Part shown: in pieces, positions 1 to 64,000 of the stretch
Position numbering within the stretch: position 1 is the first letter of the stretch
Layout of the letters: each line of letters starts with the position of its first letter
NCBI RefSeq assembly: GCF_007747655.1
Contig: NZ_CP036274.1
Span: forward strand, 5,642,001-5,706,000
DNA: 64,000 nucleotides
From: Anatilimnocola aggregata
Lineage (GTDB): Bacteria > Planctomycetota > Planctomycetia > Pirellulales > Pirellulaceae
Reading direction: 5' to 3'
Made by a program: the position numbers and the translations under genes
The notes under the pieces: model-generated
Databases searched by the model: none
What the model saw: only the letters and a program-made list of their open reading frames with translations
What the model was told of the DNA's origin: nothing

Positions 1-977
1 CCGTCGAAGCGAACCAAGGAAAGAGAGTTGGCCTGGGCCGGTTCGACTCGCCGCGCTTCAAAGCCCGACTTCGGCAGCGGCAACAACGCAGCCTGCTCCT
101 CTGCCAACAACGTGGCTTTGTTCGCCGGTTGTCCGCGTAACTGGCGTTCCAGATCTTCACAGCACTGCCGCTCGAGTTCGGCATTCAGCACTTCCAGGCT
201 GCCGGTCCGTGGTACCGGCACCAGGAAGTTCCGCCGCGCGAAACCGATGAGGTTCTCCGTATGCCCCTTCTCCATCGGCCGTCGCACCAGGCAGAAGTGA
301 TGCTCAAACAGATAATGACTCTGCAGCCGTAGGAACTCACGCGTCGGCGTGTCACCCCGTTTCCCCACGAACCGGGCCACAGCAATCCGGCTGTTGTCGT
401 AGCTGATCCGGCGGGGCACGCCGCCGAAGAACTCAAAGGCCCGCTGATGGCCCGCTTGAAACGTCTCGGTGCATTCGCGAGGAAAGACCTGCACGAAGAA
501 CGCGTCGCTGTACGGCAACGACATGACGCAGTACGCGACTTTCGTCGGCATGCCTTGCAGCACCACCTCCGCTTCGCCGAAGTCGAACTGGGCTTCGCCC
601 GGTTGATGCGACAAGGGTAAGAACACCTCCGCCGTGGTCGTTCGCCACTCCCGCACGACCTCGCCGACCACCGTGATCCCGCCGGTGTAGCCATGCTCGG
701 CACGCAGGCGGTCGAAGATCCGTTTAGTGGTGTGGCGCTGCTTGCGGGGCGCCGTTTTGTCCTGCTCCAGGATCTCGTGGATGATCGGCAGGAACGGATC
801 GAGTTTGGGCCGCTCCCGGGGCAGACGTTGTCGATAACCGGGCGGCTCAGGGTGCTGCAGGATCTTTTCGAGGGTCTGCCAGTGAAGGGAAAATTCCCTG
901 CAAACCGCTCGTTTGGATTTCTTCTCGGTCAGGACAAGACGACGGATTTCGGTCCAGTTATGCATATCTCGCAGCAT
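1..977 (-). CDS. istA: IS21-family transposase IstA, 3' end outside the window
   Basis: This is the DDE transposase of an IS21-type element, which catalyses strand transfer together with the IstB ATPase. The reading frame is open from 977 to the left edge, about 325 residues, and begins MLRDMHNWTEIRRL, similar to other IstA N-termini with a DNA-binding helical region. The catalytic core is visible: QFDFGEAEVVLQG contains the first Asp region, and FFGGVPRRISYDNSRIAV contains the conserved YDN. The integrase core continues with VRRPMEKGHTENLIGFARRN, which holds the Glu. I chose 977 over the inner ATG at 965 because MLR begins many family members. No frameshift was seen in the part present. Confidence 0.85.
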   Translation of the reverse strand, partial: MLRDMHNWTEIRRLVLTEKKSKRAVCREFSLHWQTLEKILQHPEPPGYRQRLPRERPKLDPFLPIIHEILEQDKTAPRKQRHTTKRIFDRLRAEHGYTGGITVVGEVVREWRTTTAEVFLPLSHQPGEAQFDFGEAEVVLQGMPTKVAYCVMSLPYSDAFFVQVFPRECTETFQAGHQRAFEFFGGVPRRISYDNSRIAVARFVGKRGDTPTREFLRLQSHYLFEHHFCLVRRPMEKGHTENLIGFARRNFLVPVPRTGSLEVLNAELERQCCEDLERQLRGQPANKATLLAEEQAALLPLPKSGFEARRVEPAQANSLSLVRFD

Positions 978-1056
978 GGGCTACGCTCGCGGATCGTAAG
1001 GCTTGAGACGCTGGGAAGCCTCAAATCTGCCTTACGGATTCTCACGAGCAGGGCTA

Positions 1057-1111
1057 GCGCTGCACTTTTCGACCGACCATCGGCTCCGCCGCGCGCTGCA
1101 CTATTCGACCG
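1057..1111. repeat. Paired 19-bp terminal repeats of the IS21 element
   Basis: Two direct copies lie at 1057-1075 (GCGCTGCACTTTTCGACCG) and 1093-1111 (GCGCTGCACTATTCGACCG). They differ at one base and start 36 bp apart. They lie between istA and the inferred outer end, as expected for transposase-binding repeats of IS21-family elements. Confidence 0.75.
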
Positions 1112-1123
1112 TCGTTTACACAA

Positions 1124-2932
1124 ATGCTCGATCTGGAGGCACTGGGGCTTCAGAAAGCTGCACGCATTCATTCGGCGTACCTACAGAGTGCACGCAACTT
1201 ATTTCACTACCTTGCACTGCGACGTCGTGAAATGCGTCCCATTCAGGAACGACTTTCCGCCCTTGGGCTTTCGTCGCTGGGACGAACGGAGTCGCACGTA
1301 CTGACCAGCGTCAACAAGGTGCTGGAGGCCTTGCATCGATTAGCTCAGATACCCGTGCCTGAGTGCAAAGCCCCGGCCCCGATCAACGGCTTCGAAGAGG
1401 GTAGGATGCTGCTGAAGCAGCACACCGAAGCCCTGCTAGGACCTCCGCCAGCGAAGCGAAATGCTCGAATCATGGTGACCATGCCGACTGAAGCGGCCGA
1501 CGATCCTAGGCTAGTCGAGCAATTGTTGGCAAACGGCATGGACTGCATGCGAATCAACTGTGCCCACGACGATGCTTCCGCATGGAAACGCATGATCGGA
1601 CATCTGCGTGACGCGGAGCAATCCTTTGGCCGGAAATGTCGCGTACTGATGGATCTCGCTGACCCCAAATTACGGACGGGACCCATTGAACCTGGAGATC
1701 AAGTCATCAAGTGGAGCCCTCGACGAAATCTACTCGGCCAGGTAACGGCTCCTGCAAGAATTTGGATGTTTCCTGAAAAACAGGCGTCCGCCGCCCCCTC
1801 ACCGGCAGACGCCTGCTTGCCGGTCCAAGTCTCCTGGCTGGACCGATTGACTGTCGGTGATCGGATCGTCTTTGACGACCAGCGAGGATTACGCTGCGAG
1901 ATTCGTGTTGTTGAGTCAGTCGGTCAATGTCGTTGGGCGGAGGCGGTTCGCACGGCCTACGTCACACCTGGAACGACACTTCGGCAAAGGGTGGGCAAGA
2001 AAAAGCAACGAGATACCAAAGGATGCCGAAAAACAAAATTGGGGCCGCTACCGTCACAGGAGCAGGTTTTGATTCTCAATGTTGGCGACACACTAATCCT
2101 GACACACGATAAGGTCGCCGGGCGGCCGGCGCAATTGGATGTCGACAACAAAGAAATTATGCCCGCCCAAATTGGCCGTACGCTGCCGACCATCTTTGCG
2201 GATGTTCGGGCAGGGGAGACCATCTGGTTCAATGACGGAAAAATTGGAGGTGTTATCGAGCTGGTGGAGTCACAGCAAGTAACTGTCCGAATCACCCAGG
2301 CACGGGAGTGCGGGGAGAAACTGAGGGCAGACAAGGGAATCAATTTGCCGGACAGCACCCTGCGACTGCCTGCCTTGACCGAGAAGGACATCAGAGATCT
2401 TCCATTTGTCGCCGCTCATGCTGATATCGTTGGATATTCGTTTGTGCGGGACGCTGATGATGTCGATGAATTGGAGGCGCGACTTCATGTATTGGGTGGG
2501 GAGCACCTTGGCATCGTCCTAAAGATTGAAACTCGTGGAGCGTTCGAACAGCTTCCATCCTTATTGGTGGCATCGATGCGCACTCCATGTGACGGTGTGA
2601 TGATCGCTCGCGGCGACCTGGCTATCGAGTGCGGATTCGAGCGGTTGGCAGAGGTTCAGGAACAGATTCTTTGGATTTGCGAGGCTGCTCATGTGCAGGT
2701 GATTTGGGCCACCCAGGTTCTGGAGGGCGTTGCAAAAGACGGACTGGCGTCCCGCGCCGAAGTCTCCGATGCAGTGACTAGCCAGCGCGCAGAGTGCGTG
2801 ATGCTGAACAAAGGGGAACACATTGTGAAGGCATTGCAAACCTTGGACAATATTCTCCAACGGATGCAATCGCATCAGCACAAGAAGCGCTCAATGCTGC
2901 GCCCGCTTGAGCTTGCGAGCCGCTTCCCGTAA
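1124..2932 (+). CDS. Pyruvate-kinase-like protein, 5' end probably removed by the IS21 insertion
   Basis: The 602-residue product resembles the long pyruvate-kinase-like proteins with an N-terminal helical extension (SARNLFHYLALRRREMRP, GLSSLGRTESHV near residues 25-60). Pyruvate kinase converts phosphoenolpyruvate and ADP to pyruvate and ATP. Visible motifs are RIMVTMP and MDCMRINCAHD, the MDLADPKLRTG strand, a B-domain-like insert at about 180-410, KIETRGAF with the catalytic Lys, GVMIARGDLAIE with the metal-binding Asp, and VIWATQVLE. The ATG lies only 4 bp from the inferred IS21 end with no ribosome-binding site upstream. Related proteins as I recall them have a longer leader, so the native start and promoter are probably lost. 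Whether it is expressed from the IS end is unknown. Confidence 0.8.
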   Translation: MLDLEALGLQKAARIHSAYLQSARNLFHYLALRRREMRPIQERLSALGLSSLGRTESHVLTSVNKVLEALHRLAQIPVPECKAPAPINGFEEGRMLLKQHTEALLGPPPAKRNARIMVTMPTEAADDPRLVEQLLANGMDCMRINCAHDDASAWKRMIGHLRDAEQSFGRKCRVLMDLADPKLRTGPIEPGDQVIKWSPRRNLLGQVTAPARIWMFPEKQASAAPSPADACLPVQVSWLDRLTVGDRIVFDDQRGLRCEIRVVESVGQCRWAEAVRTAYVTPGTTLRQRVGKKKQRDTKGCRKTKLGPLPSQEQVLILNVGDTLILTHDKVAGRPAQLDVDNKEIMPAQIGRTLPTIFADVRAGETIWFNDGKIGGVIELVESQQVTVRITQARECGEKLRADKGINLPDSTLRLPALTEKDIRDLPFVAAHADIVGYSFVRDADDVDELEARLHVLGGEHLGIVLKIETRGAFEQLPSLLVASMRTPCDGVMIARGDLAIECGFERLAEVQEQILWICEAAHVQVIWATQVLEGVAKDGLASRAEVSDAVTSQRAECVMLNKGEHIVKALQTLDNILQRMQSHQHKKRSMLRPLELASRFP

Positions 2933-3116
2933 TTGTAAACCGGATGGCATTACCCTCTTGACTGAATTTCAACGCATGCTGAACCGCTTGCTTGCTAGTT
3001 CGGTGACTGGCAGGGCATTCATCGGCATTCCCTTTACCGAATTTCAGGAGTTGTCAGCGATCTAGTCCGTCCCCCACTGCTTTTCCGAACGGATATCCGG
3101 TTGAAAATCGAGATAT

Positions 3117-3935
3117 TCACTTCATTTTGATCGGCAGCTCGACTTCATAATAGCGTGAGTCGGGCGACACTTGAGGGCTGTTGTAACCCAGCACACGTAA
3201 ATTTCCCGCCCGTTCATGATCAGTTGCGTGCTGCGCCAGCCAGCGCTCTAGCCGTCGTTCAACTTCAGATAGCTTCACGCGATCGTTGTCCCCTTTTAAT
3301 CCGATGGAAACTGTCGTCAAAGCGGGAATGTCTTGTACCGTCACGCCCCCCAATTTGTCTCCCGTTTTGCCTAACTTCGTATCGCCATAGATGAACGCCA
3401 TATCGATTTGCTCCAGTACCTGCTTGTCATTGGCACGATACGTCATTTCCACCGGGGCAGTCATTTCGATACGGTTCAACGTGATATGGGCAAAGAGCTT
3501 GAAAAACCCAGAGTTCTTTTCTGATGCCGTCCGCGCCAGGCGGTACGCGGGATACTGTTTCAATTCGATCTCTCCCACTGGCGTCGGCTCGGGAAACCCC
3601 GCGGGCAGGTCAGCCTCTTTCTTCATTTTGAACGTCAGCAGATCATATGACGCGCTGAGGGCTGTCTCCAAAGTTTCACCGCTCGTGGCGGCTTGCAGTT
3701 GCTCCGCGATCAACACATTCTTGGCGCACTTTTCTTGAACGACTTTGGCGACGGCCTGGAATGTCTGCAGGCGTTCGGCGGCCGGCTGATCTTTCGCCTT
3801 TGCAAAGCCGTCCGCAATCAATTTCGCCGATTGAGAATTCATCGAATCTTCAACTATAGCCGGCTCGTCACTGAGCGAAACTTCCAACAGTCCAGTCAGC
3901 GAAGCGAACAGCAGCAACATTAGCATCCGTAACAT
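3117..3935 (-). CDS. Exported SOUL-family haem-binding protein
   Basis: The 272-residue product has a signal peptide (MLRMLMLLLFASLTGLL) and an acidic start after cleavage. Residues about 115-270 match the SOUL haem-binding family: FPEPTPVGEIELKQYPAYRL, then FFKLFAHITLNRIEMTAPVE with the family's conserved MTAPV, and a C-terminal NSPQVSPDSRYYEVELP strand. SOUL proteins bind haem or other hydrophobic ligands; the ligand here is unknown. Residues 30-100 are a helical linker without a recognised domain. A good ribosome-binding site (GAGGAG) precedes the ATG. It stands alone on the minus strand between the pyruvate-kinase-like gene and the fasciclin gene. Confidence 0.85.
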   Translation of the reverse strand: MLRMLMLLLFASLTGLLEVSLSDEPAIVEDSMNSQSAKLIADGFAKAKDQPAAERLQTFQAVAKVVQEKCAKNVLIAEQLQAATSGETLETALSASYDLLTFKMKKEADLPAGFPEPTPVGEIELKQYPAYRLARTASEKNSGFFKLFAHITLNRIEMTAPVEMTYRANDKQVLEQIDMAFIYGDTKLGKTGDKLGGVTVQDIPALTTVSIGLKGDNDRVKLSEVERRLERWLAQHATDHERAGNLRVLGYNSPQVSPDSRYYEVELPIKMK

Positions 3936-4445
3936 TAATTGTACTCCTCGATGAAAAACTGTCCGATCTTCACGGCACCGCGTCAGGTGCGACGGGCAAA
4001 TGCTGGATAAACGCCCACTTCGAATGCCGTCAATAAACCAACCCAGTAATCGGTATTCGTTGGAAGTTCGCTGGCGGATTCATCTTTTCAGGAAAAAAAG
4101 CTCCTTACCGTTTCAGGTAGCACCACCTCTACGGATCGGAAGCGATCCAGTTTCCTTTGGTGCCCGATAACTCTGTGCACCTAACGCCGGATGCGCCCAC
4201 ACATCAGGTAACAGCTACTGTTCGGAACCACAAACGGCCGATCCGTTTGCGAGTTATACCGATCTACCAGCGCGACCGAAGCTGGAGTCACTGTCATTCG
4301 ATCCGCAGTTCGCACTCGATTTTCAACCTTATTTTGAATCCGCTGGCGAGGTCTGAGCGAACGCTAGGGAGAGCAGCTCACGTTTGTCGACAAAATCGTT
4401 TTTTAGCCTGGAAAATTCCGAACCATTCGCAAAGGGAATCTGAAC
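3936..4445. other. 510-bp divergent intergenic region
   Basis: This gap separates the SOUL gene (minus) from the first fasciclin gene (plus) and should hold promoters for both. I see no gene, tRNA or clear repeat. A GGAAC-like block near 4222 followed about 16 bases later by CGTT could be an ECF-type promoter for the downstream cluster, but the match is too weak to call. Confidence 0.4.
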
Positions 4446-4931
4446 ATGAAGTCGTTTGTAGCTCGTATGTTGGCGCTTGCAGTCGTGTTGGGTGCCTCGG
4501 CAATTGCCGGTGCTGAAGAGAAGAAAGACATTGTGGACACGGCGGTTGGTGCCGGCAGTTTTAAGACGCTGGTGGCGGCCGTAAAAGCTGCCGACCTCGT
4601 CGAAACGTTGAAGGGCAAGGGTCCGTTCACAGTGTTCGCTCCAACGGACGAAGCGTTTGCCAAGCTGCCGGCAGGCACGGTTGAATCGTTGTTGAAGCCG
4701 GAAAACAAGAAGAAGCTGATTGCCGTCCTGACCTATCACGTCGTACCGGGTAAAGTGATGGCAAAGGACGTCGTCAAGCTTACCGAGGCCAAAACCGTGC
4801 AAGGATCTGCCGTTAAGATCGTTGTCAAAGAGGGCAAAGTGAGTGTCGACGACGCGAATGTTGTCACGACAGACATTGAGACCAGCAACGGCGTGATTCA
4901 CGTGATCGACGCGGTCATCCTGCCGAAGTAG
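4446..4931 (+). CDS. Secreted fasciclin-domain protein
   Basis: The 161-residue protein has a signal peptide ending near AIAGAEEKK and one complete FAS1 domain (about residues 27-160). FAS1 landmarks are [41 protein letters not shown]-like [15 protein letters not shown] and the final [16 protein letters not shown]1 proteins are adhesion or surface proteins; in bacteria the exact role is usually unknown. It directly precedes an ECF sigma/anti-sigma pair, and a close paralogue without a signal peptide lies at 8381-8788. The ATG is preceded by AAAGGGAA at a suitable distance. Confidence 0.9.
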
Positions 4932-4958
4932 TTCGCAGCACGATCGATGATCCAACGT

Positions 4959-4990
4959 CGACGAGGTCGGTAGTGCTACCGGCCTCGTCG
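4959..4990 (+). terminator. Strong stem-loop between fasciclin and sigma genes
   Basis: An inverted repeat with 15-bp arms (CGACGAGGTCGGTAG and CTACCGGCCTCGTCG, one G-T pair) and a 2-base spacer lies 28 bp after the fasciclin stop codon. There is no run of T after it, so it may be an mRNA processing or attenuation structure rather than a classical intrinsic terminator. Confidence 0.55.
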
Positions 4991-5019
4991 CATTGCTGGC
5001 CCTGCAAGGGGAGGTTGAT

Positions 5020-5586
5020 TTGCAAGTTCCGCTTTTGCCTCGCATCGCGAGCGGCGATTCAAGCGCCGTCGACGAATGCATCGAGAGATATGGTGGCCTC
5101 GTGTGGTCGCTGGCCCGACGACTCTCGCCCTCCGTAGCCGACGCCGAAGACGCTGTTCAGGAGATCTTCGTTGACTTGTGGAAAAATGCGGATCGGTTTC
5201 GCGAGGAGGTCGCCGGCGAAACAACCTTCGTAGCCATGCTGGCTCGTCGTCGTTTAATCGATCGGCTCCGCAAATCTCGCCGCGAATTAGAATCACATCC
5301 CATCGATGAGATGGCCTTGCAATATGCAGGTCCGCCCCAGACGCCGGCTGCCGAGTTGGCGGAAGAAGGTTCACGTGCCACGGCGTGCCTCGAGCATTTG
5401 CGGAGCGACGAACGAAGAGTTCTGGAACTTTCGATTTATCATGGCTTGCCTCAGTCACGGATTGCCGAACAGACGGGGTTGCCCCTGGGCACGGTCAAGA
5501 CCCACGCGCGACGTGGCTTGTTGCAGCTCCGAGATTGCATGCAAGTGCGCGGCCAGCGGCGTCCGCAAGGAGTGGAAGTGCTATGA
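5020..5586 (+). CDS. ECF RNA polymerase sigma factor
   Basis: This is a sigma-70 family ECF sigma factor of 188 residues from the chosen TTG. Region 2 includes YGGLVWSLARRL and DAEDAVQEIFVDLWKNADRF; region 4 includes LRSDERRVLELSIYHGLPQ and AEQTGLPLGTVKTHARRGL, a helix-turn-helix that reads the -35 element. I prefer the TTG at 5020 because AAGGGGAGG lies 5-6 bases upstream; an in-frame TTG at 4993 is the alternative. The stop overlaps the next start (ATGA), so it is translationally coupled to its anti-sigma factor. It probably controls this cluster, including the two fasciclin genes; that is inference from position. Confidence 0.92.
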   Translation: MQVPLLPRIASGDSSAVDECIERYGGLVWSLARRLSPSVADAEDAVQEIFVDLWKNADRFREEVAGETTFVAMLARRRLIDRLRKSRRELESHPIDEMALQYAGPPQTPAAELAEEGSRATACLEHLRSDERRVLELSIYHGLPQSRIAEQTGLPLGTVKTHARRGLLQLRDCMQVRGQRRPQGVEVL

Positions 5587-6377
5587 GCAAACACTCAACC
5601 ACCGACCCCAATCGCTGGGAAGAACTGCAGGTGGCACGACTGCTGTTCGGCCTGACCGCGGAGGAGCAGGCGGAATACGACGACTCGGCCCGTCAGATGC
5701 CTGCCGAAGAACTTGATCCGTTCGACACTGTGGTCGCTAACCTGGATGTGGTCTGGTCGAACATGCCATCGGAACCCTTGCCGGAACATCTGCGTCGAGC
5801 GATTCGAGTTCGAGCCGAACAAGAGTTGGCTACCAAGCCTATTGTTTCGGTGGCCAAGCCCACGATCAATGCGACAGCTACGATTGGTGTAAGCCAATAT
5901 CTACCCTGGCTAGTTTCCGCCGCATGCTTAATGCTCGCGGTGTTCACCTGGGTCTCTAACCGACCGGCAGAGAACGCAGGCCCAGACGTCGCCCAATTGA
6001 GGGCCGAATTGATTGCAGCCAAAGAAGGACTTGTACAGGCGAATTGGTCGGCGGGAACCACGCCCATCGGGAATGCGACGGGCGATGTGGTCTGGAGTGG
6101 TCCGCGGCAACAGGGTTTTATGCGTTTTCGTGGGTTGCCGGTTAACACTCCTACGAAAGAGCAGTACCAATTGTGGATCTTCGACAAAAATCAAAGCGAC
6201 AAGACGCCGATCGATGGTGGGGTGTTTGACATCGCAACTTCAGAAGAAGTGATCATCCCGATCCACGCTAAGCTGCGAGTTCAGGACGCCTTCATGTTTG
6301 CGGTCACAATCGAAAAACCTGGTGGAGTGGTGGTGTCGTCTCGCGAACGATTGCCACTCCTGGCCAAGGTCGAGTGA
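5583..6377 (+). CDS. Membrane anti-sigma factor, RskA-like
   Basis: The 264-residue protein starts at an ATG overlapping the sigma stop codon. It has a cytoplasmic N-terminal part (about 1-105) with LFGLTAEEQAEYDD, one membrane helix (YLPWLVSAACLMLAVFTWV, about 115-133), and an outer C-terminal RskA-type domain with GFMRFRGLPVNTPTKEQYQL and VTIEKPGGVVVSSRE. RskA-type proteins bind and hold an ECF sigma factor and release it after regulated proteolysis. I see no CHCC zinc motif in the N-terminal part, unlike the second anti-sigma at 31032. Confidence 0.9.
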   Translation: MSKHSTTDPNRWEELQVARLLFGLTAEEQAEYDDSARQMPAEELDPFDTVVANLDVVWSNMPSEPLPEHLRRAIRVRAEQELATKPIVSVAKPTINATATIGVSQYLPWLVSAACLMLAVFTWVSNRPAENAGPDVAQLRAELIAAKEGLVQANWSAGTTPIGNATGDVVWSGPRQQGFMRFRGLPVNTPTKEQYQLWIFDKNQSDKTPIDGGVFDIATSEEVIIPIHAKLRVQDAFMFAVTIEKPGGVVVSSRERLPLLAKVE

Positions 6378-6587
6378 CGACAACTAAGCCGTCAGCCCGA
6401 TCCCCTTCATGAACGACTTGCCAAGGATTTCACAAACCCCTGATCGGGTTAATGGTGCGTTTCAATTCGGTCGGAACTCGGGGTTGGTCTACCCGAGCCA
6501 TTTCTCGCCTGAATCCTCTGTCACGGAGCCCCACTTAGTGGGTGATCGGCACGTGCTCCTTTGCCCTTTCGTGTCGAGGAAAGCCAT

Positions 6588-7319
6588 ATGGACCGCATCG
6601 CAATTCTCGGAGCTACGGGCAGCATCGGCGGCGCGCTTGCACGTCGATTGGTGAGACATGGTCGCAACGTGCTGCTGATCGGTCGGAATGGGGAAAAACT
6701 CGAACAGCTCGGCACTGAACTGAGCCAGCCGTTCGCTGCAGCCGACCTCAGCAGTTCTCAGTCGCTGGAAGACGCCCTGATGTCTGCTTTGGCAACGAAC
6801 GACGGTCTCGGTGGCATGGTGAACTGCGTTGGCTCGGTCTTGCTCAAGCCCGCGCATGCCACCAGCGACGACGAGTTCCGCCAGGTCCTGGAAACCAATT
6901 TGTTCAGCGCCTTTGCAGCAGTGCGTGCCGGGGCCAGGCTCCTGCGAGAGCGCGGGGGAGCGATTGTGCTGTTTGCATCGGCGGCTGCGGAGGTGGGGAT
7001 TCAGAATCACGAAGCCATCGCCGCCGCCAAAGCGGGCGTCATCGGTATGGCTCGCTCAGCAGCAGCCACCTATGCTCACCACAATATCCGCGTCAACGTT
7101 GTCAGCCCGGGACTCATTCGCACCCCGATGACGCGCCGCATTTGGGAGAATCCAGCCGCCGCCGCAGCGTCCACCGCTCTGCATGCGTTGGGGCGGCTGG
7201 GCGAAACCGAACAGGTGGCCTCGCTGGTGGCCTGGTTGCTCGATCCCGAAAACCACTGGATCACCGGCCAGGTGATTGGGATCGATGGCGGACTGGGGCA
7301 CGTATTGCCGCGCCGATAG
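6588..7319 (+). CDS. SDR-family oxidoreductase lacking the usual catalytic Tyr
   Basis: The 243-residue protein has a Rossmann fold with the NAD(P)-binding GATGSIGGALARRL at the N-terminus, NCVGSV, a Ser in LFASAAAE, and the C-terminal VNVVSPGLIRTPMT and ITGQVIGIDGGLG. The canonical YxxxK is replaced by IAAAK in NHEAIAAAKAG, so the catalytic Tyr is Ile. This pattern recurs in one SDR subgroup as I recall it, so the substrate and even catalysis are uncertain. The ATG at 6588 has GAGGAAAG upstream and is preferred over an in-frame TTG at 6561. It opens a run of closely spaced genes after the anti-sigma factor. Confidence 0.88.
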   Translation: MDRIAILGATGSIGGALARRLVRHGRNVLLIGRNGEKLEQLGTELSQPFAAADLSSSQSLEDALMSALATNDGLGGMVNCVGSVLLKPAHATSDDEFRQVLETNLFSAFAAVRAGARLLRERGGAIVLFASAAAEVGIQNHEAIAAAKAGVIGMARSAAATYAHHNIRVNVVSPGLIRTPMTRRIWENPAAAAASTALHALGRLGETEQVASLVAWLLDPENHWITGQVIGIDGGLGHVLPRR

Positions 7320-7327
7320 AGTTCTGC

Positions 7328-8248
7328 ATGGCAAAGCCTGCGGTGCCTTTATCAGCGGAATTCGTTCGCGAACATCACTGGACGGCATTTCAACCGGTCC
7401 TGTGGATGGGCGCTCTGCTCCTCGGCAGCGGTACTTTTCACCTGGCGTGGATGGCGTTGACCGGAGCGGATTGGAACGGCCCGTTGTCGCTCCGCAAACC
7501 TGGACTCTTTGGCGTTTCCGCAGGATTGACGGCCTGGTCCATCGCTTGGGTCATGACCAAACTTCATCCACATCGGCTGGACCGCTGGCTTGCCTGCGGG
7601 TTGGCCGGCGGCTTGCTGCTTGAAGTCGGACTGATCACCGTGCAGCAGTGGCGGGGAGTCCCCTCGCACTTCAATCGCACGACGACCTTCGATGCCGCCG
7701 TCGAAGTAGTGATGCTCGGGCTGGTCTTGCTGGTCACGGCTGGCATCGTGTGGCTGACCTTGCGGACCTGCTGGCTCCCGGCGATGGACCATGCGACCGC
7801 GATCGCACTGCGCGGAGGGATGTGGCTGCTCACCCTCTCCTGCGGACTGGGAATCATGATCACGATTCTAGGAGAGCGGAACCTGGCGGCGGGCAAGCTG
7901 CCCGAGGTCTGGGGGCCTGCGGGCGTTTTGAAGTACCCGCACGGAGCTGCTCTGCACGCCATTCAAACGTTGCCGATTCTCGCTTGGCTGCTGCACCAGC
8001 TGCACGTGCCAAGGTCAGCTGGGCTCATTCATGCGGCACTCTGGTCTCAAGTTCTCTTCCTGGTCCACGCACTGTGGCAAACGATTCACGGACGCGCGCG
8101 TTTCGACTTGGATTGGGTCGGCGGAGCCATTTTCCTTGTCGCTGCACTGCTGATCTGTGCGCCCGTGGCCGTAATCGTGCAAGCGCTCTTCTCGTTCGCC
8201 GGCGCTTTGCGGTGGCGCAGTGCCTCACGAAACTCGACCACCAACTAA
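7328..8248 (+). CDS. Multi-pass membrane protein of unknown function
   Basis: The 306-residue protein has about eight hydrophobic segments, among them PVLWMGALLLGSGTFHLAWM, LFGVSAGLTAWSIAWVM, VVMLGLVLLVTAGIVWL and VGGAIFLVAALLICAPVAVI. His residues sit in or near several helices (GTFHLAW, YPHGAALHAIQTLPILAWLLH), which could bind haem or metal, but no known motif fixes this. It begins 8 bp after the SDR gene and should be co-transcribed with it. No family was recognised. Confidence 0.8.
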   Translation: MAKPAVPLSAEFVREHHWTAFQPVLWMGALLLGSGTFHLAWMALTGADWNGPLSLRKPGLFGVSAGLTAWSIAWVMTKLHPHRLDRWLACGLAGGLLLEVGLITVQQWRGVPSHFNRTTTFDAAVEVVMLGLVLLVTAGIVWLTLRTCWLPAMDHATAIALRGGMWLLTLSCGLGIMITILGERNLAAGKLPEVWGPAGVLKYPHGAALHAIQTLPILAWLLHQLHVPRSAGLIHAALWSQVLFLVHALWQTIHGRARFDLDWVGGAIFLVAALLICAPVAVIVQALFSFAGALRWRSASRNSTTN

Positions 8249-8380
8249 TCGCCCATTTCGGCAGATTTCAAATTATTCGGGTTAATTCAGGGCCCGCGTC
8301 TCGGGTTAGAAGACATGAACGATTTGGACGTTTTTTGTAAAGCGTTCAACGACTACCTATTTCTTCAAGGAATTAGCGAG

Positions 8381-8788
8381 ATGCCAGACATCGTAGACAC
8401 AGCAGTTGCCGCCGGCTCATTCAAGACCCTCGTGGCCGCGGTCAAGGCGGCGGATTTGGTGGACACGCTCAAGGGGGCGGGACCCTTTACGGTTTTTGCG
8501 CCCACCGACGCGGCCTTCGCGCAATTCCCGGCAGCGGTCATTCAGGACCTGCTCAAACCCGAAAACAAGGGGAAGCTCCAAGGCATTCTCACTTACCACG
8601 TCGTCCCCGGGAAAGTATTGGCGGCCGACGTGGTCAAACTGAAGGCCGCGAAGTCGGTCCAGGGACAAAATCTGAAAATTGACACTACGGACGGTGTGAA
8701 AGTGGATGACGCCAACGTAGTGAAGACGGACATCCAGTGCAGCAACGGGGTGATCCACGTGATCGACGCCGTCATGCTGCCCAAGTAG
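8381..8788 (+). CDS. Fasciclin-domain protein without signal peptide
   Basis: The 135-residue protein is almost only a FAS1 domain, starting [17 protein letters not shown] and ending [13 protein letters not shown]. It is a close paralogue of the secreted protein at 4446-4931, sharing most of [32 protein letters not shown] and [10 protein letters not shown]. It lacks an export signal. An in-frame ATG at 8315 would add 22 residues that do not form a signal peptide either. AAGGAATTAGCGAG before the ATG at 8381 supports that start. Cytoplasmic FAS1-only proteins occur in this kind of sigma-linked cluster, but their role is not known to me. Confidence 0.88.
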
Positions 8789-8808
8789 CCCTCCACCGTC
8801 ATTGTTCG

Positions 8809-8839
8809 ACTCCGGTCCACTTCTGAAGTGGACTGGAGT
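8809..8839 (+). terminator. Stem-loop after the second fasciclin gene
   Basis: Arms ACTCCGGTCCACTT and AAGTGGACTGGAGT (14 bp, one G-T pair) enclose a CTG loop, 20 bp after the fasciclin stop codon. Only a short T run follows. It could terminate or attenuate transcription before the small genes at 8873 and 9085. Confidence 0.55.
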
Positions 8840-8872
8840 TTCATGTAATCAACAACTAACTGCGAGATACAC

Positions 8873-9082
8873 ATGCCCTCTGAGCACACGAATAACTGGC
8901 CTGATCTGGCGATCGGATTGTACGACCGTTTGACCGGCAGAAACGCCGAGATCGCCTACGAGTTTGTCGATATGCATGTGAAGATACCCAGCGGAACCGG
9001 TTCCAATGCCGAACACGCCGAATGGGTTCTCAGCGGTACCGTGAAAATTCAAACGGCGGGTAAGGCGCAGCGCCCAAACTGA
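8873..9082 (+). CDS. Small conserved-looking protein, unknown function
   Basis: The 69-residue protein is soluble, with no signal peptide or membrane segment. Its sequence (NWPDLAIGLYDRLTGRNAEI, then EFVDMHVKIPS, then AEWVLSGTVKIQT) has the alternating pattern of a small beta-rich domain. It ends 2 bp before the next small gene, in a run of genes on the same strand, which supports a real gene. I do not recognise a named family. Confidence 0.65.
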   Translation: MPSEHTNNWPDLAIGLYDRLTGRNAEIAYEFVDMHVKIPSGTGSNAEHAEWVLSGTVKIQTAGKAQRPN

Positions 9083-9084
9083 CC

Positions 9085-9333
9085 ATGGCCGGTCGACTGG
9101 ATGGTTTCCTGAACGGCCGGCCGGTTAGCCTCATCGCCCAGGACGGCAACGTCACTTTCAACTCCGACATGCGGAACCTATTCGGGCTGCGGCGGGGCTG
9201 GAAATCCATGGTGCAGCCGCTCCTCGCCATTCTGGGGCGCGAGGATATTCGACTGTCTGTCCGGGTAAGATGGCTGGGAGAGGTCGAGGTGTTCCCTCGG
9301 CCGCACTACCTGGTTCGTCTGTTTCTCCCGTGA
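9085..9333 (+). CDS. Small basic protein, unknown function
   Basis: The 82-residue protein begins MAGRLDGFLNGRPVSLIAQD and ends EVFPRPHYLVRLFLP. It is rich in Arg, with a central MVQPLLAILGRED helix. The 2-bp gap to the gene before it and the shared strand suggest a co-translated pair. No domain was recognised. It lies upstream of the DUF2867-type oxidoreductase in the same cluster. Confidence 0.6.
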   Translation: MAGRLDGFLNGRPVSLIAQDGNVTFNSDMRNLFGLRRGWKSMVQPLLAILGREDIRLSVRVRWLGEVEVFPRPHYLVRLFLP

Positions 9334-9406
9334 ACGCAGTTTCACCACGACGCTCACGGTCGTTGGTGGGAGTTCCAGTTCGGGACCGTCGGGGAGGAAA
9401 TGTGGA

Positions 9407-10921
9407 ATGCCGGGACTGATCTTGCTTACCGGCGGCACCGGTTACGTGGGCGGACGATTGTTATCGGTGCTGCAAAACCGAGGGGTGCGAGTGCGCTGTC
9501 TGACTCGCCGCCCCGAAGTTCTGAGCGACCGGACGAACGCGACCACCGAAATTGTCGCCGGCGATGTCTTGGATCGCGAATCCCTCGCTAGGGCACTCGC
9601 CGATGTCGATACGGCTTATTATTTCGTGCACTCGATGGGAGCGAGCCGAGACTTCGAGCAGCAGGATCGAGTCGCCGCTGCGAATTTCGCTCAAGTGGCG
9701 GCTGCCGCAGGCGTGCGGCGAATTATCTATTTGGGGGGCCTGGGAAATCCCGACGAAAAGCTTTCGAAGCACCTTCGCAGTCGTCAGGAAACGGGAGACG
9801 TGTTGCGCGAGCACCATCCTCAGGTGATCGAGTTCCGAGCTTCGATCGTGATCGGTTCGGGGAGTCTGTCGTTTGAAATGATCCGCTCGCTCGTCGAACG
9901 GCTGCCGATCATGATCTGCCCACGTTGGGTGCAAGTGAAGGCTCAACCGATCGCCATCGAAGACCTCTTGGCTTACCTCATCGCGGCTTTAGATCTGCCG
10001 TCTGGTTCATCCCTGGTTTACGAGATTGGCGGACCAGATCAAGTTTCCTATGGCGAGATCATGCAAGAGTACGCGCGACAGCGGGGACTCTCGCGCTGGA
10101 TGATTCCCGTCCCGTTACTGACACCTTACCTCTCCAGTCTGTGGCTCGGTTTGGTCACGCCGCTCTATGCCCGGATCGGCCGAAAACTGGTGGAAAGCTT
10201 ACGGAACCCCACGCTCATTTCGAACAATCTCGCTGCCAAGACATTTCCTGTCCGTCCGCGCTCGCTGCGCGAAGCCATCGCCCGGGCTCTGGTAAACGAG
10301 GATCGCGAGTTTGCGGAGACAAGTTGGTCGGACGCCCTGTCTTCGGCGGGCGCGCCACGCGACTGGGGAGGCACCCGCTTCGGTTCTCGCCTCGTTGATT
10401 CTCGCACGATCACGTTGAAGGTTCCGCCGGAACAGGCGTTCGCACCGATCCGTCGGATTGGCGGACGGACCGGTTGGTACTACGGGAACTGGCTGTGGTC
10501 GCTGCGCGGTTTCTTGGATTTGATCATCGGCGGCGTGGGTGTGCGCCGCGGGCGGCGCGATCCGGAGAATCTACATGTCGGCGATCCGCTCGACTTCTGG
10601 CGTGTCGAAGCCTGCGACCCGCCCCACCGTTTGCGACTGCAGGCGGAAATGAAACTGCCGGGCCGCGCCTGGCTCGAATTTGAGGTCACTCCCTGTGAGC
10701 AAGGGAGCACCATTCGCCAAACAGCGATTTTCGATCCTCTAGGACTCGCAGGGCTGCTGTATTGGTACGGCATCTATCCGCTTCACCAGTTCGTCTTCGC
10801 CGGCATGTTGCGAAATCTGGGCCGCGCCGCCGAATCGTCCGCTCTCGATTCAGCACCCCAGCGCGTCGTCGTGGGCGAGTCAGTCGCGCCGAAGACCCAA
10901 GCAGAGGAATCCTCGCCATGA
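9407..10921 (+). CDS. NAD(P)-binding oxidoreductase with C-terminal DUF2867 domain
   Basis: The 504-residue protein combines an atypical SDR or NmrA-like domain (LLTGGTGYVGGRLL at residue 5; DTAYYFVHSMG; RIIYLGGLGN; about 1-290) with a C-terminal part resembling DUF2867 (about 315-480: VPPEQAFAPIRRIGGRTGWY, DPLDFWRVEACDPPHRLRL, FDPLGLAGLLYWY). The fused arrangement is a known two-domain family; its substrate is not known. A strong GGGGAGGA lies before the ATG. The stop overlaps the start of the next gene by four bases, so the two are coupled. Confidence 0.88.
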   Translation: MPGLILLTGGTGYVGGRLLSVLQNRGVRVRCLTRRPEVLSDRTNATTEIVAGDVLDRESLARALADVDTAYYFVHSMGASRDFEQQDRVAAANFAQVAAAAGVRRIIYLGGLGNPDEKLSKHLRSRQETGDVLREHHPQVIEFRASIVIGSGSLSFEMIRSLVERLPIMICPRWVQVKAQPIAIEDLLAYLIAALDLPSGSSLVYEIGGPDQVSYGEIMQEYARQRGLSRWMIPVPLLTPYLSSLWLGLVTPLYARIGRKLVESLRNPTLISNNLAAKTFPVRPRSLREAIARALVNEDREFAETSWSDALSSAGAPRDWGGTRFGSRLVDSRTITLKVPPEQAFAPIRRIGGRTGWYYGNWLWSLRGFLDLIIGGVGVRRGRRDPENLHVGDPLDFWRVEACDPPHRLRLQAEMKLPGRAWLEFEVTPCEQGSTIRQTAIFDPLGLAGLLYWYGIYPLHQFVFAGMLRNLGRAAESSALDSAPQRVVVGESVAPKTQAEESSP

Positions 10922-11862
10922 TCGAAAGCAAAGAGAGTGGCATGAGTTTCTCGCAAGAGTTGGCCCAATCGCCATGTTGGGCAAGTCGTTGGCTCTGGGC
11001 TGCAGGCATCTACAACCTAGCGTGGGGAGCACTTGCGATCGCGTGGCCCCACCTCTTATTCGACCTCACCGGTGCCGAACGGATCAATTACCCCGAAATC
11101 TGGCAGTGTGTGGGGATGATCGTCGGCGTTTACGGGATTGGTTATCTCATCGCGGCCAGTGATTCGCGCACGCATTGGCCGATCGTACTGGTTGGGCTGC
11201 TGGGAAAAGTATTCGGACCAATCGGGTTCTTGGTGGCGCTGCTGCGCGGGACATTTCCACCTCTCTTTGGATTGACGATTCTGACCAACGACCTGCTGTG
11301 GTGGATTCCGTTCATGATGATCCTGCTTGAGGCAGCGAAGCACTACAGAGCGACATCGCAGCCGACGGGAATTGCGCGTCAGCAGTTCGTTAAGCAGACC
11401 AAAATTAACGCTTCACCGGATGTGGTCTTTCGCTTTCACGAAAGCCCGGATGCTCTGCAACAGCTCATCCCACCGTGGGAGAACATAAAACTGGTCGAAT
11501 CAGCCGGGTCCCTGCAGCCCAGCAGCCGGGTCGTCCTTCGCGGGAGTCTCGGAATCATGCCGATTCAGTGGGTCGCCATTCACACCGAATATGATCCGCC
11601 GCATCTTTTCGCGGACCTTCAGGAGTCAGGTCCGTTCGCCTATTGGTATCATCGCCATCGTTTCCTTGACGATGGTCAGGGCGGAACCCCGTTGAGGGAT
11701 GAGGTCGAATATGCGGTTCCCTTGGGAGTGATTGGGCGGTGGCTCGGCGGCTGGCTTGTGCGCCGCAAACTGGAAGCCATGTTCGCCTACCGCCATGAGA
11801 AGACGCGAAGCTTGATCGAGTCCAGGGAATGGACGAGTGCGTTAGCAGCGAGCGAGAGGTGA
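10918..11862 (+). CDS. Membrane protein fused to an SRPBCC ligand-binding domain
   Basis: The 314-residue protein has two parts. Residues about 20-150 contain four membrane helices (WAAGIYNLAWGALAIAW, GMIVGVYGIGYLIAA, FGPIGFLVALLRG, DLLWWIPFMMILLEAA). Residues about 165-300 form an SRPBCC (START/Bet v1-like) domain: FVKQTKINASPDVVFRFHES, GPFAYWYHRHRFLDD and DEVEYAVPLG. SRPBCC domains bind hydrophobic ligands in a deep cavity. A lipid or pigment ligand held at the membrane is plausible but unproven. The start overlaps the preceding stop codon. Confidence 0.82.
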   Translation: MIESKESGMSFSQELAQSPCWASRWLWAAGIYNLAWGALAIAWPHLLFDLTGAERINYPEIWQCVGMIVGVYGIGYLIAASDSRTHWPIVLVGLLGKVFGPIGFLVALLRGTFPPLFGLTILTNDLLWWIPFMMILLEAAKHYRATSQPTGIARQQFVKQTKINASPDVVFRFHESPDALQQLIPPWENIKLVESAGSLQPSSRVVLRGSLGIMPIQWVAIHTEYDPPHLFADLQESGPFAYWYHRHRFLDDGQGGTPLRDEVEYAVPLGVIGRWLGGWLVRRKLEAMFAYRHEKTRSLIESREWTSALAASER

Positions 11863-11871
11863 CAACTCAGT

Positions 11872-13113
11872 ATGAATCATGATGTTTTGATCGTCGGGGC
11901 GGGGCTAGCCGGGTTGTGCTGTGCACGCAAATTGCAACATCATGGCATCCGCTGCCTGGTGCTGGAGGCTTCCGATGGTGTTGGGGGCCGGATCCGTACC
12001 GACAATGTGGATGGATTTCGCCTGGACCGAGGCTTTCAAGTCTTCTTGACCAGTTACCCGGAAGCCAAGGCGATTCTTGATTATGAGGCGTTGGACTTGA
12101 AGCCGTTCCTGCCCGGTGCTCTGGTTCGCTACGGTGGTCGATTTCACGAACTGACTGATCCCTGGCGACGACCGCTATCCGCCATTCGTTCGTTGTGGTC
12201 TCCGATAGGCTCCCTCGCCGACAAGTTACGGGTCGCGAGTTTTCGCTCAAGAGCATTGCGGGGCACCATTGAGGACCGTTTTCGCGACCCCGAAACCACA
12301 TCCCTCCGGGCCCTTCAGGATGCGGGCTTCTCGGAGTCGATGATCGAGCGGTTCTTTCGCCCGTTTCTGGGCGGCATCTTTCTCGACTCCGAACTGCGGA
12401 CCTCCAGCCGCATGCTGAACTTCGTGTTTCGCATGTTCTCCCTGGGAAATGCTTGTCTGCCTGCCGAGGGGATGGAAGCAATCCCACAACAGTTGGCGGC
12501 CGCGTTGCCGCCCGGTAGTATTCGGCTGGGAGCTAGGGTGGTGCGAGTGAAGCCTGGTTCGGTGACACTCTCCACCGGCGAAGAGCTCGGTGGCAAGTCC
12601 GTGTTGGTGGCGGTCGAAGGTCGCATGGCGGCAGAACTGCTGGGTGACTCCATTTCCCCGGTAGGACAAGGCACGACGTGCTTCTATTTTTCAGCATCGC
12701 GTCCGCCCATTGCCCAACCGCTGCTCGTCTTGAACGGCGATGGTCGCGGCCCAATCAACAATCTCTGTTTCCCCACCGTCGCCGCCCCTTCCTATGGCCC
12801 GGCCGACAAGTGCCTAGTCTCGGCGACGGTCGTGGGCACCGCGAACGATCCCGATCGCCTCTTGGCGGAGGTGCATGCACACTTGGGCGAGTGGTTCGGC
12901 TCCGCGGTCCAAGATTGGCTTCACTTACGGACGTATGCCATTCCTTACGCTCTGCCCGTTCAGACGCCACTCGCCTTAAACGTCCCAGAACGCTCCGTTC
13001 GTTGGCAGCCCGGAATTTACGTCTGCGGGGATCATCGCGACAACGCTTCCATCCAAGGAGCGATGGTCTCGGGACGTCGAGCCGCGGAAGCCGTGTTGAA
13101 GGATCTCAGATGA
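11872..13113 (+). CDS. FAD-dependent amine oxidase/phytoene-desaturase-like protein
   Basis: The 413-residue flavoprotein starts with a dinucleotide-binding motif (VLIVGAGLAGLCCARKL), followed by EASDGVGGRIRTD, the second FAD motif of the amine oxidase and desaturase superfamily. The C-terminal FAD-binding segment is present (GIYVCGDHRDNASIQGAMVS). It may oxidise a carotenoid-like or other unsaturated substrate; specificity cannot be read. It lies 9 bp after the SRPBCC fusion and overlaps the next gene by four bases, so it belongs to the same transcript. Confidence 0.88.
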   Translation: MNHDVLIVGAGLAGLCCARKLQHHGIRCLVLEASDGVGGRIRTDNVDGFRLDRGFQVFLTSYPEAKAILDYEALDLKPFLPGALVRYGGRFHELTDPWRRPLSAIRSLWSPIGSLADKLRVASFRSRALRGTIEDRFRDPETTSLRALQDAGFSESMIERFFRPFLGGIFLDSELRTSSRMLNFVFRMFSLGNACLPAEGMEAIPQQLAAALPPGSIRLGARVVRVKPGSVTLSTGEELGGKSVLVAVEGRMAAELLGDSISPVGQGTTCFYFSASRPPIAQPLLVLNGDGRGPINNLCFPTVAAPSYGPADKCLVSATVVGTANDPDRLLAEVHAHLGEWFGSAVQDWLHLRTYAIPYALPVQTPLALNVPERSVRWQPGIYVCGDHRDNASIQGAMVSGRRAAEAVLKDLR

Positions 13114-13553
13114 ACGACCCAATCATCCGGCTCTTGTTCCTGGCCCACCTCGGATCATCCCTGTACATGCTGGGGCTCATTTGGTTTGTGCCGGTCGTGC
13201 ACTACCCACTCTTTGCCAACGTCGGCAGTCAGGAGTTTTCTTCCTACGAACAGCGCCACACCGCTCTCACCACCTGGGTAGTCGGGCCCCCTATGCTGAT
13301 TGAAGGGGCTACGGCGATGCTTCTGATTTGGTTCCACCCGCCGAGTGTCCCCGGGTGGTCCCTCTGGACGGGTATGGCGCTATTGGGAGTCATTTGGTTG
13401 TCGACGGCCTTCGTCCAGGTTCCCTGCCACGAAGTTTTGTCGCGTAGTTTTGACCCGCTTGTTCACCAGCGACTCGTCTGGACTAACTGGTTGCGCACCT
13501 TCGTTTGGAGCCTGCGTGGGATCTTGGTGTTGTGGATCGCCTGGTCATCGTAA
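13110..13553 (+). CDS. Small integral membrane protein, unknown function
   Basis: The 147-residue protein has four hydrophobic segments: LLFLAHLGSSLYMLGLIWF, GPPMLIEGATAMLLIWF, LWTGMALLGVIWLSTAFV and SLRGILVLWIAW. The conserved-looking acidic and aromatic residues (YEQRHTALTTWVVG, QVPCHEVLSR) lie between helices. The ATG overlaps the FAD oxidoreductase stop codon. It ends the plus-strand cluster. No family name is certain. Confidence 0.8.
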   Translation: MNDPIIRLLFLAHLGSSLYMLGLIWFVPVVHYPLFANVGSQEFSSYEQRHTALTTWVVGPPMLIEGATAMLLIWFHPPSVPGWSLWTGMALLGVIWLSTAFVQVPCHEVLSRSFDPLVHQRLVWTNWLRTFVWSLRGILVLWIAWSS

Positions 13554-13701
13554 CGCTGAAACAACCGTCCCTATTCTTCTCCTTCCCGGCAACTCTTGGA
13601 GTGCCTGCGCGATTTGGTGGTTGCAAGCCCATGAATCGTCCGATCACATCTCTTTCGACTTGAATTGAGATCGGCCAATTCAACGGTTCGCAAGGTGATT
13701 C

Positions 13702-14706
13702 TTAACCCGGGATTTCATTCATTTCGAGCACTGCTGCGGCGAGTGCCAGGCCACTGAGGAAAGCCCCTTCCACACGAGGACCGCCACACCAGTCTCCACA
13801 GGCTCCCAATTTCAAATCGCCATCGAGCAAAAATCGTTGCGGCAGCGGCTCTTGAGGCAAAGCGTAACGCCAGCGATGGGCAATCACGAATTCGAGCGGT
13901 TGTGGAGCTTGCGCAATTGCTTGCCAAAATTCCGCTTCCAGAGTCTTGGCAATCGTCTCAACTGATTCCTCCAGGTGATCGCGTGACCACTTCGGCGAGG
14001 CATGCAGCACCCAGCAGTCGGCCGCATGACGCTCAGGCTTACTGGAGTTTCGCGCTATCCAACTCAGCGGCGAATCGTGGATAAACGCTGCGTCAAACGG
14101 AGTCTCTAGGCGCTCGCACATTTGTAGCAGCACCGCCCAGCAGGGATCCATCGTGACTTTTGACAGCGAGCTTTCGATCGCGGCAGATTTGTCGCCAAAT
14201 AGCTTTGCCGTCTGGAGTGGCGGCGCTGTAGAAATCAGCAAATCGAACGGCCCATACTGAATGCCGAGGGTGTCCTGAACCTGCCAGGCACCATCCGAAC
14301 GCCTGATGCTTTGAGCCGTGACGTTCGTGTGCACGTCTAGTCCTGTGGCCAGCGACTTCGCGATCGCATTCATTCCTGGGACGCCGACATAACGTTCTGT
14401 CGGCTCATGGAGATCGGTGACAATTCCCTGCTTCAAGGCTACGATCCGCCCTAGCCAGAGCTTGGCCGTACCCGCTTCGCACCACCGCTTCACCTGCGAT
14501 CTGAATGCCGGATCGCGAACGGTGAAATGTTGGGCCCCGTGGTCGAAGGTGACTCCCGAATCGATCCGGCGAGTTGCCACGCGGCCGCCCACGCTGCGTG
14601 ACTTTTCCAGCACTTTCACCTGGACACCTGAACTGCGCAACGTGTGAGCGCAGGCGAGCCCTGCAATTCCTGCTCCGATTATTCCGACGCTCCGGTTGTT
14701 GTTCAC
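13702..14706 (-). CDS. Renalase-like NAD(P)/FAD-dependent oxidoreductase
   Basis: The 334-residue flavoprotein starts at a GTG with SVGIIGAGIAGLACAHTLR, followed by EKSRSVGGRVATRR and FDHGAQHFTVRDP, which are typical of bacterial renalase-type FAD proteins. The C-terminal GDWCGGPRVEGAFLSGLALA is the FAD-binding end. Such enzymes oxidise isomeric forms of NAD(P)H in some organisms; activity here is inference. The longer open frame to 14814 adds residues before the nucleotide-binding strand and is less likely. It is convergent with the preceding cluster, whose content (two FAD enzymes, SDR proteins, sigma factor) suggests a shared redox role. Confidence 0.85.
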   Translation of the reverse strand: MNNNRSVGIIGAGIAGLACAHTLRSSGVQVKVLEKSRSVGGRVATRRIDSGVTFDHGAQHFTVRDPAFRSQVKRWCEAGTAKLWLGRIVALKQGIVTDLHEPTERYVGVPGMNAIAKSLATGLDVHTNVTAQSIRRSDGAWQVQDTLGIQYGPFDLLISTAPPLQTAKLFGDKSAAIESSLSKVTMDPCWAVLLQMCERLETPFDAAFIHDSPLSWIARNSSKPERHAADCWVLHASPKWSRDHLEESVETIAKTLEAEFWQAIAQAPQPLEFVIAHRWRYALPQEPLPQRFLLDGDLKLGACGDWCGGPRVEGAFLSGLALAAAVLEMNEIPG

Positions 14707-15449
14707 TTCTGAGTTTCCAAAGGTAGGTCGAATCGAAATCCATTTTACTATGCCGACCAATATTATGGACTTTTGAAACATCGAATGAGTTGATCTAGGA
14801 GTGGGTGACGCCAATCACGAGAAAGCAACCTCTTGTGTCAGCGGGCAGATTTTGAACAGCGCTGAACTCACGAAGAGTGCCGGAAAGGCAAAGAAAATGC
14901 CCTTCAATCTGTTGCGCGGAGGACTTTAATCTTCGAGCCGCCTTCGGCGGTGGCCGACTGGTCAGCACGCACCGCCCCCGAAAACCGTTCGGTGGTCTTG
15001 AAGTCCTCGTGACGGAGAACGACCTTATCCGATACTCCCGACCGGCTTCTTACCCGTTGATGGGAGGAAGAATCCGAGGCATCACATCGGTCAGAGTTCT
15101 TCGAACTGATCGAGATGCTGTTTTGGGGGGACGGCAAGGGAAACGAGCCGGTTGCAGTTCGGAAGCGGAAGGAATCTTGAAGCTGCGTTTATCCAGCTGG
15201 CGACCGAACTCGCAAAGGGCAGCCAGGCTCCGACGATGCGCAGTCGGCCCGAGGCAATCAGCTTATCGACGGCTCCGTTGAAGTTCTCGACGCCCCCATC
15301 GGCCACCAGCACGGGTTTATCGTTACTAACAACCTTCGCTGCCATCAGTCATAATCAGAGGCGCTCCGATCGGCGACCGGGCCAGTTCGTCGCGGCGCGG
15401 CCGCCGATTTGCTCACCAGCCCGTCCTTTCCCACCAACAGGTTCAAGCC
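14707..15449. other. 743-bp region with degraded transposon sequence
   Basis: No intact gene is visible. The part from 15232 to 15345 on the minus strand encodes a transposase fragment (separate entry). The rest, 14707-15230, has open frames on both strands with unusual composition but no recognisable product, and is likely decayed mobile DNA plus the promoter region of the minus-strand FAD gene. Confidence 0.5.
15232..15345 (-). pseudogene. Fragment of a DDE integrase-type transposase
   Basis: The minus frame from 15345 reads VSNDKPVLVADGGVENFN then GAVDKLIASGRLRIV. The LVADGGVENFNGAVD stretch is typical of the second Asp region in the rve-type transposase core, where related proteins have LVVDGGSENVN. 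After about 38 residues the similarity stops and no C-terminal Glu region was found in frame. It is a remnant, not a functional transposase. Confidence 0.55.
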
Positions 15450-17360
15450 GTGAACATCAATGCTCGATTCGCGTTGACTCTCGTCTTCGCTGGCATATCG
15501 GCGATAAACACCGCATTTCCCCTGCGTGCCGTCGAGATCCCCAAGCCCGTCGACAAGCAAGCGGATATGACCAAGCCCGTGCAGGTGTTCATTTTGCTGG
15601 GCCAATCCAACATGGTGGGCCTGGGCAAGATCGCAGGTGGCGAAGGATCTCTGGAACATGCGGTCAAGTTGAAGAAGAAATACTCTTACCTGGTGGATGA
15701 CACCGACGCCTGGACTGAGCGCAAGGATGTGCGTTTTGTGCGGATGATGCAGGGAAAGGGGTTGATGAATAATGAGTGGATGGGCATCAAGACCGGTACC
15801 ATTGGGCCGGAGTTCGGGATCGGACATGTGGTCGGCAATGCGGTCGATGCGCCCGTGATGATTCTCAAGAGTTGCATCGGCAACCGCGCTCTTGGCTGGC
15901 ATCTTTTGCCTCCGGGAAGCGCGCGATTTGAAGAAGGGGAGAAAGTGTATGCCGGTTATCGAGATGCCCCAGATTCTTGGCCCAAAGGGACAGAACCAAC
16001 ACCGCCCGTCGTGAAAGAAGGGACTGTAACCCTGAAAGGTGATCAACTGGCAGGCTGGTATGCCGGCAAAGAGTACGACGACGACACGGCGGACGCCAAG
16101 ACGGTGCTGGCGGATCTCGACAAGCACTACCCAGGGGCGAAGAGCTACGAAATTGCCGGCTTCTTTTTCTGGCAGGGTGAAAAGGATGCCGGCAATGCAG
16201 TCTGGGCAGCTCACTACGAAAAGAATCTCGTCCAGTTCATCAAACAGTTACGCAAGGACTTCCATGCGCCGAATGCAAAGTTCGTGCTGGCCACCATGGG
16301 CGAATCCGTGAAAGGGGTCGGGGGCAACGGCGGCAAGGTGCTGGAAGCCCACCTCGCGGTGGACGGCAACAGCGGTAAGTACCCCGAGTTCAAAGGCAAT
16401 GTGGCTACGGTCTATTCCCACCCCATGGCTCAAGGCGGCAGCGGAAACGGTCACTATGGCGGCAAGGCCGAAGTCTATATGGACGTCGGCGAAGCGATGG
16501 GCCAAGCAATGGCGGAATTGTTAAAGGCAGCACAGATCGATACTCCGCAAATCCATCCTGTGGGTGGATACATTGACACCCATGTCCATGCCTTCGACTG
16601 TCGAAAGGATGGCTTGGATGTGGTCGACGCGTGGATGAAGCGCGTCAACGTGACCCAGTGCGTCGTTCACCCGCTTGATCACAAGGGGAGTCGGCCCAGC
16701 AACGATGCCGAGCGACAGGAGATGCTGGCGAACTATCGGAAATACAAAGGGCGCATCCATCGTTTCTGCATTATCTATCCGGATGAAGTGGAAACGGTGG
16801 AAGAAGCGATGAGAATCCTGGAGCGGGAAAAACAGGACGGGGCCATTGGCTTCGGCGAGCATTACGGAGTCGGGCTCATGTTCGACGACCCGAAGAATCT
16901 GCTGATTTATGATGCCTGTAGCCGGGTCGGCCTTCCGGTGATGTTTCACATCGATCAGAAGCGGAACATGGATGAACAGGGACTGCCGCGTCTTGAGAAG
17001 GTGCTGAACGCCTACCCCAAGTGCATCTTAATCGCCCATTCGTATTGGTGGCGTCAGTTGGGGAACGGGACCTGCGAACGGTTGCTGCAGAAATATCCGA
17101 ATCTCTATGCGGACTTGTCGCCAGCCGCAGTCACCGCCCTTAGCAAGCAGGGTGATCAGGGACGCGAGTTCATCATCCGCAATGCGGATAAATTGCTATT
17201 CGGGACGGACGCGGGCTGGTGGTCGTTCAACAAGACTCCGGCCCCAGAAAAGGAGTGGACTTATTTCGAAGACTTGAATCTTCCCGCCGAGGTGAAGAAC
17301 AAAATCTACCGCCAGAATGCGGCGAAGCTCCTGAAGCTTGAATTGCAATCGCCGCGGTAA
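15450..17360 (+). CDS. Exported SGNH esterase-amidohydrolase fusion
   Basis: The 636-residue protein starts at a GTG that gives a signal peptide (NINARFALTLVFAGISAI). Residues about 40-365 are an SGNH/sialate O-acetylesterase-like domain: VFILLGQSNMVGLG with the nucleophile Ser, FFWQGEKDAG, and a His region SHPMAQGGSGNGHYGG. Residues about 370-630 are an amidohydrolase-2 (TIM-barrel) domain: YIDTHVHAFD with the HxH metal site, MFHIDQ, ILIAHSYWW and LLFGTDAGWW. Deacetylation and ring or lactone hydrolysis of a sugar-like substrate in one polypeptide is plausible. It is first in an operon with a DUF1592-type cytochrome, a DUF1552 protein and a second amidohydrolase. Confidence 0.88.
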   Translation: MNINARFALTLVFAGISAINTAFPLRAVEIPKPVDKQADMTKPVQVFILLGQSNMVGLGKIAGGEGSLEHAVKLKKKYSYLVDDTDAWTERKDVRFVRMMQGKGLMNNEWMGIKTGTIGPEFGIGHVVGNAVDAPVMILKSCIGNRALGWHLLPPGSARFEEGEKVYAGYRDAPDSWPKGTEPTPPVVKEGTVTLKGDQLAGWYAGKEYDDDTADAKTVLADLDKHYPGAKSYEIAGFFFWQGEKDAGNAVWAAHYEKNLVQFIKQLRKDFHAPNAKFVLATMGESVKGVGGNGGKVLEAHLAVDGNSGKYPEFKGNVATVYSHPMAQGGSGNGHYGGKAEVYMDVGEAMGQAMAELLKAAQIDTPQIHPVGGYIDTHVHAFDCRKDGLDVVDAWMKRVNVTQCVVHPLDHKGSRPSNDAERQEMLANYRKYKGRIHRFCIIYPDEVETVEEAMRILEREKQDGAIGFGEHYGVGLMFDDPKNLLIYDACSRVGLPVMFHIDQKRNMDEQGLPRLEKVLNAYPKCILIAHSYWWRQLGNGTCERLLQKYPNLYADLSPAAVTALSKQGDQGREFIIRNADKLLFGTDAGWWSFNKTPAPEKEWTYFEDLNLPAEVKNKIYRQNAAKLLKLELQSPR

Positions 17361-17400
17361 GGCGATCTGGAACCACCACGGATTTCACTGCGCACTCTCA

Positions 17401-19872
17401 ATGAAACTTACATCAACCATCCTGGTCCTGCTATTGATCGCCTCGGGTGTGTCAGCGTCGCGTGCAGATGCTGCGATACCGGACAAAGTCCAGACGCTGT
17501 TGGTCAAGTTTTGCGGCGAGTGTCACGGCGCGGAGACGCGCGAGGCGGGCGTACGACTTGATACGTTATCGTCGTTAGAGAAGGCACCGCTGCTCGATGT
17601 CCTGAATAAGGCGGAGTCACAGCTCTTCTTCCGCATGATGCCTCCCGAAGACGTGCCCCAGCCCACGCTGGAAGAGCGACATCTGCTGTTTACTTGGGTG
17701 CAAGGAGAACTCCGGAAGCACAAGGCCTCCGGACTCGACCAGAAAGCGCGGGCTCCCGAAGCCGGCAACTGGGTCGATCACCGTTCACTGTTTGACGGCA
17801 GCGTCAAGGAAAAGCCGTTCAGCCCGGCTCGCCGCTGGCTCGTCAGCCCGCAGATTTTCCAGCACCGGGTCTTTGATGTGTTCGACTTCGATGCCCGTGC
17901 CCGAGAGAGCAACAAACATGGCCTGCGCGGTGTGTCCAGCCCGGTTAATCTGCCCGAGCACTCGGGCGTGAGGGATTACGACCTCGCCACTTTGAACGGC
18001 GGCCATTTGCTCACAATGCTGGGCAACGCCGAGTGGATTTCCAAAAAGCAGATCCGCGCGGCCCGTGTGAAGAATGGGGAATTGAAGGCCGACGAGTTCG
18101 AAAACAAGTCCGATCGCTTTTCTCCCGTGACTCCGCCGACATTCGAGGCGGTCATCTTGAAGAAGTCACCGCCGACCGAGGACGAAATTCAAGCAGCCAT
18201 CGTAACTCAGTTTGAACGCGTGCTCCGGCGTCCGCCGACCACCATCGAGTTGATGAGATATATCGACCTCACGTCCTCCGCGATTCAGATCGCCGGCAAC
18301 ACGGAGGGCTTGCGACAGATGCTGCAGGCCGTGCTGCTGGAATCAGAGTTCTTGTATCGCCTGGAGTTCGGCGACGGTCCAGCGGATGAGTTTGGTCGCC
18401 AGAAACTCACTCCTCACGAGGCCAGCTTTGCCATTGCCTATGCCCTGGGCGATCGCGGTCCAGACGCCGCGCTAACAGCGGCCGCCCGCGAGGGCCGGTT
18501 AGCATCGAAGCCAGACTACGAGCGCGAGGTGCGGCGGATGCTCGCCGATAAGACCTACAACAAGGGTTCCATTGATCCGGCACTCAGCATCGAGCATCAC
18601 GGCGAGTATTACTCGAGTTCGCACCCCAAGATCATCCGTTTTTTCCGGGAGTTCTTTGGCTACCCGATGGCCGTTCGCGTTTTCAAAGACATTCAGCGCA
18701 GCGATGGAATCTATCGAGTGCCAGATCGGGGCACCTTCGGGACGCCTGGCTTTCTCGTTGTCGAAGCCGATCGGTTAGTGGCCAACGTAGTGGAGGCGGA
18801 TCGCAACGTCTTTGAGACTCTGCTGACGACGGATCGCTTTTTCATGTATCACAACCTGGATAATGAAAAAGGAGCAAAGCTGATCGCGGGCTGGCAGAAA
18901 GTCTACGAGACGCTGAAAGACACCGACTGGCGAAATAATCCAGATCAGGTGGCGAAAGATCACGAAGCCTTGCTGAAGGAATATGTGGCTCCGAATGGTA
19001 TCAAAGGCAAAGGTCGGGGCGTGCACGAGACTGACCTGTACCGACTGATGAATCTATTTGAAGATACGTTCGGACGCGGAGGTCGGCCCTTTACGACCTT
19101 TCCCTGGGCCCACGGAAATCGGCTGTGGCATTCGCCGATGTATAACCTGCCCAAGACTCCCGTTGAGGGAAGCTATGGGAAGGAAAGTGTCTTCGATTAC
19201 AATCCCATCCAGCCGTTCCCGATGCCAAATCGCCGTGGAATCCTCACGCATCCCGCGTGGCTGATTGCGCATTCGGCGAATACCGCGACCGATCCTGTCC
19301 GGCGCGGCAAATGGATTCGCGAGAAGCTGCTCGCCGGGAGTGTGCCCGATGTGCCGATTACCGTCGATGCCAAGATACCTGATGATCCGCATAAAACCCT
19401 CGGCGAACGGCTGAGCGTGGTGACCAACAAACAGGAGTGCTGGAAATGCCATGTACGCATGAATCCGCTCGGCATTCCGTTTGAAATGTACGACGATTTC
19501 GGTCGCTTCCGCACCGAGGAGAGCCTGGAGCATCCGGACAACATCGTCGCCAAGTCCAAGATCAAGTACGGTAGCGACACCTATAAGACCGCCCCCTTTT
19601 CGACCAGTGGGAACATTACCGGCACCGGCGAACCGAACGTGGATGGCGAAGTGACGGACGCCTTCGAGTTGATTGATCGCTTGGCGAAATCCGAACGCGT
19701 TCGGCAGTCGATCATCCGTCATGCGTTTCGGTTTTACATGGGACGCAATGAGCTGCTCAGCGATTCGCAAACCTTGATCGAGGCCGATCAGGCCTATGTC
19801 CAAAGCGACGGCAGCTTCAACGCAGTCATCGTTTCATTATTAACTTCCGATTCATTCATGTACCGCAAATAG
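17401..19872 (+). CDS. Planctomycete-type cytochrome with DUF1592/DUF1588/DUF1585 domains
   Basis: The 823-residue exported protein has a signal peptide (MKLTSTILVLLLIASGV) and a haem-binding CGECH at about residue 39 in the N-terminal planctomycete cytochrome C domain. The middle carries DUF1592-like sequence (VLRRPPTTIELMRYIDL, LLESEFLYRLEFG). The C-terminal half has DUF1588 (NRRGILTHPAWLIAHS, CWKCHVRMNPLGIPFEMYD with a second CxxCH) and DUF1585 (SERVRQSIIRHAFRFYMGRN). It probably transfers electrons outside the cytoplasm. It is almost always next to a DUF1552 gene, as here, 16 bp downstream. The ATG at 17401 is preferred over an upstream in-frame start overlapping the previous gene. Confidence 0.92.
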   Translation: MKLTSTILVLLLIASGVSASRADAAIPDKVQTLLVKFCGECHGAETREAGVRLDTLSSLEKAPLLDVLNKAESQLFFRMMPPEDVPQPTLEERHLLFTWVQGELRKHKASGLDQKARAPEAGNWVDHRSLFDGSVKEKPFSPARRWLVSPQIFQHRVFDVFDFDARARESNKHGLRGVSSPVNLPEHSGVRDYDLATLNGGHLLTMLGNAEWISKKQIRAARVKNGELKADEFENKSDRFSPVTPPTFEAVILKKSPPTEDEIQAAIVTQFERVLRRPPTTIELMRYIDLTSSAIQIAGNTEGLRQMLQAVLLESEFLYRLEFGDGPADEFGRQKLTPHEASFAIAYALGDRGPDAALTAAAREGRLASKPDYEREVRRMLADKTYNKGSIDPALSIEHHGEYYSSSHPKIIRFFREFFGYPMAVRVFKDIQRSDGIYRVPDRGTFGTPGFLVVEADRLVANVVEADRNVFETLLTTDRFFMYHNLDNEKGAKLIAGWQKVYETLKDTDWRNNPDQVAKDHEALLKEYVAPNGIKGKGRGVHETDLYRLMNLFEDTFGRGGRPFTTFPWAHGNRLWHSPMYNLPKTPVEGSYGKESVFDYNPIQPFPMPNRRGILTHPAWLIAHSANTATDPVRRGKWIREKLLAGSVPDVPITVDAKIPDDPHKTLGERLSVVTNKQECWKCHVRMNPLGIPFEMYDDFGRFRTEESLEHPDNIVAKSKIKYGSDTYKTAPFSTSGNITGTGEPNVDGEVTDAFELIDRLAKSERVRQSIIRHAFRFYMGRNELLSDSQTLIEADQAYVQSDGSFNAVIVSLLTSDSFMYRK

Positions 19873-19888
19873 AAACGGACTCCAGGCC

Positions 19889-21298
19889 ATGTTTGATAGA
19901 CGAGATTTTCTGCGTGCCGCCACGTTGGCTACCGGCGGCACCATGCTAGCACCCTGGTTACAGAACGTTCTCGGTGCTCCCATCACCGGTCAGGCGCCGA
20001 TGCGGTTCATCTTCATGCACAAGGGGAATGGCTTGTTTCCCGATGTGATGGCGCCGTCGTCACTCTCCGCCGCCGACGCCGCCAAGGAAAAGGGCAAACT
20101 GCCGTTCTCCGTCGATCTGAACCAGCACCAACTGCCCGACTGGATGCAGCCCGTCGCCGCGCATCAGAGCAACATGACCATCCTGCAAGGACTTTCCGGC
20201 ATGATGTGTACCACAGGGCACCATACGTGGCAGTCCTCGCTCGGTGTTTACAAGGCCAACGAGCGGCTCAGTTCCATCAAATGGGCTACGGTCGATTTCG
20301 AGTTGGCCCGCCTCTTTCCCTCGCCGTTTGAGCACATCGAACTGGCCTGCTTCCCGGACGGTGGCGGCAATGCGCGCGGAAACATCGAAGGCATTGATGT
20401 GGGGTTCTCGGCCCGTGGAGCGGGGCTGCCGAATTACGCCTTCGGTTCGCCGAAAGTCGCACTGCATGAGCTTTTCAAATCCGTCGCCGTCGAAAAACAA
20501 GATCAGACCCGCTACGCCCTCGAACGGAAGCTGTTGGAATTCACTGCCGGCAGCCAAACAGAACTCGCCGCCAATCTCAGCGGCAGCGAGCGGGCGAAAG
20601 TGGCTAACTACGCGGATGCCATCGGTGATATCCGTCGGCGAAATGAAAAGGTAGACGGCATGGCCGATGCCATTCGCAAGAACCTGCCACAAATGGATCC
20701 CAAATACTTCGCCGACAAACTCTCCACGCTGGACCGGCAATGGGGCCACACTGAGATTCTGCTCTCGACGTTGATCTCGGGCATGACCAATGTTGTCGCA
20801 TTTACGGTGGATGAACTCGGCACGCCCTACACCGGATTGCCCGGCATCGAGAACGACCCCGTCAACCTTCATGACGTCGGACACGGCAAGGGCGTCGGCA
20901 AACTCACGGCTCTCGATATTCGTGCCGCCGTGCGCACGCAGCATATGAAGCTGGTCGACACCATTATCTCCCGACTCAAAGCGGTGCCCGAAGCCGACGG
21001 GAACATGTTCGACAACACGATGCTGTTCTACTTTCCCGATAACGGCGAAACCCACCATAGCAACGGCAGCGAATGGCCGTTCCTAGTGTTCTCGGGACGC
21101 AATGCGAAGCTCAACATTGCCGGACGCTACATCCGCCTGCCCAAACACGGCGAAGCCGGCCATAAGACGCTCGGCAATTGGTATACGACGATCCTCAACG
21201 CGTACGGCAACCCGATCAAGCACTTCGGCGACTTCGACATGGCATTGGAAAGCAAGAAGCTCCAGCAACTGGGCGTCATTCCGGAGTTCCTCGTATGA
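19889..21298 (+). CDS. DUF1552 family Tat-exported protein
   Basis: The 469-residue protein begins MFDRRDFLRAATLATGG, a twin-arginine signal. The body matches DUF1552: MRFIFMHKGNGLFPD, QSNMTILQGLSGMMCTTGHH, and MLFYFPDNGETHHSNG near the C-terminus. The family belongs to the alkaline-phosphatase-like group of planctomycete proteins, with unknown activity, and is the usual partner of DUF1592-type cytochromes. Its stop codon overlaps an ATG of the amidohydrolase gene that follows. Confidence 0.92.
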   Translation: MFDRRDFLRAATLATGGTMLAPWLQNVLGAPITGQAPMRFIFMHKGNGLFPDVMAPSSLSAADAAKEKGKLPFSVDLNQHQLPDWMQPVAAHQSNMTILQGLSGMMCTTGHHTWQSSLGVYKANERLSSIKWATVDFELARLFPSPFEHIELACFPDGGGNARGNIEGIDVGFSARGAGLPNYAFGSPKVALHELFKSVAVEKQDQTRYALERKLLEFTAGSQTELAANLSGSERAKVANYADAIGDIRRRNEKVDGMADAIRKNLPQMDPKYFADKLSTLDRQWGHTEILLSTLISGMTNVVAFTVDELGTPYTGLPGIENDPVNLHDVGHGKGVGKLTALDIRAAVRTQHMKLVDTIISRLKAVPEADGNMFDNTMLFYFPDNGETHHSNGSEWPFLVFSGRNAKLNIAGRYIRLPKHGEAGHKTLGNWYTTILNAYGNPIKHFGDFDMALESKKLQQLGVIPEFLV

Positions 21299-22266
21299 GG
21301 AGCGGGACTCTAATAATGTTCCGTGGGCGGATCGTGCGACTGGCACTCGCATTGCTGTGGTGTCTGTCGCTTACTGGAAACGGCCGCGCAGGCGACGCCT
21401 CCGACATTCCGATCGTGGATTGCCACGTGCATCTCTGGGATACCGGTCGGCCGGAAGGTATCACGTGGATCTCGAAGGACAGCAAGGTTCTGAACCGATC
21501 CTTCCTCCCAATGCACCACGAACCGCTCGCGAAAGCCAACGGAGTCCAGGCCGTTGTCGTGGTGCAAGCCGGACAAAGCCTGCCGGACAATCAGTGGAAT
21601 CTGGACGTTACCGCACACAATAAGCAGGTATATCGAGGAGTTGTCGGCAACCTCTCCAAGGTGATTGGAACCGATGATTTTCGGCCGTTGTTCGAGAAAC
21701 TTTGCCAAGACGAGCGCTATGTCGGCTATCGCTTGTCGGGTCGCTACCAGGATAAGTTGACCGACGCCTTCTTTCGCGACCTCGCACTTACCGCGGACAA
21801 GGGCAGAACGCTCGATATCCTTGTGGGCCAATACACACTCGACGATGTCGCCGAAATCGCGAGACGTGTGCCGAAGCTCAAAATCATTCTCGATCACTTT
21901 GGCAATGTGCAACTGGATGGCCAGCCGCTCGATCCCCAGTGGGTTGGCAAAATGCGGACCGCGGCGAAGTTCCCGAATGTCTTTTGCAAAGTCTCCGCCC
22001 TCTATGGTCGGGTCAAACAGCAGCCCGCTTCTCGGGAGATCGGTTTTTACAAGCCCATTCTAGATCTGGCTTGGGAATGCTATGGAGAAGATCGCCTCGT
22101 GTTCGGCAGCGATTGGCCGGTCTCGGAAACTTCGGGCGACTACGCATCGGTGGTCTTGCTGACAAAAGCGTATTTCGATGACAAGGGGCGACAAGTCTCG
22201 AACAAGTTATTCCATGCGAACGCGGCGCGGTTTTACGGTGTTAAGGATATAAGCGACACACACTAA
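21295..22266 (+). CDS. Exported amidohydrolase-family hydrolase
   Basis: The 323-residue protein has a signal peptide (IVRLALALLWCLSLTGNGRA) and an amidohydrolase-2 fold: IPIVDCHVHLWD with the HxH metal site, LKIILDHFGN and LVFGSDWPVS with the catalytic Asp. This subgroup resembles L-fuconolactone hydrolases and related sugar-lactonases. The ATG at 21295 overlaps the preceding stop codon; an ATG at 21316 would also keep the signal peptide. It is the last gene of the operon, and its stop codon lies inside one copy of a 12-bp direct repeat that recurs at 25260. Confidence 0.85.
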   Translation: MRSGTLIMFRGRIVRLALALLWCLSLTGNGRAGDASDIPIVDCHVHLWDTGRPEGITWISKDSKVLNRSFLPMHHEPLAKANGVQAVVVVQAGQSLPDNQWNLDVTAHNKQVYRGVVGNLSKVIGTDDFRPLFEKLCQDERYVGYRLSGRYQDKLTDAFFRDLALTADKGRTLDILVGQYTLDDVAEIARRVPKLKIILDHFGNVQLDGQPLDPQWVGKMRTAAKFPNVFCKVSALYGRVKQQPASREIGFYKPILDLAWECYGEDRLVFGSDWPVSETSGDYASVVLLTKAYFDDKGRQVSNKLFHANAARFYGVKDISDTH

Positions 22267-22273
22267 CGATCAC
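22262..22273. repeat. 12-bp direct repeat flanking the mobile region, left copy
   Basis: ACTAACGATCAC occurs here and at 25260-25271 in the same orientation. The two copies bracket the IS4-family element and the group II intron relic. The repeat could be a duplicated target or a recombination remnant, or chance. Confidence 0.4.
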
Positions 22274-22325
22274 GCAGCTGCCCGTTACCATGATCTTGCA
22301 AGTCTGCGTCGGGCCGGGTGGCCCT

Positions 22326-23873
22326 CAACGCCGTGAACCCTTTTTAGGCAGCGGTCGTGAGGTAGCGGGCGCGATGGATTTGGGACTTGGTAGCGAGTAG
22401 GAACTCGGGAGAGCCAGCGGGCGGGTCGGGACGTTTTTTGCGAGGATAGTTGCGGCTGGATTTGTTGGCTCGCTCGTAGGTGTCGCGCACTGCTTGAGGG
22501 AGTTGGTGGGGGAGCGATTGTTGCCGAGCCAGCGGATGTCGATAGTCGCGCATCAGCCGCCGATACGTGCGCCAGACGCCCGCTAGGCTGAGTTGAGTAG
22601 GATCTAGTTGTACGCGCGTCGCTTGGACCTGAGCATCGAGCGCCATGCTCCATAGTCCCAGCAGCGACCACTCCAACTCCAAACGCGCATGCGCGGCATT
22701 GGTGCTGCGAAGTTTGCGGCGCTGATACGTTTGCTTCAAGTGGCGAAAGAAGAGTTCCACGCCCCAGCGACGACGGTAAACGTCGAGGACTTGTCCGCGC
22801 GATAATTCTTCTTCTCCGACGCTGGTGAGCAAGTAGACCGGATACTTTCCACCAGTGGCCACGACGAGGCGTAACACGAGCGGCGGCTGACTGCGACGGG
22901 CAGCACGATCGGGCCAGAGATACACCGTGCCAACGACTTCGCGGGAGAAGCCCAGCTTGTACAGCAGACGCACATTCGAACCGACTCGCACCAGGAAATG
23001 GCGACCACTGTTAACAACGGCGCGCAGACAATCGTAACCCACGAAGCCAGCATCGGCGGTGATCAGGGCATTGCTCGGAAGTTCGTCGAGCATCGCCAAC
23101 CAATGCTCGCGCTCGCTACTGCCGGTCGGACCGATTCGCCACGACCAAGGCAGTCCTGTGCCGACGTGAAACAGCAGGGTCAACCACATTTGCGGGACGC
23201 TTGCCTTGCGCGAGTGAATCGCGGTGCGCGGTTTCTGGCGACGATTGCGTTTGAGTTTTCGTCCCTTACCATCGCGAACCGGAGCATGTGCCGCCTCGTG
23301 TGACTTGCTTCGCGGCACGTCGACTCGGCTGCCATCAATGCCGAAGAGGACCAGGCCATGAACTCGCCAAAGGGTGGGAAATGCACGCTGCATCTGCCGT
23401 CGAAACGTCACCTGCAATACGCCGACCAGCAGCACCGTCCAACGCAGCAGCAACTTCATGAAGGCTTGCACCGAACTGGCAAACTCCTGTTGCGGCGCAA
23501 ACAGAAATTGAGCTAATCTGCGGGCAGCAAAGAAGCGGTCCCCCAGCGTGAGTTCATCCGACCAAGCCCAGAGCAACGCCGTGGCCGCCAATTGCCGTGG
23601 GCCCCACGTGCAGTCGTCACGAAACCGAATCGCACCCCAGTCCCCCTCGCCGAGCAATCGCTCCAGTGACTGCTTGAGCTGATCCGCTTGGAACTCGGCA
23701 ACGACAACCTGACTTCGACCTTGCTGACTTCGACTAGGGTCTTGATGCGACATTCCCGAATCCTTTCGGGTGAGCGGTGAACGATCCTTTCGCGGTGAGA
23801 AACGAAAGCATCGCCACTAACCTCAATCGCATCAAGACTTTTTCACTCTCGCCAAAAAGGGTTCACGGCGTTG
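22326..23873 (-). mobile_element. Complete IS4-family insertion sequence
   Basis: The element is 1548 bp. Its ends are perfect 20-bp inverted repeats: CAACGCCGTGAACCCTTTTT at 22326-22345 and its complement at 23854-23873. A 9-bp direct duplication, GGTGGCCCT, flanks it at 22317-22325 and 23874-23882, and a shared G could extend it to 10. The single transposase gene fills it. Intact ends and duplication suggest a fairly recent insertion. The target is the 3' end of a group II intron relic. Confidence 0.93.
22344..23753 (-). CDS. IS4-family transposase
   Basis: The 469-residue transposase has the DDE residues of the IS4 family: FGIDGSRVDVPRS with the first Asp near residue 140, ALITADAGFVGYD with the second, and VYRRRWGVELFFRHLKQTY with the Glu of the Y-x2-R-x3-E-x6-K signature. 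The C-terminus is basic (SSRNYPRKKRPDPP). The stop codon overlaps the left inverted repeat of the element. No frameshift or internal stop is present, so it may be active. Confidence 0.93.
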   Translation of the reverse strand: MSHQDPSRSQQGRSQVVVAEFQADQLKQSLERLLGEGDWGAIRFRDDCTWGPRQLAATALLWAWSDELTLGDRFFAARRLAQFLFAPQQEFASSVQAFMKLLLRWTVLLVGVLQVTFRRQMQRAFPTLWRVHGLVLFGIDGSRVDVPRSKSHEAAHAPVRDGKGRKLKRNRRQKPRTAIHSRKASVPQMWLTLLFHVGTGLPWSWRIGPTGSSEREHWLAMLDELPSNALITADAGFVGYDCLRAVVNSGRHFLVRVGSNVRLLYKLGFSREVVGTVYLWPDRAARRSQPPLVLRLVVATGGKYPVYLLTSVGEEELSRGQVLDVYRRRWGVELFFRHLKQTYQRRKLRSTNAAHARLELEWSLLGLWSMALDAQVQATRVQLDPTQLSLAGVWRTYRRLMRDYRHPLARQQSLPHQLPQAVRDTYERANKSSRNYPRKKRPDPPAGSPEFLLATKSQIHRARYLTTAA

Positions 23874-23877
23874 GGTG

Positions 23878-23901
23878 GCCCTGGCGGTTGCCCGCCAGGG
23901 C
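23878..23901 (-). ncRNA. Group II intron domain VI hairpin
   Basis: Arms GCCCTGGCGG and CCGCCAGGGC (10 bp) enclose a 4-base loop, 7 nt after domain V on the minus strand. This is the usual position of domain VI, which holds the branch-point A. No bulged A is obvious in the stem. The IS4-family target duplication overlaps its 3' arm. Confidence 0.6.
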
Positions 23902-23908
23902 TCCCACA

Positions 23909-23942
23909 GACCCGGACGTGCGCACATTAGCGCATCCGGTTC
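23909..23942 (-). ncRNA. Group II intron domain V
   Basis: On the minus strand this reads GAACCGGATGCGC, then TAATGT, then GCGCACGTCCGGGTC. CCGGA pairs with TCCGG and TGCGC with GCGCA, with the two-base CG bulge on the 3' side that marks domain V. Length is 34 nt, the canonical size. The hairpin loop is TAATGT rather than GNRA, and the 5' residues are GAAC rather than GAGC, so catalysis may be weakened. Confidence 0.75.
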
Positions 23943-24715
23943 TTCGACCGACAGGTTCGCCATCCGCGATGGTCCCCGAAGCTATCCGATCGAGTTACGG
24001 TGACATGTTGATCGAACCTCGATGTGTTCGACATGGTTCCCTCAATCAGGTCTGTCGGCCGACGCTTCGCTTTCCTCCACAGGGTCCTCCGGGGCAAGTT
24101 CCCCTGCTTCACGGGTACTATCAAAGCGCTACGACTTCCTGCCGCCCATCCCGCCGCACTTCGTTACCTTCGCTTGGTGGTACCTCAGCGATCACTCGTT
24201 GTTTTCGCTCCTGAGCGGACGAATGCACCGCCCAGGCCTGGAGTTGATAACCCGGTGTCTCCTGGCCGGGATCTAGCTGAGGGAACGACAGGATCTCGCA
24301 AGTTCCTGGGGAATCCCAATTGTCCGTTCGCCATGTTCAGTCGACGCCGGCGGGACTGCTCGCACCAGACCGTACAGTGCGGCAGCGTGGCCCCTGGTAT
24401 GTGTACAGCAAGGGCTTCTGCGAAAGGCCTTTCGGCGCTCAATAGCATGGCTTTCGGACTGGCTGTCTACGCTTCGCAGTGCGGGTTACCCTCGCCCCAC
24501 GCAAGACTCGCTTCCGGCCGTTGGTCAGACGCTACCGGACGGGTTTTCCACCCGCAGGATTCCGATGAAAGGTTTCAGATTTGCTTCCTACATCTCCTCC
24601 TCCTCTCCCAAGCTTCTTGTCGCAAACACATCGGCCGAGGGTACGAACTGGACCAGCCGAACTGGGCACTGCAGGCCTGAACTGGCGACATGGAGGAAAG
24701 TTAGCCGACCCGCAC

Positions 24716-25379
24716 CATGATCTCCTGCGCTTTGCCAAAGTCGATCTCTTGGCATTGCCGTATTCGCGTTCCCGGCGAAACTTCGGAGCCAGCCGATTCG
24801 TTCAAGCTACCTCGTCTGATTCATACTCTACGGCTCCTGGAAAACGAGATGAACCCGCGACGTAAGGATGGAGAAGTACTGAGTTCCCGCAAAGAGTCTT
24901 TACCGTTTTTGTACCGTTTTTGTGCGAAGATACCGCCGAAAACCGCGGAAAAATGAGGGTGAATGAAAGGGATTGAAAGGCCCTGTTTTTAGGGCTAAAT
25001 TGCCGGAAATCCCGGGGAAATCTCGCGAAAATCCAGGCTCCTTTTCCTTGGCTGAAAATCCATGTGTCGCCGGTTCAGTTCCGGCCTCTGAGTTATTCGC
25101 GTTGCATCTCGCAGTTCTGAGACCTTCGAACTTGTGGAAGTCGGTGTGGACTAATCAGAATGCGGAAGGCGTTCGCTGAGGACCCTGCTGCGGATTCAGC
25201 CACTTACATTACGCGATTTGCCCGAGCGCGCCCCACTGTAGCAATGTGTAGTTAATTTAACTAACGATCACAGAACCTGCCATGATTCCCAGCAATTCAA
25301 TGCTCGTCACCAGCTGTTGAGATTGGACCGGATTTCTCCAGTTTTTCACACAGAGAACAGCTTTCAGACAGATTTCTTG
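24716..25379. other. 664-bp region without a recognised gene
   Basis: Short open frames exist on both strands but none has a recognisable product, a good ribosome-binding site or neighbours that support it. The interval 25200-25271 contains an AT-rich patch (GTAGTTAATTTAACTAAC) unlike the surroundings, ending in the right copy of the 12-bp direct repeat. It is probably decayed DNA between the intron relic and the sulfatase remnant. Confidence 0.45.
25260..25271. repeat. 12-bp direct repeat flanking the mobile region, right copy
   Basis: This is the second copy of ACTAACGATCAC; the first is at 22262-22273. A CATGAT block follows each copy at different distances. The sulfatase remnant begins about 110 bp to the right. 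Confidence 0.4.
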
Positions 25380-25523
25380 CTACTTGTCGTCGGCCACGAT
25401 CAGTAGCACGTTCGGCCGCTTGGTAACGGCAGCCGGCTCTTCCGCAGCGACCCAATTGCTCGCGAAACTGGCAATACCAACAACGATCAAGATCGATAGC
25501 AGTGAATCAGGCTGGCGGAACAT
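25380..25523 (-). pseudogene. Sulfatase remnant: signal peptide and first motif only
   Basis: The 47-codon frame starts with a signal peptide (LLSILIVVGIASFASNWVAA) and then reads KRPNVLLIVADDK before a stop codon. PNVLLIVADD is the conserved first strand and metal-binding Asp pair of type I sulfatases, which normally continue for 400-500 residues with a C/S-x-P-x-R active site. Nothing of that follows. The rest of the gene has been lost, possibly through the rearrangement that left the repeats and intron relic next to it. It was missed by size filters. Confidence 0.8.
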
Positions 25524-25855
25524 AATGGACTCTGGACGTGAGTGAGAGAGGTGACCTTCGATCCGGCCGATAGTATCGACCGCCCGTGCGCACGGGTCAA
25601 CTTGTCGACGTAAGTCGCTGTATAGCTAGGCTTCGCTTTGCCCTATTCGTTGATTATTTGTGGAGTTTATCAACACTTCCACTTGCCGTTCTCGAGGAAT
25701 ACTCACACAGGTGTTGATGAACTCCCCGGATTTATCAACACCCCACTGTTGCCTGCACAGCGAACTTACGTCCCAGCCCCTCGTCGATGCAACTTGAACT
25801 TCTGCCCCTTTCCCAGCACAATGCGAGGCCCCTAATCACTAGCAGGAGCGAAGAC
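25524..25855. other. 332-bp upstream region of the RidA gene
   Basis: It contains the repeat set at 25662-25742 and otherwise no gene. The last 25 bp include a good ribosome-binding site (AGGAGCGAAG) for the RidA start. The RidA promoter and the old promoter of the sulfatase remnant should both lie here. Confidence 0.4.
25662..25742. repeat. Three copies of an TTATCAACAC-type motif upstream of the RidA gene
   Basis: GGAGTTTATCAACAC (25662-25676) and GTGTTGATGAACTCC (25711-25725) form an inverted repeat with one mismatch and a 34-bp spacer, and TTTATCAACACC recurs directly at 25731-25742. The set lies about 115-195 bp before the RidA start codon. It could be an operator or a small mobile-repeat relic; the spacing favours regulatory binding sites only weakly. 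Confidence 0.45.
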
Positions 25856-26206
25856 ATGACAACCATTCGACGGATTGGCAATTCTGCACGCTGGTCCGAT
25901 GTCGTGATCCATCGCGGCGTGGCGCAATGGGTCGAAGTTGCGGAAGATCCTTCGACCGATGCCCAGGGCCAAGCCGAGCAAGTGCTGCAGCAGATCAACG
26001 CCACCCTCGAACAGATCGGCAGCAATCGCGAGCAGATCTTGCAGGTCCTCGTCTATCTGCATGAGATGGCCGATGCGCCGGCGCTCAATGCGGCCTGGGA
26101 TGCCTGGGTTCCCCCAGGACACGCGCCCATTCGCGCCTGCGTTCAAGCCGGACTATCCGGCAACTATCGGGTCGAGATGGTCATCTCAGCTGCAGTCGAA
26201 GAGTGA
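25856..26206 (+). CDS. RidA/YjgF-family protein
   Basis: The 116-residue protein is close to the usual RidA size. It has the family pattern QAEQVLQQINATLEQIGSNR, then ILQVLVYLHEM, then HAPIRACVQAGLS, in which the Arg corresponds to the substrate-contacting Arg of RidA. RidA proteins hydrolyse reactive enamine/imine intermediates from amino acid metabolism. MTTIRRIGNSARWSD resembles the subgroup that starts with a similar N-terminus, not the classical RidA. It converges with the SMP-30/LRR gene, 11 bp away. Confidence 0.87.
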   Translation: MTTIRRIGNSARWSDVVIHRGVAQWVEVAEDPSTDAQGQAEQVLQQINATLEQIGSNREQILQVLVYLHEMADAPALNAAWDAWVPPGHAPIRACVQAGLSGNYRVEMVISAAVEE

Positions 26207-26217
26207 ATGCGCGCCCT

Positions 26218-28362
26218 CTAATACTTGATCTGCACGTCAGGCAATATCGCTTGCAGCTTCTGTTTCGCGTCCTCACTGAATTTGCCTCCGCGCAAATCCA
26301 ACGTGCGCAGATTCTTCAAGTCAGCCAGTACTGATAGCGAAGCGTCCGTCATGTTCGGTGAAATGAGCGTGACGTTCTCCAGCGTGTTGATCGTCACGAG
26401 CTGTTTCACTCCTTCATCACTGAAGTTCCCGTTGATGAGCATTAGCTTGCGGAGCTTCGGCAGCTGAGCAACTTGCTGGAGCGTCGCGTCGCTCGCTGCT
26501 TGATCGTAGACATCAAGTTCGTAAAGCTCATTAAGTTCGCCCAAGAACGGTAAAGCCTCCGAGGTTGTCTTCGGCCCATGAATATGCAACTGCCTGAGAT
26601 TCTTCAGCCCAGCCAATTGCCGCAACCCTTCATCCGTGACATTGGTATGCACGATTTCCAGCCGCGTCAAACTGGGGAATTGGCCAATTGCTTTCAACCC
26701 TTCATCGCTGGCCGGCGAAGAATGGAGGTTGATCGACTCCAACTGCTTCAATCTGGTGAGGTACTTGAATCCGCTCCCCGTAATCTTCGAGGCACAGACT
26801 GTCATCCGTTTCATCTTTCTAAGTTTGCCGAGGTGCTCAAATCCTTCGTCACTCACGGCAGTCAGGCACAAGTTCAGTTTTTCTAGGTTTGGCAGAGTGC
26901 CGAGGTGAACCAAGCCAGCACTGGTCACAGCTGTTCCGCTTAGTTGTAGATTCCGCAAGAGTCGCTGCTGGCCGATGTTCTGCAAGAACTCATCCGTCAC
27001 TCGATCGGTAAGCTTCTTCGGCGTCGGCTCTTTGTGTCCATCGGTTCGTTCGTTCAGATCAATCTCGACGATGCGTTGGAAAATCGTGAGCGCTCCGTCG
27101 CCGGTAATTGCGCGCAGCCACTGGGGCGCGACAACCTCACTCTTGACTTTGCCGCCAAGGCGTTTGATTTCGGCGATCAATTCCAAGTCGCTGGCGTGAT
27201 TTGCAGCAGCCTGGTCCAACTCGCCAAGGTGACGATAGACCTCGCCGTGCAGTTGTTCATCTTTGATTTCGGCGGCAAGCCGACTCAGCTGCGCTAGGCG
27301 AGCATCGCGCGCTTGTATGGTCAATTCTTCCGAGTTGTACTTGAAAGCACCTGCCAGCTTGAGCATGTCGAGGAGAATCTTGGCGTCCGCGTGCGGTTGC
27401 AGCGGAACTACGTCGAGTGAACGAATCGCAGCATGCTTCGCCGGCAAATGCCCCCCAAAACCTTTTACGCCAACCTTTGCGTGAAACACACCCGGTGGAT
27501 CGCCGGTCGTGCAAAAGATCTCGTCGTGATTCGGGCCGCAAAAGGCGATATTGCTGACAACCTTCGCGGGGACAGGCAAATAGGCAAGCGCCTTCGCCTC
27601 GGGGCTCAGCACGGTGATGCGACCCTGGCCCGACTCTGGCCGATGAAAATCGGCAACCCAAAGATTTCCCGCGGCATCGAACGCGCACCCATCGCCGCCA
27701 CTCCCGCCGAGGTCGTAAAACACTTCCGACTTCCCGAGCAATTTCCCGGCAGGGGTGAGTGGATAGCGCAGAATCTTCTTCGACTGCGATTCGATCACGT
27801 AGAGGAAATTGCTGGCCGGATCGACATCGAGGCCATTGGGAAACGCGAGACCGCCGGCCACACGATCGACACGACCGTCGGCACTCAGGCGGTAAATGTT
27901 GCCGACTGGGTTCGCGGCCGAAGAGCCTTCCGGATCGCTCCAATAAAAGTTGCCGGCACCATCGAGTGTGAGGTCGTTCAAACCCCGCAATGGCTGCGTT
28001 TCGTGCTGCTCGGCCAGTACCACCACCGAGCCATTCTCAGTCACTTCGAGAATGGCCTTGTGCTTATTGTCGGCAACGAACAGGCTGCCGGTTCGTGGAT
28101 TGAGAATTGTTCCCGCGGGATTGATTTCGAGATACTTGTGAACCTGCTGCTTCGCGTCGACCCGCAGCAGGGCTCCGCTGCAAAAGAAGACTTCACCATT
28201 TCGCCAAGTGGGACCCTCGGAATATCCCGGCGCAGCGGCGTACTTTTTAAATGTGACCTTCGCTAGTTTGTCGGCGAGTTCGCCAGTAGGTTCTTGCGCA
28301 CGACCAGTTGTTAACGCTAACAACCAACAGCAGGTAGGCAGCGAAACCAAGGAGAGCTTCAT
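26218..28362 (-). CDS. Exported SMP-30/gluconolactonase-like protein with C-terminal leucine-rich repeats
   Basis: The 714-residue protein has a signal peptide (LSLVSLPTCCWLLALTTG). Residues about 40-310 form an SMP-30/gluconolactonase-type beta-propeller: GYSEGPTWRNGEVFF, LNDLTLDGAGNFYWSDPEG, LAFPNGLDVDPASNFLYV and GDGCAFDAAGNLWVADF, which carry the metal-binding residues. A helical linker follows (about 340-450). Residues about 475-710 hold about ten leucine-rich repeats (GLVHLGTLPNLEKLNLCLT, FPSLTRLEIVHTNVTDEGL). SMP-30 proteins hydrolyse sugar lactones; the repeats would bind a partner. The combination is unusual. Confidence 0.88.
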   Translation of the reverse strand: MKLSLVSLPTCCWLLALTTGRAQEPTGELADKLAKVTFKKYAAAPGYSEGPTWRNGEVFFCSGALLRVDAKQQVHKYLEINPAGTILNPRTGSLFVADNKHKAILEVTENGSVVVLAEQHETQPLRGLNDLTLDGAGNFYWSDPEGSSAANPVGNIYRLSADGRVDRVAGGLAFPNGLDVDPASNFLYVIESQSKKILRYPLTPAGKLLGKSEVFYDLGGSGGDGCAFDAAGNLWVADFHRPESGQGRITVLSPEAKALAYLPVPAKVVSNIAFCGPNHDEIFCTTGDPPGVFHAKVGVKGFGGHLPAKHAAIRSLDVVPLQPHADAKILLDMLKLAGAFKYNSEELTIQARDARLAQLSRLAAEIKDEQLHGEVYRHLGELDQAAANHASDLELIAEIKRLGGKVKSEVVAPQWLRAITGDGALTIFQRIVEIDLNERTDGHKEPTPKKLTDRVTDEFLQNIGQQRLLRNLQLSGTAVTSAGLVHLGTLPNLEKLNLCLTAVSDEGFEHLGKLRKMKRMTVCASKITGSGFKYLTRLKQLESINLHSSPASDEGLKAIGQFPSLTRLEIVHTNVTDEGLRQLAGLKNLRQLHIHGPKTTSEALPFLGELNELYELDVYDQAASDATLQQVAQLPKLRKLMLINGNFSDEGVKQLVTINTLENVTLISPNMTDASLSVLADLKNLRTLDLRGGKFSEDAKQKLQAILPDVQIKY

Positions 28363-28392
28363 CGGGGCCTCAGCAGGTGAGTGTGGCGCACT

Positions 28393-28468
28393 TAGCCCGA
28401 CGCGTTAGCGAGGGAGAACTGCGCGAAACCGTTGGTACGAGATTCTCCCTCGCTGACGCGTCGGGCTA
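28393..28468. repeat. Inverted repeat, planctomycete-type intergenic palindrome A
   Basis: Arms of 26 bp (28393-28418, 28443-28468) read TAGCCCGACGCGTTAGCGAG and onward, with one mismatch and a 24-bp spacer. The right arm overlaps the 3' end of the first phosphorylase gene by three bases. The sequence resembles short palindromes that, as I recall, recur many times in Pirellulales genomes. It may also end transcription of the flanking minus-strand gene. Confidence 0.75.
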
Positions 28469-29326
28469 GTTGGCTAGGCCTTCGTCTCGAATCGCGGCCA
28501 GCACGCCATGGACGAGTGCCCGCACTTTGTGTTGCACTTTTTGCGCGACCTTCACGACGTGCTCGGCATCAACCTCTTCACGCACGATGGCATCGGGCCG
28601 GGCAATGTTGGTAACGGTTGAAATGCCGAACACACGCAAGCCACAACTGGCAGCCACGAGGACTTCGGGCACGGTCGACATGCCCACCACATCTCCCATG
28701 CGGCGAAACATGCGATATTCCGCGCGCGTTTCGTAGCTCGGTCCCGTAACTGCCACATACACGCCACGTTGACAGGCAAAACCGAGTTCGCGGGCAGCCT
28801 TCAGACCGGCATCGACCAGCTTGGGACAATAGAGACGCGCTTGCACGCGCGGCATGCGATCTGTCTGGCCGGTTGAGAACGGCGCCAGACCTTCGAGAAA
28901 CATCAGCTGAATGTGATCTTCGATAATCATCACATCGCCGACTTCAAACAGAGGATTCACACCCCCGGCCGCATTCGAAACGATCAGCGTCTTGGCTCCC
29001 AGCGATTGCATCACGCGGACCGGCAACGTCGCCTGCTCGACGGGATATCCTTCGTACAAGTGACAGCGCCCTTGCATGACGATGACCGGAACGTCGTCAA
29101 TGCGCCCACAGATAAAGTTACCTTTGTGAGCCAGCGCGGTCGAATGCGGAAAGTGAGGAATCTCGCGATAAGGAATTATCTGCTCGGCAGCGATTTCGTC
29201 GGCTAAATCGCCGAGCCCAGTACCGAGGATGATCGCAACTTCTGGCGTGCAGGTCCAACGCGCGCGAACGACCGCCAGGGCATCTTGCAGCATGCGATCT
29301 CGGTCGTGGTGAATGATCGCGTTCAT
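28466..29326 (-). CDS. Purine nucleoside phosphorylase, inosine/guanosine type
   Basis: The 286-residue protein is a trimeric-type PNP (PNP-II): phosphate-binding [55 protein letters not shown] with the purine-contacting Glu, and [22 protein letters not shown] keeps the Asn (N240) equivalent to Asn243 of human PNP, which favours 6-oxopurines. The enzyme cleaves purine nucleosides with phosphate to the base and ribose-1-phosphate. It is next to a second PNP on the same strand, separated by a repeat-bearing gap. Confidence 0.93.
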   Translation of the reverse strand: MNAIIHHDRDRMLQDALAVVRARWTCTPEVAIILGTGLGDLADEIAAEQIIPYREIPHFPHSTALAHKGNFICGRIDDVPVIVMQGRCHLYEGYPVEQATLPVRVMQSLGAKTLIVSNAAGGVNPLFEVGDVMIIEDHIQLMFLEGLAPFSTGQTDRMPRVQARLYCPKLVDAGLKAARELGFACQRGVYVAVTGPSYETRAEYRMFRRMGDVVGMSTVPEVLVAASCGLRVFGISTVTNIARPDAIVREEVDAEHVVKVAQKVQHKVRALVHGVLAAIRDEGLAN

Positions 29327-29347
29327 AATCTAATTGGCCCACTCTTG

Positions 29348-29415
29348 CCGTGGCATAGGCTTCCAGCCTGTGAACCGACTGGAAAGACATGACAGGCAGG
29401 CTGCCTGTCCCACGG
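29348..29415. repeat. Imperfect inverted repeat between the two phosphorylase genes
   Basis: CCGTGGCATAGGCTTCCAGC (from 29348) pairs imperfectly with the segment ending GGCTGCCTGTCCCACGG at 29415. The arms are about 24 bp with several mismatches around a 20-bp spacer that itself contains CGACTGGAAAG. This is a second family of intergenic palindrome, distinct from that at 28393, and it directly follows the stop codon of the upstream PNP gene. Confidence 0.65.
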
Positions 29416-30246
29416 TTACGAAACTTGCTCTTGAGCCAGCACACCCATTACGAGCGCGCGAAGCTTGGGTTCTGCGGCATTGGCGGTGGCGATGATCTTG
29501 GGTACATCGGCCGGCTCGAGCGCATCGGGAAAACACATATCGGTAATGATCGAAAAGCCGACGACCTTGAGCCCGGCATGGACGGCGACGATCACTTCTG
29601 GCACGGTCGACATCCCCACGACATCGGCACCAATCAACCGGAGGAAGCGATACTCGGCCCGCGTTTCGAGATTCGGTCCCGATACGGCTACAAACACACC
29701 CTTGTGAGCGACAATGTTTTGCTTGCGAGCCACTTCGAGCGCGCGATCGACCAGTTGGCGGTCGTAGGGCTGGCTCATATCGGGGAAGCGCGGCCCCAGG
29801 CGGTCATCGTTCACCCCAATCAGCGGATTGCCACCCATCAAGTTGATGTGATCGTCGATCACCATGATGTCGCCGCATTGATAATACGGATTCATGCCTC
29901 CGCAAGCGTTCGAGACCACGAGCAGTTTCGCACCCAGCGACTTGAACACCCGCACCGGCAGGGTGATAGTGTCGAGAGGATACCCCTCATACATGTGAAA
30001 GCGGCCTTCCATCGCCATGACGGGCAGACCGCCAAGGGTGCCGCATATCAAGCGACCGCGATGGCTAATGGCCGTGCTGCGAGGGAAGTGCGGGATTTCG
30101 CTGTAGTCGATGGCCACATCCTGCTGCATCTGCTCAACGAGACTACCGAGCCCTGTTCCCAGGATAATGCCCGCGTGGGGCTGCTTGTTCCACTTGGAAC
30201 GGATGAATGCCGATGCTTCTTCAATCTTGGCGAACAAACCCTGCAT
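29416..30246 (-). CDS. Second purine nucleoside phosphorylase with an Asn-to-Asp specificity change
   Basis: The 276-residue protein is a PNP-II paralogue with [63 protein letters not shown] and [18 protein letters not shown]. The Asn243-equivalent is Asp236 here ([12 protein letters not shown]), as in methylthioadenosine phosphorylases, so 6-aminopurines such as adenosine or methylthioadenosine are likely substrates. I chose the ATG at 30246, which begins with [12 protein letters not shown]; the frame runs to 30321 without better support. It is probably co-transcribed with the first PNP. Confidence 0.9.
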
Positions 30247-30414
30247 GACAGCCTCGCGCGACGTCGAATCGTAACTGTTGACTACGGGCCAAGCGTACCG
30301 CAAGCGTCCAAGCGAGAGCAAGTGGCTGGCGAGGAATCTACGACTGCTGGATACGCAAACAAGTGCGGCAGAGCGCCTTGTTCCTGCGTTCCGGCCTCGG
30401 CTACCTTATAAACC

Positions 30415-31035
30415 ATGACCACGTTTCAACCTGCCGAATCCGCTCCCCTTGGCGAAAGCCAACTCGTGCAGCAGTTGCAGGCGGGGGACGGCGGCGCCTT
30501 CGAGCAATTAGTGCGCGAGCATGGCCCACGCTTGCTCGCGGTGGCTCGCCGGTATGTCGACAGCGACGCCGATTGCCAGGATGTGCTGCAGGACGCGCTA
30601 CTCTCGGCGTTTCGGTCGATCGGTCTGTTCAACGGACAGTCGCAGTTAGGAACCTGGCTGCATCGCATTACTGTTAACGCCGCTCTGATGAAGTTGCGAT
30701 CGCAGAGACGCCGACCTGAACGCTCCATCGAGGCTCTGTTGCCGAAATTCATTGAAGACGGTCATCGACTATGGCCGGGAGGCCCCTGGAAGGACGGAAA
30801 AACGCACGATCCGCTGCTAGCCCGCGAAACGTGCGAACTGGTTCGCAATTGCATCGATCAGTTGCCTGAGTCCTACCGCGTGATTCTGCTGCTCCGCGAT
30901 CTGGAGGAACGATCGGCAGAAGAAACCGCGGAACTACTGCAATTGAGCCCAGCCAACGTCAAGACCCGACTCCACCGAGCGCGACTCGCGCTGCGCGAAC
31001 TCTTGGACCCGCATTTTCAAGGACCGCCCTCGTGA
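30415..31035 (+). CDS. ECF RNA polymerase sigma factor
   Basis: The 206-residue sigma factor has region 2 (FEQLVREHGPRLLAVARRY, DCQDVLQDALLSAFRSIG) and region 4 (IDQLPESYRVILLLRDLEE, LQLSPANVKTRLHRARLAL). An extra basic segment (RSQRRRPERS) lies between regions 2 and 4. Its stop codon overlaps the start of a small zinc-type anti-sigma factor, so the pair is coupled. Downstream, after 237 bp, is the molybdenum hydroxylase operon, a possible target. Confidence 0.93.
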   Translation: MTTFQPAESAPLGESQLVQQLQAGDGGAFEQLVREHGPRLLAVARRYVDSDADCQDVLQDALLSAFRSIGLFNGQSQLGTWLHRITVNAALMKLRSQRRRPERSIEALLPKFIEDGHRLWPGGPWKDGKTHDPLLARETCELVRNCIDQLPESYRVILLLRDLEERSAEETAELLQLSPANVKTRLHRARLALRELLDPHFQGPPS

Positions 31036-31283
31036 CTTGCCAAGAGATTATTGAATTTCTAATGGACTATGTCGACGGCGAACTCCCCGCTGATCAACAG
31101 GCGATCTTCGCGCATCACCTTGAGATTTGCGCCGAATGTATGGACTATCTCCACAGCTATCAACAAACCGTGACGCTCGCTAAAGAGACCGGTTCGACCG
31201 AGTCGGCAGCCACACACAACTTTGCCCCAATTCCCGAAGAGTTGGTCAGGGCGATTCTCGCCGCGCGTGCTTCCGCCAAGTGA
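31032..31283 (+). CDS. Small zinc-finger-type anti-sigma factor
   Basis: The 83-residue protein starts at a GTG overlapping the sigma stop codon. It has the ZAS/zf-HC2 signature (EFLMDYVDGELPADQQAIF, then AHHLEICAECMDYL): His then C-x2-C, which binds zinc in the RsrA and ChrR families. No membrane helix follows, so it is a soluble anti-sigma factor. Thiol oxidation or metal loss is the usual release signal in this class; that is by analogy. Confidence 0.88.
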   Translation: MTCQEIIEFLMDYVDGELPADQQAIFAHHLEICAECMDYLHSYQQTVTLAKETGSTESAATHNFAPIPEELVRAILAARASAK

Positions 31284-31520
31284 TTGTCGGCTGAAAAACT
31301 GGCGACTAATTTCCCAATTCATCAGTCCCCTTTGTTGCATCGCGCGCGCCCAGCCGTAATAATCACCCGCGCTGCGGTCGGCCTGCCTTCAGTTGATTGG
31401 GACGAAGCATCGCGGAGATGCAAATCGCCCGTGGGAGAATCCTGCGGTCGATATTCTTCGTCCAGGCCGAGCCAGCAGCGCTACCGGCGCGAGCACGCGC
31501 GCCTTACAAGGAATCAATGC

Positions 31521-32126
31521 ATGTCCCCAAGCACGAAGACTCCGGAACGGTCCGGAGGGTTCAGTCGGCGCGACTTCTTGCATGGCAGCGGCGCGGTGGC
31601 CGCAGCCGCCACGCTGCAAACCTCAGCGACAGCCTTCGCCCAACAGGCGACAGGTGCCGCGGTTGTCTCCGGCGAAACCACGATAGAGCTTTCGGTGAAC
31701 GGCACAAAGCATAAAGTGAAAGTCGAGCCTCGCACGACGCTGCTCGATGTTTTGCGCTTTCAACTCGACCTGACCGGTGCCAAACCGATTTGCACCGATG
31801 GCAGCAGCGGCGGCGCGACCATCCTTGTCGATGGCAAGCCAATGCAGGCCAACATCATGCTGGCGATGCAAGCAGTGGGGAAAGAAATTGCCACGGTCGA
31901 AAGCCTGGCCAAAGACAGGGTTCCCGCTGCATTCACAGCCTGCGACGCCCAGCAATGCGGCTTTTGCACACCCGGCTTCGTTGTCGCCGTGAAGGCGTTT
32001 CTCGATAAGAATCCCAAGGCCACGGAAGAACAGATTCGCAGCGGTCTCAACGGCAACATTTGCCGCTGTGGCACCTATGTGAATGTGGTTCAGGCCGCCG
32101 TGAAACTCGTGAAGGGAGACGCATAG
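31521..32126 (+). CDS. Tat-exported iron-sulfur subunit of a molybdenum hydroxylase, one cluster lost
   Basis: The 201-residue protein has a twin-arginine signal (FSRRDFLHGSGAVAAAATL) and the xanthine-dehydrogenase small-subunit fold. The C-terminal [2Fe-2S] ligands are intact: C141 and C146-GF-C149 (QCGFCTPG), then C181-R-C183. The N-terminal ferredoxin-type cluster is degenerate: only C91 of the C-x4-C-x2-C...C set remains, with Ser96, Ala99 and Asn111 in the other positions (ICTDGSSGGATI, then QANIM). It starts 3 codons after GAATCA without a strong ribosome-binding site. It is followed by the Mo and FAD subunits 2-50 bp downstream. Confidence 0.88.
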   Translation: MSPSTKTPERSGGFSRRDFLHGSGAVAAAATLQTSATAFAQQATGAAVVSGETTIELSVNGTKHKVKVEPRTTLLDVLRFQLDLTGAKPICTDGSSGGATILVDGKPMQANIMLAMQAVGKEIATVESLAKDRVPAAFTACDAQQCGFCTPGFVVAVKAFLDKNPKATEEQIRSGLNGNICRCGTYVNVVQAAVKLVKGDA

Positions 32127-32128
32127 TT

Positions 32129-34345
32129 ATGGCTGACGAAATTTATTACTGGCCGTCACGCGACAAGGCCCAACAACTGGGCAAGCGACACGTGCGGCTC
32201 GATGGCATGCCCAAGTCGACCGGCGCTGCCAAGTACACCTACGACATCAATCTGAAAAATCAACTCATCGCCCGCGCTCTCGGCTGCCCCCACGCGCACT
32301 GCAAGATCAAGTCGATCAATCTGGACGGGGCGAAGAAAGTGAAAGGCGTCGTTCACGTCGAGGCGCTCCGCAAGGAAGGCGAAGAGATCGAGTGGCAGGG
32401 TGAAATGCTCGCCGTCGTCGCTGCCGAAAGCGAAGTCGCAGCCGCCGAAGGCGTGAATGCCATCAAGATCGAGTACGAAATGCTCGAGTCGTTCACCAGC
32501 GAAGACGACCTCGAAACTGCGAAGAAGCTCGGTCGTACCGTGAAAGGTGGCGGCAAGGCAGTGACGGTGAAGGAACCGGGCGACGACGACGATGAAGACG
32601 AATTCGTCGACAAGGAAATTGCCCGCTTGCTGAAAGAGTCGGCCTACGTCGTCGAAGGTAGCTACGGCATTGATGCCATTACCCACTGCTGCTTGGAACC
32701 ACACGGTTCGACGGTCGAGTGGCAAGGCAACAAGTTGATGGTTCACCTGTCGACCCAGAACGTTTCGGGCACCGATGAGGGTTTTGCCAAAGACCTGAAC
32801 ATCACCTCCGACGATGTTGAAGTTCACTGCGACTACATCGGTGGTGGCTTCGGCAGTAAGTTCGCTCCCGATCTGTGGGGCATTGCCGCCGCCCGCATCA
32901 GCAAGGCAACCGGTCGTCCCGTTAAGTTCATGCTCACGCGACTTCAGGAACAGCAGTTGGGTGGCAATCGTCCCAGCGGCTATCTCAAGGTGAAGCTCGG
33001 GGCCGACAAGGACGGTGTGATTCAGGTTTGGGATTCGGAACATTGGGGCAGCGCAGGGGCAATCCCCGGTGGTGTTAGCCATACGGTCGTTCCGTATGTC
33101 TTCGCGCCGAAGAATTATCGCCGGCTGCAGACGAATTTGAAGACGAACACGGCTCAGTCGCGCGCCTGGCGTGCTCCGAATCATCCGCAATCCTGCGCGA
33201 TGACTCAGACCGCTATCGACGACCTGGCTCGCAAGATGGGGGCCAATAGTTACGACATCTTCCTGAAGAACCTCGGGACCGACGATGCTCCTGGCATCGG
33301 CGGAGCCAAGCCTTCGGTTTACAAAGCCGAAATGGAAATCGCTGCCAAGCTGATGGACTGGAGTGCCAAGTGGCATCCGCACGGCAAGGGCAAGAAGCAA
33401 GGCTCGGTGGTGGAAGGGCTTGGAATGGCCATCCACACTTGGGGTGGCAAGGCGAACAGCTCGAATTGCCTCCTAAAGATTTACCCAGACGGCGGCGTCG
33501 AGACAACCTGCGGCACGCAGGACCTCGGCGTCGGCACGCGAACCGTGCTGGCTGTGGTGTTGGCCGAAACGTTTGGTCTCCCTTACGAAAGCATCAAGGT
33601 GAACATCGGTTCGTCCAAGATGCCCGTCAGCGGTCCTTCGGGTGGCAGCACGACCGTAGGGGGCGTTTGCGAATCGCATCGCCGCGCCGGTCAAGATGCC
33701 TTCCGCCAGATTGCCGAACTCGTCGGCAAGAAGCTGGGTGTCGATCCCGCCACGCTGGAAGCGGTGAAGGGGCGTGTGCAGGTTGCCGGCAAGCCTGACA
33801 AAGGTCTGTCGTGGAAAGAAGCCTGCACACTGATTGGGATGCGTCCGCTGGAAGTGACTGGCTCGTACAAGATCGATACCCCCAGCCCGCTGTCGAGTCA
33901 GCAGGTCGGCGGCGTGCAAATGGCCCATGTGGCTGTCGATACCGATACGGGTATCGTCAAGCTGAAGAAATTCGTCGCCGTGCAAGACATCGGCCTCGTT
34001 GTCTGCCGCCAGCAAGCAGAGAGCCAAATTTACGGCTCGGCAGTGATGGGTATCGCGTATGCGTTGTTCGAACAGCGGATTACCGATCCCAAGACCGGTG
34101 CCTTCGTGAATGCCGAACTCGCGCAGTACAAGCTGCCGCGCATCGGTGACATTGGCGAAGTGGTGTGTGAATTTTATGAACCAGACGATCAGCGTTCGCG
34201 CGGCGTGATTGGCATCGGCGAACCGCCGGTCATCTCGCCCGGAGCGGCGATCAGCAATGCGGTCTGCAATGCTTTGGGCATTCGCGTTCCGGTCCTTCCC
34301 ATCACGCCGCAACGCGTGCTGGAAGCTCTGAAGGCCAAAGCGTAA
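32129..34345 (+). CDS. Molybdenum-binding catalytic subunit, xanthine dehydrogenase family
   Basis: The 738-residue protein has the aldehyde oxidase/xanthine dehydrogenase a/b hammerhead near the start (GKRHVRLDGMPKSTGAAKYT) and Mo-pterin binding motifs: LSTQNVSGT, IGGGFGSKF, RAWRAPNHPQ, CGTQDLGVGTRT and GPSGGSTTVGG. The catalytic Glu is present in GVIGIGEPPVISPGAA. No signal peptide is present, so it is probably carried out by the Tat signal of the Fe-S subunit. An acidic insert (EPGDDDDEDEFVD) lies near residue 150. The substrate, likely an aldehyde or N-heterocycle, cannot be read. Confidence 0.92.
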   Translation: MADEIYYWPSRDKAQQLGKRHVRLDGMPKSTGAAKYTYDINLKNQLIARALGCPHAHCKIKSINLDGAKKVKGVVHVEALRKEGEEIEWQGEMLAVVAAESEVAAAEGVNAIKIEYEMLESFTSEDDLETAKKLGRTVKGGGKAVTVKEPGDDDDEDEFVDKEIARLLKESAYVVEGSYGIDAITHCCLEPHGSTVEWQGNKLMVHLSTQNVSGTDEGFAKDLNITSDDVEVHCDYIGGGFGSKFAPDLWGIAAARISKATGRPVKFMLTRLQEQQLGGNRPSGYLKVKLGADKDGVIQVWDSEHWGSAGAIPGGVSHTVVPYVFAPKNYRRLQTNLKTNTAQSRAWRAPNHPQSCAMTQTAIDDLARKMGANSYDIFLKNLGTDDAPGIGGAKPSVYKAEMEIAAKLMDWSAKWHPHGKGKKQGSVVEGLGMAIHTWGGKANSSNCLLKIYPDGGVETTCGTQDLGVGTRTVLAVVLAETFGLPYESIKVNIGSSKMPVSGPSGGSTTVGGVCESHRRAGQDAFRQIAELVGKKLGVDPATLEAVKGRVQVAGKPDKGLSWKEACTLIGMRPLEVTGSYKIDTPSPLSSQQVGGVQMAHVAVDTDTGIVKLKKFVAVQDIGLVVCRQQAESQIYGSAVMGIAYALFEQRITDPKTGAFVNAELAQYKLPRIGDIGEVVCEFYEPDDQRSRGVIGIGEPPVISPGAAISNAVCNALGIRVPVLPITPQRVLEALKAKA

Positions 34346-34394
34346 GCCGGTTCAACTTACTCACCACACAAAACCATCATGGAATCGTTAAGTC

Positions 34395-35384
34395 ATGAAA
34401 AACTTTGAATATGCGTCGCCGCGGACTGAAGCTGAGGTGCTTTCGCTTCTCAGTTCTCAGGCCGGGCATACGGAAATCCTCGCGGGCGGCACCGACCTGA
34501 TCGGCCTGATGCAGGCTCAGATCGTTCGCCCCGAGCGCGTCGTCAACATCCTGGAAGTCCCGTCACTGAAGACGATCGAGCAGCTCGATAACGGCGTGCT
34601 CGCGGTCGGTGCAGTAGTCACGCTCGATGTGCTGCTCGATCATCCCTACCTCACTCCTTACCCCGCGCTAAAGCAGGCGATCGAAGGGATCGCCAGCATG
34701 CAACTGCAATGTCAGGGAACGCTAGGCGGGGAAGTGCTGCAGCGGCCGCAATGCTGGTTCTTCCGCCAAGGGCGAGGTTTGCTCGCCGGTGGTGGAAAGT
34801 TGGCAGCCGAGGGTGACAATCGCTTCCACGCGATTTTCGGCAACCACGGCGCTGCCAAGTTCGTGAGCAACTCGCGACTGGCTCCCGCGCTCGTCGCGCT
34901 GAACGCTCAGGTGCGAGTGATCGGACCGGGCGAGGCTGACGAAAAGCTGATGTCGGCCGAGCAACTCTATCGCGCTCCGCGACATGAAGCAGAACGTGAG
35001 CACACGCTGTTGCCGAATCAGTTGGTCACTCATCTGCTGATTCCCGCTTCGACCGGCTTCAACGCCACGTACGAAGTGCGGCATGGTGCGGGCCCTGATT
35101 ATCCGCTGGCTTCGGCCGCTGTTTCGTTGCAGATCGAAGGGGGCATCGTACAAGATGCTCGCATCGTCCTCGGCCACGTGGCTCCCACGCCGTGGTTGTC
35201 GCTCGATGCGGCTGCTGAACTCGTGGGCAAGCCGGTGACGGAAGAGACCGCTGCCGCTGCTGGAGCTGCTGCCGTGGTCGCTGCCTCGCCACTTTCCAAC
35301 AACGAATACAAGGTCCAACTGACAAAGATCGCCGTGAAACGGGCAATCCTGCGCGCTGCTGGCCTGGAAACGGGTGGGCTCTAA
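34395..35384 (+). CDS. FAD-binding subunit, xanthine dehydrogenase family
   Basis: The 329-residue protein has the two FAD motifs of subunit M: ILAGGTDLIGLMQAQ at about residue 28 and QCQGTLGGEVLQRPQCWFF at about 115. The CO-dehydrogenase flavoprotein C-terminal domain lies at about 215-325. In the classical enzyme it receives electrons through both Fe-S clusters. As the adjacent Fe-S subunit has lost the cluster nearest FAD, the path here is uncertain. A 49-bp gap separates it from the Mo subunit. Confidence 0.9.
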   Translation: MKNFEYASPRTEAEVLSLLSSQAGHTEILAGGTDLIGLMQAQIVRPERVVNILEVPSLKTIEQLDNGVLAVGAVVTLDVLLDHPYLTPYPALKQAIEGIASMQLQCQGTLGGEVLQRPQCWFFRQGRGLLAGGGKLAAEGDNRFHAIFGNHGAAKFVSNSRLAPALVALNAQVRVIGPGEADEKLMSAEQLYRAPRHEAEREHTLLPNQLVTHLLIPASTGFNATYEVRHGAGPDYPLASAAVSLQIEGGIVQDARIVLGHVAPTPWLSLDAAAELVGKPVTEETAAAAGAAAVVAASPLSNNEYKVQLTKIAVKRAILRAAGLETGGL

Positions 35385-35480
35385 GTAGCCGCTGGATCAA
35401 TGCCTGGAGTCGCGGCCACACCTTGGCCGCGACCCGCCAACCTCCGATTCGAGCCAACAACCATCCTTTGGGGATCGATC

Positions 35481-35720
35481 ATGCCCTTCGAAAAATCTTA
35501 CGACGAAGCACCGAAAGTCGCGACTCCGCCCTGTGTGTACTTGCGTAACAAAGCCATGTATGTGCGCGGAACCGTGGGTGACGCTGAACGGTTTCCGGAT
35601 GAGTCCGGCGCTGGCTATTGCTGGTGCAACATGACGCAGCACGTGCTCGGGCCCGATAGCCAGCATGTGACCCGCGCCGATTGTGTTCCCACTCGCGAAT
35701 GCTACCGCGAGACGTACTAA
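35481..35720 (+). CDS. Small Cys-containing protein at the end of the molybdenum hydroxylase operon
   Basis: The 79-residue protein begins MPFEKSYDEAPKVATPPCVY and contains five Cys (CVYLRNKAM, then CWCNMTQHVLGPDS, ADCVPTREC). It has no signal peptide or membrane helix. The CWC and other Cys could bind metal or form disulfides. It lies 96 bp downstream of the FAD subunit on the same strand. I do not recognise a family. Confidence 0.65.
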   Translation: MPFEKSYDEAPKVATPPCVYLRNKAMYVRGTVGDAERFPDESGAGYCWCNMTQHVLGPDSQHVTRADCVPTRECYRETY

Positions 35721-35732
35721 CGGCATCCTTGC

Positions 35733-35800
35733 AGCGTGGGCTTTAGCCCACGTCTAAGTAGCGGGACTTCTAAAAATCACGTGGGCCAAAGTCCACGTTA
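35733..35800. repeat. Pair of inverted palindromes after the operon, family B
   Basis: CGTGGGCTTTAGCCCACG (35735-35752) and ACGTGGGCCAAAGTCCACGT (35779-35798) are each self-complementary and also resemble each other in inverted order. A third family of intergenic palindrome, it lies just after the last gene of the operon and may also end transcription. Confidence 0.65.
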
Positions 35801-35975
35801 CAAAGATTGCTGCCTGCCGTGCGATGGTTTCACCGCTCCACGGCGGGCTGCGTCATTTCTTGGCGATTGTTATCGACCTTTGGCATCCCGCTTGCTCCTC
35901 GTGCGTGGGTAGCAGTCTAGGGCGAGGGTTTCTATACTTTCGCTAACGCAGTTTCAGCAGCATGGATGGGTGGCA

Positions 35976-37016
35976 ATGTCGACGGCACATGTCAAAACAG
36001 TTTCTCCCGCGGAAGCCAAGCGTCCGCTATTCTTGGGGATCGATGTCGGGGGGACGAACATCAAGCTAGGCGTGGTCGATGACTTGGGGCGCACCCTCAC
36101 GTTGACCAAAGTCCCGACGCACGAAGAAGAAGGGCCCGAAGCGGCCCTGCAGCGCTGTCGCACGGCGACCGATGCCATGATGCGGGCCATGGACCTTGGC
36201 CGCAGCGATCTTTCGGCCATTGGGCTGGCGACTCCTGGAACCATGGATATTCCCAGCGGGATGCTGGTCGAACCCCACAATTTGCCGCATTGGTATCATT
36301 TCCCCATTCGAGATCGCGTCGGCCAGATCTGGGGCCTGCCCACTTCTTATGCGAACGATGCCAACGCAGCCGCCTATGGCGAGTTCTGGGTCGGCGGCGG
36401 CCAGCAGTATCACAGCATCATCATGCTCACGCTGGGAACCGGTGTGGGGGGCGGAATCATCATTGGCGACCTGTCGATCGATGGCGAAAACAGCTGCGGC
36501 AGCGAATGCGGCCACATCATTATCGACTGCAACCCCACCGCCCGCATGTGCGGCTGTGGCAAGCGCGGCCATCTGGAAGCTTATTGCAGTGCCACGGGCC
36601 TGCTCGCTCACACGGGGGCTCTACTCGAAAAAGGGCCGAAAACCACCCTGCTAGACCGCATTTCCGAGGCTGACCCCCTGACCCCCAAAATGATCGCTGA
36701 AGAAGCCGAACGGGGCGATAAATTCTCGCTCGACCTAATCGACGAACTTGCGATGTATCTTGGGTTTGGAGTCGTCAGCTTGATCCATACCATCGATCCG
36801 GCCGTGGTTTTGCTCGGGGGAGCGATGAATTTCGGCGGCTCCGACCATCCGTTGGGACGTCGCTTTTTAGAACGCGTCCGGAGCATCGTTCGCGATCACG
36901 CCTTCCCCATTCCCGCCCAGCGCACTACCATCGATTTTGCACTTCTGGAGGGGGAAGCCGGTTATATCGGCGCCGCCGGGATTGCACGCCTGGCGTGGCA
37001 CCAAAAGAAGAAGTGA
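35976..37016 (+). CDS. ROK-family sugar kinase
   Basis: The 346-residue protein has the ROK fold: ATP-binding FLGIDVGGTNIKLGVVDD at about residue 20, GLATPGTMDIPSG, ANDANAAAYGEFWVGG and the zinc-binding ECGHIIIDCNPTARMCGCGK with three Cys and a His. It probably phosphorylates glucose or a related hexose with ATP. The ATG at 35976 gives MSTAHVKTV; a GTG two codons upstream is also possible. It precedes lepA with a 61-bp gap on the same strand. Confidence 0.88.
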   Translation: MSTAHVKTVSPAEAKRPLFLGIDVGGTNIKLGVVDDLGRTLTLTKVPTHEEEGPEAALQRCRTATDAMMRAMDLGRSDLSAIGLATPGTMDIPSGMLVEPHNLPHWYHFPIRDRVGQIWGLPTSYANDANAAAYGEFWVGGGQQYHSIIMLTLGTGVGGGIIIGDLSIDGENSCGSECGHIIIDCNPTARMCGCGKRGHLEAYCSATGLLAHTGALLEKGPKTTLLDRISEADPLTPKMIAEEAERGDKFSLDLIDELAMYLGFGVVSLIHTIDPAVVLLGGAMNFGGSDHPLGRRFLERVRSIVRDHAFPIPAQRTTIDFALLEGEAGYIGAAGIARLAWHQKKK

Positions 37017-37077
37017 TTCTGCTTCGCTAGCTGCCGCGCCGCACGCTGTCTTGATACTCCGATCGGTCTCGCCATTT

Positions 37078-38886
37078 ATGCCCGAAATTGCCAACAAGTT
37101 CATCCGCAACTTTTGCATCATCGCCCACATCGATCACGGCAAGAGCACCCTCGCCGACCGGCTGTTGGAGTTTACCGGTACCGTCACGCGCCGCGAGATG
37201 AAGGAGCAATTGCTCGACGATATGCAACTCGAGCGCGACCGCGGCATTACGATCAAGGCGCGGGCCGTGCGAATGATGTACATGTACGAGGGGAACGAGT
37301 ATGAGATGAACCTCATCGATACTCCCGGCCACGTCGACTTTCACTACGAAGTTTCCCGCTCGCTTGCCTGCTGCGAAGGGGCCATCCTCGTCGTGGATGC
37401 GGCCCAAGGGGTTGAGGCGCAAACGCTGGCGAATGCGTTCGCGGCGATGAACTCGAACCTGACCATCGTGCCGATCATCAACAAGATCGACCTCGTTAAC
37501 GCCCGCATCGAGGAAGTACTGCTCGAAATGGAGCAGACGCTGGCAATCGATTCTTCGGAAGTGCTCAAGGTCAGTGCCAAGACGGGCGTCGGCATCGAAG
37601 GTCTCTGCGCCGCCCTCATTCAGCGCATTCCGGAACCGAAGGGCGATCCCGAAGCAATCCTGCAGGCGATGGTCTTCGACTCGCACTACGACGACTATCG
37701 CGGCGCCATCACTTACATCCGCGTAATCAATGGCCGACTCTCGCGCGGCATGAAGATTCGATTCCTCCGCACCAATAGCACGCACGAAATCCTCGAACTG
37801 GGGCAGTTCACTCCCCAGCGAACCGCGTGCAACGTGCTGCTGGCTGGCGAAGTCGGTTACATCATCTGCAATATCAAGTCGCTCAAGCTCGTCCACATTG
37901 GCGATACGGTCACGATCGCTGGCGACAATGGCGCGCCGGCGCTCGAAGGTTATAAGCCGCCCAAACGCATGGTCTATTGCGGGCTCTATCCCTCCGATGG
38001 TCAGGAGTTTACCGAGCTTCGCGACGCACTCGAAAAATTGGCGATGAATGACCCCAGCTTCGAGTTCGAGCCCGAAACGAGCGACGCGCTGGGCTTCGGT
38101 TTTCGCTGCGGCTTCCTCGGACTGTTGCATATGGAAATCGTGCAGCAGCGGCTGGAGCAAGAGTCGAATATCGACTTGATCCAGACCGCTCCCAACGTGA
38201 CCTACGAAATTCTCAATAAGAACGGCGAGACCTTCCAAATTCACAAGCCGCAGGATGTGCCCGACTCCGGCCAGATCGAAGAGTTCCGTCAGCCGATCGT
38301 CCGCGTCAACCTGATTCAACCGGCCGAGTTCATCGGCAACGTCATGAAGCTCTGCCAGGATCGCCGGGGCGTTCTGGTCAGGCAAGAGTATCTCTCACCC
38401 CAGCGGACCATGATTGTCTATGACATTCCGCTGGCCGAAGTGATCTACGATCTGCACGACAAGCTGAAGAGCGCCACGCGCGGCTACGGCACAATGGACT
38501 ACGAAGTCATCGGCTATCAACCGGCCGACCTCGTGAAGCTCGACATTCTCGTCAATGCCGTGCGCGTTGATGCGCTTTCGGTCATTTGCCATCGTTACGA
38601 CGCCGAGCGCCGTGGCCGCGGCGTCTGCAAACGGCTGAAGGACGAAATAGATCGCCACATGTTCGAGGTCGCTATTCAGGCGGCCATCGGCGGCCGGATC
38701 ATCGCCCGCGAATCGAAGCCTGCCATGCGGAAGAACGTTACGGCCAAGTGCTACGGCGGCGATATCAGCCGCAAGAAAAAGCTCTGGGCCAAGCAAAAAG
38801 AAGGCAAGAAGCGGATGAAGGCCATCGGCCAGGTCGAGATCCCGCAAAAAGCCTTCCTCGCCGTCCTCGATACCGGCGAAGAATAA
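37078..38886 (+). CDS. lepA: Elongation factor 4 (LepA), translational GTPase
   Basis: The 602-residue protein has the usual LepA length and GTPase motifs: AHIDHGKSTLADRL (G1), DRGITIKARAV, IDTPGHVDFHYEV (G3) and PIINKIDL (G4). The C-terminal half carries LepA-specific sequence (AKQKEGKKRMKAIG, IPQKAFLAVL). LepA binds the ribosome and assists back-translocation or assembly. The ATG at 37078 gives MPEIANKFIRNFCIIAHIDH, the standard N-terminus. Confidence 0.97.
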   Translation: MPEIANKFIRNFCIIAHIDHGKSTLADRLLEFTGTVTRREMKEQLLDDMQLERDRGITIKARAVRMMYMYEGNEYEMNLIDTPGHVDFHYEVSRSLACCEGAILVVDAAQGVEAQTLANAFAAMNSNLTIVPIINKIDLVNARIEEVLLEMEQTLAIDSSEVLKVSAKTGVGIEGLCAALIQRIPEPKGDPEAILQAMVFDSHYDDYRGAITYIRVINGRLSRGMKIRFLRTNSTHEILELGQFTPQRTACNVLLAGEVGYIICNIKSLKLVHIGDTVTIAGDNGAPALEGYKPPKRMVYCGLYPSDGQEFTELRDALEKLAMNDPSFEFEPETSDALGFGFRCGFLGLLHMEIVQQRLEQESNIDLIQTAPNVTYEILNKNGETFQIHKPQDVPDSGQIEEFRQPIVRVNLIQPAEFIGNVMKLCQDRRGVLVRQEYLSPQRTMIVYDIPLAEVIYDLHDKLKSATRGYGTMDYEVIGYQPADLVKLDILVNAVRVDALSVICHRYDAERRGRGVCKRLKDEIDRHMFEVAIQAAIGGRIIARESKPAMRKNVTAKCYGGDISRKKKLWAKQKEGKKRMKAIGQVEIPQKAFLAVLDTGEE

Positions 38887-38980
38887 CACTCTTATGCTTC
38901 GTCGTGAGCCTTCGTTTCGCCGGAACAGGATACTCTACTGACCCGGCAATTCTGCCAGCGCGCTCCAAGCAGAGGGCAAC

Positions 38981-39457
38981 CTATGGTTGCGGGCCGCAGG
39001 CACCTTTCATGGCTTCCATCAATTCTTCGGGCGTGACGTCGAACTGGTGATGCGCGATCGACCAATTGTGGCCAAAGGGGTCGGCGACGATGCCGTAGCG
39101 ATCGCCCCAGAATGCATCGCCAACGGGCATCACTGGCGTAGCGCCAGCAGCGACCGCTTGGGCGTAGGTTTTGTCGGCATCTTCGACCGACAAGTGAATG
39201 GTGACCGGTGTCCCCTTCAGCAATTTCGGCCCGAGACACTTCCATTCCGGATTTTCATCGACCAGAAACACCTTTGAGTCGCCAATGCGAACACAGCCAT
39301 GCATCAAGCGGCCGCCAGGCCCCGGCAGTCGCATCTCTTCGACCGCGCCGAAGGCCTGCTTATAGAATTCAATCGCCTCAGCAGCCCCGTCCACGACAAG
39401 GTGCGGTGTAACGGTGTGCATTCCTGCGGCGATTCGTTGGGTAGCTGCTTTGGGCAC
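38981..39457 (-). CDS. VOC-family (glyoxalase/PhnB-like) protein
   Basis: The 158-residue protein matches the PhnB-like vicinal oxygen chelate group: HTVTPHLVVDGAAEAIEFYK, QAFGAVEEMRLPGPGGRLMH and WGDRYGIVADPFGHNWSIAH. The fold binds a metal in a paired beta-alpha-beta repeat. The function of this subgroup is unknown; DNA-binding-like and lactoylglutathione-lyase roles are both annotated in relatives. It stands alone on the minus strand. Confidence 0.87.
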   Translation of the reverse strand: MPKAATQRIAAGMHTVTPHLVVDGAAEAIEFYKQAFGAVEEMRLPGPGGRLMHGCVRIGDSKVFLVDENPEWKCLGPKLLKGTPVTIHLSVEDADKTYAQAVAAGATPVMPVGDAFWGDRYGIVADPFGHNWSIAHHQFDVTPEELMEAMKGACGPQP

Positions 39458-39702
39458 GGTTCGATTTCCTCATTAAGGGTTGTCAATGAATGGCTAAACT
39501 GCTGCCGCAATTGTGCTGGCAGTTGCCTCAGTTTGACCAGTAGTCGGTCGGCAACTAGCCGAATCGACATCAGACAAGATTATTTTGGGAAACGTCGAGA
39601 CGAGCGTCAGCACGGGATATCTGGCCTGCTGCACACTGCGATTGGTATACACTGAAGAGAGACGACACCCCTTTCAATCAACACTTCCTCTCAGGCGGTT
39701 CC

Positions 39703-40791
39703 ATGAGCCACGAAATCGAGCACAGGCCGCTGGTGTGGACCGAAGCGGTGGAATCGGTCCCGGCCGACGAAGCGGCCGATATTCAGCAAGTGCTCGCGGC
39801 GATGCGTAAAGTGCTCGAGCACGGCTATCAGCAGAGCGGTCAGTTGCGCCGCGATGTTCATGTAAAATCACACGGCTGCGCGCTTGGGACTTTACAAGTT
39901 CTTCCCAATCTCCCGGCTGAATTGGCTCAAGGGATTTTCTCGCGCGAGCAGACATTCGAAGCCGTAGTGCGATTTTCGAATGCCGCCAGTCAACCGCAGC
40001 CCGACTACGTGCCCGATGGTCGCGGGCTAGCGCTGAAAGTGCTCGGTGTAAATGGTGAGTCCTTGCTGCCGGAAGGTAACAATCTCGCGACCGGCGGCAC
40101 CGCCACCCAAGACTTCGTCATGGTGAATCATCCAGTCTTCATCGCCCGGAATGTGAAGGACTTCTTGCGAATCGAGCAAACCCTCGCTGACACTGCCGAC
40201 AACAAGCTCGAAACGCTCAAGGGCGCGCTCACCGGCGGGGACTGGAATCCGCTGAACTGGCATTGGCGCGAAGCGCTCACTGCTGCACAAATCGTTGGTA
40301 AGTTGCCGGCGCATCCGGCCAGCCTGACTTACTTCAGCATGGCCCCGATTCGCTATGGCGATTACATCGCCAAGTATCGCGCGCGGTCGGCCGGCGAGGT
40401 TGCCGGTACGATTCTCGCCCTCATGAATCAACTGGGTCAGCAAGCCGATGCGTTCCGGGTCATGCTCAAAGAAACGCTCCGATCGCAGCACATCCTGTTC
40501 GAGTTTCAAGTGCAATTGTGCACTTCAGCCGAGCGCATGCCCATCGAAGATGCGACGATTGAATGGCCAGAAAGCGAATCCCCCTATCGCACGGTGGCCT
40601 TGCTGCTTTTGCCGCGGCAAGAAATCGCGACCGCTGAACAGCGAGTGACTTGCGACCAGCTTTCGTTCAACGTCTGGCATGCAATTCGCGCACATCAACC
40701 GCTCGGCGGCATCAATCGCCTCAGACGCGAAGCCTATCCACTTTCCGCAGCGTGGCGGAAAGGGGAAATGAAATCACCGAACGCTGATTAA
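39703..40791 (+). CDS. Catalase-like haem protein, small form
   Basis: The 362-residue protein resembles the short catalase-like family: VHVKSHGCALGTLQV with the distal His, EAVVRFSNAASQ with the Arg-Phe-Ser-Asn block, TQDFVMVNHPVFIAR with the Asn, and SMAPIRYGDYIAKYR near the proximal Tyr. It is shorter than a monofunctional catalase (about 480-500 residues) and lacks the C-terminal part. Such proteins bind haem and may have weak peroxidase or other activity. It is solitary. Confidence 0.83.
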   Translation: MSHEIEHRPLVWTEAVESVPADEAADIQQVLAAMRKVLEHGYQQSGQLRRDVHVKSHGCALGTLQVLPNLPAELAQGIFSREQTFEAVVRFSNAASQPQPDYVPDGRGLALKVLGVNGESLLPEGNNLATGGTATQDFVMVNHPVFIARNVKDFLRIEQTLADTADNKLETLKGALTGGDWNPLNWHWREALTAAQIVGKLPAHPASLTYFSMAPIRYGDYIAKYRARSAGEVAGTILALMNQLGQQADAFRVMLKETLRSQHILFEFQVQLCTSAERMPIEDATIEWPESESPYRTVALLLLPRQEIATAEQRVTCDQLSFNVWHAIRAHQPLGGINRLRREAYPLSAAWRKGEMKSPNAD

Positions 40792-40861
40792 GCAATCGTC
40801 AGCCGGGGCACAGCACGCATGCCGGCCCCGACAAATTTCAACATGGCAGTAGTAGCAACGT

Positions 40862-41122
40862 CTACTTCGCCTTCTTTTTCGGGGCGAATTCTTCCATGCT
40901 CAGCGACCCGTCACCGTCTTTGTCCTTTTTCTTGAAGCCTTCTTCGGCCTTGGTGGCCTTGTCGCCAGTCCGCTTGCCGATGAATTCTTCCTTGCTGATC
41001 TTGCCGTCGCTGTTCTTGTCCATCTTCTTGAACTGTTCGGCTGGATCGGCCTTCTTGTCTTGAGCCATCAACGCTGGCGTGCAGAGACCGAGAACAAACA
41101 GCAATGCGAAAAACTTCTTCAT
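40862..41122 (-). CDS. Small exported EF-hand calcium-binding protein
   Basis: The 86-residue protein has a signal peptide (MKKFFALLFVLGLCTPALMA) and two EF-hand loops: DKNSDGKISKEE and DKDGDGSLSMEE, each with Asp or Asn at the calcium positions and a Glu at position 12. The rest is Lys-rich. It would bind calcium in the periplasm. The longer frame upstream of 41122 has no signal peptide and is unlikely to be translated. Confidence 0.87.
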   Translation of the reverse strand: MKKFFALLFVLGLCTPALMAQDKKADPAEQFKKMDKNSDGKISKEEFIGKRTGDKATKAEEGFKKKDKDGDGSLSMEEFAPKKKAK

Positions 41123-41327
41123 TACACATCTCCGAAAAGTATGAATCATTTGCCCATGGAGTCGAACCCCACGTAAACTAGATGCACGAGCTTGCGAATT
41201 ATGCGCGGGGCAAACAATTAACTTTGTTCCAGCAAATTTGCGGGGCAATTTGTCGCGATTCGTGCTTCACCCATGTTTCGATTCATGAACGCATTCAACT
41301 ATCTGCATGAGATCTCAAAGGACAACG

Positions 41328-42140
41328 ATGATTACACGCTGCAAGTTCCTCAGTCTGTCCCTATTTGGCCTGGCACTCTCGCTAGCTCCAATTTCCTGGG
41401 CTGCCGATGAAGTCAAGCTGCCCGCCAAGGACAAATTTCATCTCTTCCTGCTCGTCGGGCAGTCGAACATGGCTGGTCGTGGCAAAGTCGAAGCGGAAGA
41501 CCAGAAACCCCACGAGCGGGTGCTGATGCTCAACAAAGAGGGTGCCTGGGTGCCCGCAGCCGATCCGCTTCACTTCGACAAATCATCCGCGGGCGTGGGC
41601 CTGGGTAAGACCTTCGGCAAGGTAATCGCCGACGCCAATCCCGAGATCACCGTCGGGCTCATCCCCTGCGCCGTGGGCGGTTCCCCCATCGACTCTTGGA
41701 AGCCGGGCGTGTTCTACAAGGCGACCAACAGCCATCCGTGGGACGACGCCATCCGCCGCGCAAAACTGGCTCAAGAAAAAGGAGTGCTGAAAGGAATGCT
41801 CTGGCATCAGGGCGAATCGGACTCTTCTGCCAAGTCAGCCCCTGCCTATGGAGACAAACTGCAAAAGCTGGTGGGCGCGTTTCGCCAAGAGCTACAGGCT
41901 GACGTCCCGTTCTTGGTTGGCCAACTCGGCCAGTACGACGATGTCCCCTGGGACGACAATCGCAAGATTGTCGACCAGGCTCACCGCGACCTGGCCAAGC
42001 AAGTCAAGCAGGCCGCCTTCGTCCCCTCCGACGGTCTCAAGCATAAGGGGGACAAAGTCCACTTCGATTCGGCCGGCCTCCGCGAATTCGGCAAGCGCTA
42101 TGCCGATGCTTATCTCAAGCTGGCGAAGGCCAATCCCTAG
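41328..42140 (+). CDS. Exported SGNH/sialate O-acetylesterase-like esterase
   Basis: The 270-residue protein has a signal peptide (ITRCKFLSLSLFGLALSLAP) and the SGNH motifs: FLLVGQSNMAGRG with the nucleophile Ser, VGLIPCAVGGSPIDSW, MLWHQGESDSS and KVHFDSAGLREFG with the catalytic His. It should remove acetyl groups from sugars. It resembles the N-terminal half of the fusion at 15450. The ATG at 41328 follows AAAGGA at a good distance. Confidence 0.9.
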   Translation: MITRCKFLSLSLFGLALSLAPISWAADEVKLPAKDKFHLFLLVGQSNMAGRGKVEAEDQKPHERVLMLNKEGAWVPAADPLHFDKSSAGVGLGKTFGKVIADANPEITVGLIPCAVGGSPIDSWKPGVFYKATNSHPWDDAIRRAKLAQEKGVLKGMLWHQGESDSSAKSAPAYGDKLQKLVGAFRQELQADVPFLVGQLGQYDDVPWDDNRKIVDQAHRDLAKQVKQAAFVPSDGLKHKGDKVHFDSAGLREFGKRYADAYLKLAKANP

Positions 42141-42317
42141 GAGGCCTTGGCCACAAAATCGTCACTCCATTTTCATCGTAAGTGTCCAACATGGAACCTG
42201 TTAATTGAACACCAATCGTTCGAAAACCCGAGAGTTACGCACTTCACTGTCCAATTAAGGCACCCTTATTTGAACACCCCCTGCTGCGGTTTGCAGTGAC
42301 AAGCCAAGGGCTGTGGG

Positions 42318-42746
42318 TCAGTTTGCTTCGGAAGTATTGGCCCCAGCCCATTCGAGAGCCTGCCGCTTGTCGACGAAGGTGTGAAACTGAATGACCTTGC
42401 CGTTGCGAAAGGTATAGACATCCACGGTCTCCCCTTCGCGCCGCTCCGTCTCCGTTTTCAGTCTCACTCGCACGTAAATGAACGCGATGACCCGTTCCCC
42501 AGCGACGATGAACCGCTGCGGCTCGCAACTTCCTTCGGCCCAGGTGCCGCGCCCCTGCGCTACGTGCGCCGTCACTGCTGCGAGCCCATGATGGGACCCG
42601 CCTCCTGGAAAGTCGAAGTGTTCGATCCGCTCGATCTGCGGGTCAAACAGCTTCATAAATGCGGGAATATCGTTCCGGTTGAGGGCGGCATAGGCCTCCC
42701 GGAGCGCTTGTGTCTCAGCCGCCATCGACGGCGTCGGATTGTCCAT
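42318..42746 (-). CDS. NTF2-like/SnoaL-type protein
   Basis: The 142-residue protein has the cone-like NTF2 fold pattern: LREAYAALNRNDIPAFMKLF, FPGGGSHHGLAAVTAHV, VAGERVIAFIYVRVRLK and VDVYTFRNGKVIQFHTFVDK. Proteins of this kind are small isomerases, hydrolases or ligand-binding proteins. No catalytic set could be assigned. The chosen ATG lies at 42746; the longer frame upstream contains no matching sequence. Confidence 0.8.
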   Translation of the reverse strand: MDNPTPSMAAETQALREAYAALNRNDIPAFMKLFDPQIERIEHFDFPGGGSHHGLAAVTAHVAQGRGTWAEGSCEPQRFIVAGERVIAFIYVRVRLKTETERREGETVDVYTFRNGKVIQFHTFVDKRQALEWAGANTSEAN

Positions 42747-43276
42747 ATTTCTCTCTCGCAGCCCTTCGCTAAAACCGCACAGAACTACAACTGAAATGAC
42801 GCAGCCAGCACTAGACGCTTGATTCCCTGTCGGTGGCAGCAATCGCGGCTTGTATGCCTGATGATCCATTTGGGCCACTACTGTTATTACGCCGAAGGCG
42901 TGGCACAACTATAGCCCAGGGTCGCGGTACCCCGCGCACCCTGGGTAGTATGACAGATTCGTCGCCTGAACCCTGAAAGGGTTCCACACGGATTGGCGAC
43001 AATTTGTGCAACCCTTTCAGGGTTGGGCTCTTCTCGCAATTCGCGCCCCAGGGTGCGCGGAGTACCGCGACCCTGGGCTAGTTTGTTCAACCGCTTCGCG
43101 GTGCAAAGCAGCTTCGGATAGTTTCACCCACGTTGAACAAATCTCGGGCAAAAATCCATGTTGGTGTGAATGGTCAACTCGCCCTCCTCGCCGACCAGAA
43201 TTCTCGCTTAAATGAACCCATTAACGCCGCTCCATCACACTGGCGGAGCATTTTCGTGCGCGGCTAGAATGGCGGG
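42747..43276. other. 530-bp intergenic region holding a nested palindromic element
   Basis: Apart from the element at 42912-43080 I see no gene here. The region separates the NTF2-like gene (minus) from a small plus-strand gene and contains both upstream regions. Confidence 0.45.
42912..43080. repeat. Nested inverted-repeat element, 169 bp
   Basis: Outer arms of 34 bp (42912-42945 and 43047-43080; TAGCCCAGGGTCGCGGTACC and onward) are inverted with a few mismatches. Inner arms AACCCTGAAAGGGTT (42969-42983) and its exact complement AACCCTTTCAGGGTT (43010-43024) sit inside. The whole could fold into a long cruciform. It has the size and shape of a MITE or REP-like unit and differs from the other palindromes in this window. 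Confidence 0.8.
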
Positions 43277-43618
43277 ATGAGCCAAGCATTTCGAACAAAA
43301 CGCGCCGAGTATGCTGAGGCCATAGATGGCCAGCTTCCCACGGCACTTCAGCGAGAAATGCTCGGTGCGATGACCATGGATGCCTTTCTGTGCATTCAAA
43401 ATTGCTGTGATGATTCCGAAGCCGTTTTTGCAGTCGCCGACGCGTTTCACAACCTTCCGGCGATTAGTTTCTCGTCGCATTTCCGATGGTCTTATGTACT
43501 GATGATGTTGGAGAATCTGGAACAGGTTCAGCCCACAATCGGTGGACACTACTTGGCAGAATTCGACAAGGTCATTGGCTCTTGTTCGACGAGTCAGAAA
43601 GCTCCGTCGCACCCGTGA
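43277..43618 (+). CDS. Small protein of unknown function
   Basis: The 113-residue product begins MSQAFRTKRAEYAEAIDGQL and contains MTMDAFLCIQNCCDDSEAVF and SFSSHFRWSYVLMMLENLEQ. It has no signal peptide. An overlapping minus-strand frame of 125 residues covers almost the same bases; I prefer the plus frame for its more protein-like composition and the GGCGGG before the ATG. No family was recognised. Confidence 0.45.
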   Translation: MSQAFRTKRAEYAEAIDGQLPTALQREMLGAMTMDAFLCIQNCCDDSEAVFAVADAFHNLPAISFSSHFRWSYVLMMLENLEQVQPTIGGHYLAEFDKVIGSCSTSQKAPSHP

Positions 43619-43817
43619 CCAAACTTGCCCCTCAAATTAGCCCACCTCACGCCTCTCCACCGATTTGACGACCGCCGTTTCGCTGGGTATTGTGACGGAT
43701 TCCTACCGGGTTAGTTCAGCGCGGGCGAAGCGATGCGATTGTTGCTTCCCGCTAACCTCTGCATTGTCGTTTGCCGGCCAACCCAGCCGGTGGCATGTTT
43801 CTCCTGGAGTTTTCCTT

Positions 43818-46800
43818 ATGTCGTGGTTGGTCAAACCTCTCTCCGTGTTGCTGCTCGGCCTCCTGCTGCCAGCAGTCGCACTCGGTGCCGATGACACCGG
43901 CTTTACTTCTCTCTTCGATGGCAAGTCGCTCGACGGCTGGGACGGCAATCCCGACTTCTGGAGCGTGCAGGACGGTGTCATCACCGGCCAAACCACCAAA
44001 GAGAAGCCCACCAAGGGGAACACCTTCCTCGTTTATCGCAAGGGCGACGTCGCCGACTTCGAACTGAAGTTGCAATTCAAGATCGTCGGCGGCAACAGCG
44101 GCGTGCAATATCGGAGCGAAGAAGTCGCCAAGCATGTCATCAAGGGATATCAAGCCGACTTCGATGCTGCTGGCAATTGGGCCGGCACGCTGTACGAAGA
44201 AAAGGGTCGCGGCGTGCTCGCCAAGCGTGGCAGCAAGGTGGTCGTGAAGGCCGATGGCAAGAAGGAAGACGCGGGCAAGACTGCGGAAGAGAAAGTCATC
44301 GTCGCCTCGATCAAAAAGGAAGACTGGAACGACTACACGATCATCGCCGACGGCAATCACATCGTTCACAAGTTGAACGGCATTGTCACCGTCGACCTGA
44401 CCGACGAACAAGAATCGGCTCGTAAAATGTCCGGCCTCCTCGCGCTGCAGTTGCACGCTGGCCCGCCGATGACCGTGCAGTTCCGCAACATTCAAATCAA
44501 GCAACTTAAGAGCGCCGACAAGAAGCCCCTCGAACAGAAGAACGGTGGCGGCGGCGATGATGAAGCCAAGAAGGAAGATTCCAAAACCAAGAAGATCATC
44601 TTCCTCGCCGGTGGACCGAGCCACGGCTACGGCTCGCACGACCACCTCGCCGGCTGCAAGCTGCTCGCGGCTCAGCTCGAAAAGAGCCTGGGCTACAAGA
44701 CGGAAGTCCACTATCGCACCTGGCCCGCCGAACTCTCCGCTTACGACGGTGCCGACTGCGTCGTGATGTACAGCGACGGTGGCGGCGGCCATCCCGTGAA
44801 GAAAATCATGGAGACGATGGAGAAGGTCGCCAAGCGCGGCACCGGCATTGTTTGCATTCACTACGCGGTCGAAATCCCCAAGGGCAGCGAGGGTGGCGAT
44901 AACTTCCTCGATTGGACCGGCGGCTATTTCGAAGCTCACTGGTCGGTCAACCCACACTGGGTCGGCAAGTTCGACAAGTTCCCAGATCATCCGATTTGCC
45001 GCGGAGTTCAGCCGTTTGCTGCGGATGACGAATGGTACTACCACATGCGATTTCGGCCCGACATGAAGAATGTCACGCCGATTCTCTCCGCTCTTCCTCC
45101 CAAAGAAACCCTGACGCGGGGCGATGGCCCGCACAGCGGCAATCCCGACGTCCGCCGCGATGTTCTGGAGAAGAAAGAAATCCAACACATGGCCTGGGCT
45201 GGCGAACGCGATGGTGGCGGTCGTGGCTTCGGCTTCACCGGTGGCCATAATCACTGGAATTGGGGTGACGACAACTTCCGCAAGATCGTGCTGAACGCGA
45301 TCGTTTGGTCCGCCCATGGCGAAGTGCCAAAGAATGGCGTCACCGGCGAAGAAGTCACTTTCGAGCAGCTGAACGAAAACCAGGATGATACTCGTCCTGC
45401 CAATTTCAACGGCAAGCAGATCATCGAGAAGTTCAATTTGAAGTCGACGGGCAAAGAACTTCCTCCCGCCAAACCGGCACTGCCCAAGACGAGCGCTGCA
45501 CCTGCACCAAAGAGCAACGTGACGCCGCTGTTCGAGAGCAAGATTGTCTCACAAGCAACACCCGGTCATGCGATTGATATCGATGTCGATCTCAAGGGTG
45601 CTAAGAAGGTGTATCTCGTTGCTGCCGATGGTGGCGATGGTTTTGGCTGCGATTGGGTCGCTTGGGCCGAGCCACGTTTCGTCGGCACTGCTGGCGAAAA
45701 GAAGCTGACCGACCTCAAGCCCATCGTGGCTTCCAGCGGTCACGGAAGCGTGCAGATGAATAAGAACAGTTCCGGTGGTCCGCTGAAGATCAACGGCCAA
45801 TCCGTCGAGTACGGTATTGGCTGTCACGCCATCTCGGTCATTGGCTTCGATGTTCCCGAAGGTTACACCCGGCTGAAGACCCGCGCTGGACTCGACGACG
45901 GCGGCATCAAGCAAGGTTGCGGTTCCACCGTTGACTTCGCCATTTTCGATCAGGCTCCCGGCAACATCAAAGCCTCGGCTCCTGGCACTGCTGGTGCTAC
46001 GGCTGCGAATCGCGATCCAGCGGAAGCTGTCAACGGTCTCGAAGTCGCGGAAGGGCTGGAAGCCAAGCTCTTTTCGAGCGAACCCCAAATCTCGAACGTT
46101 ACGAACATCGATATCGATCATCTCGGCCGCGTGTGGGTGGCTGAAGTGAAGAACTATCGCAAATGGAAGGGCAGCCGCCCGGAAGGGGATCGCATTCTCG
46201 TGCTCGAAGATACCAACGAAGATGGTGTCGCCGATAAGCAGACTGTGTTCTACCAGGGGAACGACATCGACTCGATTCACGGCCTCTGCGTGCTCGGTAA
46301 TCGCGTCATCGTATCGGCTGGCGACAAGGTGATGAACTTCTATGTCGACAACGACGACCTCAAGAGCGACCGCAAGGATGTGATGTTCAGCGGCATCTCG
46401 GGGACGCAGCACGACCACGGCATTCATGCCTTCATCTTTGGACCCGACGGCAAGCTGTACTTCAACTTTGGCAACTCCGGCAAGAGCTTGAAGGACAAAG
46501 ACGGAAAGGTGATCGTCGATGCCGCGGGCAATCCCGTGACCGATGCTCGCAAGCCCTATCAAGAAGGGATGGTCTTCCGCTGCGATCTCGATGGCAGCAA
46601 TCTGGAAACGCTGGGCTGGAACTTCCGTAACAACTGGGAAGTGACCATCGACTCACTCGGCACCATCTGGCAAAGCGACAACGACGACGATGGCAACAAG
46701 GGTGTTCGCATCAACTTTGTGATGGAATACGGCAACTACGGCTACAAAGACGAATTCACCGGCGCGGGTTGGCAAGCCAAGCGGGAGAATATCGAAGCCG

Positions 46801-47897
46801 AGATTCCTCGCCGCCACTGGCACTTGAACGATCCAGGCGTGGTACCGAACTTGATCCTCACCGGCCAAGGCTCGCCAACCGGTATTTGCGTGTATGAAGG
46901 TAACCTGCTCCCCAAGGTGTTTCACAACCAGGTGATTCACTGCGACGCCGGCCCGAACGTATGCCGCGCGTATGTCGCGACGAAAGACGCCTCCGGTTAC
47001 ACCGCCGAAATCGTCAATGTCCTCTTTGGCAAGCGCGATAACTGGTTCCGTCCTTCGGACGTTTGCGTCGCTCCTGATGGCTCGCTGTTCGTGGCCGACT
47101 GGTACGATCCGGGCGTCGGTGGCCACAACCAGCAAGATGTCGACCGCGGTCGCATCTTCCGCCTGGCTCCTGCCGGCACGAAGTACAAGACTCCCAAGTA
47201 CGACTTCAAGACTCCGATCGGTCAGCTTGAAGCGCTCGCCAGCCCGGCACTGAGCGTTCGTTATCTCGCGTATCAGGCAATACAAAAGAGTGGCGAAGCA
47301 GCCGCCCCGGCGCTGATCAAGTTCGCCCAAGACAATGCCAAGGACAATCCGCGCCTGCAAGCACGGGCCCTGTGGGCACTCGGCAAGTTGCCGAACCAAG
47401 GGAATGTGGCCGTGAAGGAAGCTTTGCAGAGCGGCAATCCGGATATTCGCATCGTCGGCATTCGGCTGTCCCGCGAATTGGGCCAGGATGTCGGCTCGCT
47501 CGCCTCGTTGGCGAAGGACTCGGCTCCGGAAGTTCGTCGCGAATTGGCGATTTCGACCCGCCACAGCAAGTCGCCTGAAGCGGCTGCTATTTGGGCCGAA
47601 CTTGCCGCCCAGCATGACGGCAAGGATCGCTGGTATCTCGAAGCGCTCGGCATTGGTGCCGACAAGCAATGGGATGCCTACCTTGACGCCTACCTGAAGA
47701 AAGTCGACGGCAAGTGGGATACCGCTGCCGGGCGTGATATTGTGTGGCGCAGCCGGGCGAAGCAAACTCCGGCCCTACTCGCCAAGATCATCACCGCCGA
47801 CTCGACCAAGGAAGAAGAACAACCTCGCTACCTGCGAGCGCTCGACTTCCTCTCCGGTCCCGAGAAGGAAGCGGCACTCAAGGCCATCCTGGAATAG
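43818..47897 (+). CDS. Giant exported fusion: DUF1080, ThuA-like, NPCBM-like, beta-propeller and HEAT domains
   Basis: The 1359-residue protein has a signal peptide (LVKPLSVLLLGLLLPAVAL). Residues about 28-235 are a DUF1080 (3-keto-disaccharide hydrolase) domain (GFTSLFDGKSLDGWDG, NSGVQYRSEEV). About 257-497 is ThuA-like, in the glutamine-amidotransferase-like fold (IIFLAGGPSHGYGSHDH, GTGIVCIHYAVE). About 565-712 resembles an NPCBM carbohydrate-binding module (YGIGCHAISVIGFDVPEGY). About 737-1117 is a membrane-bound-dehydrogenase-type propeller (NIDIDHLGRVWVAEVKNY, DHGIHAFIFGPDGKLYFNFG). About 1130-1357 is HEAT repeats. The usual terminal haem-c domain is missing and lies in the next gene. 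It should act on sugars outside the cytoplasm. Confidence 0.88.
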   Translation: MSWLVKPLSVLLLGLLLPAVALGADDTGFTSLFDGKSLDGWDGNPDFWSVQDGVITGQTTKEKPTKGNTFLVYRKGDVADFELKLQFKIVGGNSGVQYRSEEVAKHVIKGYQADFDAAGNWAGTLYEEKGRGVLAKRGSKVVVKADGKKEDAGKTAEEKVIVASIKKEDWNDYTIIADGNHIVHKLNGIVTVDLTDEQESARKMSGLLALQLHAGPPMTVQFRNIQIKQLKSADKKPLEQKNGGGGDDEAKKEDSKTKKIIFLAGGPSHGYGSHDHLAGCKLLAAQLEKSLGYKTEVHYRTWPAELSAYDGADCVVMYSDGGGGHPVKKIMETMEKVAKRGTGIVCIHYAVEIPKGSEGGDNFLDWTGGYFEAHWSVNPHWVGKFDKFPDHPICRGVQPFAADDEWYYHMRFRPDMKNVTPILSALPPKETLTRGDGPHSGNPDVRRDVLEKKEIQHMAWAGERDGGGRGFGFTGGHNHWNWGDDNFRKIVLNAIVWSAHGEVPKNGVTGEEVTFEQLNENQDDTRPANFNGKQIIEKFNLKSTGKELPPAKPALPKTSAAPAPKSNVTPLFESKIVSQATPGHAIDIDVDLKGAKKVYLVAADGGDGFGCDWVAWAEPRFVGTAGEKKLTDLKPIVASSGHGSVQMNKNSSGGPLKINGQSVEYGIGCHAISVIGFDVPEGYTRLKTRAGLDDGGIKQGCGSTVDFAIFDQAPGNIKASAPGTAGATAANRDPAEAVNGLEVAEGLEAKLFSSEPQISNVTNIDIDHLGRVWVAEVKNYRKWKGSRPEGDRILVLEDTNEDGVADKQTVFYQGNDIDSIHGLCVLGNRVIVSAGDKVMNFYVDNDDLKSDRKDVMFSGISGTQHDHGIHAFIFGPDGKLYFNFGNSGKSLKDKDGKVIVDAAGNPVTDARKPYQEGMVFRCDLDGSNLETLGWNFRNNWEVTIDSLGTIWQSDNDDDGNKGVRINFVMEYGNYGYKDEFTGAGWQAKRENIEAEIPRRHWHLNDPGVVPNLILTGQGSPTGICVYEGNLLPKVFHNQVIHCDAGPNVCRAYVATKDASGYTAEIVNVLFGKRDNWFRPSDVCVAPDGSLFVADWYDPGVGGHNQQDVDRGRIFRLAPAGTKYKTPKYDFKTPIGQLEALASPALSVRYLAYQAIQKSGEAAAPALIKFAQDNAKDNPRLQARALWALGKLPNQGNVAVKEALQSGNPDIRIVGIRLSRELGQDVGSLASLAKDSAPEVRRELAISTRHSKSPEAAAIWAELAAQHDGKDRWYLEALGIGADKQWDAYLDAYLKKVDGKWDTAAGRDIVWRSRAKQTPALLAKIITADSTKEEEQPRYLRALDFLSGPEKEAALKAILE

Positions 47898-47924
47898 TTT
47901 GCCGCTGCTAGGTAAAGTTGTAGT

Positions 47925-47957
47925 GCCCCTGGTGAATTCGGTGGATTGACCAGGGGC
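47925..47957 (+). terminator. Stem-loop between the giant fusion gene and the cytochrome gene
   Basis: GCCCCTGGT (47925-47933) pairs perfectly with ACCAGGGGC (47949-47957) across a 15-base loop. CTGTTGTTT follows. The stem lies 27 bp after the stop codon and 33 bp before the next start, so it may lower readthrough into the cytochrome gene rather than end the transcript fully. Confidence 0.55.
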
Positions 47958-47989
47958 CTGTTGTTTACCCACCTGAACTTGGTTTGCCG

Positions 47990-49126
47990 ATGTACCTGCT
48001 CCATCCCGCCCGCCTGCTCGTCGCTACTCTGCTCTGTTTATCTCTGGCACCGTTGGTTGCGCAAGAAGTGACCGACGCCACCCGGGCCAAAGACTCCCGA
48101 CGTGTGAAGGCGCTGCTGCGGCTCGAGAATGTCGATCTGGAAACGTTGCCCGAAGCCAAAGCTTCTTTAATGCGGCATCTCGAAACCATTCACGGCACCG
48201 ATGAGTTTTTGGAACTTGTCCGCCGCTTCAAGCTGAAAGCTGCGAACCCCGAATTGATTCGCCTGGCGATCGAGAAGGGTGACGAAACGATCGGCGTGGA
48301 AGCCGTGAAGACGCTGTTCGATTTTGGTGCGAACGACGCGATTGAAAAAGAACTGAATGGCAAGGACGATGCCCGCGCCGTGAAATTGGCAGCCGCCATG
48401 GGACTGGCCGGTGATCCCCGCGGCAATGAGCTGCTTCTCTCCGTTATTGGCAACAGCGAACGCAGCGTACCGGTTCGTTCAGCCGCGGTGACCGCCATCG
48501 GTCGCAACAAAGCGGGCCAAGAACAACTCTTAAAGCTCGTCGAAGCGGGCACGCTCGCGAAGGAACTGAACTTCGCTGCTGCCAACGTCCTGCTTTCGTC
48601 AACCGACGCCGCGATCAAAACTGCCGCTGGTAAACATCTCACTTTGCCCGCTACCGCGGACAGCAAACCGCTGCCGACCGTAGCGGAGTTGGTGAAGCGG
48701 ACCGGTGACGTCGCCGCGGGCAAACAAGTCTTCGGCACGATTGGCACCTGCATCAAGTGCCACAAAGTGCGCGGCGAGGGGAAAGATGTCGGTCCCGATC
48801 TTTCCGAAATCGGCAGCAAGCTCTCCAAGGAGGCGTTCTACGTTTCCATTCTCGATCCCAGCGCTGGCATCAGCCACAACTTCGAGACCTACACGCTGTT
48901 GCTCGCTGATGGCACTGTCCAAAACGGCATTCTGGTAAGCCAAACCGATGCCGACATTCAGATCAAAACGGCGGACGCCATTGTGAAACAGTTCCCGCGC
49001 GATGAAGTCGAAGATTTTAAGAAGTCGACTGTCAGTTTGATGCCCGCCGACTTGCAAAAAGCTCTCACCGCGCAAAACCTGGTCGATGTAGTCGAGTATC
49101 TCACGACGCTGAAGAAGCAGAACTAA
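47990..49126 (+). CDS. HEAT-repeat protein with a C-terminal haem-c domain
   Basis: The 378-residue protein has a signal peptide (LLHPARLLVATLLCLSLAPL), helical repeats (about 30-230: LVRRFKLKAANPELIRLAIE, VRSAAVTAIGRNKAGQEQLL), and a C-terminal cytochrome domain of the planctomycete type (GKQVFGTIGTCIKCHKVRG, about residue 243, with one CxxCH; FETYTLLLADGTVQNGIL). In other planctomycete proteins this domain is fused to the preceding propeller. Here it is a separate gene 92 bp downstream. The ATG at 47990 is preferred to a TTG at 47984. Confidence 0.88.
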   Translation: MYLLHPARLLVATLLCLSLAPLVAQEVTDATRAKDSRRVKALLRLENVDLETLPEAKASLMRHLETIHGTDEFLELVRRFKLKAANPELIRLAIEKGDETIGVEAVKTLFDFGANDAIEKELNGKDDARAVKLAAAMGLAGDPRGNELLLSVIGNSERSVPVRSAAVTAIGRNKAGQEQLLKLVEAGTLAKELNFAAANVLLSSTDAAIKTAAGKHLTLPATADSKPLPTVAELVKRTGDVAAGKQVFGTIGTCIKCHKVRGEGKDVGPDLSEIGSKLSKEAFYVSILDPSAGISHNFETYTLLLADGTVQNGILVSQTDADIQIKTADAIVKQFPRDEVEDFKKSTVSLMPADLQKALTAQNLVDVVEYLTTLKKQN

Positions 49127-49135
49127 AGGTCCGCT

Positions 49136-50869
49136 ATGACGGCTTTGCTCATTCGTTCGTTGCTGTTCTCGCTGGTTCTCTTGAACGCGGCCTCGCTTGC
49201 TTGCGCACAACCAGCGACGCCGAAACGGTGGAAGCAGGCAGCCATTGGTGTCACGCGCGCGGGAACGGAGATTCCCGTTTGGCTGAACTCCGGCGCAGGG
49301 AATCCGAAATCCCAGCGAAATCGAATGGTGGTGATTGGCGGACACGATGGCTCCACCGCTTCGACAAACTTCGTGCAACAGTTGGTCGAGCGTGCCAATA
49401 CCTCCAAGCCAAATCCCAACAACGGCACCGCGTTCATTCCCAAAGTCTTTCCCGATGGCTTGTCGACCGATTTGGCCCTCACGGCTGGCAAAGGCTATCC
49501 GCCGGGCAAGGGCTTTTACGATGACGCCGCTCAGCCTGAGCCTCGCTATCTGTGGCGCTGGGTGGGCATGTACGGAGCGACGTTGGTCGTTGATGTCCGC
49601 GCGGGAAAAACGCCTGGCTACTGGGCTTCGGAACATGCCGATGCTGATCAACTGGCAAAGTTGCTGGCAGCAACACCATTCACGAACAAAATCGAAGCGC
49701 CTCCTGCAGATGATTTCGTTCGCCAGTTGGCCGAAAAAGGCGTGGAAGATGTTGGCCGAGTGCCGACGCTCTTACTCCACGTTTCCTCGCCCGTCGCAGC
49801 GCCTGAAGTCGAGGCGATTGCCAAATTGCTTGCAAGCTTCACGCCCAGCAAATCACCCGCGTGGGACGAAATCATCTGGCGCGAGCGGCGCACACCCGAA
49901 CAAATTGCCGCCAGCCTGGCAACTGTCTATGGCCACGACCTCAAGCAGGTTGCTTACATTCCCGCACTGGCGGTGATTGGTCGCCAGCGGATTGCGGTGG
50001 AACTCAACGATCAGAAGGAACAAGAATCACTGAAGCAATTGCTCGCGCCGTTTCTCGAGGGAGAAAAGAGTCCCGTTCCGAAATCGGGCAGCGAGCATGC
50101 GGGGCACTTGCTGTTCGCGGAACTAGCCAAGCGAAGTGAAGGAAAGGATCGTGAGCGCTGGATCGAACTTTGCCGCGCGGCAGCGGATCAAATCTTTGAT
50201 AAAGATGGCAAGCCACTGAAACTTATGCCCTCTCACAACGAGATGAGCGACGCCGTGTTCATGGCGACGCCCATCTTGTGCGCGACCGGCAAGCTGACGG
50301 GCGAGCAAAAGTATTTTGACGCGGCCGTCGGTCATTTTCGCAGCATGAAAAAGCTGTGCGTGCGCGAGGACGGCATCTATCGGCACTCGCCACTCGACGA
50401 GGCCGCTTGGGGCCGAGGTAATGGTTTCCCAGCACTCGGTCTGGCTTGGGCGCTGAGCGAGTTTCCGGAAGATCATCCGGCACACGGCGAATTGAAGAAG
50501 GAATTTCAGAATCACATTGCCGCACTGTTGAAGCATCAGGACTCGTTCGGCTGCTGGCACCAGGTGATCGACAAGCCGGGGAGCTACCGGGAATTCAGCA
50601 GCACTTGTATGATCGGTTGGGCGCTTAAGCGGGGCATTGATCGGGGCTGGCTCGACAAGGGAACGCACCAGCCGGCGCTCGATCAGGCGTGGCTTGCGGC
50701 CAAGCATCGCATTGGTCCCAAGGGCAAAGTTGTCGATATCTGCACCGGGACCGGCAAGATGCGATCGCTGCGAGACTATTACGATCGTCCCGCCATTTGG
50801 GGTGTCGATGCCCGCGGCGGCGCGATGGCACTCATGTTCTCAACCGAAATGATGGACGGAACCAAGTAA
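49136..50869 (+). CDS. Exported GH88/GH105-like hydrolase with an extra N-terminal domain
   Basis: The 577-residue protein has a signal peptide (LLIRSLLFSLVLLNAASL). Residues about 340-575 form an alpha-barrel typical of unsaturated glucuronyl or rhamnogalacturonyl hydrolases (HNEMSDAVFMATPILCATG, GIYRHSPLDEAAWGRGNGFP, SYREFSSTCMIGWALKRGI), with the acidic residues in DEAAWGRGN. Residues about 40-330 are an alpha/beta region (RMVVIGGHDGSTAS, GMYGATLVVDVRAG) I could not assign. It starts 9 bp after the cytochrome gene. It fits degradation of pectin-like or uronic-acid glycans. Confidence 0.83.
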   Translation: MTALLIRSLLFSLVLLNAASLACAQPATPKRWKQAAIGVTRAGTEIPVWLNSGAGNPKSQRNRMVVIGGHDGSTASTNFVQQLVERANTSKPNPNNGTAFIPKVFPDGLSTDLALTAGKGYPPGKGFYDDAAQPEPRYLWRWVGMYGATLVVDVRAGKTPGYWASEHADADQLAKLLAATPFTNKIEAPPADDFVRQLAEKGVEDVGRVPTLLLHVSSPVAAPEVEAIAKLLASFTPSKSPAWDEIIWRERRTPEQIAASLATVYGHDLKQVAYIPALAVIGRQRIAVELNDQKEQESLKQLLAPFLEGEKSPVPKSGSEHAGHLLFAELAKRSEGKDRERWIELCRAAADQIFDKDGKPLKLMPSHNEMSDAVFMATPILCATGKLTGEQKYFDAAVGHFRSMKKLCVREDGIYRHSPLDEAAWGRGNGFPALGLAWALSEFPEDHPAHGELKKEFQNHIAALLKHQDSFGCWHQVIDKPGSYREFSSTCMIGWALKRGIDRGWLDKGTHQPALDQAWLAAKHRIGPKGKVVDICTGTGKMRSLRDYYDRPAIWGVDARGGAMALMFSTEMMDGTK

Positions 50870-51051
50870 TGTCGCAGTCACCTGGCAGCCGTTGGTCGCG
50901 GTGGAACGACCGGCTGAAGATCATCGCTCTCGGTCTCACACTCGGCATCGCCGCGCGGTGGGTAACGCGTGCCTGGCAAGCCAGCGCAGCGCCAGCCAGG
51001 CCCGCAGCGGTCGAGGCACCGAGCGATCCCGCCGTTACTTCCGGCCAATAA
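50869..51051 (+). CDS. Small basic membrane-anchored protein
   Basis: The 60-residue product begins MSQSPGSRWSRWNDRLKII and has one hydrophobic segment (IALGLTLGIAARWVT), then an Ala/Pro-rich tail. Its start (TAATG) overlaps the stop codon of the hydrolase gene by one base. It may be a translationally coupled small protein; no family is known to me. Confidence 0.5.
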   Translation: MSQSPGSRWSRWNDRLKIIALGLTLGIAARWVTRAWQASAAPARPAAVEAPSDPAVTSGQ

Positions 51052-51178
51052 GCCAGTGCACGGATTGCGGCTTCGCGCAACGGCGATCGCCGCCGTTAAA
51101 CTTGTTCGAACGCCCAGGCAAGGCTAACTTACAGAGGTCGCGGTTACCTCTCTCTTGTCTGACCGTAAGGCTTGCTTA

Positions 51179-52195
51179 ATGCCATCTCTTCGCCATCAGC
51201 GGGGCTTCACCCTCGTTGAGCTTCTGGTCGTCATCGCCATCATCGGCGTGCTCGTGGCGCTCTTGCTGCCAGCAGTACAAGCAGCCCGCGAAGCTGCCAG
51301 GCGAACGCAGTGCGCGAATCATCTAAAGCAACTGGCGCTCGGTATGCAGAATCACCACGATACTCTGCTGCGATTGCCACCAGGTGGTGCCGAAGATCAG
51401 GCTCCGTTTGGGGTGGAAGCAAGTCCCGCCGGCAAATGGGGCAGTAGCTGGTTCGTCTATATTCTGCCCTATATCGAGCAGCAGTCGCTGTACGAGAAAT
51501 GGCAGTTCACTGGGAGTTCCGGTGCGTTCAACACCAACAACAACACGGTAGCGACTGGCGTCGTGATCAAGATTTTTTTCTGCCCTTCGTCGCCACTGCA
51601 AGTCAAAGCACCGAACCGACAAACCGGCTCGACGTTCGCTACCTACGTCGGACTGAGTGGCGCGGTGGATGGCCTGATTCCTGGATTTTCAGAAACTCGG
51701 ATAAACGCTTTGCCCAATGCAGGAATCGTTAGCGGAGGGGGCGTGTTGATTCCGAACGGCCAACTCAAACTTTCTGCCATCACGGATGGCACTAGCAACA
51801 CGATGGCGATTAGCGAGCATGGAAACTTTCTGATCGATACGGCAGGCAAGCGGCAGGAGTGGCGGGCATCGCAAACTTGGGGTTGGTACTTGGGAGTAAA
51901 ATCCACGGGCATACCGCCAAACTTTGACAACGCCCATGGAGACAATCGCCAGCCTAATTTGACCAGCATTCGCTATCCGATTAACCACGCGCCCGCGGGT
52001 GGTTGGCCGAATGATGTAACCGGCACTGGGGTTGGACTCAACGGCAATTTCACTGGTGGGAATGTGCCGATCAATTCGCCTCATCCAGGTGGGGTACAGG
52101 CCGCATTTGCCGATGGTTCGGTTCGCTTTTTGGCGAATAATTCCACGCTGGCAGCCTTAGCGCAGTTGGCAACACGCGATGATGGTGTGCCGTAA
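51179..52195 (+). CDS. DUF1559 family prepilin-like protein
   Basis: The 338-residue protein has a type IV prepilin-like N-terminus (GFTLVELLVVIAIIGVLVA), followed by the DUF1559 pattern PAVQAAREAARRTQCANHLK, GMQNHHDTL, ITDGTSNTMAISEHGN and HPGGVQAAFADGSVRFLANN. The family is expanded in planctomycetes and is processed by a prepilin peptidase; the assembled structure is unknown. The ATG at 51179 removes eight residues of a longer open frame. A lipoprotein gene follows 73 bp downstream. Confidence 0.92.
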   Translation: MPSLRHQRGFTLVELLVVIAIIGVLVALLLPAVQAAREAARRTQCANHLKQLALGMQNHHDTLLRLPPGGAEDQAPFGVEASPAGKWGSSWFVYILPYIEQQSLYEKWQFTGSSGAFNTNNNTVATGVVIKIFFCPSSPLQVKAPNRQTGSTFATYVGLSGAVDGLIPGFSETRINALPNAGIVSGGGVLIPNGQLKLSAITDGTSNTMAISEHGNFLIDTAGKRQEWRASQTWGWYLGVKSTGIPPNFDNAHGDNRQPNLTSIRYPINHAPAGGWPNDVTGTGVGLNGNFTGGNVPINSPHPGGVQAAFADGSVRFLANNSTLAALAQLATRDDGVP

Positions 52196-52268
52196 GCGCA
52201 TCGCTCCAGGCAAGCTGCGCGTTTATTTTTCAGATCGACTCTGCCTCGCTCGCTGTCTTAAAGCTCGT

Positions 52269-52673
52269 ATGATTCGCCAAATCAGCCCAGTTGGATTGCT
52301 GTTACTGTTGTGCGTCACCACATTCGGCCTGCAAGGCTGTGCCAAGCCGGGACCATCGCAATATTCTGTCAGTGGAAAAGTGACCTTGGATGGCCAACCG
52401 CTCAGTGAGGGGACCGTCTACTTGAAGGTCATTGAAACGGGAGCACTGGTGACATTGCCAGTAAAGAACGGCACATTTCAAGGAAAGTCGACGGAAGGGA
52501 ATTGGCGTGTGGAAGTTGTTGCCTATCGAATCACGCCTATTCCCGGCGATAGGATGGGTAGCGAAACGGCAGAACTATTGATCGCACCGCGTTTTAATTC
52601 GCAAAGCACTCTGACGGCTGTCGTCACTCCCGCCGGCCCGAACGAATTTGTGTTCGAAGTGACGAGCAAGTAG
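52269..52673 (+). CDS. Small lipoprotein with a carboxypeptidase-regulatory-like fold
   Basis: The 134-residue protein has a lipobox (LLLLCVTTFGLQGCAKPG) and then YSVSGKVTLDGQPLSEGTVY, the pattern of a carboxypeptidase-regulatory or SpaA-like beta-sandwich. Such lipoproteins often accompany DUF1559 genes in planctomycetes. The chosen ATG at 52269 is the one that gives the lipobox. Its role is unknown. Confidence 0.85.
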   Translation: MIRQISPVGLLLLLCVTTFGLQGCAKPGPSQYSVSGKVTLDGQPLSEGTVYLKVIETGALVTLPVKNGTFQGKSTEGNWRVEVVAYRITPIPGDRMGSETAELLIAPRFNSQSTLTAVVTPAGPNEFVFEVTSK

Positions 52674-52706
52674 GCGAGTCGTGTTCGAGTGTAAACAGCT
52701 CACCAC

Positions 52707-53387
52707 TCACTTCTTGATCTTCGCCAGGCGAGCAGAAATCTCTTGAGCAGCCTTCGTCGCTGCATCCTTCTGCTCTGGCGTCAACTGCTCAGTCAGCTTG
52801 GTTAGTTGAGCCTGACTGGCCGTGTTGCCACCAGCAACCGCGACAGTTGCCCAAGCATGAGCCAGCACTGGGTCTTTCGGTACGCCGCGCCCCACCGCAT
52901 ACAGCCCGCTAAGAATTCGCTGCGAATTGACGTCGTTTTGCTCCGCTGCCTTGCGATACCATTCGGCCGAAGTTGCGTCGTCCTTGGTCACACCCTTGCC
53001 GGTGCTGTACATGTATCCCAGGTTGTAATGCGCGTGAGCGCTATTTTGTGCCGCGGCCTTGTTGAACCACTTGATCGCCTCCGTGTAATCACGTTCCACG
53101 CCCCGGGCGTTGGTATACATCACACCCAGCATGCTTTGGCCGCGGGGATCGTTCTTCTCGGCAGCCTGACGATACCACTTCACCGCCTCGGCATCGTTCT
53201 TGGCAACGCCCGCGCCCTTCGCGAGCATTCCTCCCAACTTGTACTGGGCGTTTACATCCCCCGCCTCAGCCTTGGCTTTCATCTCCTGATATTCACGCAC
53301 CTCATCGGCAGTCGGCTCAGCAGCTGCTGCCAGCGAGGTGTATCCAACAAGAGTAACAACCAAACACAAGGTGAGGTAACGATTCAC
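52707..53387 (-). CDS. Exported Sel1-repeat protein
   Basis: The 226-residue protein has a signal peptide (YLTLCLVVTLVGYTSLAAAA) and about four Sel1-like repeats (AQYKLGGMLAKGAGVAKNDA, GQSMLGVMYTNARGVERDYT, AHYNLGYMYSTGKGVTKDDA, SQRILSGLYAVGRGVPKDPV). These solenoid repeats bind other proteins. The C-terminus (about 190-226) is charged and helical. It stands alone on the minus strand beside the 1296-residue protein. Confidence 0.9.
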   Translation of the reverse strand: MNRYLTLCLVVTLVGYTSLAAAAEPTADEVREYQEMKAKAEAGDVNAQYKLGGMLAKGAGVAKNDAEAVKWYRQAAEKNDPRGQSMLGVMYTNARGVERDYTEAIKWFNKAAAQNSAHAHYNLGYMYSTGKGVTKDDATSAEWYRKAAEQNDVNSQRILSGLYAVGRGVPKDPVLAHAWATVAVAGGNTASQAQLTKLTEQLTPEQKDAATKAAQEISARLAKIKK

Positions 53388-53459
53388 GGTATGGCCCTTT
53401 GAAGTTTGCCCGCCGGTAAAAACAGCAAAGGCAATCTTACCGGCTGACGCGTTGCCTTG

Positions 53460-56400
53460 CTATTTCGCTCGTGTCGCTTCAATTGTCTCGACTCTGCCGT
53501 CGACCATATTCTTGTGAATCAGCAGGAGACGATGGCGGCCAGCGGACAATTTGAGATTGCCGGCCAGTTCGGTCACGACTTCTTCCACAGCGGTTCGGGG
53601 CTTCAGCCCGGCCGAGGCACTGGCCAGTTCCAGCGGCACTTCCTTTTCGGCGCGAACTACCGGAACCAAGGGGGCGGCATCCGCGCCATCCACTTGCAAA
53701 CCAATCTCCATAGCTTTGCGCTGCTTCGGCACCAGCTTCTCACGCAGGTCGATGATGTCTTCCCACTGAGCCTGCCAACAAGGTCGACGATCTGAGTAGC
53801 GGAAGGTCCCACTGACCGTCAGCCGGTAGGTGCCCGCTTCCTTCACCTCAACCATTAATTGAATCGCATCGCTAAAACGTAAGTCAGGCACGAGCATGCC
53901 AGCTGTCGCCGATTCGGCGAAGCCCTTGTCGTCACGCACAAAGATCGTGAACTGTTTGGGATCGAACTTCGCGGGAATCTCAATCACCGACGCTTCCTCA
54001 CGCGGCTGACGAACCACCTGATCCGCTGTGGGAATTTGAGTTCCGGCAAGTGATGGGCTGAATGGCTGCGGCGCGATGGTAGTTTGTACTCCTGTCGCTG
54101 TTAGTTCTCCTGCAGCATTCGGAGCGGCATCAGTACCAACATGGTGCTGCCGCCACAGTTGGCTGCGGGCTGCTTCAATCGCCGGCGTCAAACGATCGGC
54201 AGGCAGTTGCTTCAAACCCGCAACCCCCGCCTCCAAACTTGCCAGATCATGGGCCCGCAGTACCAGCGTAGTTACTCGGGGCGCAAAGGCCCACGGAATC
54301 GCCTCAAGCACGGCGCGTCCTGTTCCTGGATATTCTTCAGTCACACGTGGCCACAGTAGGCCGGCAGCGGCCAGAGTCTCCGCTGGAGGCGAATCCGCTT
54401 TCGCGGTCGTTACGTCGAGCAAAATCACCGGCTTGCCGAATCGCCAGCCACTGAGCGCGCTGAACCAATCGTTGTGATTGGTTGTTTCCCGTTTGATCTT
54501 GCCGAAGACTTCACCCTTGTCGACTAACGCATTCTCAGCCGCTTTCTCCGGAGCGAGTTGATAGGCCAAGGTATATGTTCCCACTTGTGGTCGGCGCAGA
54601 ATCTCGACCTCGACGCCGCGGGCCGCCAGCGTGGCCTTCACTTTCTCAGCAATCGGCAACAAAGCAGCTTCATGTTCCGATTCAAACAGCGGCAACACAA
54701 ACCTTGTCTTGGCAGCAAAGGCCTTTTCAATCACATCGCGACGGCGTACGACGAGCGACTCGGCGCTTGTGTCAATCGCCAACGTCTCACCACTCGCCGC
54801 AGTGATTTCAATTGGCAATTTCACGGTGGTGCCGTCGAGTTGCGACCTTACGCTCACCAGCCACTTCCCCGCCGCAATGTTGCCAGGAAGAGGCAGATCG
54901 AAACGAAGCAAGCCATCTCGACTGGTCGAACGATAGAGTTCAGCGACGGCATTGCCACTGGGATCTTGCCAGGTGATACAAACGGGAATTACCGCTGCCA
55001 GGGTTTCTCCCTTGGCATCGACCAAGCGACCTTGCAATGTGAGTGGGTCGCCCGCTGCGATCTTCTGGCGAGCACGCACCTCGAGTTTTTCCACCTTACG
55101 GGGCAGTACGGCGAAGACCCGCGCGGTGGACTGGGCCAGGTCGCAATCGAAGGGGGCGACATCGCCGAGCAAACGTTCTGAGGTGCAATCGTAGAGCACG
55201 CCAGTTGCGCCAACTGCGGGTAGCAACTTCTCACGCACTTGATACCAATCGGCCTGCGACTGAATGTGCGAGTCGTTCACGGCAATCACGTATTTTGCAT
55301 CTCGCCCGCCGTCGACTTGCAACAACGAGAGCGAACTTGTTTCTCCTTCGATTGACGTTAACAGCCCGCGTCCTTTCGCTCCAAACGCTTTTACTAACGA
55401 AGGCGCAACCTCCGCGTGCCAACGAGCGAACATCAGCGCATCGTTATCGCCCTTCGGTGTATTAGGCGCGCCCCAGTTGTGTGGCTTGCCCAGCCGCGTG
55501 AACGAAAATCCGTAACCAAGCTTCTGCGCGTCTTGAATGGCAACGGTGGAGTTGTCGTCAATCACTATTCGCCCGCCAGCCTGCGAATACGATTCGAGCG
55601 ACTTCACCACACCGGCGGGAAACGGAAACGTTTGCCCGGCAATCAGCAATGCGGGTTCCTTGATCTTGCCCCCGGACTTCAGCAATTCTTCTTCGGTGAC
55701 AAAGCGCGGTGTGTAGCCCTGTCGCGTGAGACTGACAAACGTCTGATAGGGAGTCGTGCCGAAACCGAGGGCCAGATGCTGCCGCTGGTACTGGCTCTTC
55801 GAAAACAAGATGCCAACGCCATGATCGCCGCGCCCTTCGACCGCGAGACAAGCAAAGCGATCGAGAAACTCACGGCCCGCCACCACATCCGCTCCGCCAA
55901 CTTTCCCTTCGATCTCCGTCCAGTTAGCGTGCTTGTTCATGCCTGTCAGAACATTGCTGAAACCTTCGAGCGCGAAACCGATGCCCGTCACGCCCCACGG
56001 CAAACCGTGCGCTGCCACTCGAGTGAACTTGCCGGGCGTGCTGGCCCGACCATGTACGGGGCCGAACGCGTTGCTAAGCCACGTGGGCTTGCCGTTGCGA
56101 TGCATATCGAGCAGGCCAGCCGTGAAGAGCCACTGATAGGCATAATCTGGCCCACCAACCTGGTCGTTCCAGGTGCTTTGATATTGGAAGTCGAGCGTTT
56201 CATAAGCGGAAGGAAAGTACTGCCCGTACCGAACCGGGCTGTGGTCGACCTGCACGCTAGCCGAGTTACGCAGCGTGGGATCAAGCTCGCGCAGGTTCTT
56301 GCTCAACTCGCCGTAGGCTTCTCGATACATACCCATAAGATAAGCCGACCACTGATCGAGTCGCTCCTCGAACGCGATTCGTTCCTGTTCCGGCATCGGC

Positions 56401-57350
56401 TTGGTGTATTCGGCAATTTCGTTCAGCCAGTGCCGCGTCGGCAAATCGATGAGCGTGGCGAACTCCGGCCGGTTGATGGAGAGGAGGTAAGCGATGTATT
56501 CCGCTTCGGTGACCGGTTCCAGTTTGGTCCGGCGTCGAAACTCATCCTGCGTGTGCTGATCGATTCGCTTGAGATAGTGCCGCAACGCTTCCGTCTTGTG
56601 ACCCCAACCCCAATAGGTCATCAACCCCCGACGATTGCCGATGGCATAGCCGGTAGTATCCCACCCCAGCATGAAGCCGCCAAAGTTCGGATACTTGCCG
56701 TTCGCCTGCGCACCAAGAATGATCCGCTGGCTCATGCCAGCCAGTTCTTCAGGATGATTTCCTACGGGAAAGAAACTGGTGGGGCGCGTATCAGGATTGG
56801 GTAGCACCAATGTGCCGCTGCGAGCGGCTACGTCCATGTAAGGAAGCTCAAGTACATCGGCCTTGCCCATCGGCACAATGGCAGTCAGTCGCAAATCCTG
56901 CAGAATCTTCGCTTGCCCGTTCCAGTGCACTAGATCAAAGGCTTGACGCTCATCGGGAGTCATCTTTGGCTGCTGCGGATACTGCGGCCGGCGCGGTTCC
57001 GACTCATCCTGCATCGAGCCAGCCGAACGACGCAGCGTCGAGACAATGAATACTCTCTGTCCCGTGGCTTCGCCATTCAACTTGAGCTGGTATTCTCCCG
57101 GAGCGAAGCGAGACGAATCAATCAGAACTGTCTGCGCGGGCCCTTGATACAGCAGCAAGGTGCCCGCGGCAGATACCAGCTCCAACTTTGCCTGCTCGGT
57201 CTTCTTCCACGCCACGGGAATGAACTCGCCAACGAAGTAAGCCGTCCGCTCCAGCGGCAGCTGAACATCGGCAGCCTGGGTGATCGAGACCAACTGGCAA
57301 CAGATGCAAAACAAGAACGAACCAAGGGTAACTCGACGAAGCATGCGCAT
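53460..57350 (-). CDS. Very large exported protein, probable glycan-related function
   Basis: The 1296-residue protein has a signal peptide (MLRRVTLGSFLFCICCQLVS). The N-terminal 150 residues look like a beta-rich adaptor (YFVGEFIPVAWKKTEQAKLE). The middle (about 200-770) has the feel of a large TIM-barrel-like or glycosidase-like region with LMTYWGWGHKTEALRHYLKR and a Rossmann-like part near LLIAGQTFPFPAGVV. The C-terminus carries TYRLTVSGTFRYSDRRPCW, a beta-sandwich. I could not assign a catalytic family. It is divergent from a XylR-like regulator gene. The start at 57350 or the ATG two codons on is uncertain. Confidence 0.7.
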   Translation of the reverse strand: MRMLRRVTLGSFLFCICCQLVSITQAADVQLPLERTAYFVGEFIPVAWKKTEQAKLELVSAAGTLLLYQGPAQTVLIDSSRFAPGEYQLKLNGEATGQRVFIVSTLRRSAGSMQDESEPRRPQYPQQPKMTPDERQAFDLVHWNGQAKILQDLRLTAIVPMGKADVLELPYMDVAARSGTLVLPNPDTRPTSFFPVGNHPEELAGMSQRIILGAQANGKYPNFGGFMLGWDTTGYAIGNRRGLMTYWGWGHKTEALRHYLKRIDQHTQDEFRRRTKLEPVTEAEYIAYLLSINRPEFATLIDLPTRHWLNEIAEYTKPMPEQERIAFEERLDQWSAYLMGMYREAYGELSKNLRELDPTLRNSASVQVDHSPVRYGQYFPSAYETLDFQYQSTWNDQVGGPDYAYQWLFTAGLLDMHRNGKPTWLSNAFGPVHGRASTPGKFTRVAAHGLPWGVTGIGFALEGFSNVLTGMNKHANWTEIEGKVGGADVVAGREFLDRFACLAVEGRGDHGVGILFSKSQYQRQHLALGFGTTPYQTFVSLTRQGYTPRFVTEEELLKSGGKIKEPALLIAGQTFPFPAGVVKSLESYSQAGGRIVIDDNSTVAIQDAQKLGYGFSFTRLGKPHNWGAPNTPKGDNDALMFARWHAEVAPSLVKAFGAKGRGLLTSIEGETSSLSLLQVDGGRDAKYVIAVNDSHIQSQADWYQVREKLLPAVGATGVLYDCTSERLLGDVAPFDCDLAQSTARVFAVLPRKVEKLEVRARQKIAAGDPLTLQGRLVDAKGETLAAVIPVCITWQDPSGNAVAELYRSTSRDGLLRFDLPLPGNIAAGKWLVSVRSQLDGTTVKLPIEITAASGETLAIDTSAESLVVRRRDVIEKAFAAKTRFVLPLFESEHEAALLPIAEKVKATLAARGVEVEILRRPQVGTYTLAYQLAPEKAAENALVDKGEVFGKIKRETTNHNDWFSALSGWRFGKPVILLDVTTAKADSPPAETLAAAGLLWPRVTEEYPGTGRAVLEAIPWAFAPRVTTLVLRAHDLASLEAGVAGLKQLPADRLTPAIEAARSQLWRQHHVGTDAAPNAAGELTATGVQTTIAPQPFSPSLAGTQIPTADQVVRQPREEASVIEIPAKFDPKQFTIFVRDDKGFAESATAGMLVPDLRFSDAIQLMVEVKEAGTYRLTVSGTFRYSDRRPCWQAQWEDIIDLREKLVPKQRKAMEIGLQVDGADAAPLVPVVRAEKEVPLELASASAGLKPRTAVEEVVTELAGNLKLSAGRHRLLLIHKNMVDGRVETIEATRAK

Positions 57351-57423
57351 GGGAGAGAACCACGGGGAGTGAAGTGTCATTTTGTAGCGTTAATCTACTT
57401 GCGAACCGATTTCTTTGCATTCA

Positions 57424-57440
57424 TACTTTGCGTAAAAGTA
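57424..57440. promoter_or_regulatory. Candidate operator upstream of the XylR-like regulator
   Basis: TACTTT-GCGTA-AAAGTA is a perfect 6-bp inverted repeat with a 5-bp spacer, inside the 105-bp divergent gap between the large minus-strand gene and the regulator. AT-rich sequence with repeated TTTGC blocks surrounds it. AraC/XylR proteins usually bind direct or inverted half-sites close to the promoter, so this is a reasonable autoregulatory site. Not proven. Confidence 0.4.
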
Positions 57441-57455
57441 TTACGGTTTTGCAAC

Positions 57456-58646
57456 ATGGCCAGTTCCACACCAAGCAAGACGAATCGCCGCCCGCTGCAA
57501 GTCGCAGTGCTGGTCGAGACTTCGTACGTCTTCGGTCGCCGCGTACTGGCCGGAATCGTGAAGTATCAGCGGCAACATGCGCCCTGGGCGATGCTTTTTC
57601 GTCCGCATGCGCGCGGTGATGCACCTCCCAGTTGGCTCAAACGCTGGCGTGGCGATGGCATCATTGCCCGCTGTTACGATCAACGGATGGCCGATGCTTT
57701 GCGGGCCACTGGGTTGCCCGTGGTCGACCTGCCTTACAACCGCGAGGGGCACGGCTTGCCGATGCTGCTGATCGACAATCGGCCCATTGTCGCAGCAGCG
57801 TTCTCGCATTTGTGGGAACGAAGTTTCCGCAGCTTCGCTTACTGCGGCCTTCCTACCGGTGGCAATTCAACGATGGAGGATCGCTGCCGGCTATTCGTTG
57901 TTGAGGCGGCCAAACGTGACTGTGCGGTCGATGTCTTCGCTGCCTCAGCGCGCCATACAACTGCGGGAACCTGGGGCTTCGACAAAGAGCAGCTTGCGCG
58001 TTGGCTACGACGCTTGCCCAAGCCGGTCGCGGTGATGGCCTGCCACGATCCGCGCGGCCAGCAAGTACTCGAAGCCTGCCAACATGCCGGGCTGAGTGTG
58101 CCAGAGGAAGTTGCCGTGCTGGGCGTCGACAATGACGAACTGATGTGCGACCTCTGCCATCCGCCGCTCAGCAGTGTGGAAGTCGATCAACGCGCAGCTG
58201 GCTATCGCGCGGCAGAATGTCTCGAGCGAATGATGGCGGGTGGTAAACCTCCGCGTGGCGCGCCATACGTCGACGCTCCCCTACGAATCGTTTCGCGTCA
58301 ATCGACCGATGTGCTCGCCATTGATGATCCTGAAGTTGCTGCAGCGCTCAGGATCATTCGCGAGCAGGCGCGCGGGCCAATGTCTGTCAGTGATCTGCTG
58401 AAGGCGGTTCCCGTTTCCCGCAGCATGCTCGAACGGCGCATGAAGCAAGCTATTGGCCGTACTCCCAAAGCAGAAATTCTGCGCTCGCAACTGGATTGGA
58501 TCAAAGAATTGCTTACTACCACTGACCTGCCGCTCGCCGATATCGGCCAGCGGCTCGGTTCGGCTCACCACCAACACCTGGCGACTCTGTTCAAATCGAA
58601 AACCGGCATGACCCCTGGCGAGTATCGCAAGCGATACCGCCGCTAG
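57456..58646 (+). CDS. XylR-like transcriptional regulator (LacI-type sensor and AraC-type DNA-binding domains)
   Basis: The 396-residue protein starts MASSTPSKTNRRPLQVAVLV. Residues about 12-270 are a periplasmic-binding-type sugar-sensor domain as in XylR (LLIDNRPIVAAAFSHLWERS, FRSFAYCGLPTGGNS, VAVLGVDNDELMCDLCHPPL). Residues about 290-395 are an AraC-type helix-turn-helix pair (ALRIIREQARGPMSVSDLL, SRSMLERRMKQAIGRTP, TGMTPGEYRKRYRR). In planctomycetes such regulators control sugar catabolism genes next to them. The neighbours are the two giant exported proteins, likely targets. Confidence 0.92.
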   Translation: MASSTPSKTNRRPLQVAVLVETSYVFGRRVLAGIVKYQRQHAPWAMLFRPHARGDAPPSWLKRWRGDGIIARCYDQRMADALRATGLPVVDLPYNREGHGLPMLLIDNRPIVAAAFSHLWERSFRSFAYCGLPTGGNSTMEDRCRLFVVEAAKRDCAVDVFAASARHTTAGTWGFDKEQLARWLRRLPKPVAVMACHDPRGQQVLEACQHAGLSVPEEVAVLGVDNDELMCDLCHPPLSSVEVDQRAAGYRAAECLERMMAGGKPPRGAPYVDAPLRIVSRQSTDVLAIDDPEVAAALRIIREQARGPMSVSDLLKAVPVSRSMLERRMKQAIGRTPKAEILRSQLDWIKELLTTTDLPLADIGQRLGSAHHQHLATLFKSKTGMTPGEYRKRYRR

Positions 58647-58708
58647 ACGATTGATTCCTGGCCACTCAATTTTGCCTCTCACCCATCCTTCCCCATAAAG
58701 CCCTTCCC

Positions 58709-61700
58709 ATGTGCGTGAACCTGCCCGAGAATCCGCTCCTGATATCGCGATGCTTGAAGATGATGTTGATGTTGCTCGCGACCTCTTCCAGTTTTACTGG
58801 TAATGCCTGGTCCGCTGAGCGACTAGCAAGTGCGATATCAGCAGATGTTATTGACTGGGAGCGCTGCGTCGCCTTTGCCGATGGCCAGGAACAACCGGCT
58901 CCTGGGCAGGAACTTCTCGCACCTTGGCTGGGGCTTTCAACACCTCCAACTGGTAACCTGCTGCCCTGGAGCACCGGACCTGCGGCCGCCGAAACTCGCC
59001 ATTTTCGGATTGTTTTCAAACAGCCAGTCGAGGTTGGCACTCTCTGCGCGTCCACCGAGTTTGTGGCCCTGCTCAGGGATGATTCTGAACTTCCAGGAGT
59101 CATCAACGATGAGAGCCAATGGCGAGCTCTTGCACCTGGAATGGTGCGGCCGCTGGATTTGGGAACGAAGGTCAGAGCCATTCGCATCACGATCAAGCGG
59201 CACAATTTGCCGTGGGAGAATCCGCGTACAGCGTCTGTATTTCCCGGTCTACGGTTATTCACCGATCGCTACTACAATCCGGCTGAATTTGGTTATCGCG
59301 ATTGGTCGCGACCAGCGGTCAAAAAAGGTACACCTGCCGAATTGCAGTGGTTGGGCTATTGGCCCGAGCCACAACTTGTAGCGGGCATACTCATCGATCG
59401 GCCGGGAGCTTCCGTAATTTCGATCAGTGCGGTTTCAGCCAAACAAGAGGTTCATCCGCGACTTGCTCAAGACAACGATTGGCAGCCCATTGCTATTGCG
59501 GGAAGCAATTCCACTTTTCAACCGCAGACTTCACTGACCACCCGTGCCGTGCGCTTGCGCATTCCGGTTCCGACCGAAGCATCCATTCAGCAGCGCCCGC
59601 CGAGTGTTGCCGTGCTCGTCAGTTTGCCAGATGACGCCAATACTCCGACTTCCAAGTCATATTCCCACGTACCGGCTTCTCCTGTCACACTCAAATACGA
59701 CATGCCGCTGGATGGTTTCGCAGCGATTCGCATTGAGGACGAGAAAGGACAGCATGTTCGCCGGCTGATTGCCGAAGTCGAGCGCGAGCGCGGCAGCGCA
59801 CAAGAGAACTGGGATCTGCTCGACGATCAGGGGAAGCCCGTTGCGCCCGGCAAATACCACTTTGTGGGTCTCGCCCGGCCGCCGTTCAAGTTGACCTATG
59901 AGATGACTGTCTACAACGCGGGCAATCCGCCTTGGATGGCACCGGTTCCCGGTGGGGGCTGGTGGATGGCCGATCATGGTCCACCGTGCAGCACGTGTGC
60001 AGTGGGGGACGTGATGTTTTTTGGTGCTGGTGGTGCTGAGTTCGGCGTGCCATTGATTGCCACGGATCGCGAGGGGCGAAAACTCTGGCACGACTTGCAT
60101 CAGGGGGCCCAACGCCTGGTGAGCGACGGCCGGTATGCCTATGTCGTGAACGACGGCGAGGTGATTCGCATCGACCCGCAAAATAAGTTTGCCAAGTTGC
60201 CGCTGCACAAGTTTGCTTACTCCACCGAAGTGCCTGGCCACGCCAAGGCCTGGCTCACAGGCGACCACAGTGGAGCTGCCGTTTTCGGGAATGCGCTTTG
60301 CATTAGCTATAGCGCCCCTGCGCCACCTTGGATTCGCTCTGCCTTTCACTCGGGGCAAGTGAACATCGCTCACTGCCAGCCCAGTCCGATACCCCACAAG
60401 ACCCATGTGACTGATCTGACACCCAATGAGCACATCTTCTCGACCTTTCAAGCCGCGCCCAGCTCAGTGACGGGATCGTTCGGACCAACGTCTAAGAAAG
60501 GCCCTCTCAAAGACAGTCTACTCCTCACGCTCAAGGATGAAGTGCCGGTCGGGAGTGTCGTCGTGCCAAGCGGAGACGTTGAAGTCTATGCGCTCAAGTC
60601 CGGCGTCAAATTACCCGAACAGTTCATTCCCCAGGTCACGCAGCAGGATCCCACGCAGCCAGCAGTTCCAGCCACATCGCTGGCCGACGATCTGCAACAA
60701 GATCTCCAAGGCAAGTTCGATCCCGAGATGTGGTTACCGCTGCGTAGTAAGTCAGCTGATCGACCAGGAATTGCAACTTCTGCCCAAGGAATGAAAACCA
60801 AGGCACTCATCTTTCACAGCCCTAAGCAAGAACGCCTCGAATACAGCCTGGTGCTGGATCGCCGCTATCGCAACGCAACAGAAAGCGCCGTATTCTTGCC
60901 GCTAGAAGGAATGGGCACTGCCACTGCTGCCTGGCAATTCAACCGCGCGGTCGACCAGCCTCTTTCGTATGGCAATCCAGCCGTCGCTGGATATATCTGG
61001 AAAGAGCCCGCTCAGGTGCGCGGCTTTCTCATGACTCGCCCAACTCCCTGGGCTGGCTTTGCGATCGATGTATGGAATGGGCCAGCCGACGCCAGCATTG
61101 ATGCCGCCGCCTTCAAGAACGACGAACATTGGCAGCAAGTCCACCTTCATCGTCAAGTGCGTAACGACATTAAGTGGAGTTGGCACACCCCGCGCGTGGT
61201 GCAGGGTGATTTCGGTTCTACTCTTTCCATCCGTGCGCTCCGCGTGCGCGTCATCGATCCACCGCAAGGTCCTGGTGCCAAAGCGGGCCCCGTCAATGGT
61301 GGTTTCGAAAGCTTGCTCCTGTTCGAACCACAGGGGAACGATGCCGAACTGCCGGTCAATCTCGCTCAGCGGATTACGGTACTTGATTTGCCTTCAACAG
61401 GTGAAACAACGGCCAAGTTACGTGAGCACTTGCCTGTGACTCAACCTGGCGCTCTCGCCTTCGATGCTCAAGGAAAACTGTACGTCGCTTGCGAGGCAGG
61501 AATCTGTCGCTTGCCCACTCTCGATGCAGCTGGCGCAGCAACGCGAGAAGTTGTCGTTGCTCCCAGCGAGGCAGGTCGTCCTCGCGCGCTGGCGTTCGAT
61601 GCAGCCGGCCTTTTGTGGGGCATCGATGGTAAGAGCGGAGTCGTGCGGGCGTACGATGTCACCACTGGCAAGCGAGTGCGCGAACTCGGCAAAGCAGGCC

Positions 61701-63799
61701 CGAAGACCGGCCTCTACAATCCCCAGGAGTTGACTGCACCTGCGGCCATGAGCATCGATGCGCAGGGCAAACTCTGGCTTGTCGAGCAACACTTCCAACC
61801 CAAGCGAATCAGTCGCTGGTCGACGGAGGGTCAGGTTGAAAAGGAGCTCTTCGGTCCGACTCACTACGGCGGCGGTGGAATGCTCGACCCACGCGATAAA
61901 TCGGTCATCAACCATTTAGGGATGAAATTCCGCATCGACTACGCCACTCGCACCTGGAAGCTCGAGAGCCGATTGGCTCAATACTCGGGTGGTAACTACC
62001 TGCCCGATCGTGTGACCTATGTGCAAGATCGGCGGTTCCTGGTCGGCGATCGTCCGGTGGTAACACCGTTTGGTGACGCCGGACCAACGGCCGTCATTTG
62101 CGAAGAAGTGAATGGCGAAGCCGTGACGCGTGTAGCTGCCGGCCTGCTTGGCGATTGGCGTGAACTTCCCAAGAATGCCGCGCTCAAGAAGTCGGTCGAG
62201 AAACTCGATCCGAGCAAGACGGTCTTTATTTGGAGCGATCAGAATGCCGATCGGCAGGTCCAACCGGCCGAGGTCCGGTTACTTCCGAAGCTTCCGGTTT
62301 ATCGCGCGCCCCATATCGGTGACGATCTTTCGCTTAATTTTCCCGACCAGCGCGGCGGTGCTCGAATTCGGCTCTCGAAGCTGGTCGCGGGGCCAAACGG
62401 AGCGTCGATTCCCGACTATACCGATGCAGCCATAGAACCAATGCCCGGACTGACCGGCGAATCGATGGTTACACCCGCAGGCGAAACGTTTGTGATGAAT
62501 CATAAACTGCTCGACTCCCAAGGTAAGCAACTTTGGACTTATCCCGATCGCTATATGGGAGTGCAAGCCTCGAATATGGTTCCCTGGGGTTTTCTCGGCC
62601 GTCCCGCAGGAACGGTTGCTGGCAGCATTGGCCCCATCGGTCATTTCAAGATTGGCGACGAGACCATCTTCTGCGTCGGCGGCAACAGCGGCGATTATTA
62701 CGCCTTCACGCTCGACGGACTGCTCGCCGGGGCGATCTTGGGCGGGCCGAAGGGTTACGGACGACGATACTTCTCAATGCCGGAATGCGAACCTGGCAAA
62801 ACCGATTTGTCCGACCTTCGTAAAACGGTCGAAGATTTTCACGGACACGTCACCAAGGCTGAGGATGGCAAGGTTTATGCGATTGCCGGCAAGAATCATG
62901 TCACCCTGATGCGCGTCGATGGCTTCGAACAATTGCAGCGGTTCTCTGGCGACATCACGGTTACTAGTGAGGATCTTCCTCGCACTCGCGACTGGACCGC
63001 TCGCAAATCGCAGATCGAGCGTTTTCTCGATGTCGAAGGGCCCAAGCGCTACACGGTCCTGTTTGCTGCGAAGAAGCCGACGATTAATGGCGACTTTCTA
63101 ACCGATTGGCCAGCTGGCGAACCGTTGACGATTCGACAGACTCTGTCGGCCACCGGTGGAGTTGCCGAACAATGGCAAGCGCGGCTCGCGTTCGACAAAG
63201 ACAATCTGTATATCGGCGGTACGGCCATTGATAGTTCCCCGCTGGTGAATTCAGCTGAAGATGCAGAGACGCTCTTTCAGTCTGGCGATGCCTTCGATCT
63301 GCATCTGGGGCTCGATCCGAAAGCACCAGCCGAACGAACCGAAGCCGCCGTTGGTGACGTGCGGTTGCTCGTGACATATCGGGGCGATCGACCCACGGTC
63401 ATGCTCTACCGCTATGTAAAGTCGCCCGGTTCACCACCGCAGCGGATATTTCAATCACCGGTCGGTGAGACGGCAGTCGCAGAAATTCGAGAGATCAAAG
63501 AAGCCGAAGTGGCCGTAGTGCGCAACGATCGCCGTTGGACACTCGAAGCGGCCATTCCGTGGAGATCCCTGGGCATGGTTGCACCCACCAGCGCGCAGGT
63601 GCTGCGCGGAGATGTCGGGGCGCTCGAATCCGATCCGAATGGACGCACAACCATTGCCCGCCACTACTGGGCGAATAAGCGGCAAGTGTTCGTCGGCGAC
63701 CAGCCCACCGAAGCCCGATTGCTGCCGAGCACTTGGGGAGAATTTGAATTTCCTGCTTCCAAAGAGCTCGATTCCCTGCTCGACTTGGACCTGAAGTAA
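58709..63799 (+). CDS. 1696-residue exported protein with beta-propeller-like middle and C-terminal carbohydrate-binding-like domain
   Basis: The N-terminus is hydrophobic (CLKMMLMLLATSSSFTG) and probably a signal peptide. Residues about 340-400 carry a FlgD-like Ig strand pattern (GFAAIRIEDEKGQHVRRLIA). The middle has NHL or propeller-like repeats (ALAFDAQGKLYVACEAGIC, LAFDAAGLLWGIDGKSGVV, SIDAQGKLWLVEQH; about 905-1030). The last 250 residues resemble a CBM9/DOMON-type domain (NGDFLTDWPAGEPLTI, LAFDKDNLYIGGTAIDS, LEAAIPWRSLGM). It is downstream of the XylR-like regulator. Function is unknown; binding or processing a glycan outside the cell is likely. The start could be later, since the first residues are Cys-rich. 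Confidence 0.75.
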   Translation: MCVNLPENPLLISRCLKMMLMLLATSSSFTGNAWSAERLASAISADVIDWERCVAFADGQEQPAPGQELLAPWLGLSTPPTGNLLPWSTGPAAAETRHFRIVFKQPVEVGTLCASTEFVALLRDDSELPGVINDESQWRALAPGMVRPLDLGTKVRAIRITIKRHNLPWENPRTASVFPGLRLFTDRYYNPAEFGYRDWSRPAVKKGTPAELQWLGYWPEPQLVAGILIDRPGASVISISAVSAKQEVHPRLAQDNDWQPIAIAGSNSTFQPQTSLTTRAVRLRIPVPTEASIQQRPPSVAVLVSLPDDANTPTSKSYSHVPASPVTLKYDMPLDGFAAIRIEDEKGQHVRRLIAEVERERGSAQENWDLLDDQGKPVAPGKYHFVGLARPPFKLTYEMTVYNAGNPPWMAPVPGGGWWMADHGPPCSTCAVGDVMFFGAGGAEFGVPLIATDREGRKLWHDLHQGAQRLVSDGRYAYVVNDGEVIRIDPQNKFAKLPLHKFAYSTEVPGHAKAWLTGDHSGAAVFGNALCISYSAPAPPWIRSAFHSGQVNIAHCQPSPIPHKTHVTDLTPNEHIFSTFQAAPSSVTGSFGPTSKKGPLKDSLLLTLKDEVPVGSVVVPSGDVEVYALKSGVKLPEQFIPQVTQQDPTQPAVPATSLADDLQQDLQGKFDPEMWLPLRSKSADRPGIATSAQGMKTKALIFHSPKQERLEYSLVLDRRYRNATESAVFLPLEGMGTATAAWQFNRAVDQPLSYGNPAVAGYIWKEPAQVRGFLMTRPTPWAGFAIDVWNGPADASIDAAAFKNDEHWQQVHLHRQVRNDIKWSWHTPRVVQGDFGSTLSIRALRVRVIDPPQGPGAKAGPVNGGFESLLLFEPQGNDAELPVNLAQRITVLDLPSTGETTAKLREHLPVTQPGALAFDAQGKLYVACEAGICRLPTLDAAGAATREVVVAPSEAGRPRALAFDAAGLLWGIDGKSGVVRAYDVTTGKRVRELGKAGPKTGLYNPQELTAPAAMSIDAQGKLWLVEQHFQPKRISRWSTEGQVEKELFGPTHYGGGGMLDPRDKSVINHLGMKFRIDYATRTWKLESRLAQYSGGNYLPDRVTYVQDRRFLVGDRPVVTPFGDAGPTAVICEEVNGEAVTRVAAGLLGDWRELPKNAALKKSVEKLDPSKTVFIWSDQNADRQVQPAEVRLLPKLPVYRAPHIGDDLSLNFPDQRGGARIRLSKLVAGPNGASIPDYTDAAIEPMPGLTGESMVTPAGETFVMNHKLLDSQGKQLWTYPDRYMGVQASNMVPWGFLGRPAGTVAGSIGPIGHFKIGDETIFCVGGNSGDYYAFTLDGLLAGAILGGPKGYGRRYFSMPECEPGKTDLSDLRKTVEDFHGHVTKAEDGKVYAIAGKNHVTLMRVDGFEQLQRFSGDITVTSEDLPRTRDWTARKSQIERFLDVEGPKRYTVLFAAKKPTINGDFLTDWPAGEPLTIRQTLSATGGVAEQWQARLAFDKDNLYIGGTAIDSSPLVNSAEDAETLFQSGDAFDLHLGLDPKAPAERTEAAVGDVRLLVTYRGDRPTVMLYRYVKSPGSPPQRIFQSPVGETAVAEIREIKEAEVAVVRNDRRWTLEAAIPWRSLGMVAPTSAQVLRGDVGALESDPNGRTTIARHYWANKRQVFVGDQPTEARLLPSTWGEFEFPASKELDSLLDLDLK

Positions 63800-63844
63800 G
63801 ATAAAACACCCACCCCACACTTCCCTGCCTCGCTGGAGTTACTG

Positions 63845-64000
63845 ATGTCTCACCTGTTTCAGGCAGTCCGTTTCCCCACAGTGCTGGCATTAGCTTTAGC
63901 GGTAACGCATTTAAGTAGTGCGTCACTAAGCGGTGAAGATCAGCCCATCCTCATTGCCAAAGCTGTGTCAGGGCACGTTCATCCTTCGATTGGTCGAACT
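63845..64000 (+). CDS. Start of an exported protein, 3' end outside the window
   Basis: The 52 residues present hold a signal peptide (FPTVLALALAVTHLSSASLS) followed by PILIAKAVSGHVHPSIGRT. The AVSGHVHPSI stretch is reminiscent of planctomycete sialidase/BNR-repeat exported proteins, but this is too short to assign. It follows the 1696-residue protein by 45 bp and would be in the same transcript. Confidence 0.6.
   Translation, partial: MSHLFQAVRFPTVLALALAVTHLSSASLSGEDQPILIAKAVSGHVHPSIGRT

Follow-up and report, generated by a model that had tools for sequence, protein, structure and literature searches.

The window, by which we mean the whole 64,000-nucleotide stretch of DNA that was analysed, contains an operon of four genes, here called S, L, M and X (Table 1). 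The first three encode the small iron-sulphur subunit, the molybdenum subunit and the FAD-type subunit of an enzyme of the xanthine oxidase family, and the fourth encodes a small Cys protein. Among the features of that family, the molybdenum-cofactor domains, the catalytic Glu, the FeS I ligands and an XdhC-type protein were found; the four-Cys set of FeS II was not.

Table 1. Features of the S-L-M-X operon, in positions of the window
Feature	Position	Strand	Remarks
Small subunit S, 201 aa	31521..32126	+	ATG 31521, stop ends 32126; Tat signal, vacated FeS II domain, intact FeS I domain
Twin-arginine signal of S, residues 14-32	31560..31616	+	Pfam TAT_signal E 1.4e-6
FeS II ligand stretch of S, residues 91-111	31791..31853	+	Cys91, Ser96, Ala99, Asn111
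FeS I ligands of S: Cys146, Cys149, Cys181, Cys183	31956..32069	+	CCCC in 83/83 rows read
Molybdenum subunit L, 738 aa	32129..34345	+	Pfam MoCoBD_1, MoCoBD_2, Ald_Xan_dh_C above cut-off
Catalytic Glu of L, E698, GIGEPP motif	34220..34222	+	E in 54/54 FeS II-less rows with a residue there, 3 gaps
FAD-type subunit M, 329 aa	34395..35384	+	Pfam FAD_binding_5, CO_deh_flav_C
M Glu113, replacing Asn after TxGG	34731..34733	+	E/D in 52/52 FeS II-less rows with M; N in three solved relatives shown
Former four-Cys ([4Fe-4S]-type) segment of M	34740..34868	+	Cys120 (34752-34754) alone remains
M Arg161, replacing conserved Asp	34875..34877	+	R in 52/52 FeS II-less rows with M; D in three solved relatives shown
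X, small Cys protein, 79 aa, fourth operon gene	35481..35720	+	C18, C49, C68, C74, GPD invariant in 19 aligned rows

The cysteines of S are residues 91, 141, 146, 149, 181 and 183, and alignment with four-ligand relatives places C91, S96, A99 and N111 at the four FeS II positions. At E values up to 0.001, Pfam recognizes in S a Fer2_2 domain, which is the FeS I domain, and the Tat signal, and it does not find Fer2, the FeS II domain. The ligand loss described in the earlier note is thereby borne out, and it extends beyond this genome. The C-terminal cluster, which that note had called intact, is so with respect to C146, C149, C181 and C183; C141, listed alongside them, is not a ligand, since orthologues have H, N, A, E and other residues there. 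Export by the Tat pathway, also claimed, agrees with the predicted signal. In an AlphaFold model of S (mean pLDDT 70.5) the first structural matches are FeS subunits of the xanthine oxidase family, at a TM of about 0.5 and an rmsd of about 10 Å, so that domain placement is unsure.

A sequencing or assembly error in the ligand stretch is ruled out: the assembly consists of a single contig (9,007,740 bases), and identical residues occur in another genome from the genus (G001) and at loci L045 and L081. G001, 80-85% identical, reads C-S-A-N and is not the four-Cys congener that had been envisaged. A one-off damaged copy is ruled out by the homologues without the FeS II set and by purifying selection. 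A second small subunit as supplier of FeS II is not favoured, the other two S matches in the genome being a locus with L and M matches of its own (L002) and, at L003, an open frame of 517 aa.

The full FeS II set is absent from 47/47 close homologues within the order (E up to 1.5e-71), where the commonest pattern is Ser-Ser-Ser-Ser, and from 3 homologues in another family of the class. An alignment of small subunits had been suggested as a check on whether the Ser/Ala/Asn pattern defines a clade. The absence of FeS II is indeed common to one clade, while the exact CSAN pattern is found in 4 of its 57 rows, the others being SSSS (24), SSSN (10), SCSA (4) and ten rarer patterns. Each row has 0 or 1 of the four cysteines, and the window has 1. 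On a molybdenum-subunit tree of 80 rows the absence amounts to one change, and a 27-row tree unites the FeS II-less rows with 100/100 support. One genome (G212, locus L098) has all four cysteines and falls outside the clade, the sole such case among 48 genomes of the order matching better than E 1e-60; of the order's paralogues that score lower still, at E 1e-48 or weaker, those read (L002, L003, L099) have all four. In a phylum sample of 392 genomes, S was found in 97 at E up to 1e-52 and its FeS II ligands were read in every one: 5 lack FeS II and 92 have four Cys.

Purifying selection acts on S, L and M in one pair of congeners (dN/dS 0.088, 0.108 and 0.07, respectively); for X the synonymous sites are saturated between them, and hence no value is given. 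These comparisons place a secreted-type molybdenum enzyme without FeS II in many planctomycete bacteria, where selection appears to maintain it intact. No description of a FeS II loss of this sort was found in the titles and abstract openings among the literature matches listed, a body of text with most subscription journals outside its scope.

The closest solved relative of L is PaoC (5g5h/5g5g, E 3.9e-63). E698 of L, which we take from the family to be the catalytic Glu near Mo, is kept, as the earlier note had it. For M the closest solved relatives are 5y6q_B, 1rm6_B and 5g5g_B. Both FAD motifs had been said to persist in M, and the AGGTDL and TxGG cores (TLGG here) are indeed kept in nearly all rows; the site itself is not unchanged, however, with Glu for the Asn after GG, Arg for a conserved Asp, and a [4Fe-4S]-type site that has lost three of its four Cys. 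The four-Cys set is absent in all 52 FeS II-less rows that have an M sequence.

The same four-Cys set of M is absent from two groups in which FeS II is kept, namely the sister rows L135 and L140 (f41) and the row L133 (f22). Because the sister group keeps FeS II without this set, loss of the [4Fe-4S]-type site in M preceded that of FeS II. On the alignments, then, the dismantling is stepwise, beginning with the [4Fe-4S]-type site of M and continuing with FeS II and further change at the FAD site. A single loss of the [4Fe-4S] set is not rejected on 27 rows (p 0.099). The sister group has E/D113 of M, and W347 and F378 of L, in common with the clade. Stepwise intermediates still survive in living relatives.

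The fourth gene, X, is widespread across the phylum, and S, L, M and X stay together in most of the loci fetched from the order. The earlier note had speculated that this protein might take part in passing the electrons to another carrier. It does belong to the operon, but X also accompanies intact FeS II and [4Fe-4S] cysteines, and it therefore did not, we would argue, arise to replace FeS II. Pfam and NCBIfam assigned X to no family, and nothing in the PDB matched it convincingly; one X row reached FeThRed_B at E 0.015, and eight rows yielded no usable structure model (pLDDT 38).

Two secreted-looking orphan families, WLCK and CDIC, are co-inherited with the enzyme. Among 98 relatives, WLCK is present in 37/37 genomes with the clade S and 4/61 without it; for CDIC the counts are 35/37 and 1/61, an association that rests on about one clade, so that the counts are not independent events. 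The two enzyme-bearing genomes without CDIC matches are G023 and G045, and G093 has both families without the clade S. CDIC is a Cys-rich protein (CxxC...CxCC) that probably carries a signal peptide; its gene lies in another part of this genome. No convincing family or PDB match was obtained for it, the candidates being CheW (one row, 22.2 bits where the cut-off is 23.5) and HD_4 (at best 0.016, three rows). In the phylum sample, CDIC matches are strong in 5/5 FeS II-less genomes (E up to 5.1e-44) and weaker in 3/92 four-Cys genomes: G782, a member of f22 with FeS II kept and the four-Cys set of M lost (3.3e-23), and the FeS II-keeping G717 and G700 (5.9e-10 and 9.0e-8). Three genomes without S at the cut-off also have matches, at 2.5e-15 to 8.2e-6. 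Because of these weaker matches CDIC is not strictly tied to the loss; strong matches nevertheless appear almost only where FeS II has been lost, and CDIC tracks the loss better than X does. WLCK is found beside fully wired enzymes as well (L038-L040). The genome also encodes an XdhC-type maturation protein (C1:1796650-1797711, E 1.3e-125), any match to which occurs in 35/37 genomes with the clade S, and a gene resembling the MobA-like gene of L057 adjoins it (L156). This neighbourhood would fit, without proving, a molybdopterin cytosine dinucleotide cofactor.

The ligand losses and their order, the single clade, purifying selection in one congener pair, the operon with X and the co-inherited orphan families are established from sequence, and from them we infer the electron route itself. 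Our preferred reading, to which we give a probability of about one half, is a xanthine-oxidase-family enzyme cut down to the molybdenum cofactor and FeS I, with electrons going to a periplasmic partner rather than FAD. Substrate would still be oxidised at molybdenum, and electrons would pass to FeS I and exit directly to a periplasmic carrier docked on the complex, most likely CDIC and perhaps X, in place of FAD; the FeS II domain and M would remain as scaffold. FeS I is buried in known enzymes, and direct exit therefore needs a docking site, so far hypothetical. Somewhat more tentative is a stricter form without any flavin route, in which the Mo cofactor and FeS I would be the sole redox centres, M would be an apo-scaffold or hold something else through its lone invariant Cys120, and FeS I would feed a newly recruited CxxC...CxCC protein. 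At all events, the enzyme probably hands on electrons, or manages without doing so, in an unusual manner.

An unlikely alternative is that the enzyme is redox-neutral, the Mo site catalysing an isomerisation, hydration or transhydroxylation-like reaction that needs no wire, with FeS I in a structural role. The loss of centres beyond FeS I, E/D113 and R161 in M, and substitutions in L, among them W347 and F378, whose pocket-lining role is putative, would agree with this. However, the FeS I ligands are kept in all rows, as is the catalytic Glu; two orphan families, one of them Cys-rich, are co-inherited; and FeS II had yet to be lost when W347 and F378 appeared. Less probable still is that FAD continues to receive electrons from FeS I by tunnelling over a long distance past the vacant FeS II site. 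The AGGTDL and TxGG cores, kept in nearly all rows, and the low dN/dS of M between congeners speak for this, yet two positions of the FAD domain, N and D in solved relatives, have become E/D113 and R161, and the distance is large. In a related enzyme, according to PMC8305194, the centres stand in line with 13.8 Å from FeS to FeS and 10.8 Å from FeS to FAD, under 14 Å being usual; by that geometry FeS I would lie well over 20 Å from FAD. The earlier view that loss of FeS II breaks the route to FAD is supported.

We consider it improbable that a metal centre still sits in the FeS II pocket, bound by Ser, by other residues or by a ligand that a partner supplies: the loop is well conserved inside the order (consensus KPVSxDGSSGAST), but the four positions vary (SSSS, SSSN, SCSA, SSAA, AVSG, KDDG, EDDS and others) and offer no common ligand set. 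A decaying operon with an inactive enzyme, which the ligand loss taken by itself would resemble, is very improbable given dN/dS values of 0.07-0.11 for S, L and M between congeners, the four genes still adjoining at most of the loci fetched from the order, and the retained FeS I and catalytic Glu.

In this enzyme an electron chain has been removed piecewise while the enzyme was kept, with intermediate stages still present in relatives. The system makes it possible to test which centres turnover requires, what role an iron-sulphur domain has once its cluster is gone, and how one redox partner comes to be exchanged for another. Three uncharacterised families (X, WLCK and CDIC) are tied to the enzyme, and to call such genes by the name of the family, as in xanthine dehydrogenase, may be misleading.

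Finally, the enzyme can be set beside known systems. PaoABC, the periplasmic aldehyde oxidoreductase of E. coli (5g5g), has the same three-subunit plan and a Tat signal on its small subunit; its molybdenum subunit is the best solved match for L and its FAD subunit the third-best for M. A segment of that FAD subunit has four Cys, which bind a [4Fe-4S]; three of these are gone here and C120 is kept. FeS II is also gone here, and the operon adds X. The FAD subunit of 4-hydroxybenzoyl-CoA reductase (1rm6) has the same inserted segment with four Cys, of which M keeps the first only; its additional [4Fe-4S] is named in the title of the structure paper (reference 33 in PMC3958847). According to PMC3958847, two [2Fe-2S] clusters are the norm for the xanthine oxidase family and are present in PaoABC, and the aldehyde oxidoreductase of Desulfovibrio gigas operates without a FAD domain; on that account, the latter has both clusters and no FAD-type subunit, unlike the enzyme described here. 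Relatives from Gemmataceae and Isosphaera (L036-L040) have the S-L-M-X order seen here, with XdhC and MobA-like genes upstream in L038-L040, but retain all the cysteines of FeS II and of the M segment.

On sequence evidence, two cluster sites appear to have been lost in an enzyme that is itself kept (probability about 0.97). The only cysteines of the small Fe-S subunit S are residues 91, 141, 146, 149, 181 and 183. Alignment with relatives places C91, S96, A99 and N111 at the ligand positions of FeS II, one of its two [2Fe-2S] clusters, confirming the earlier note's claim that three of the four ligands are gone. Its claims of an intact C-terminal cluster and a Tat export signal also hold: the FeS I ligands (C146, C149, C181 and C183) are complete, with FeS I kept in all rows, and Pfam (E ≤0.001) detected the Tat signal and Fer2_2, the FeS I domain. 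The FeS II domain was not detected in S at that threshold. The predicted structure of S (mean pLDDT 70.5) best matches xanthine-oxidase-family FeS subunits (among them 5y6q_A and 1rm6_C, at TM about 0.5 and an rmsd of about 10 Å).

Once FeS II is gone, FeS I would by analogy lie well over 20 Å from FAD; in a related enzyme the centres form a row with successive spacings of 13.5, 13.8 and 10.8 Å (PMC8305194). Because of this gap and the altered FAD domain, FeS I may be where electrons exit, passing to a partner in the periplasm, a route to which we give about even odds. The chief alternative is that the reaction is redox-neutral and exports no electrons. If electrons do leave at FeS I, the best candidate partner would be CDIC, an orphan CxxC...CxCC protein, and the second X, the product of the fourth operon gene.

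About 20 of 82 loci carry, upstream of the operon, DUF1326, a second orphan family (WLCK) and, where FeS II is missing, CDIC. CDIC has five invariant cysteines across 15 aligned rows, and both orphans begin with a likely signal peptide, judged by eye. Among 98 relatives, WLCK occurs in 37/37 genomes with an S of the FeS II-less clade versus 4/61 others (one at E 2.9e-4; Fisher p 7.5e-23), and CDIC in 35/37 versus 1/61 (p 5.0e-23), both p values being uncorrected for kinship. One genome (G093) has the pair without clade S, reflecting either a draft gap or a pair that functions without the enzyme. In the phylum sample, ligands were read in all 97 genomes with S: FeS II is absent in five (G000, G041, G502, G678 and G702) and four Cys are present in 92. 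CDIC matches 11 of 392 phylum genomes: all five that lack FeS II (E ≤5.1e-44), more weakly three of the 92 (G782, 3.3e-23; G717, 5.9e-10; G700, 9.0e-8), and three genomes in which S has no match at E ≤1e-52, namely G613, G691 and G575 (CDIC at 2.5e-15 to 8.2e-6). G782 (locus L133) has lost the four-Cys set of the FAD-type subunit M.

X follows M in most fetched loci, some contigs stopping before it. Among the 392 phylum genomes it is matched in 101, S (E ≤1e-52) in 97 and both in 84; 13 genomes with S have no X match. The two lie 3.35–4.66 kb apart in 79/84 genomes and on different contigs in five. Four cysteines of X are invariant across 19 aligned rows, no known family was found in Pfam or NCBIfam, and structure prediction gave no usable model. 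X is an uncharacterised small Cys protein family tied to the operon in Planctomycetota, with the motifs C..L.SK, WC, GPD and C-x5-C. The earlier note speculated that this five-Cys protein might be involved in electron transfer; it does belong to the operon, and as carrier CDIC is preferred.

Coordinates of the operon features and neighbouring observations
Feature	Location	Remark
S	window 31521-32126	
Cys120 codon of M	window 34752-34754	
X	window 35481-35720	
ECF-type sigma factor and short anti-sigma-like protein	window 30415-31283	directly upstream, same direction; possible regulators, by reading only
Purine nucleoside phosphorylase	window 29416-30321	nearby, opposite strand, by reading only; absent from conserved neighbours listed
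CDIC/WLCK pair, window's genome	L155:6862-7344 and 7375-8061	7.56 Mb; far from operon, adjacent to it in many relatives
DUF3500 protein	L066:2674-3864	recurs near operon; similar in L049, L050, L055, L064
Locus with FeS II loop deletion	L041:6001-12468	molybdenum-subunit matches spread across several kilobases; looks broken or misassembled

Close homologues of S occur in 37/98 near genomes (E ≤1.0e-61; next match 8.7e-37) and in 47 of 396 sampled genomes of the order (E ≤1.5e-71). Reading the ligands in all 47 (the window plus 46 retrieved loci) showed a full FeS II cysteine set in none of them. The next order match (G212, locus L098; E 3.7e-63) keeps all clusters and sits on a long branch that does not belong to the clade; G074 (L099; 3.2e-49), of the same order, has complete Cys sets. 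A different family of the class, f21, contributes three genomes (L130-L132), in which the FeS II positions are Lys/Glu, Asp, Asp and Gly/Ser. The 57 FeS II-less rows, a set that leaves out L097, show the patterns SSSS (24), SSSN (10), CSAN and SCSA (4 each), SSCS, SSCN, STSS, SSAA and KDDG (2 each), and SSSA, SAAD, CSSA, AVSG and EDDS (1 each); several of these are mixed states, among them that of the window with its Cys91. Comparing the window with its congener gives dN/dS values of 0.088 for S (FeS II domain 0.14, FeS I domain 0.04), 0.108 for the molybdenum subunit L and 0.07 for M, which are rough at dS >1. The source genome is one contig of 9.0 Mb. A one-off damaged copy, which the earlier note had named as one of the possible refutations of its reading, is ruled out by the loss in 47/47 order homologues and the low dN/dS.

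In L, all Pfam domains score above cut-off, and the catalytic Glu said to be retained (Glu698) is present in 54/54 rows with a residue there. Position 184 is Ile in the window and in 5/5 Gemmataceae/Isosphaera rows, Gln being usual elsewhere (14/16 rows of other lineages); since those five rows share it with the electron-transfer chain intact, Ile is the older change. XdhC homologues occur in 35/37 genomes with clade S (any match at E ≤0.001, some weak or fragmentary). In L057 and L038-L040 XdhC adjoins a MobA-like gene close to the operon; in the window's genome the two are likewise neighbours, at a separate location (L156). Both genes fit a mature molybdenum cofactor.

FeS II absence is one change on the molybdenum-subunit tree (80 rows), and rows without FeS II are monophyletic in a tree of 27 rows (support 100/100), joined by family f41 (L135 and L140; 100/99). 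Because f41 has FeS II and no four-Cys set in M, the sequences argue that the [4Fe-4S]-type site of M was lost first and FeS II second. E/D113 of M and W347 and F378 of L are already found in f41; R161 of M coincides only with FeS II loss. L133 (f22) likewise keeps FeS II without the four-Cys set, and its placement is weakly supported. A single loss of the four-Cys set is not rejected (p 0.099, 27-row tree); free trees give more than one change, three on the 80-row tree.

The solved structures closest to M (5y6q_B, 1rm6_B and 5g5g_B) each carry four cysteines in an inserted segment, which we take to bind the [4Fe-4S] cluster of 4-hydroxybenzoyl-CoA reductase and PaoB. For the former, the title of a cited reference names an additional [4Fe-4S]. 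Gemmataceae/Isosphaera rows keep all four cysteines, of which only the first, Cys120, survives in the window and its clade; it is invariant in 52/52 rows, with its three partners gone. Across all 52 rows with M, residue 130 varies among L, F, V and P, and residue 154 is either A or S; the third Cys position falls in a gappy alignment stretch. The FAD site, whose two motifs the earlier note described as kept, is altered: in 52/52 FeS II-less rows with M, residue 113 is Glu/Asp and residue 161 Arg, as against Asn and Asp in the three solved relatives, positions that presumably correspond to the FAD-contacting Asn351 and Asp360 of bovine xanthine dehydrogenase.
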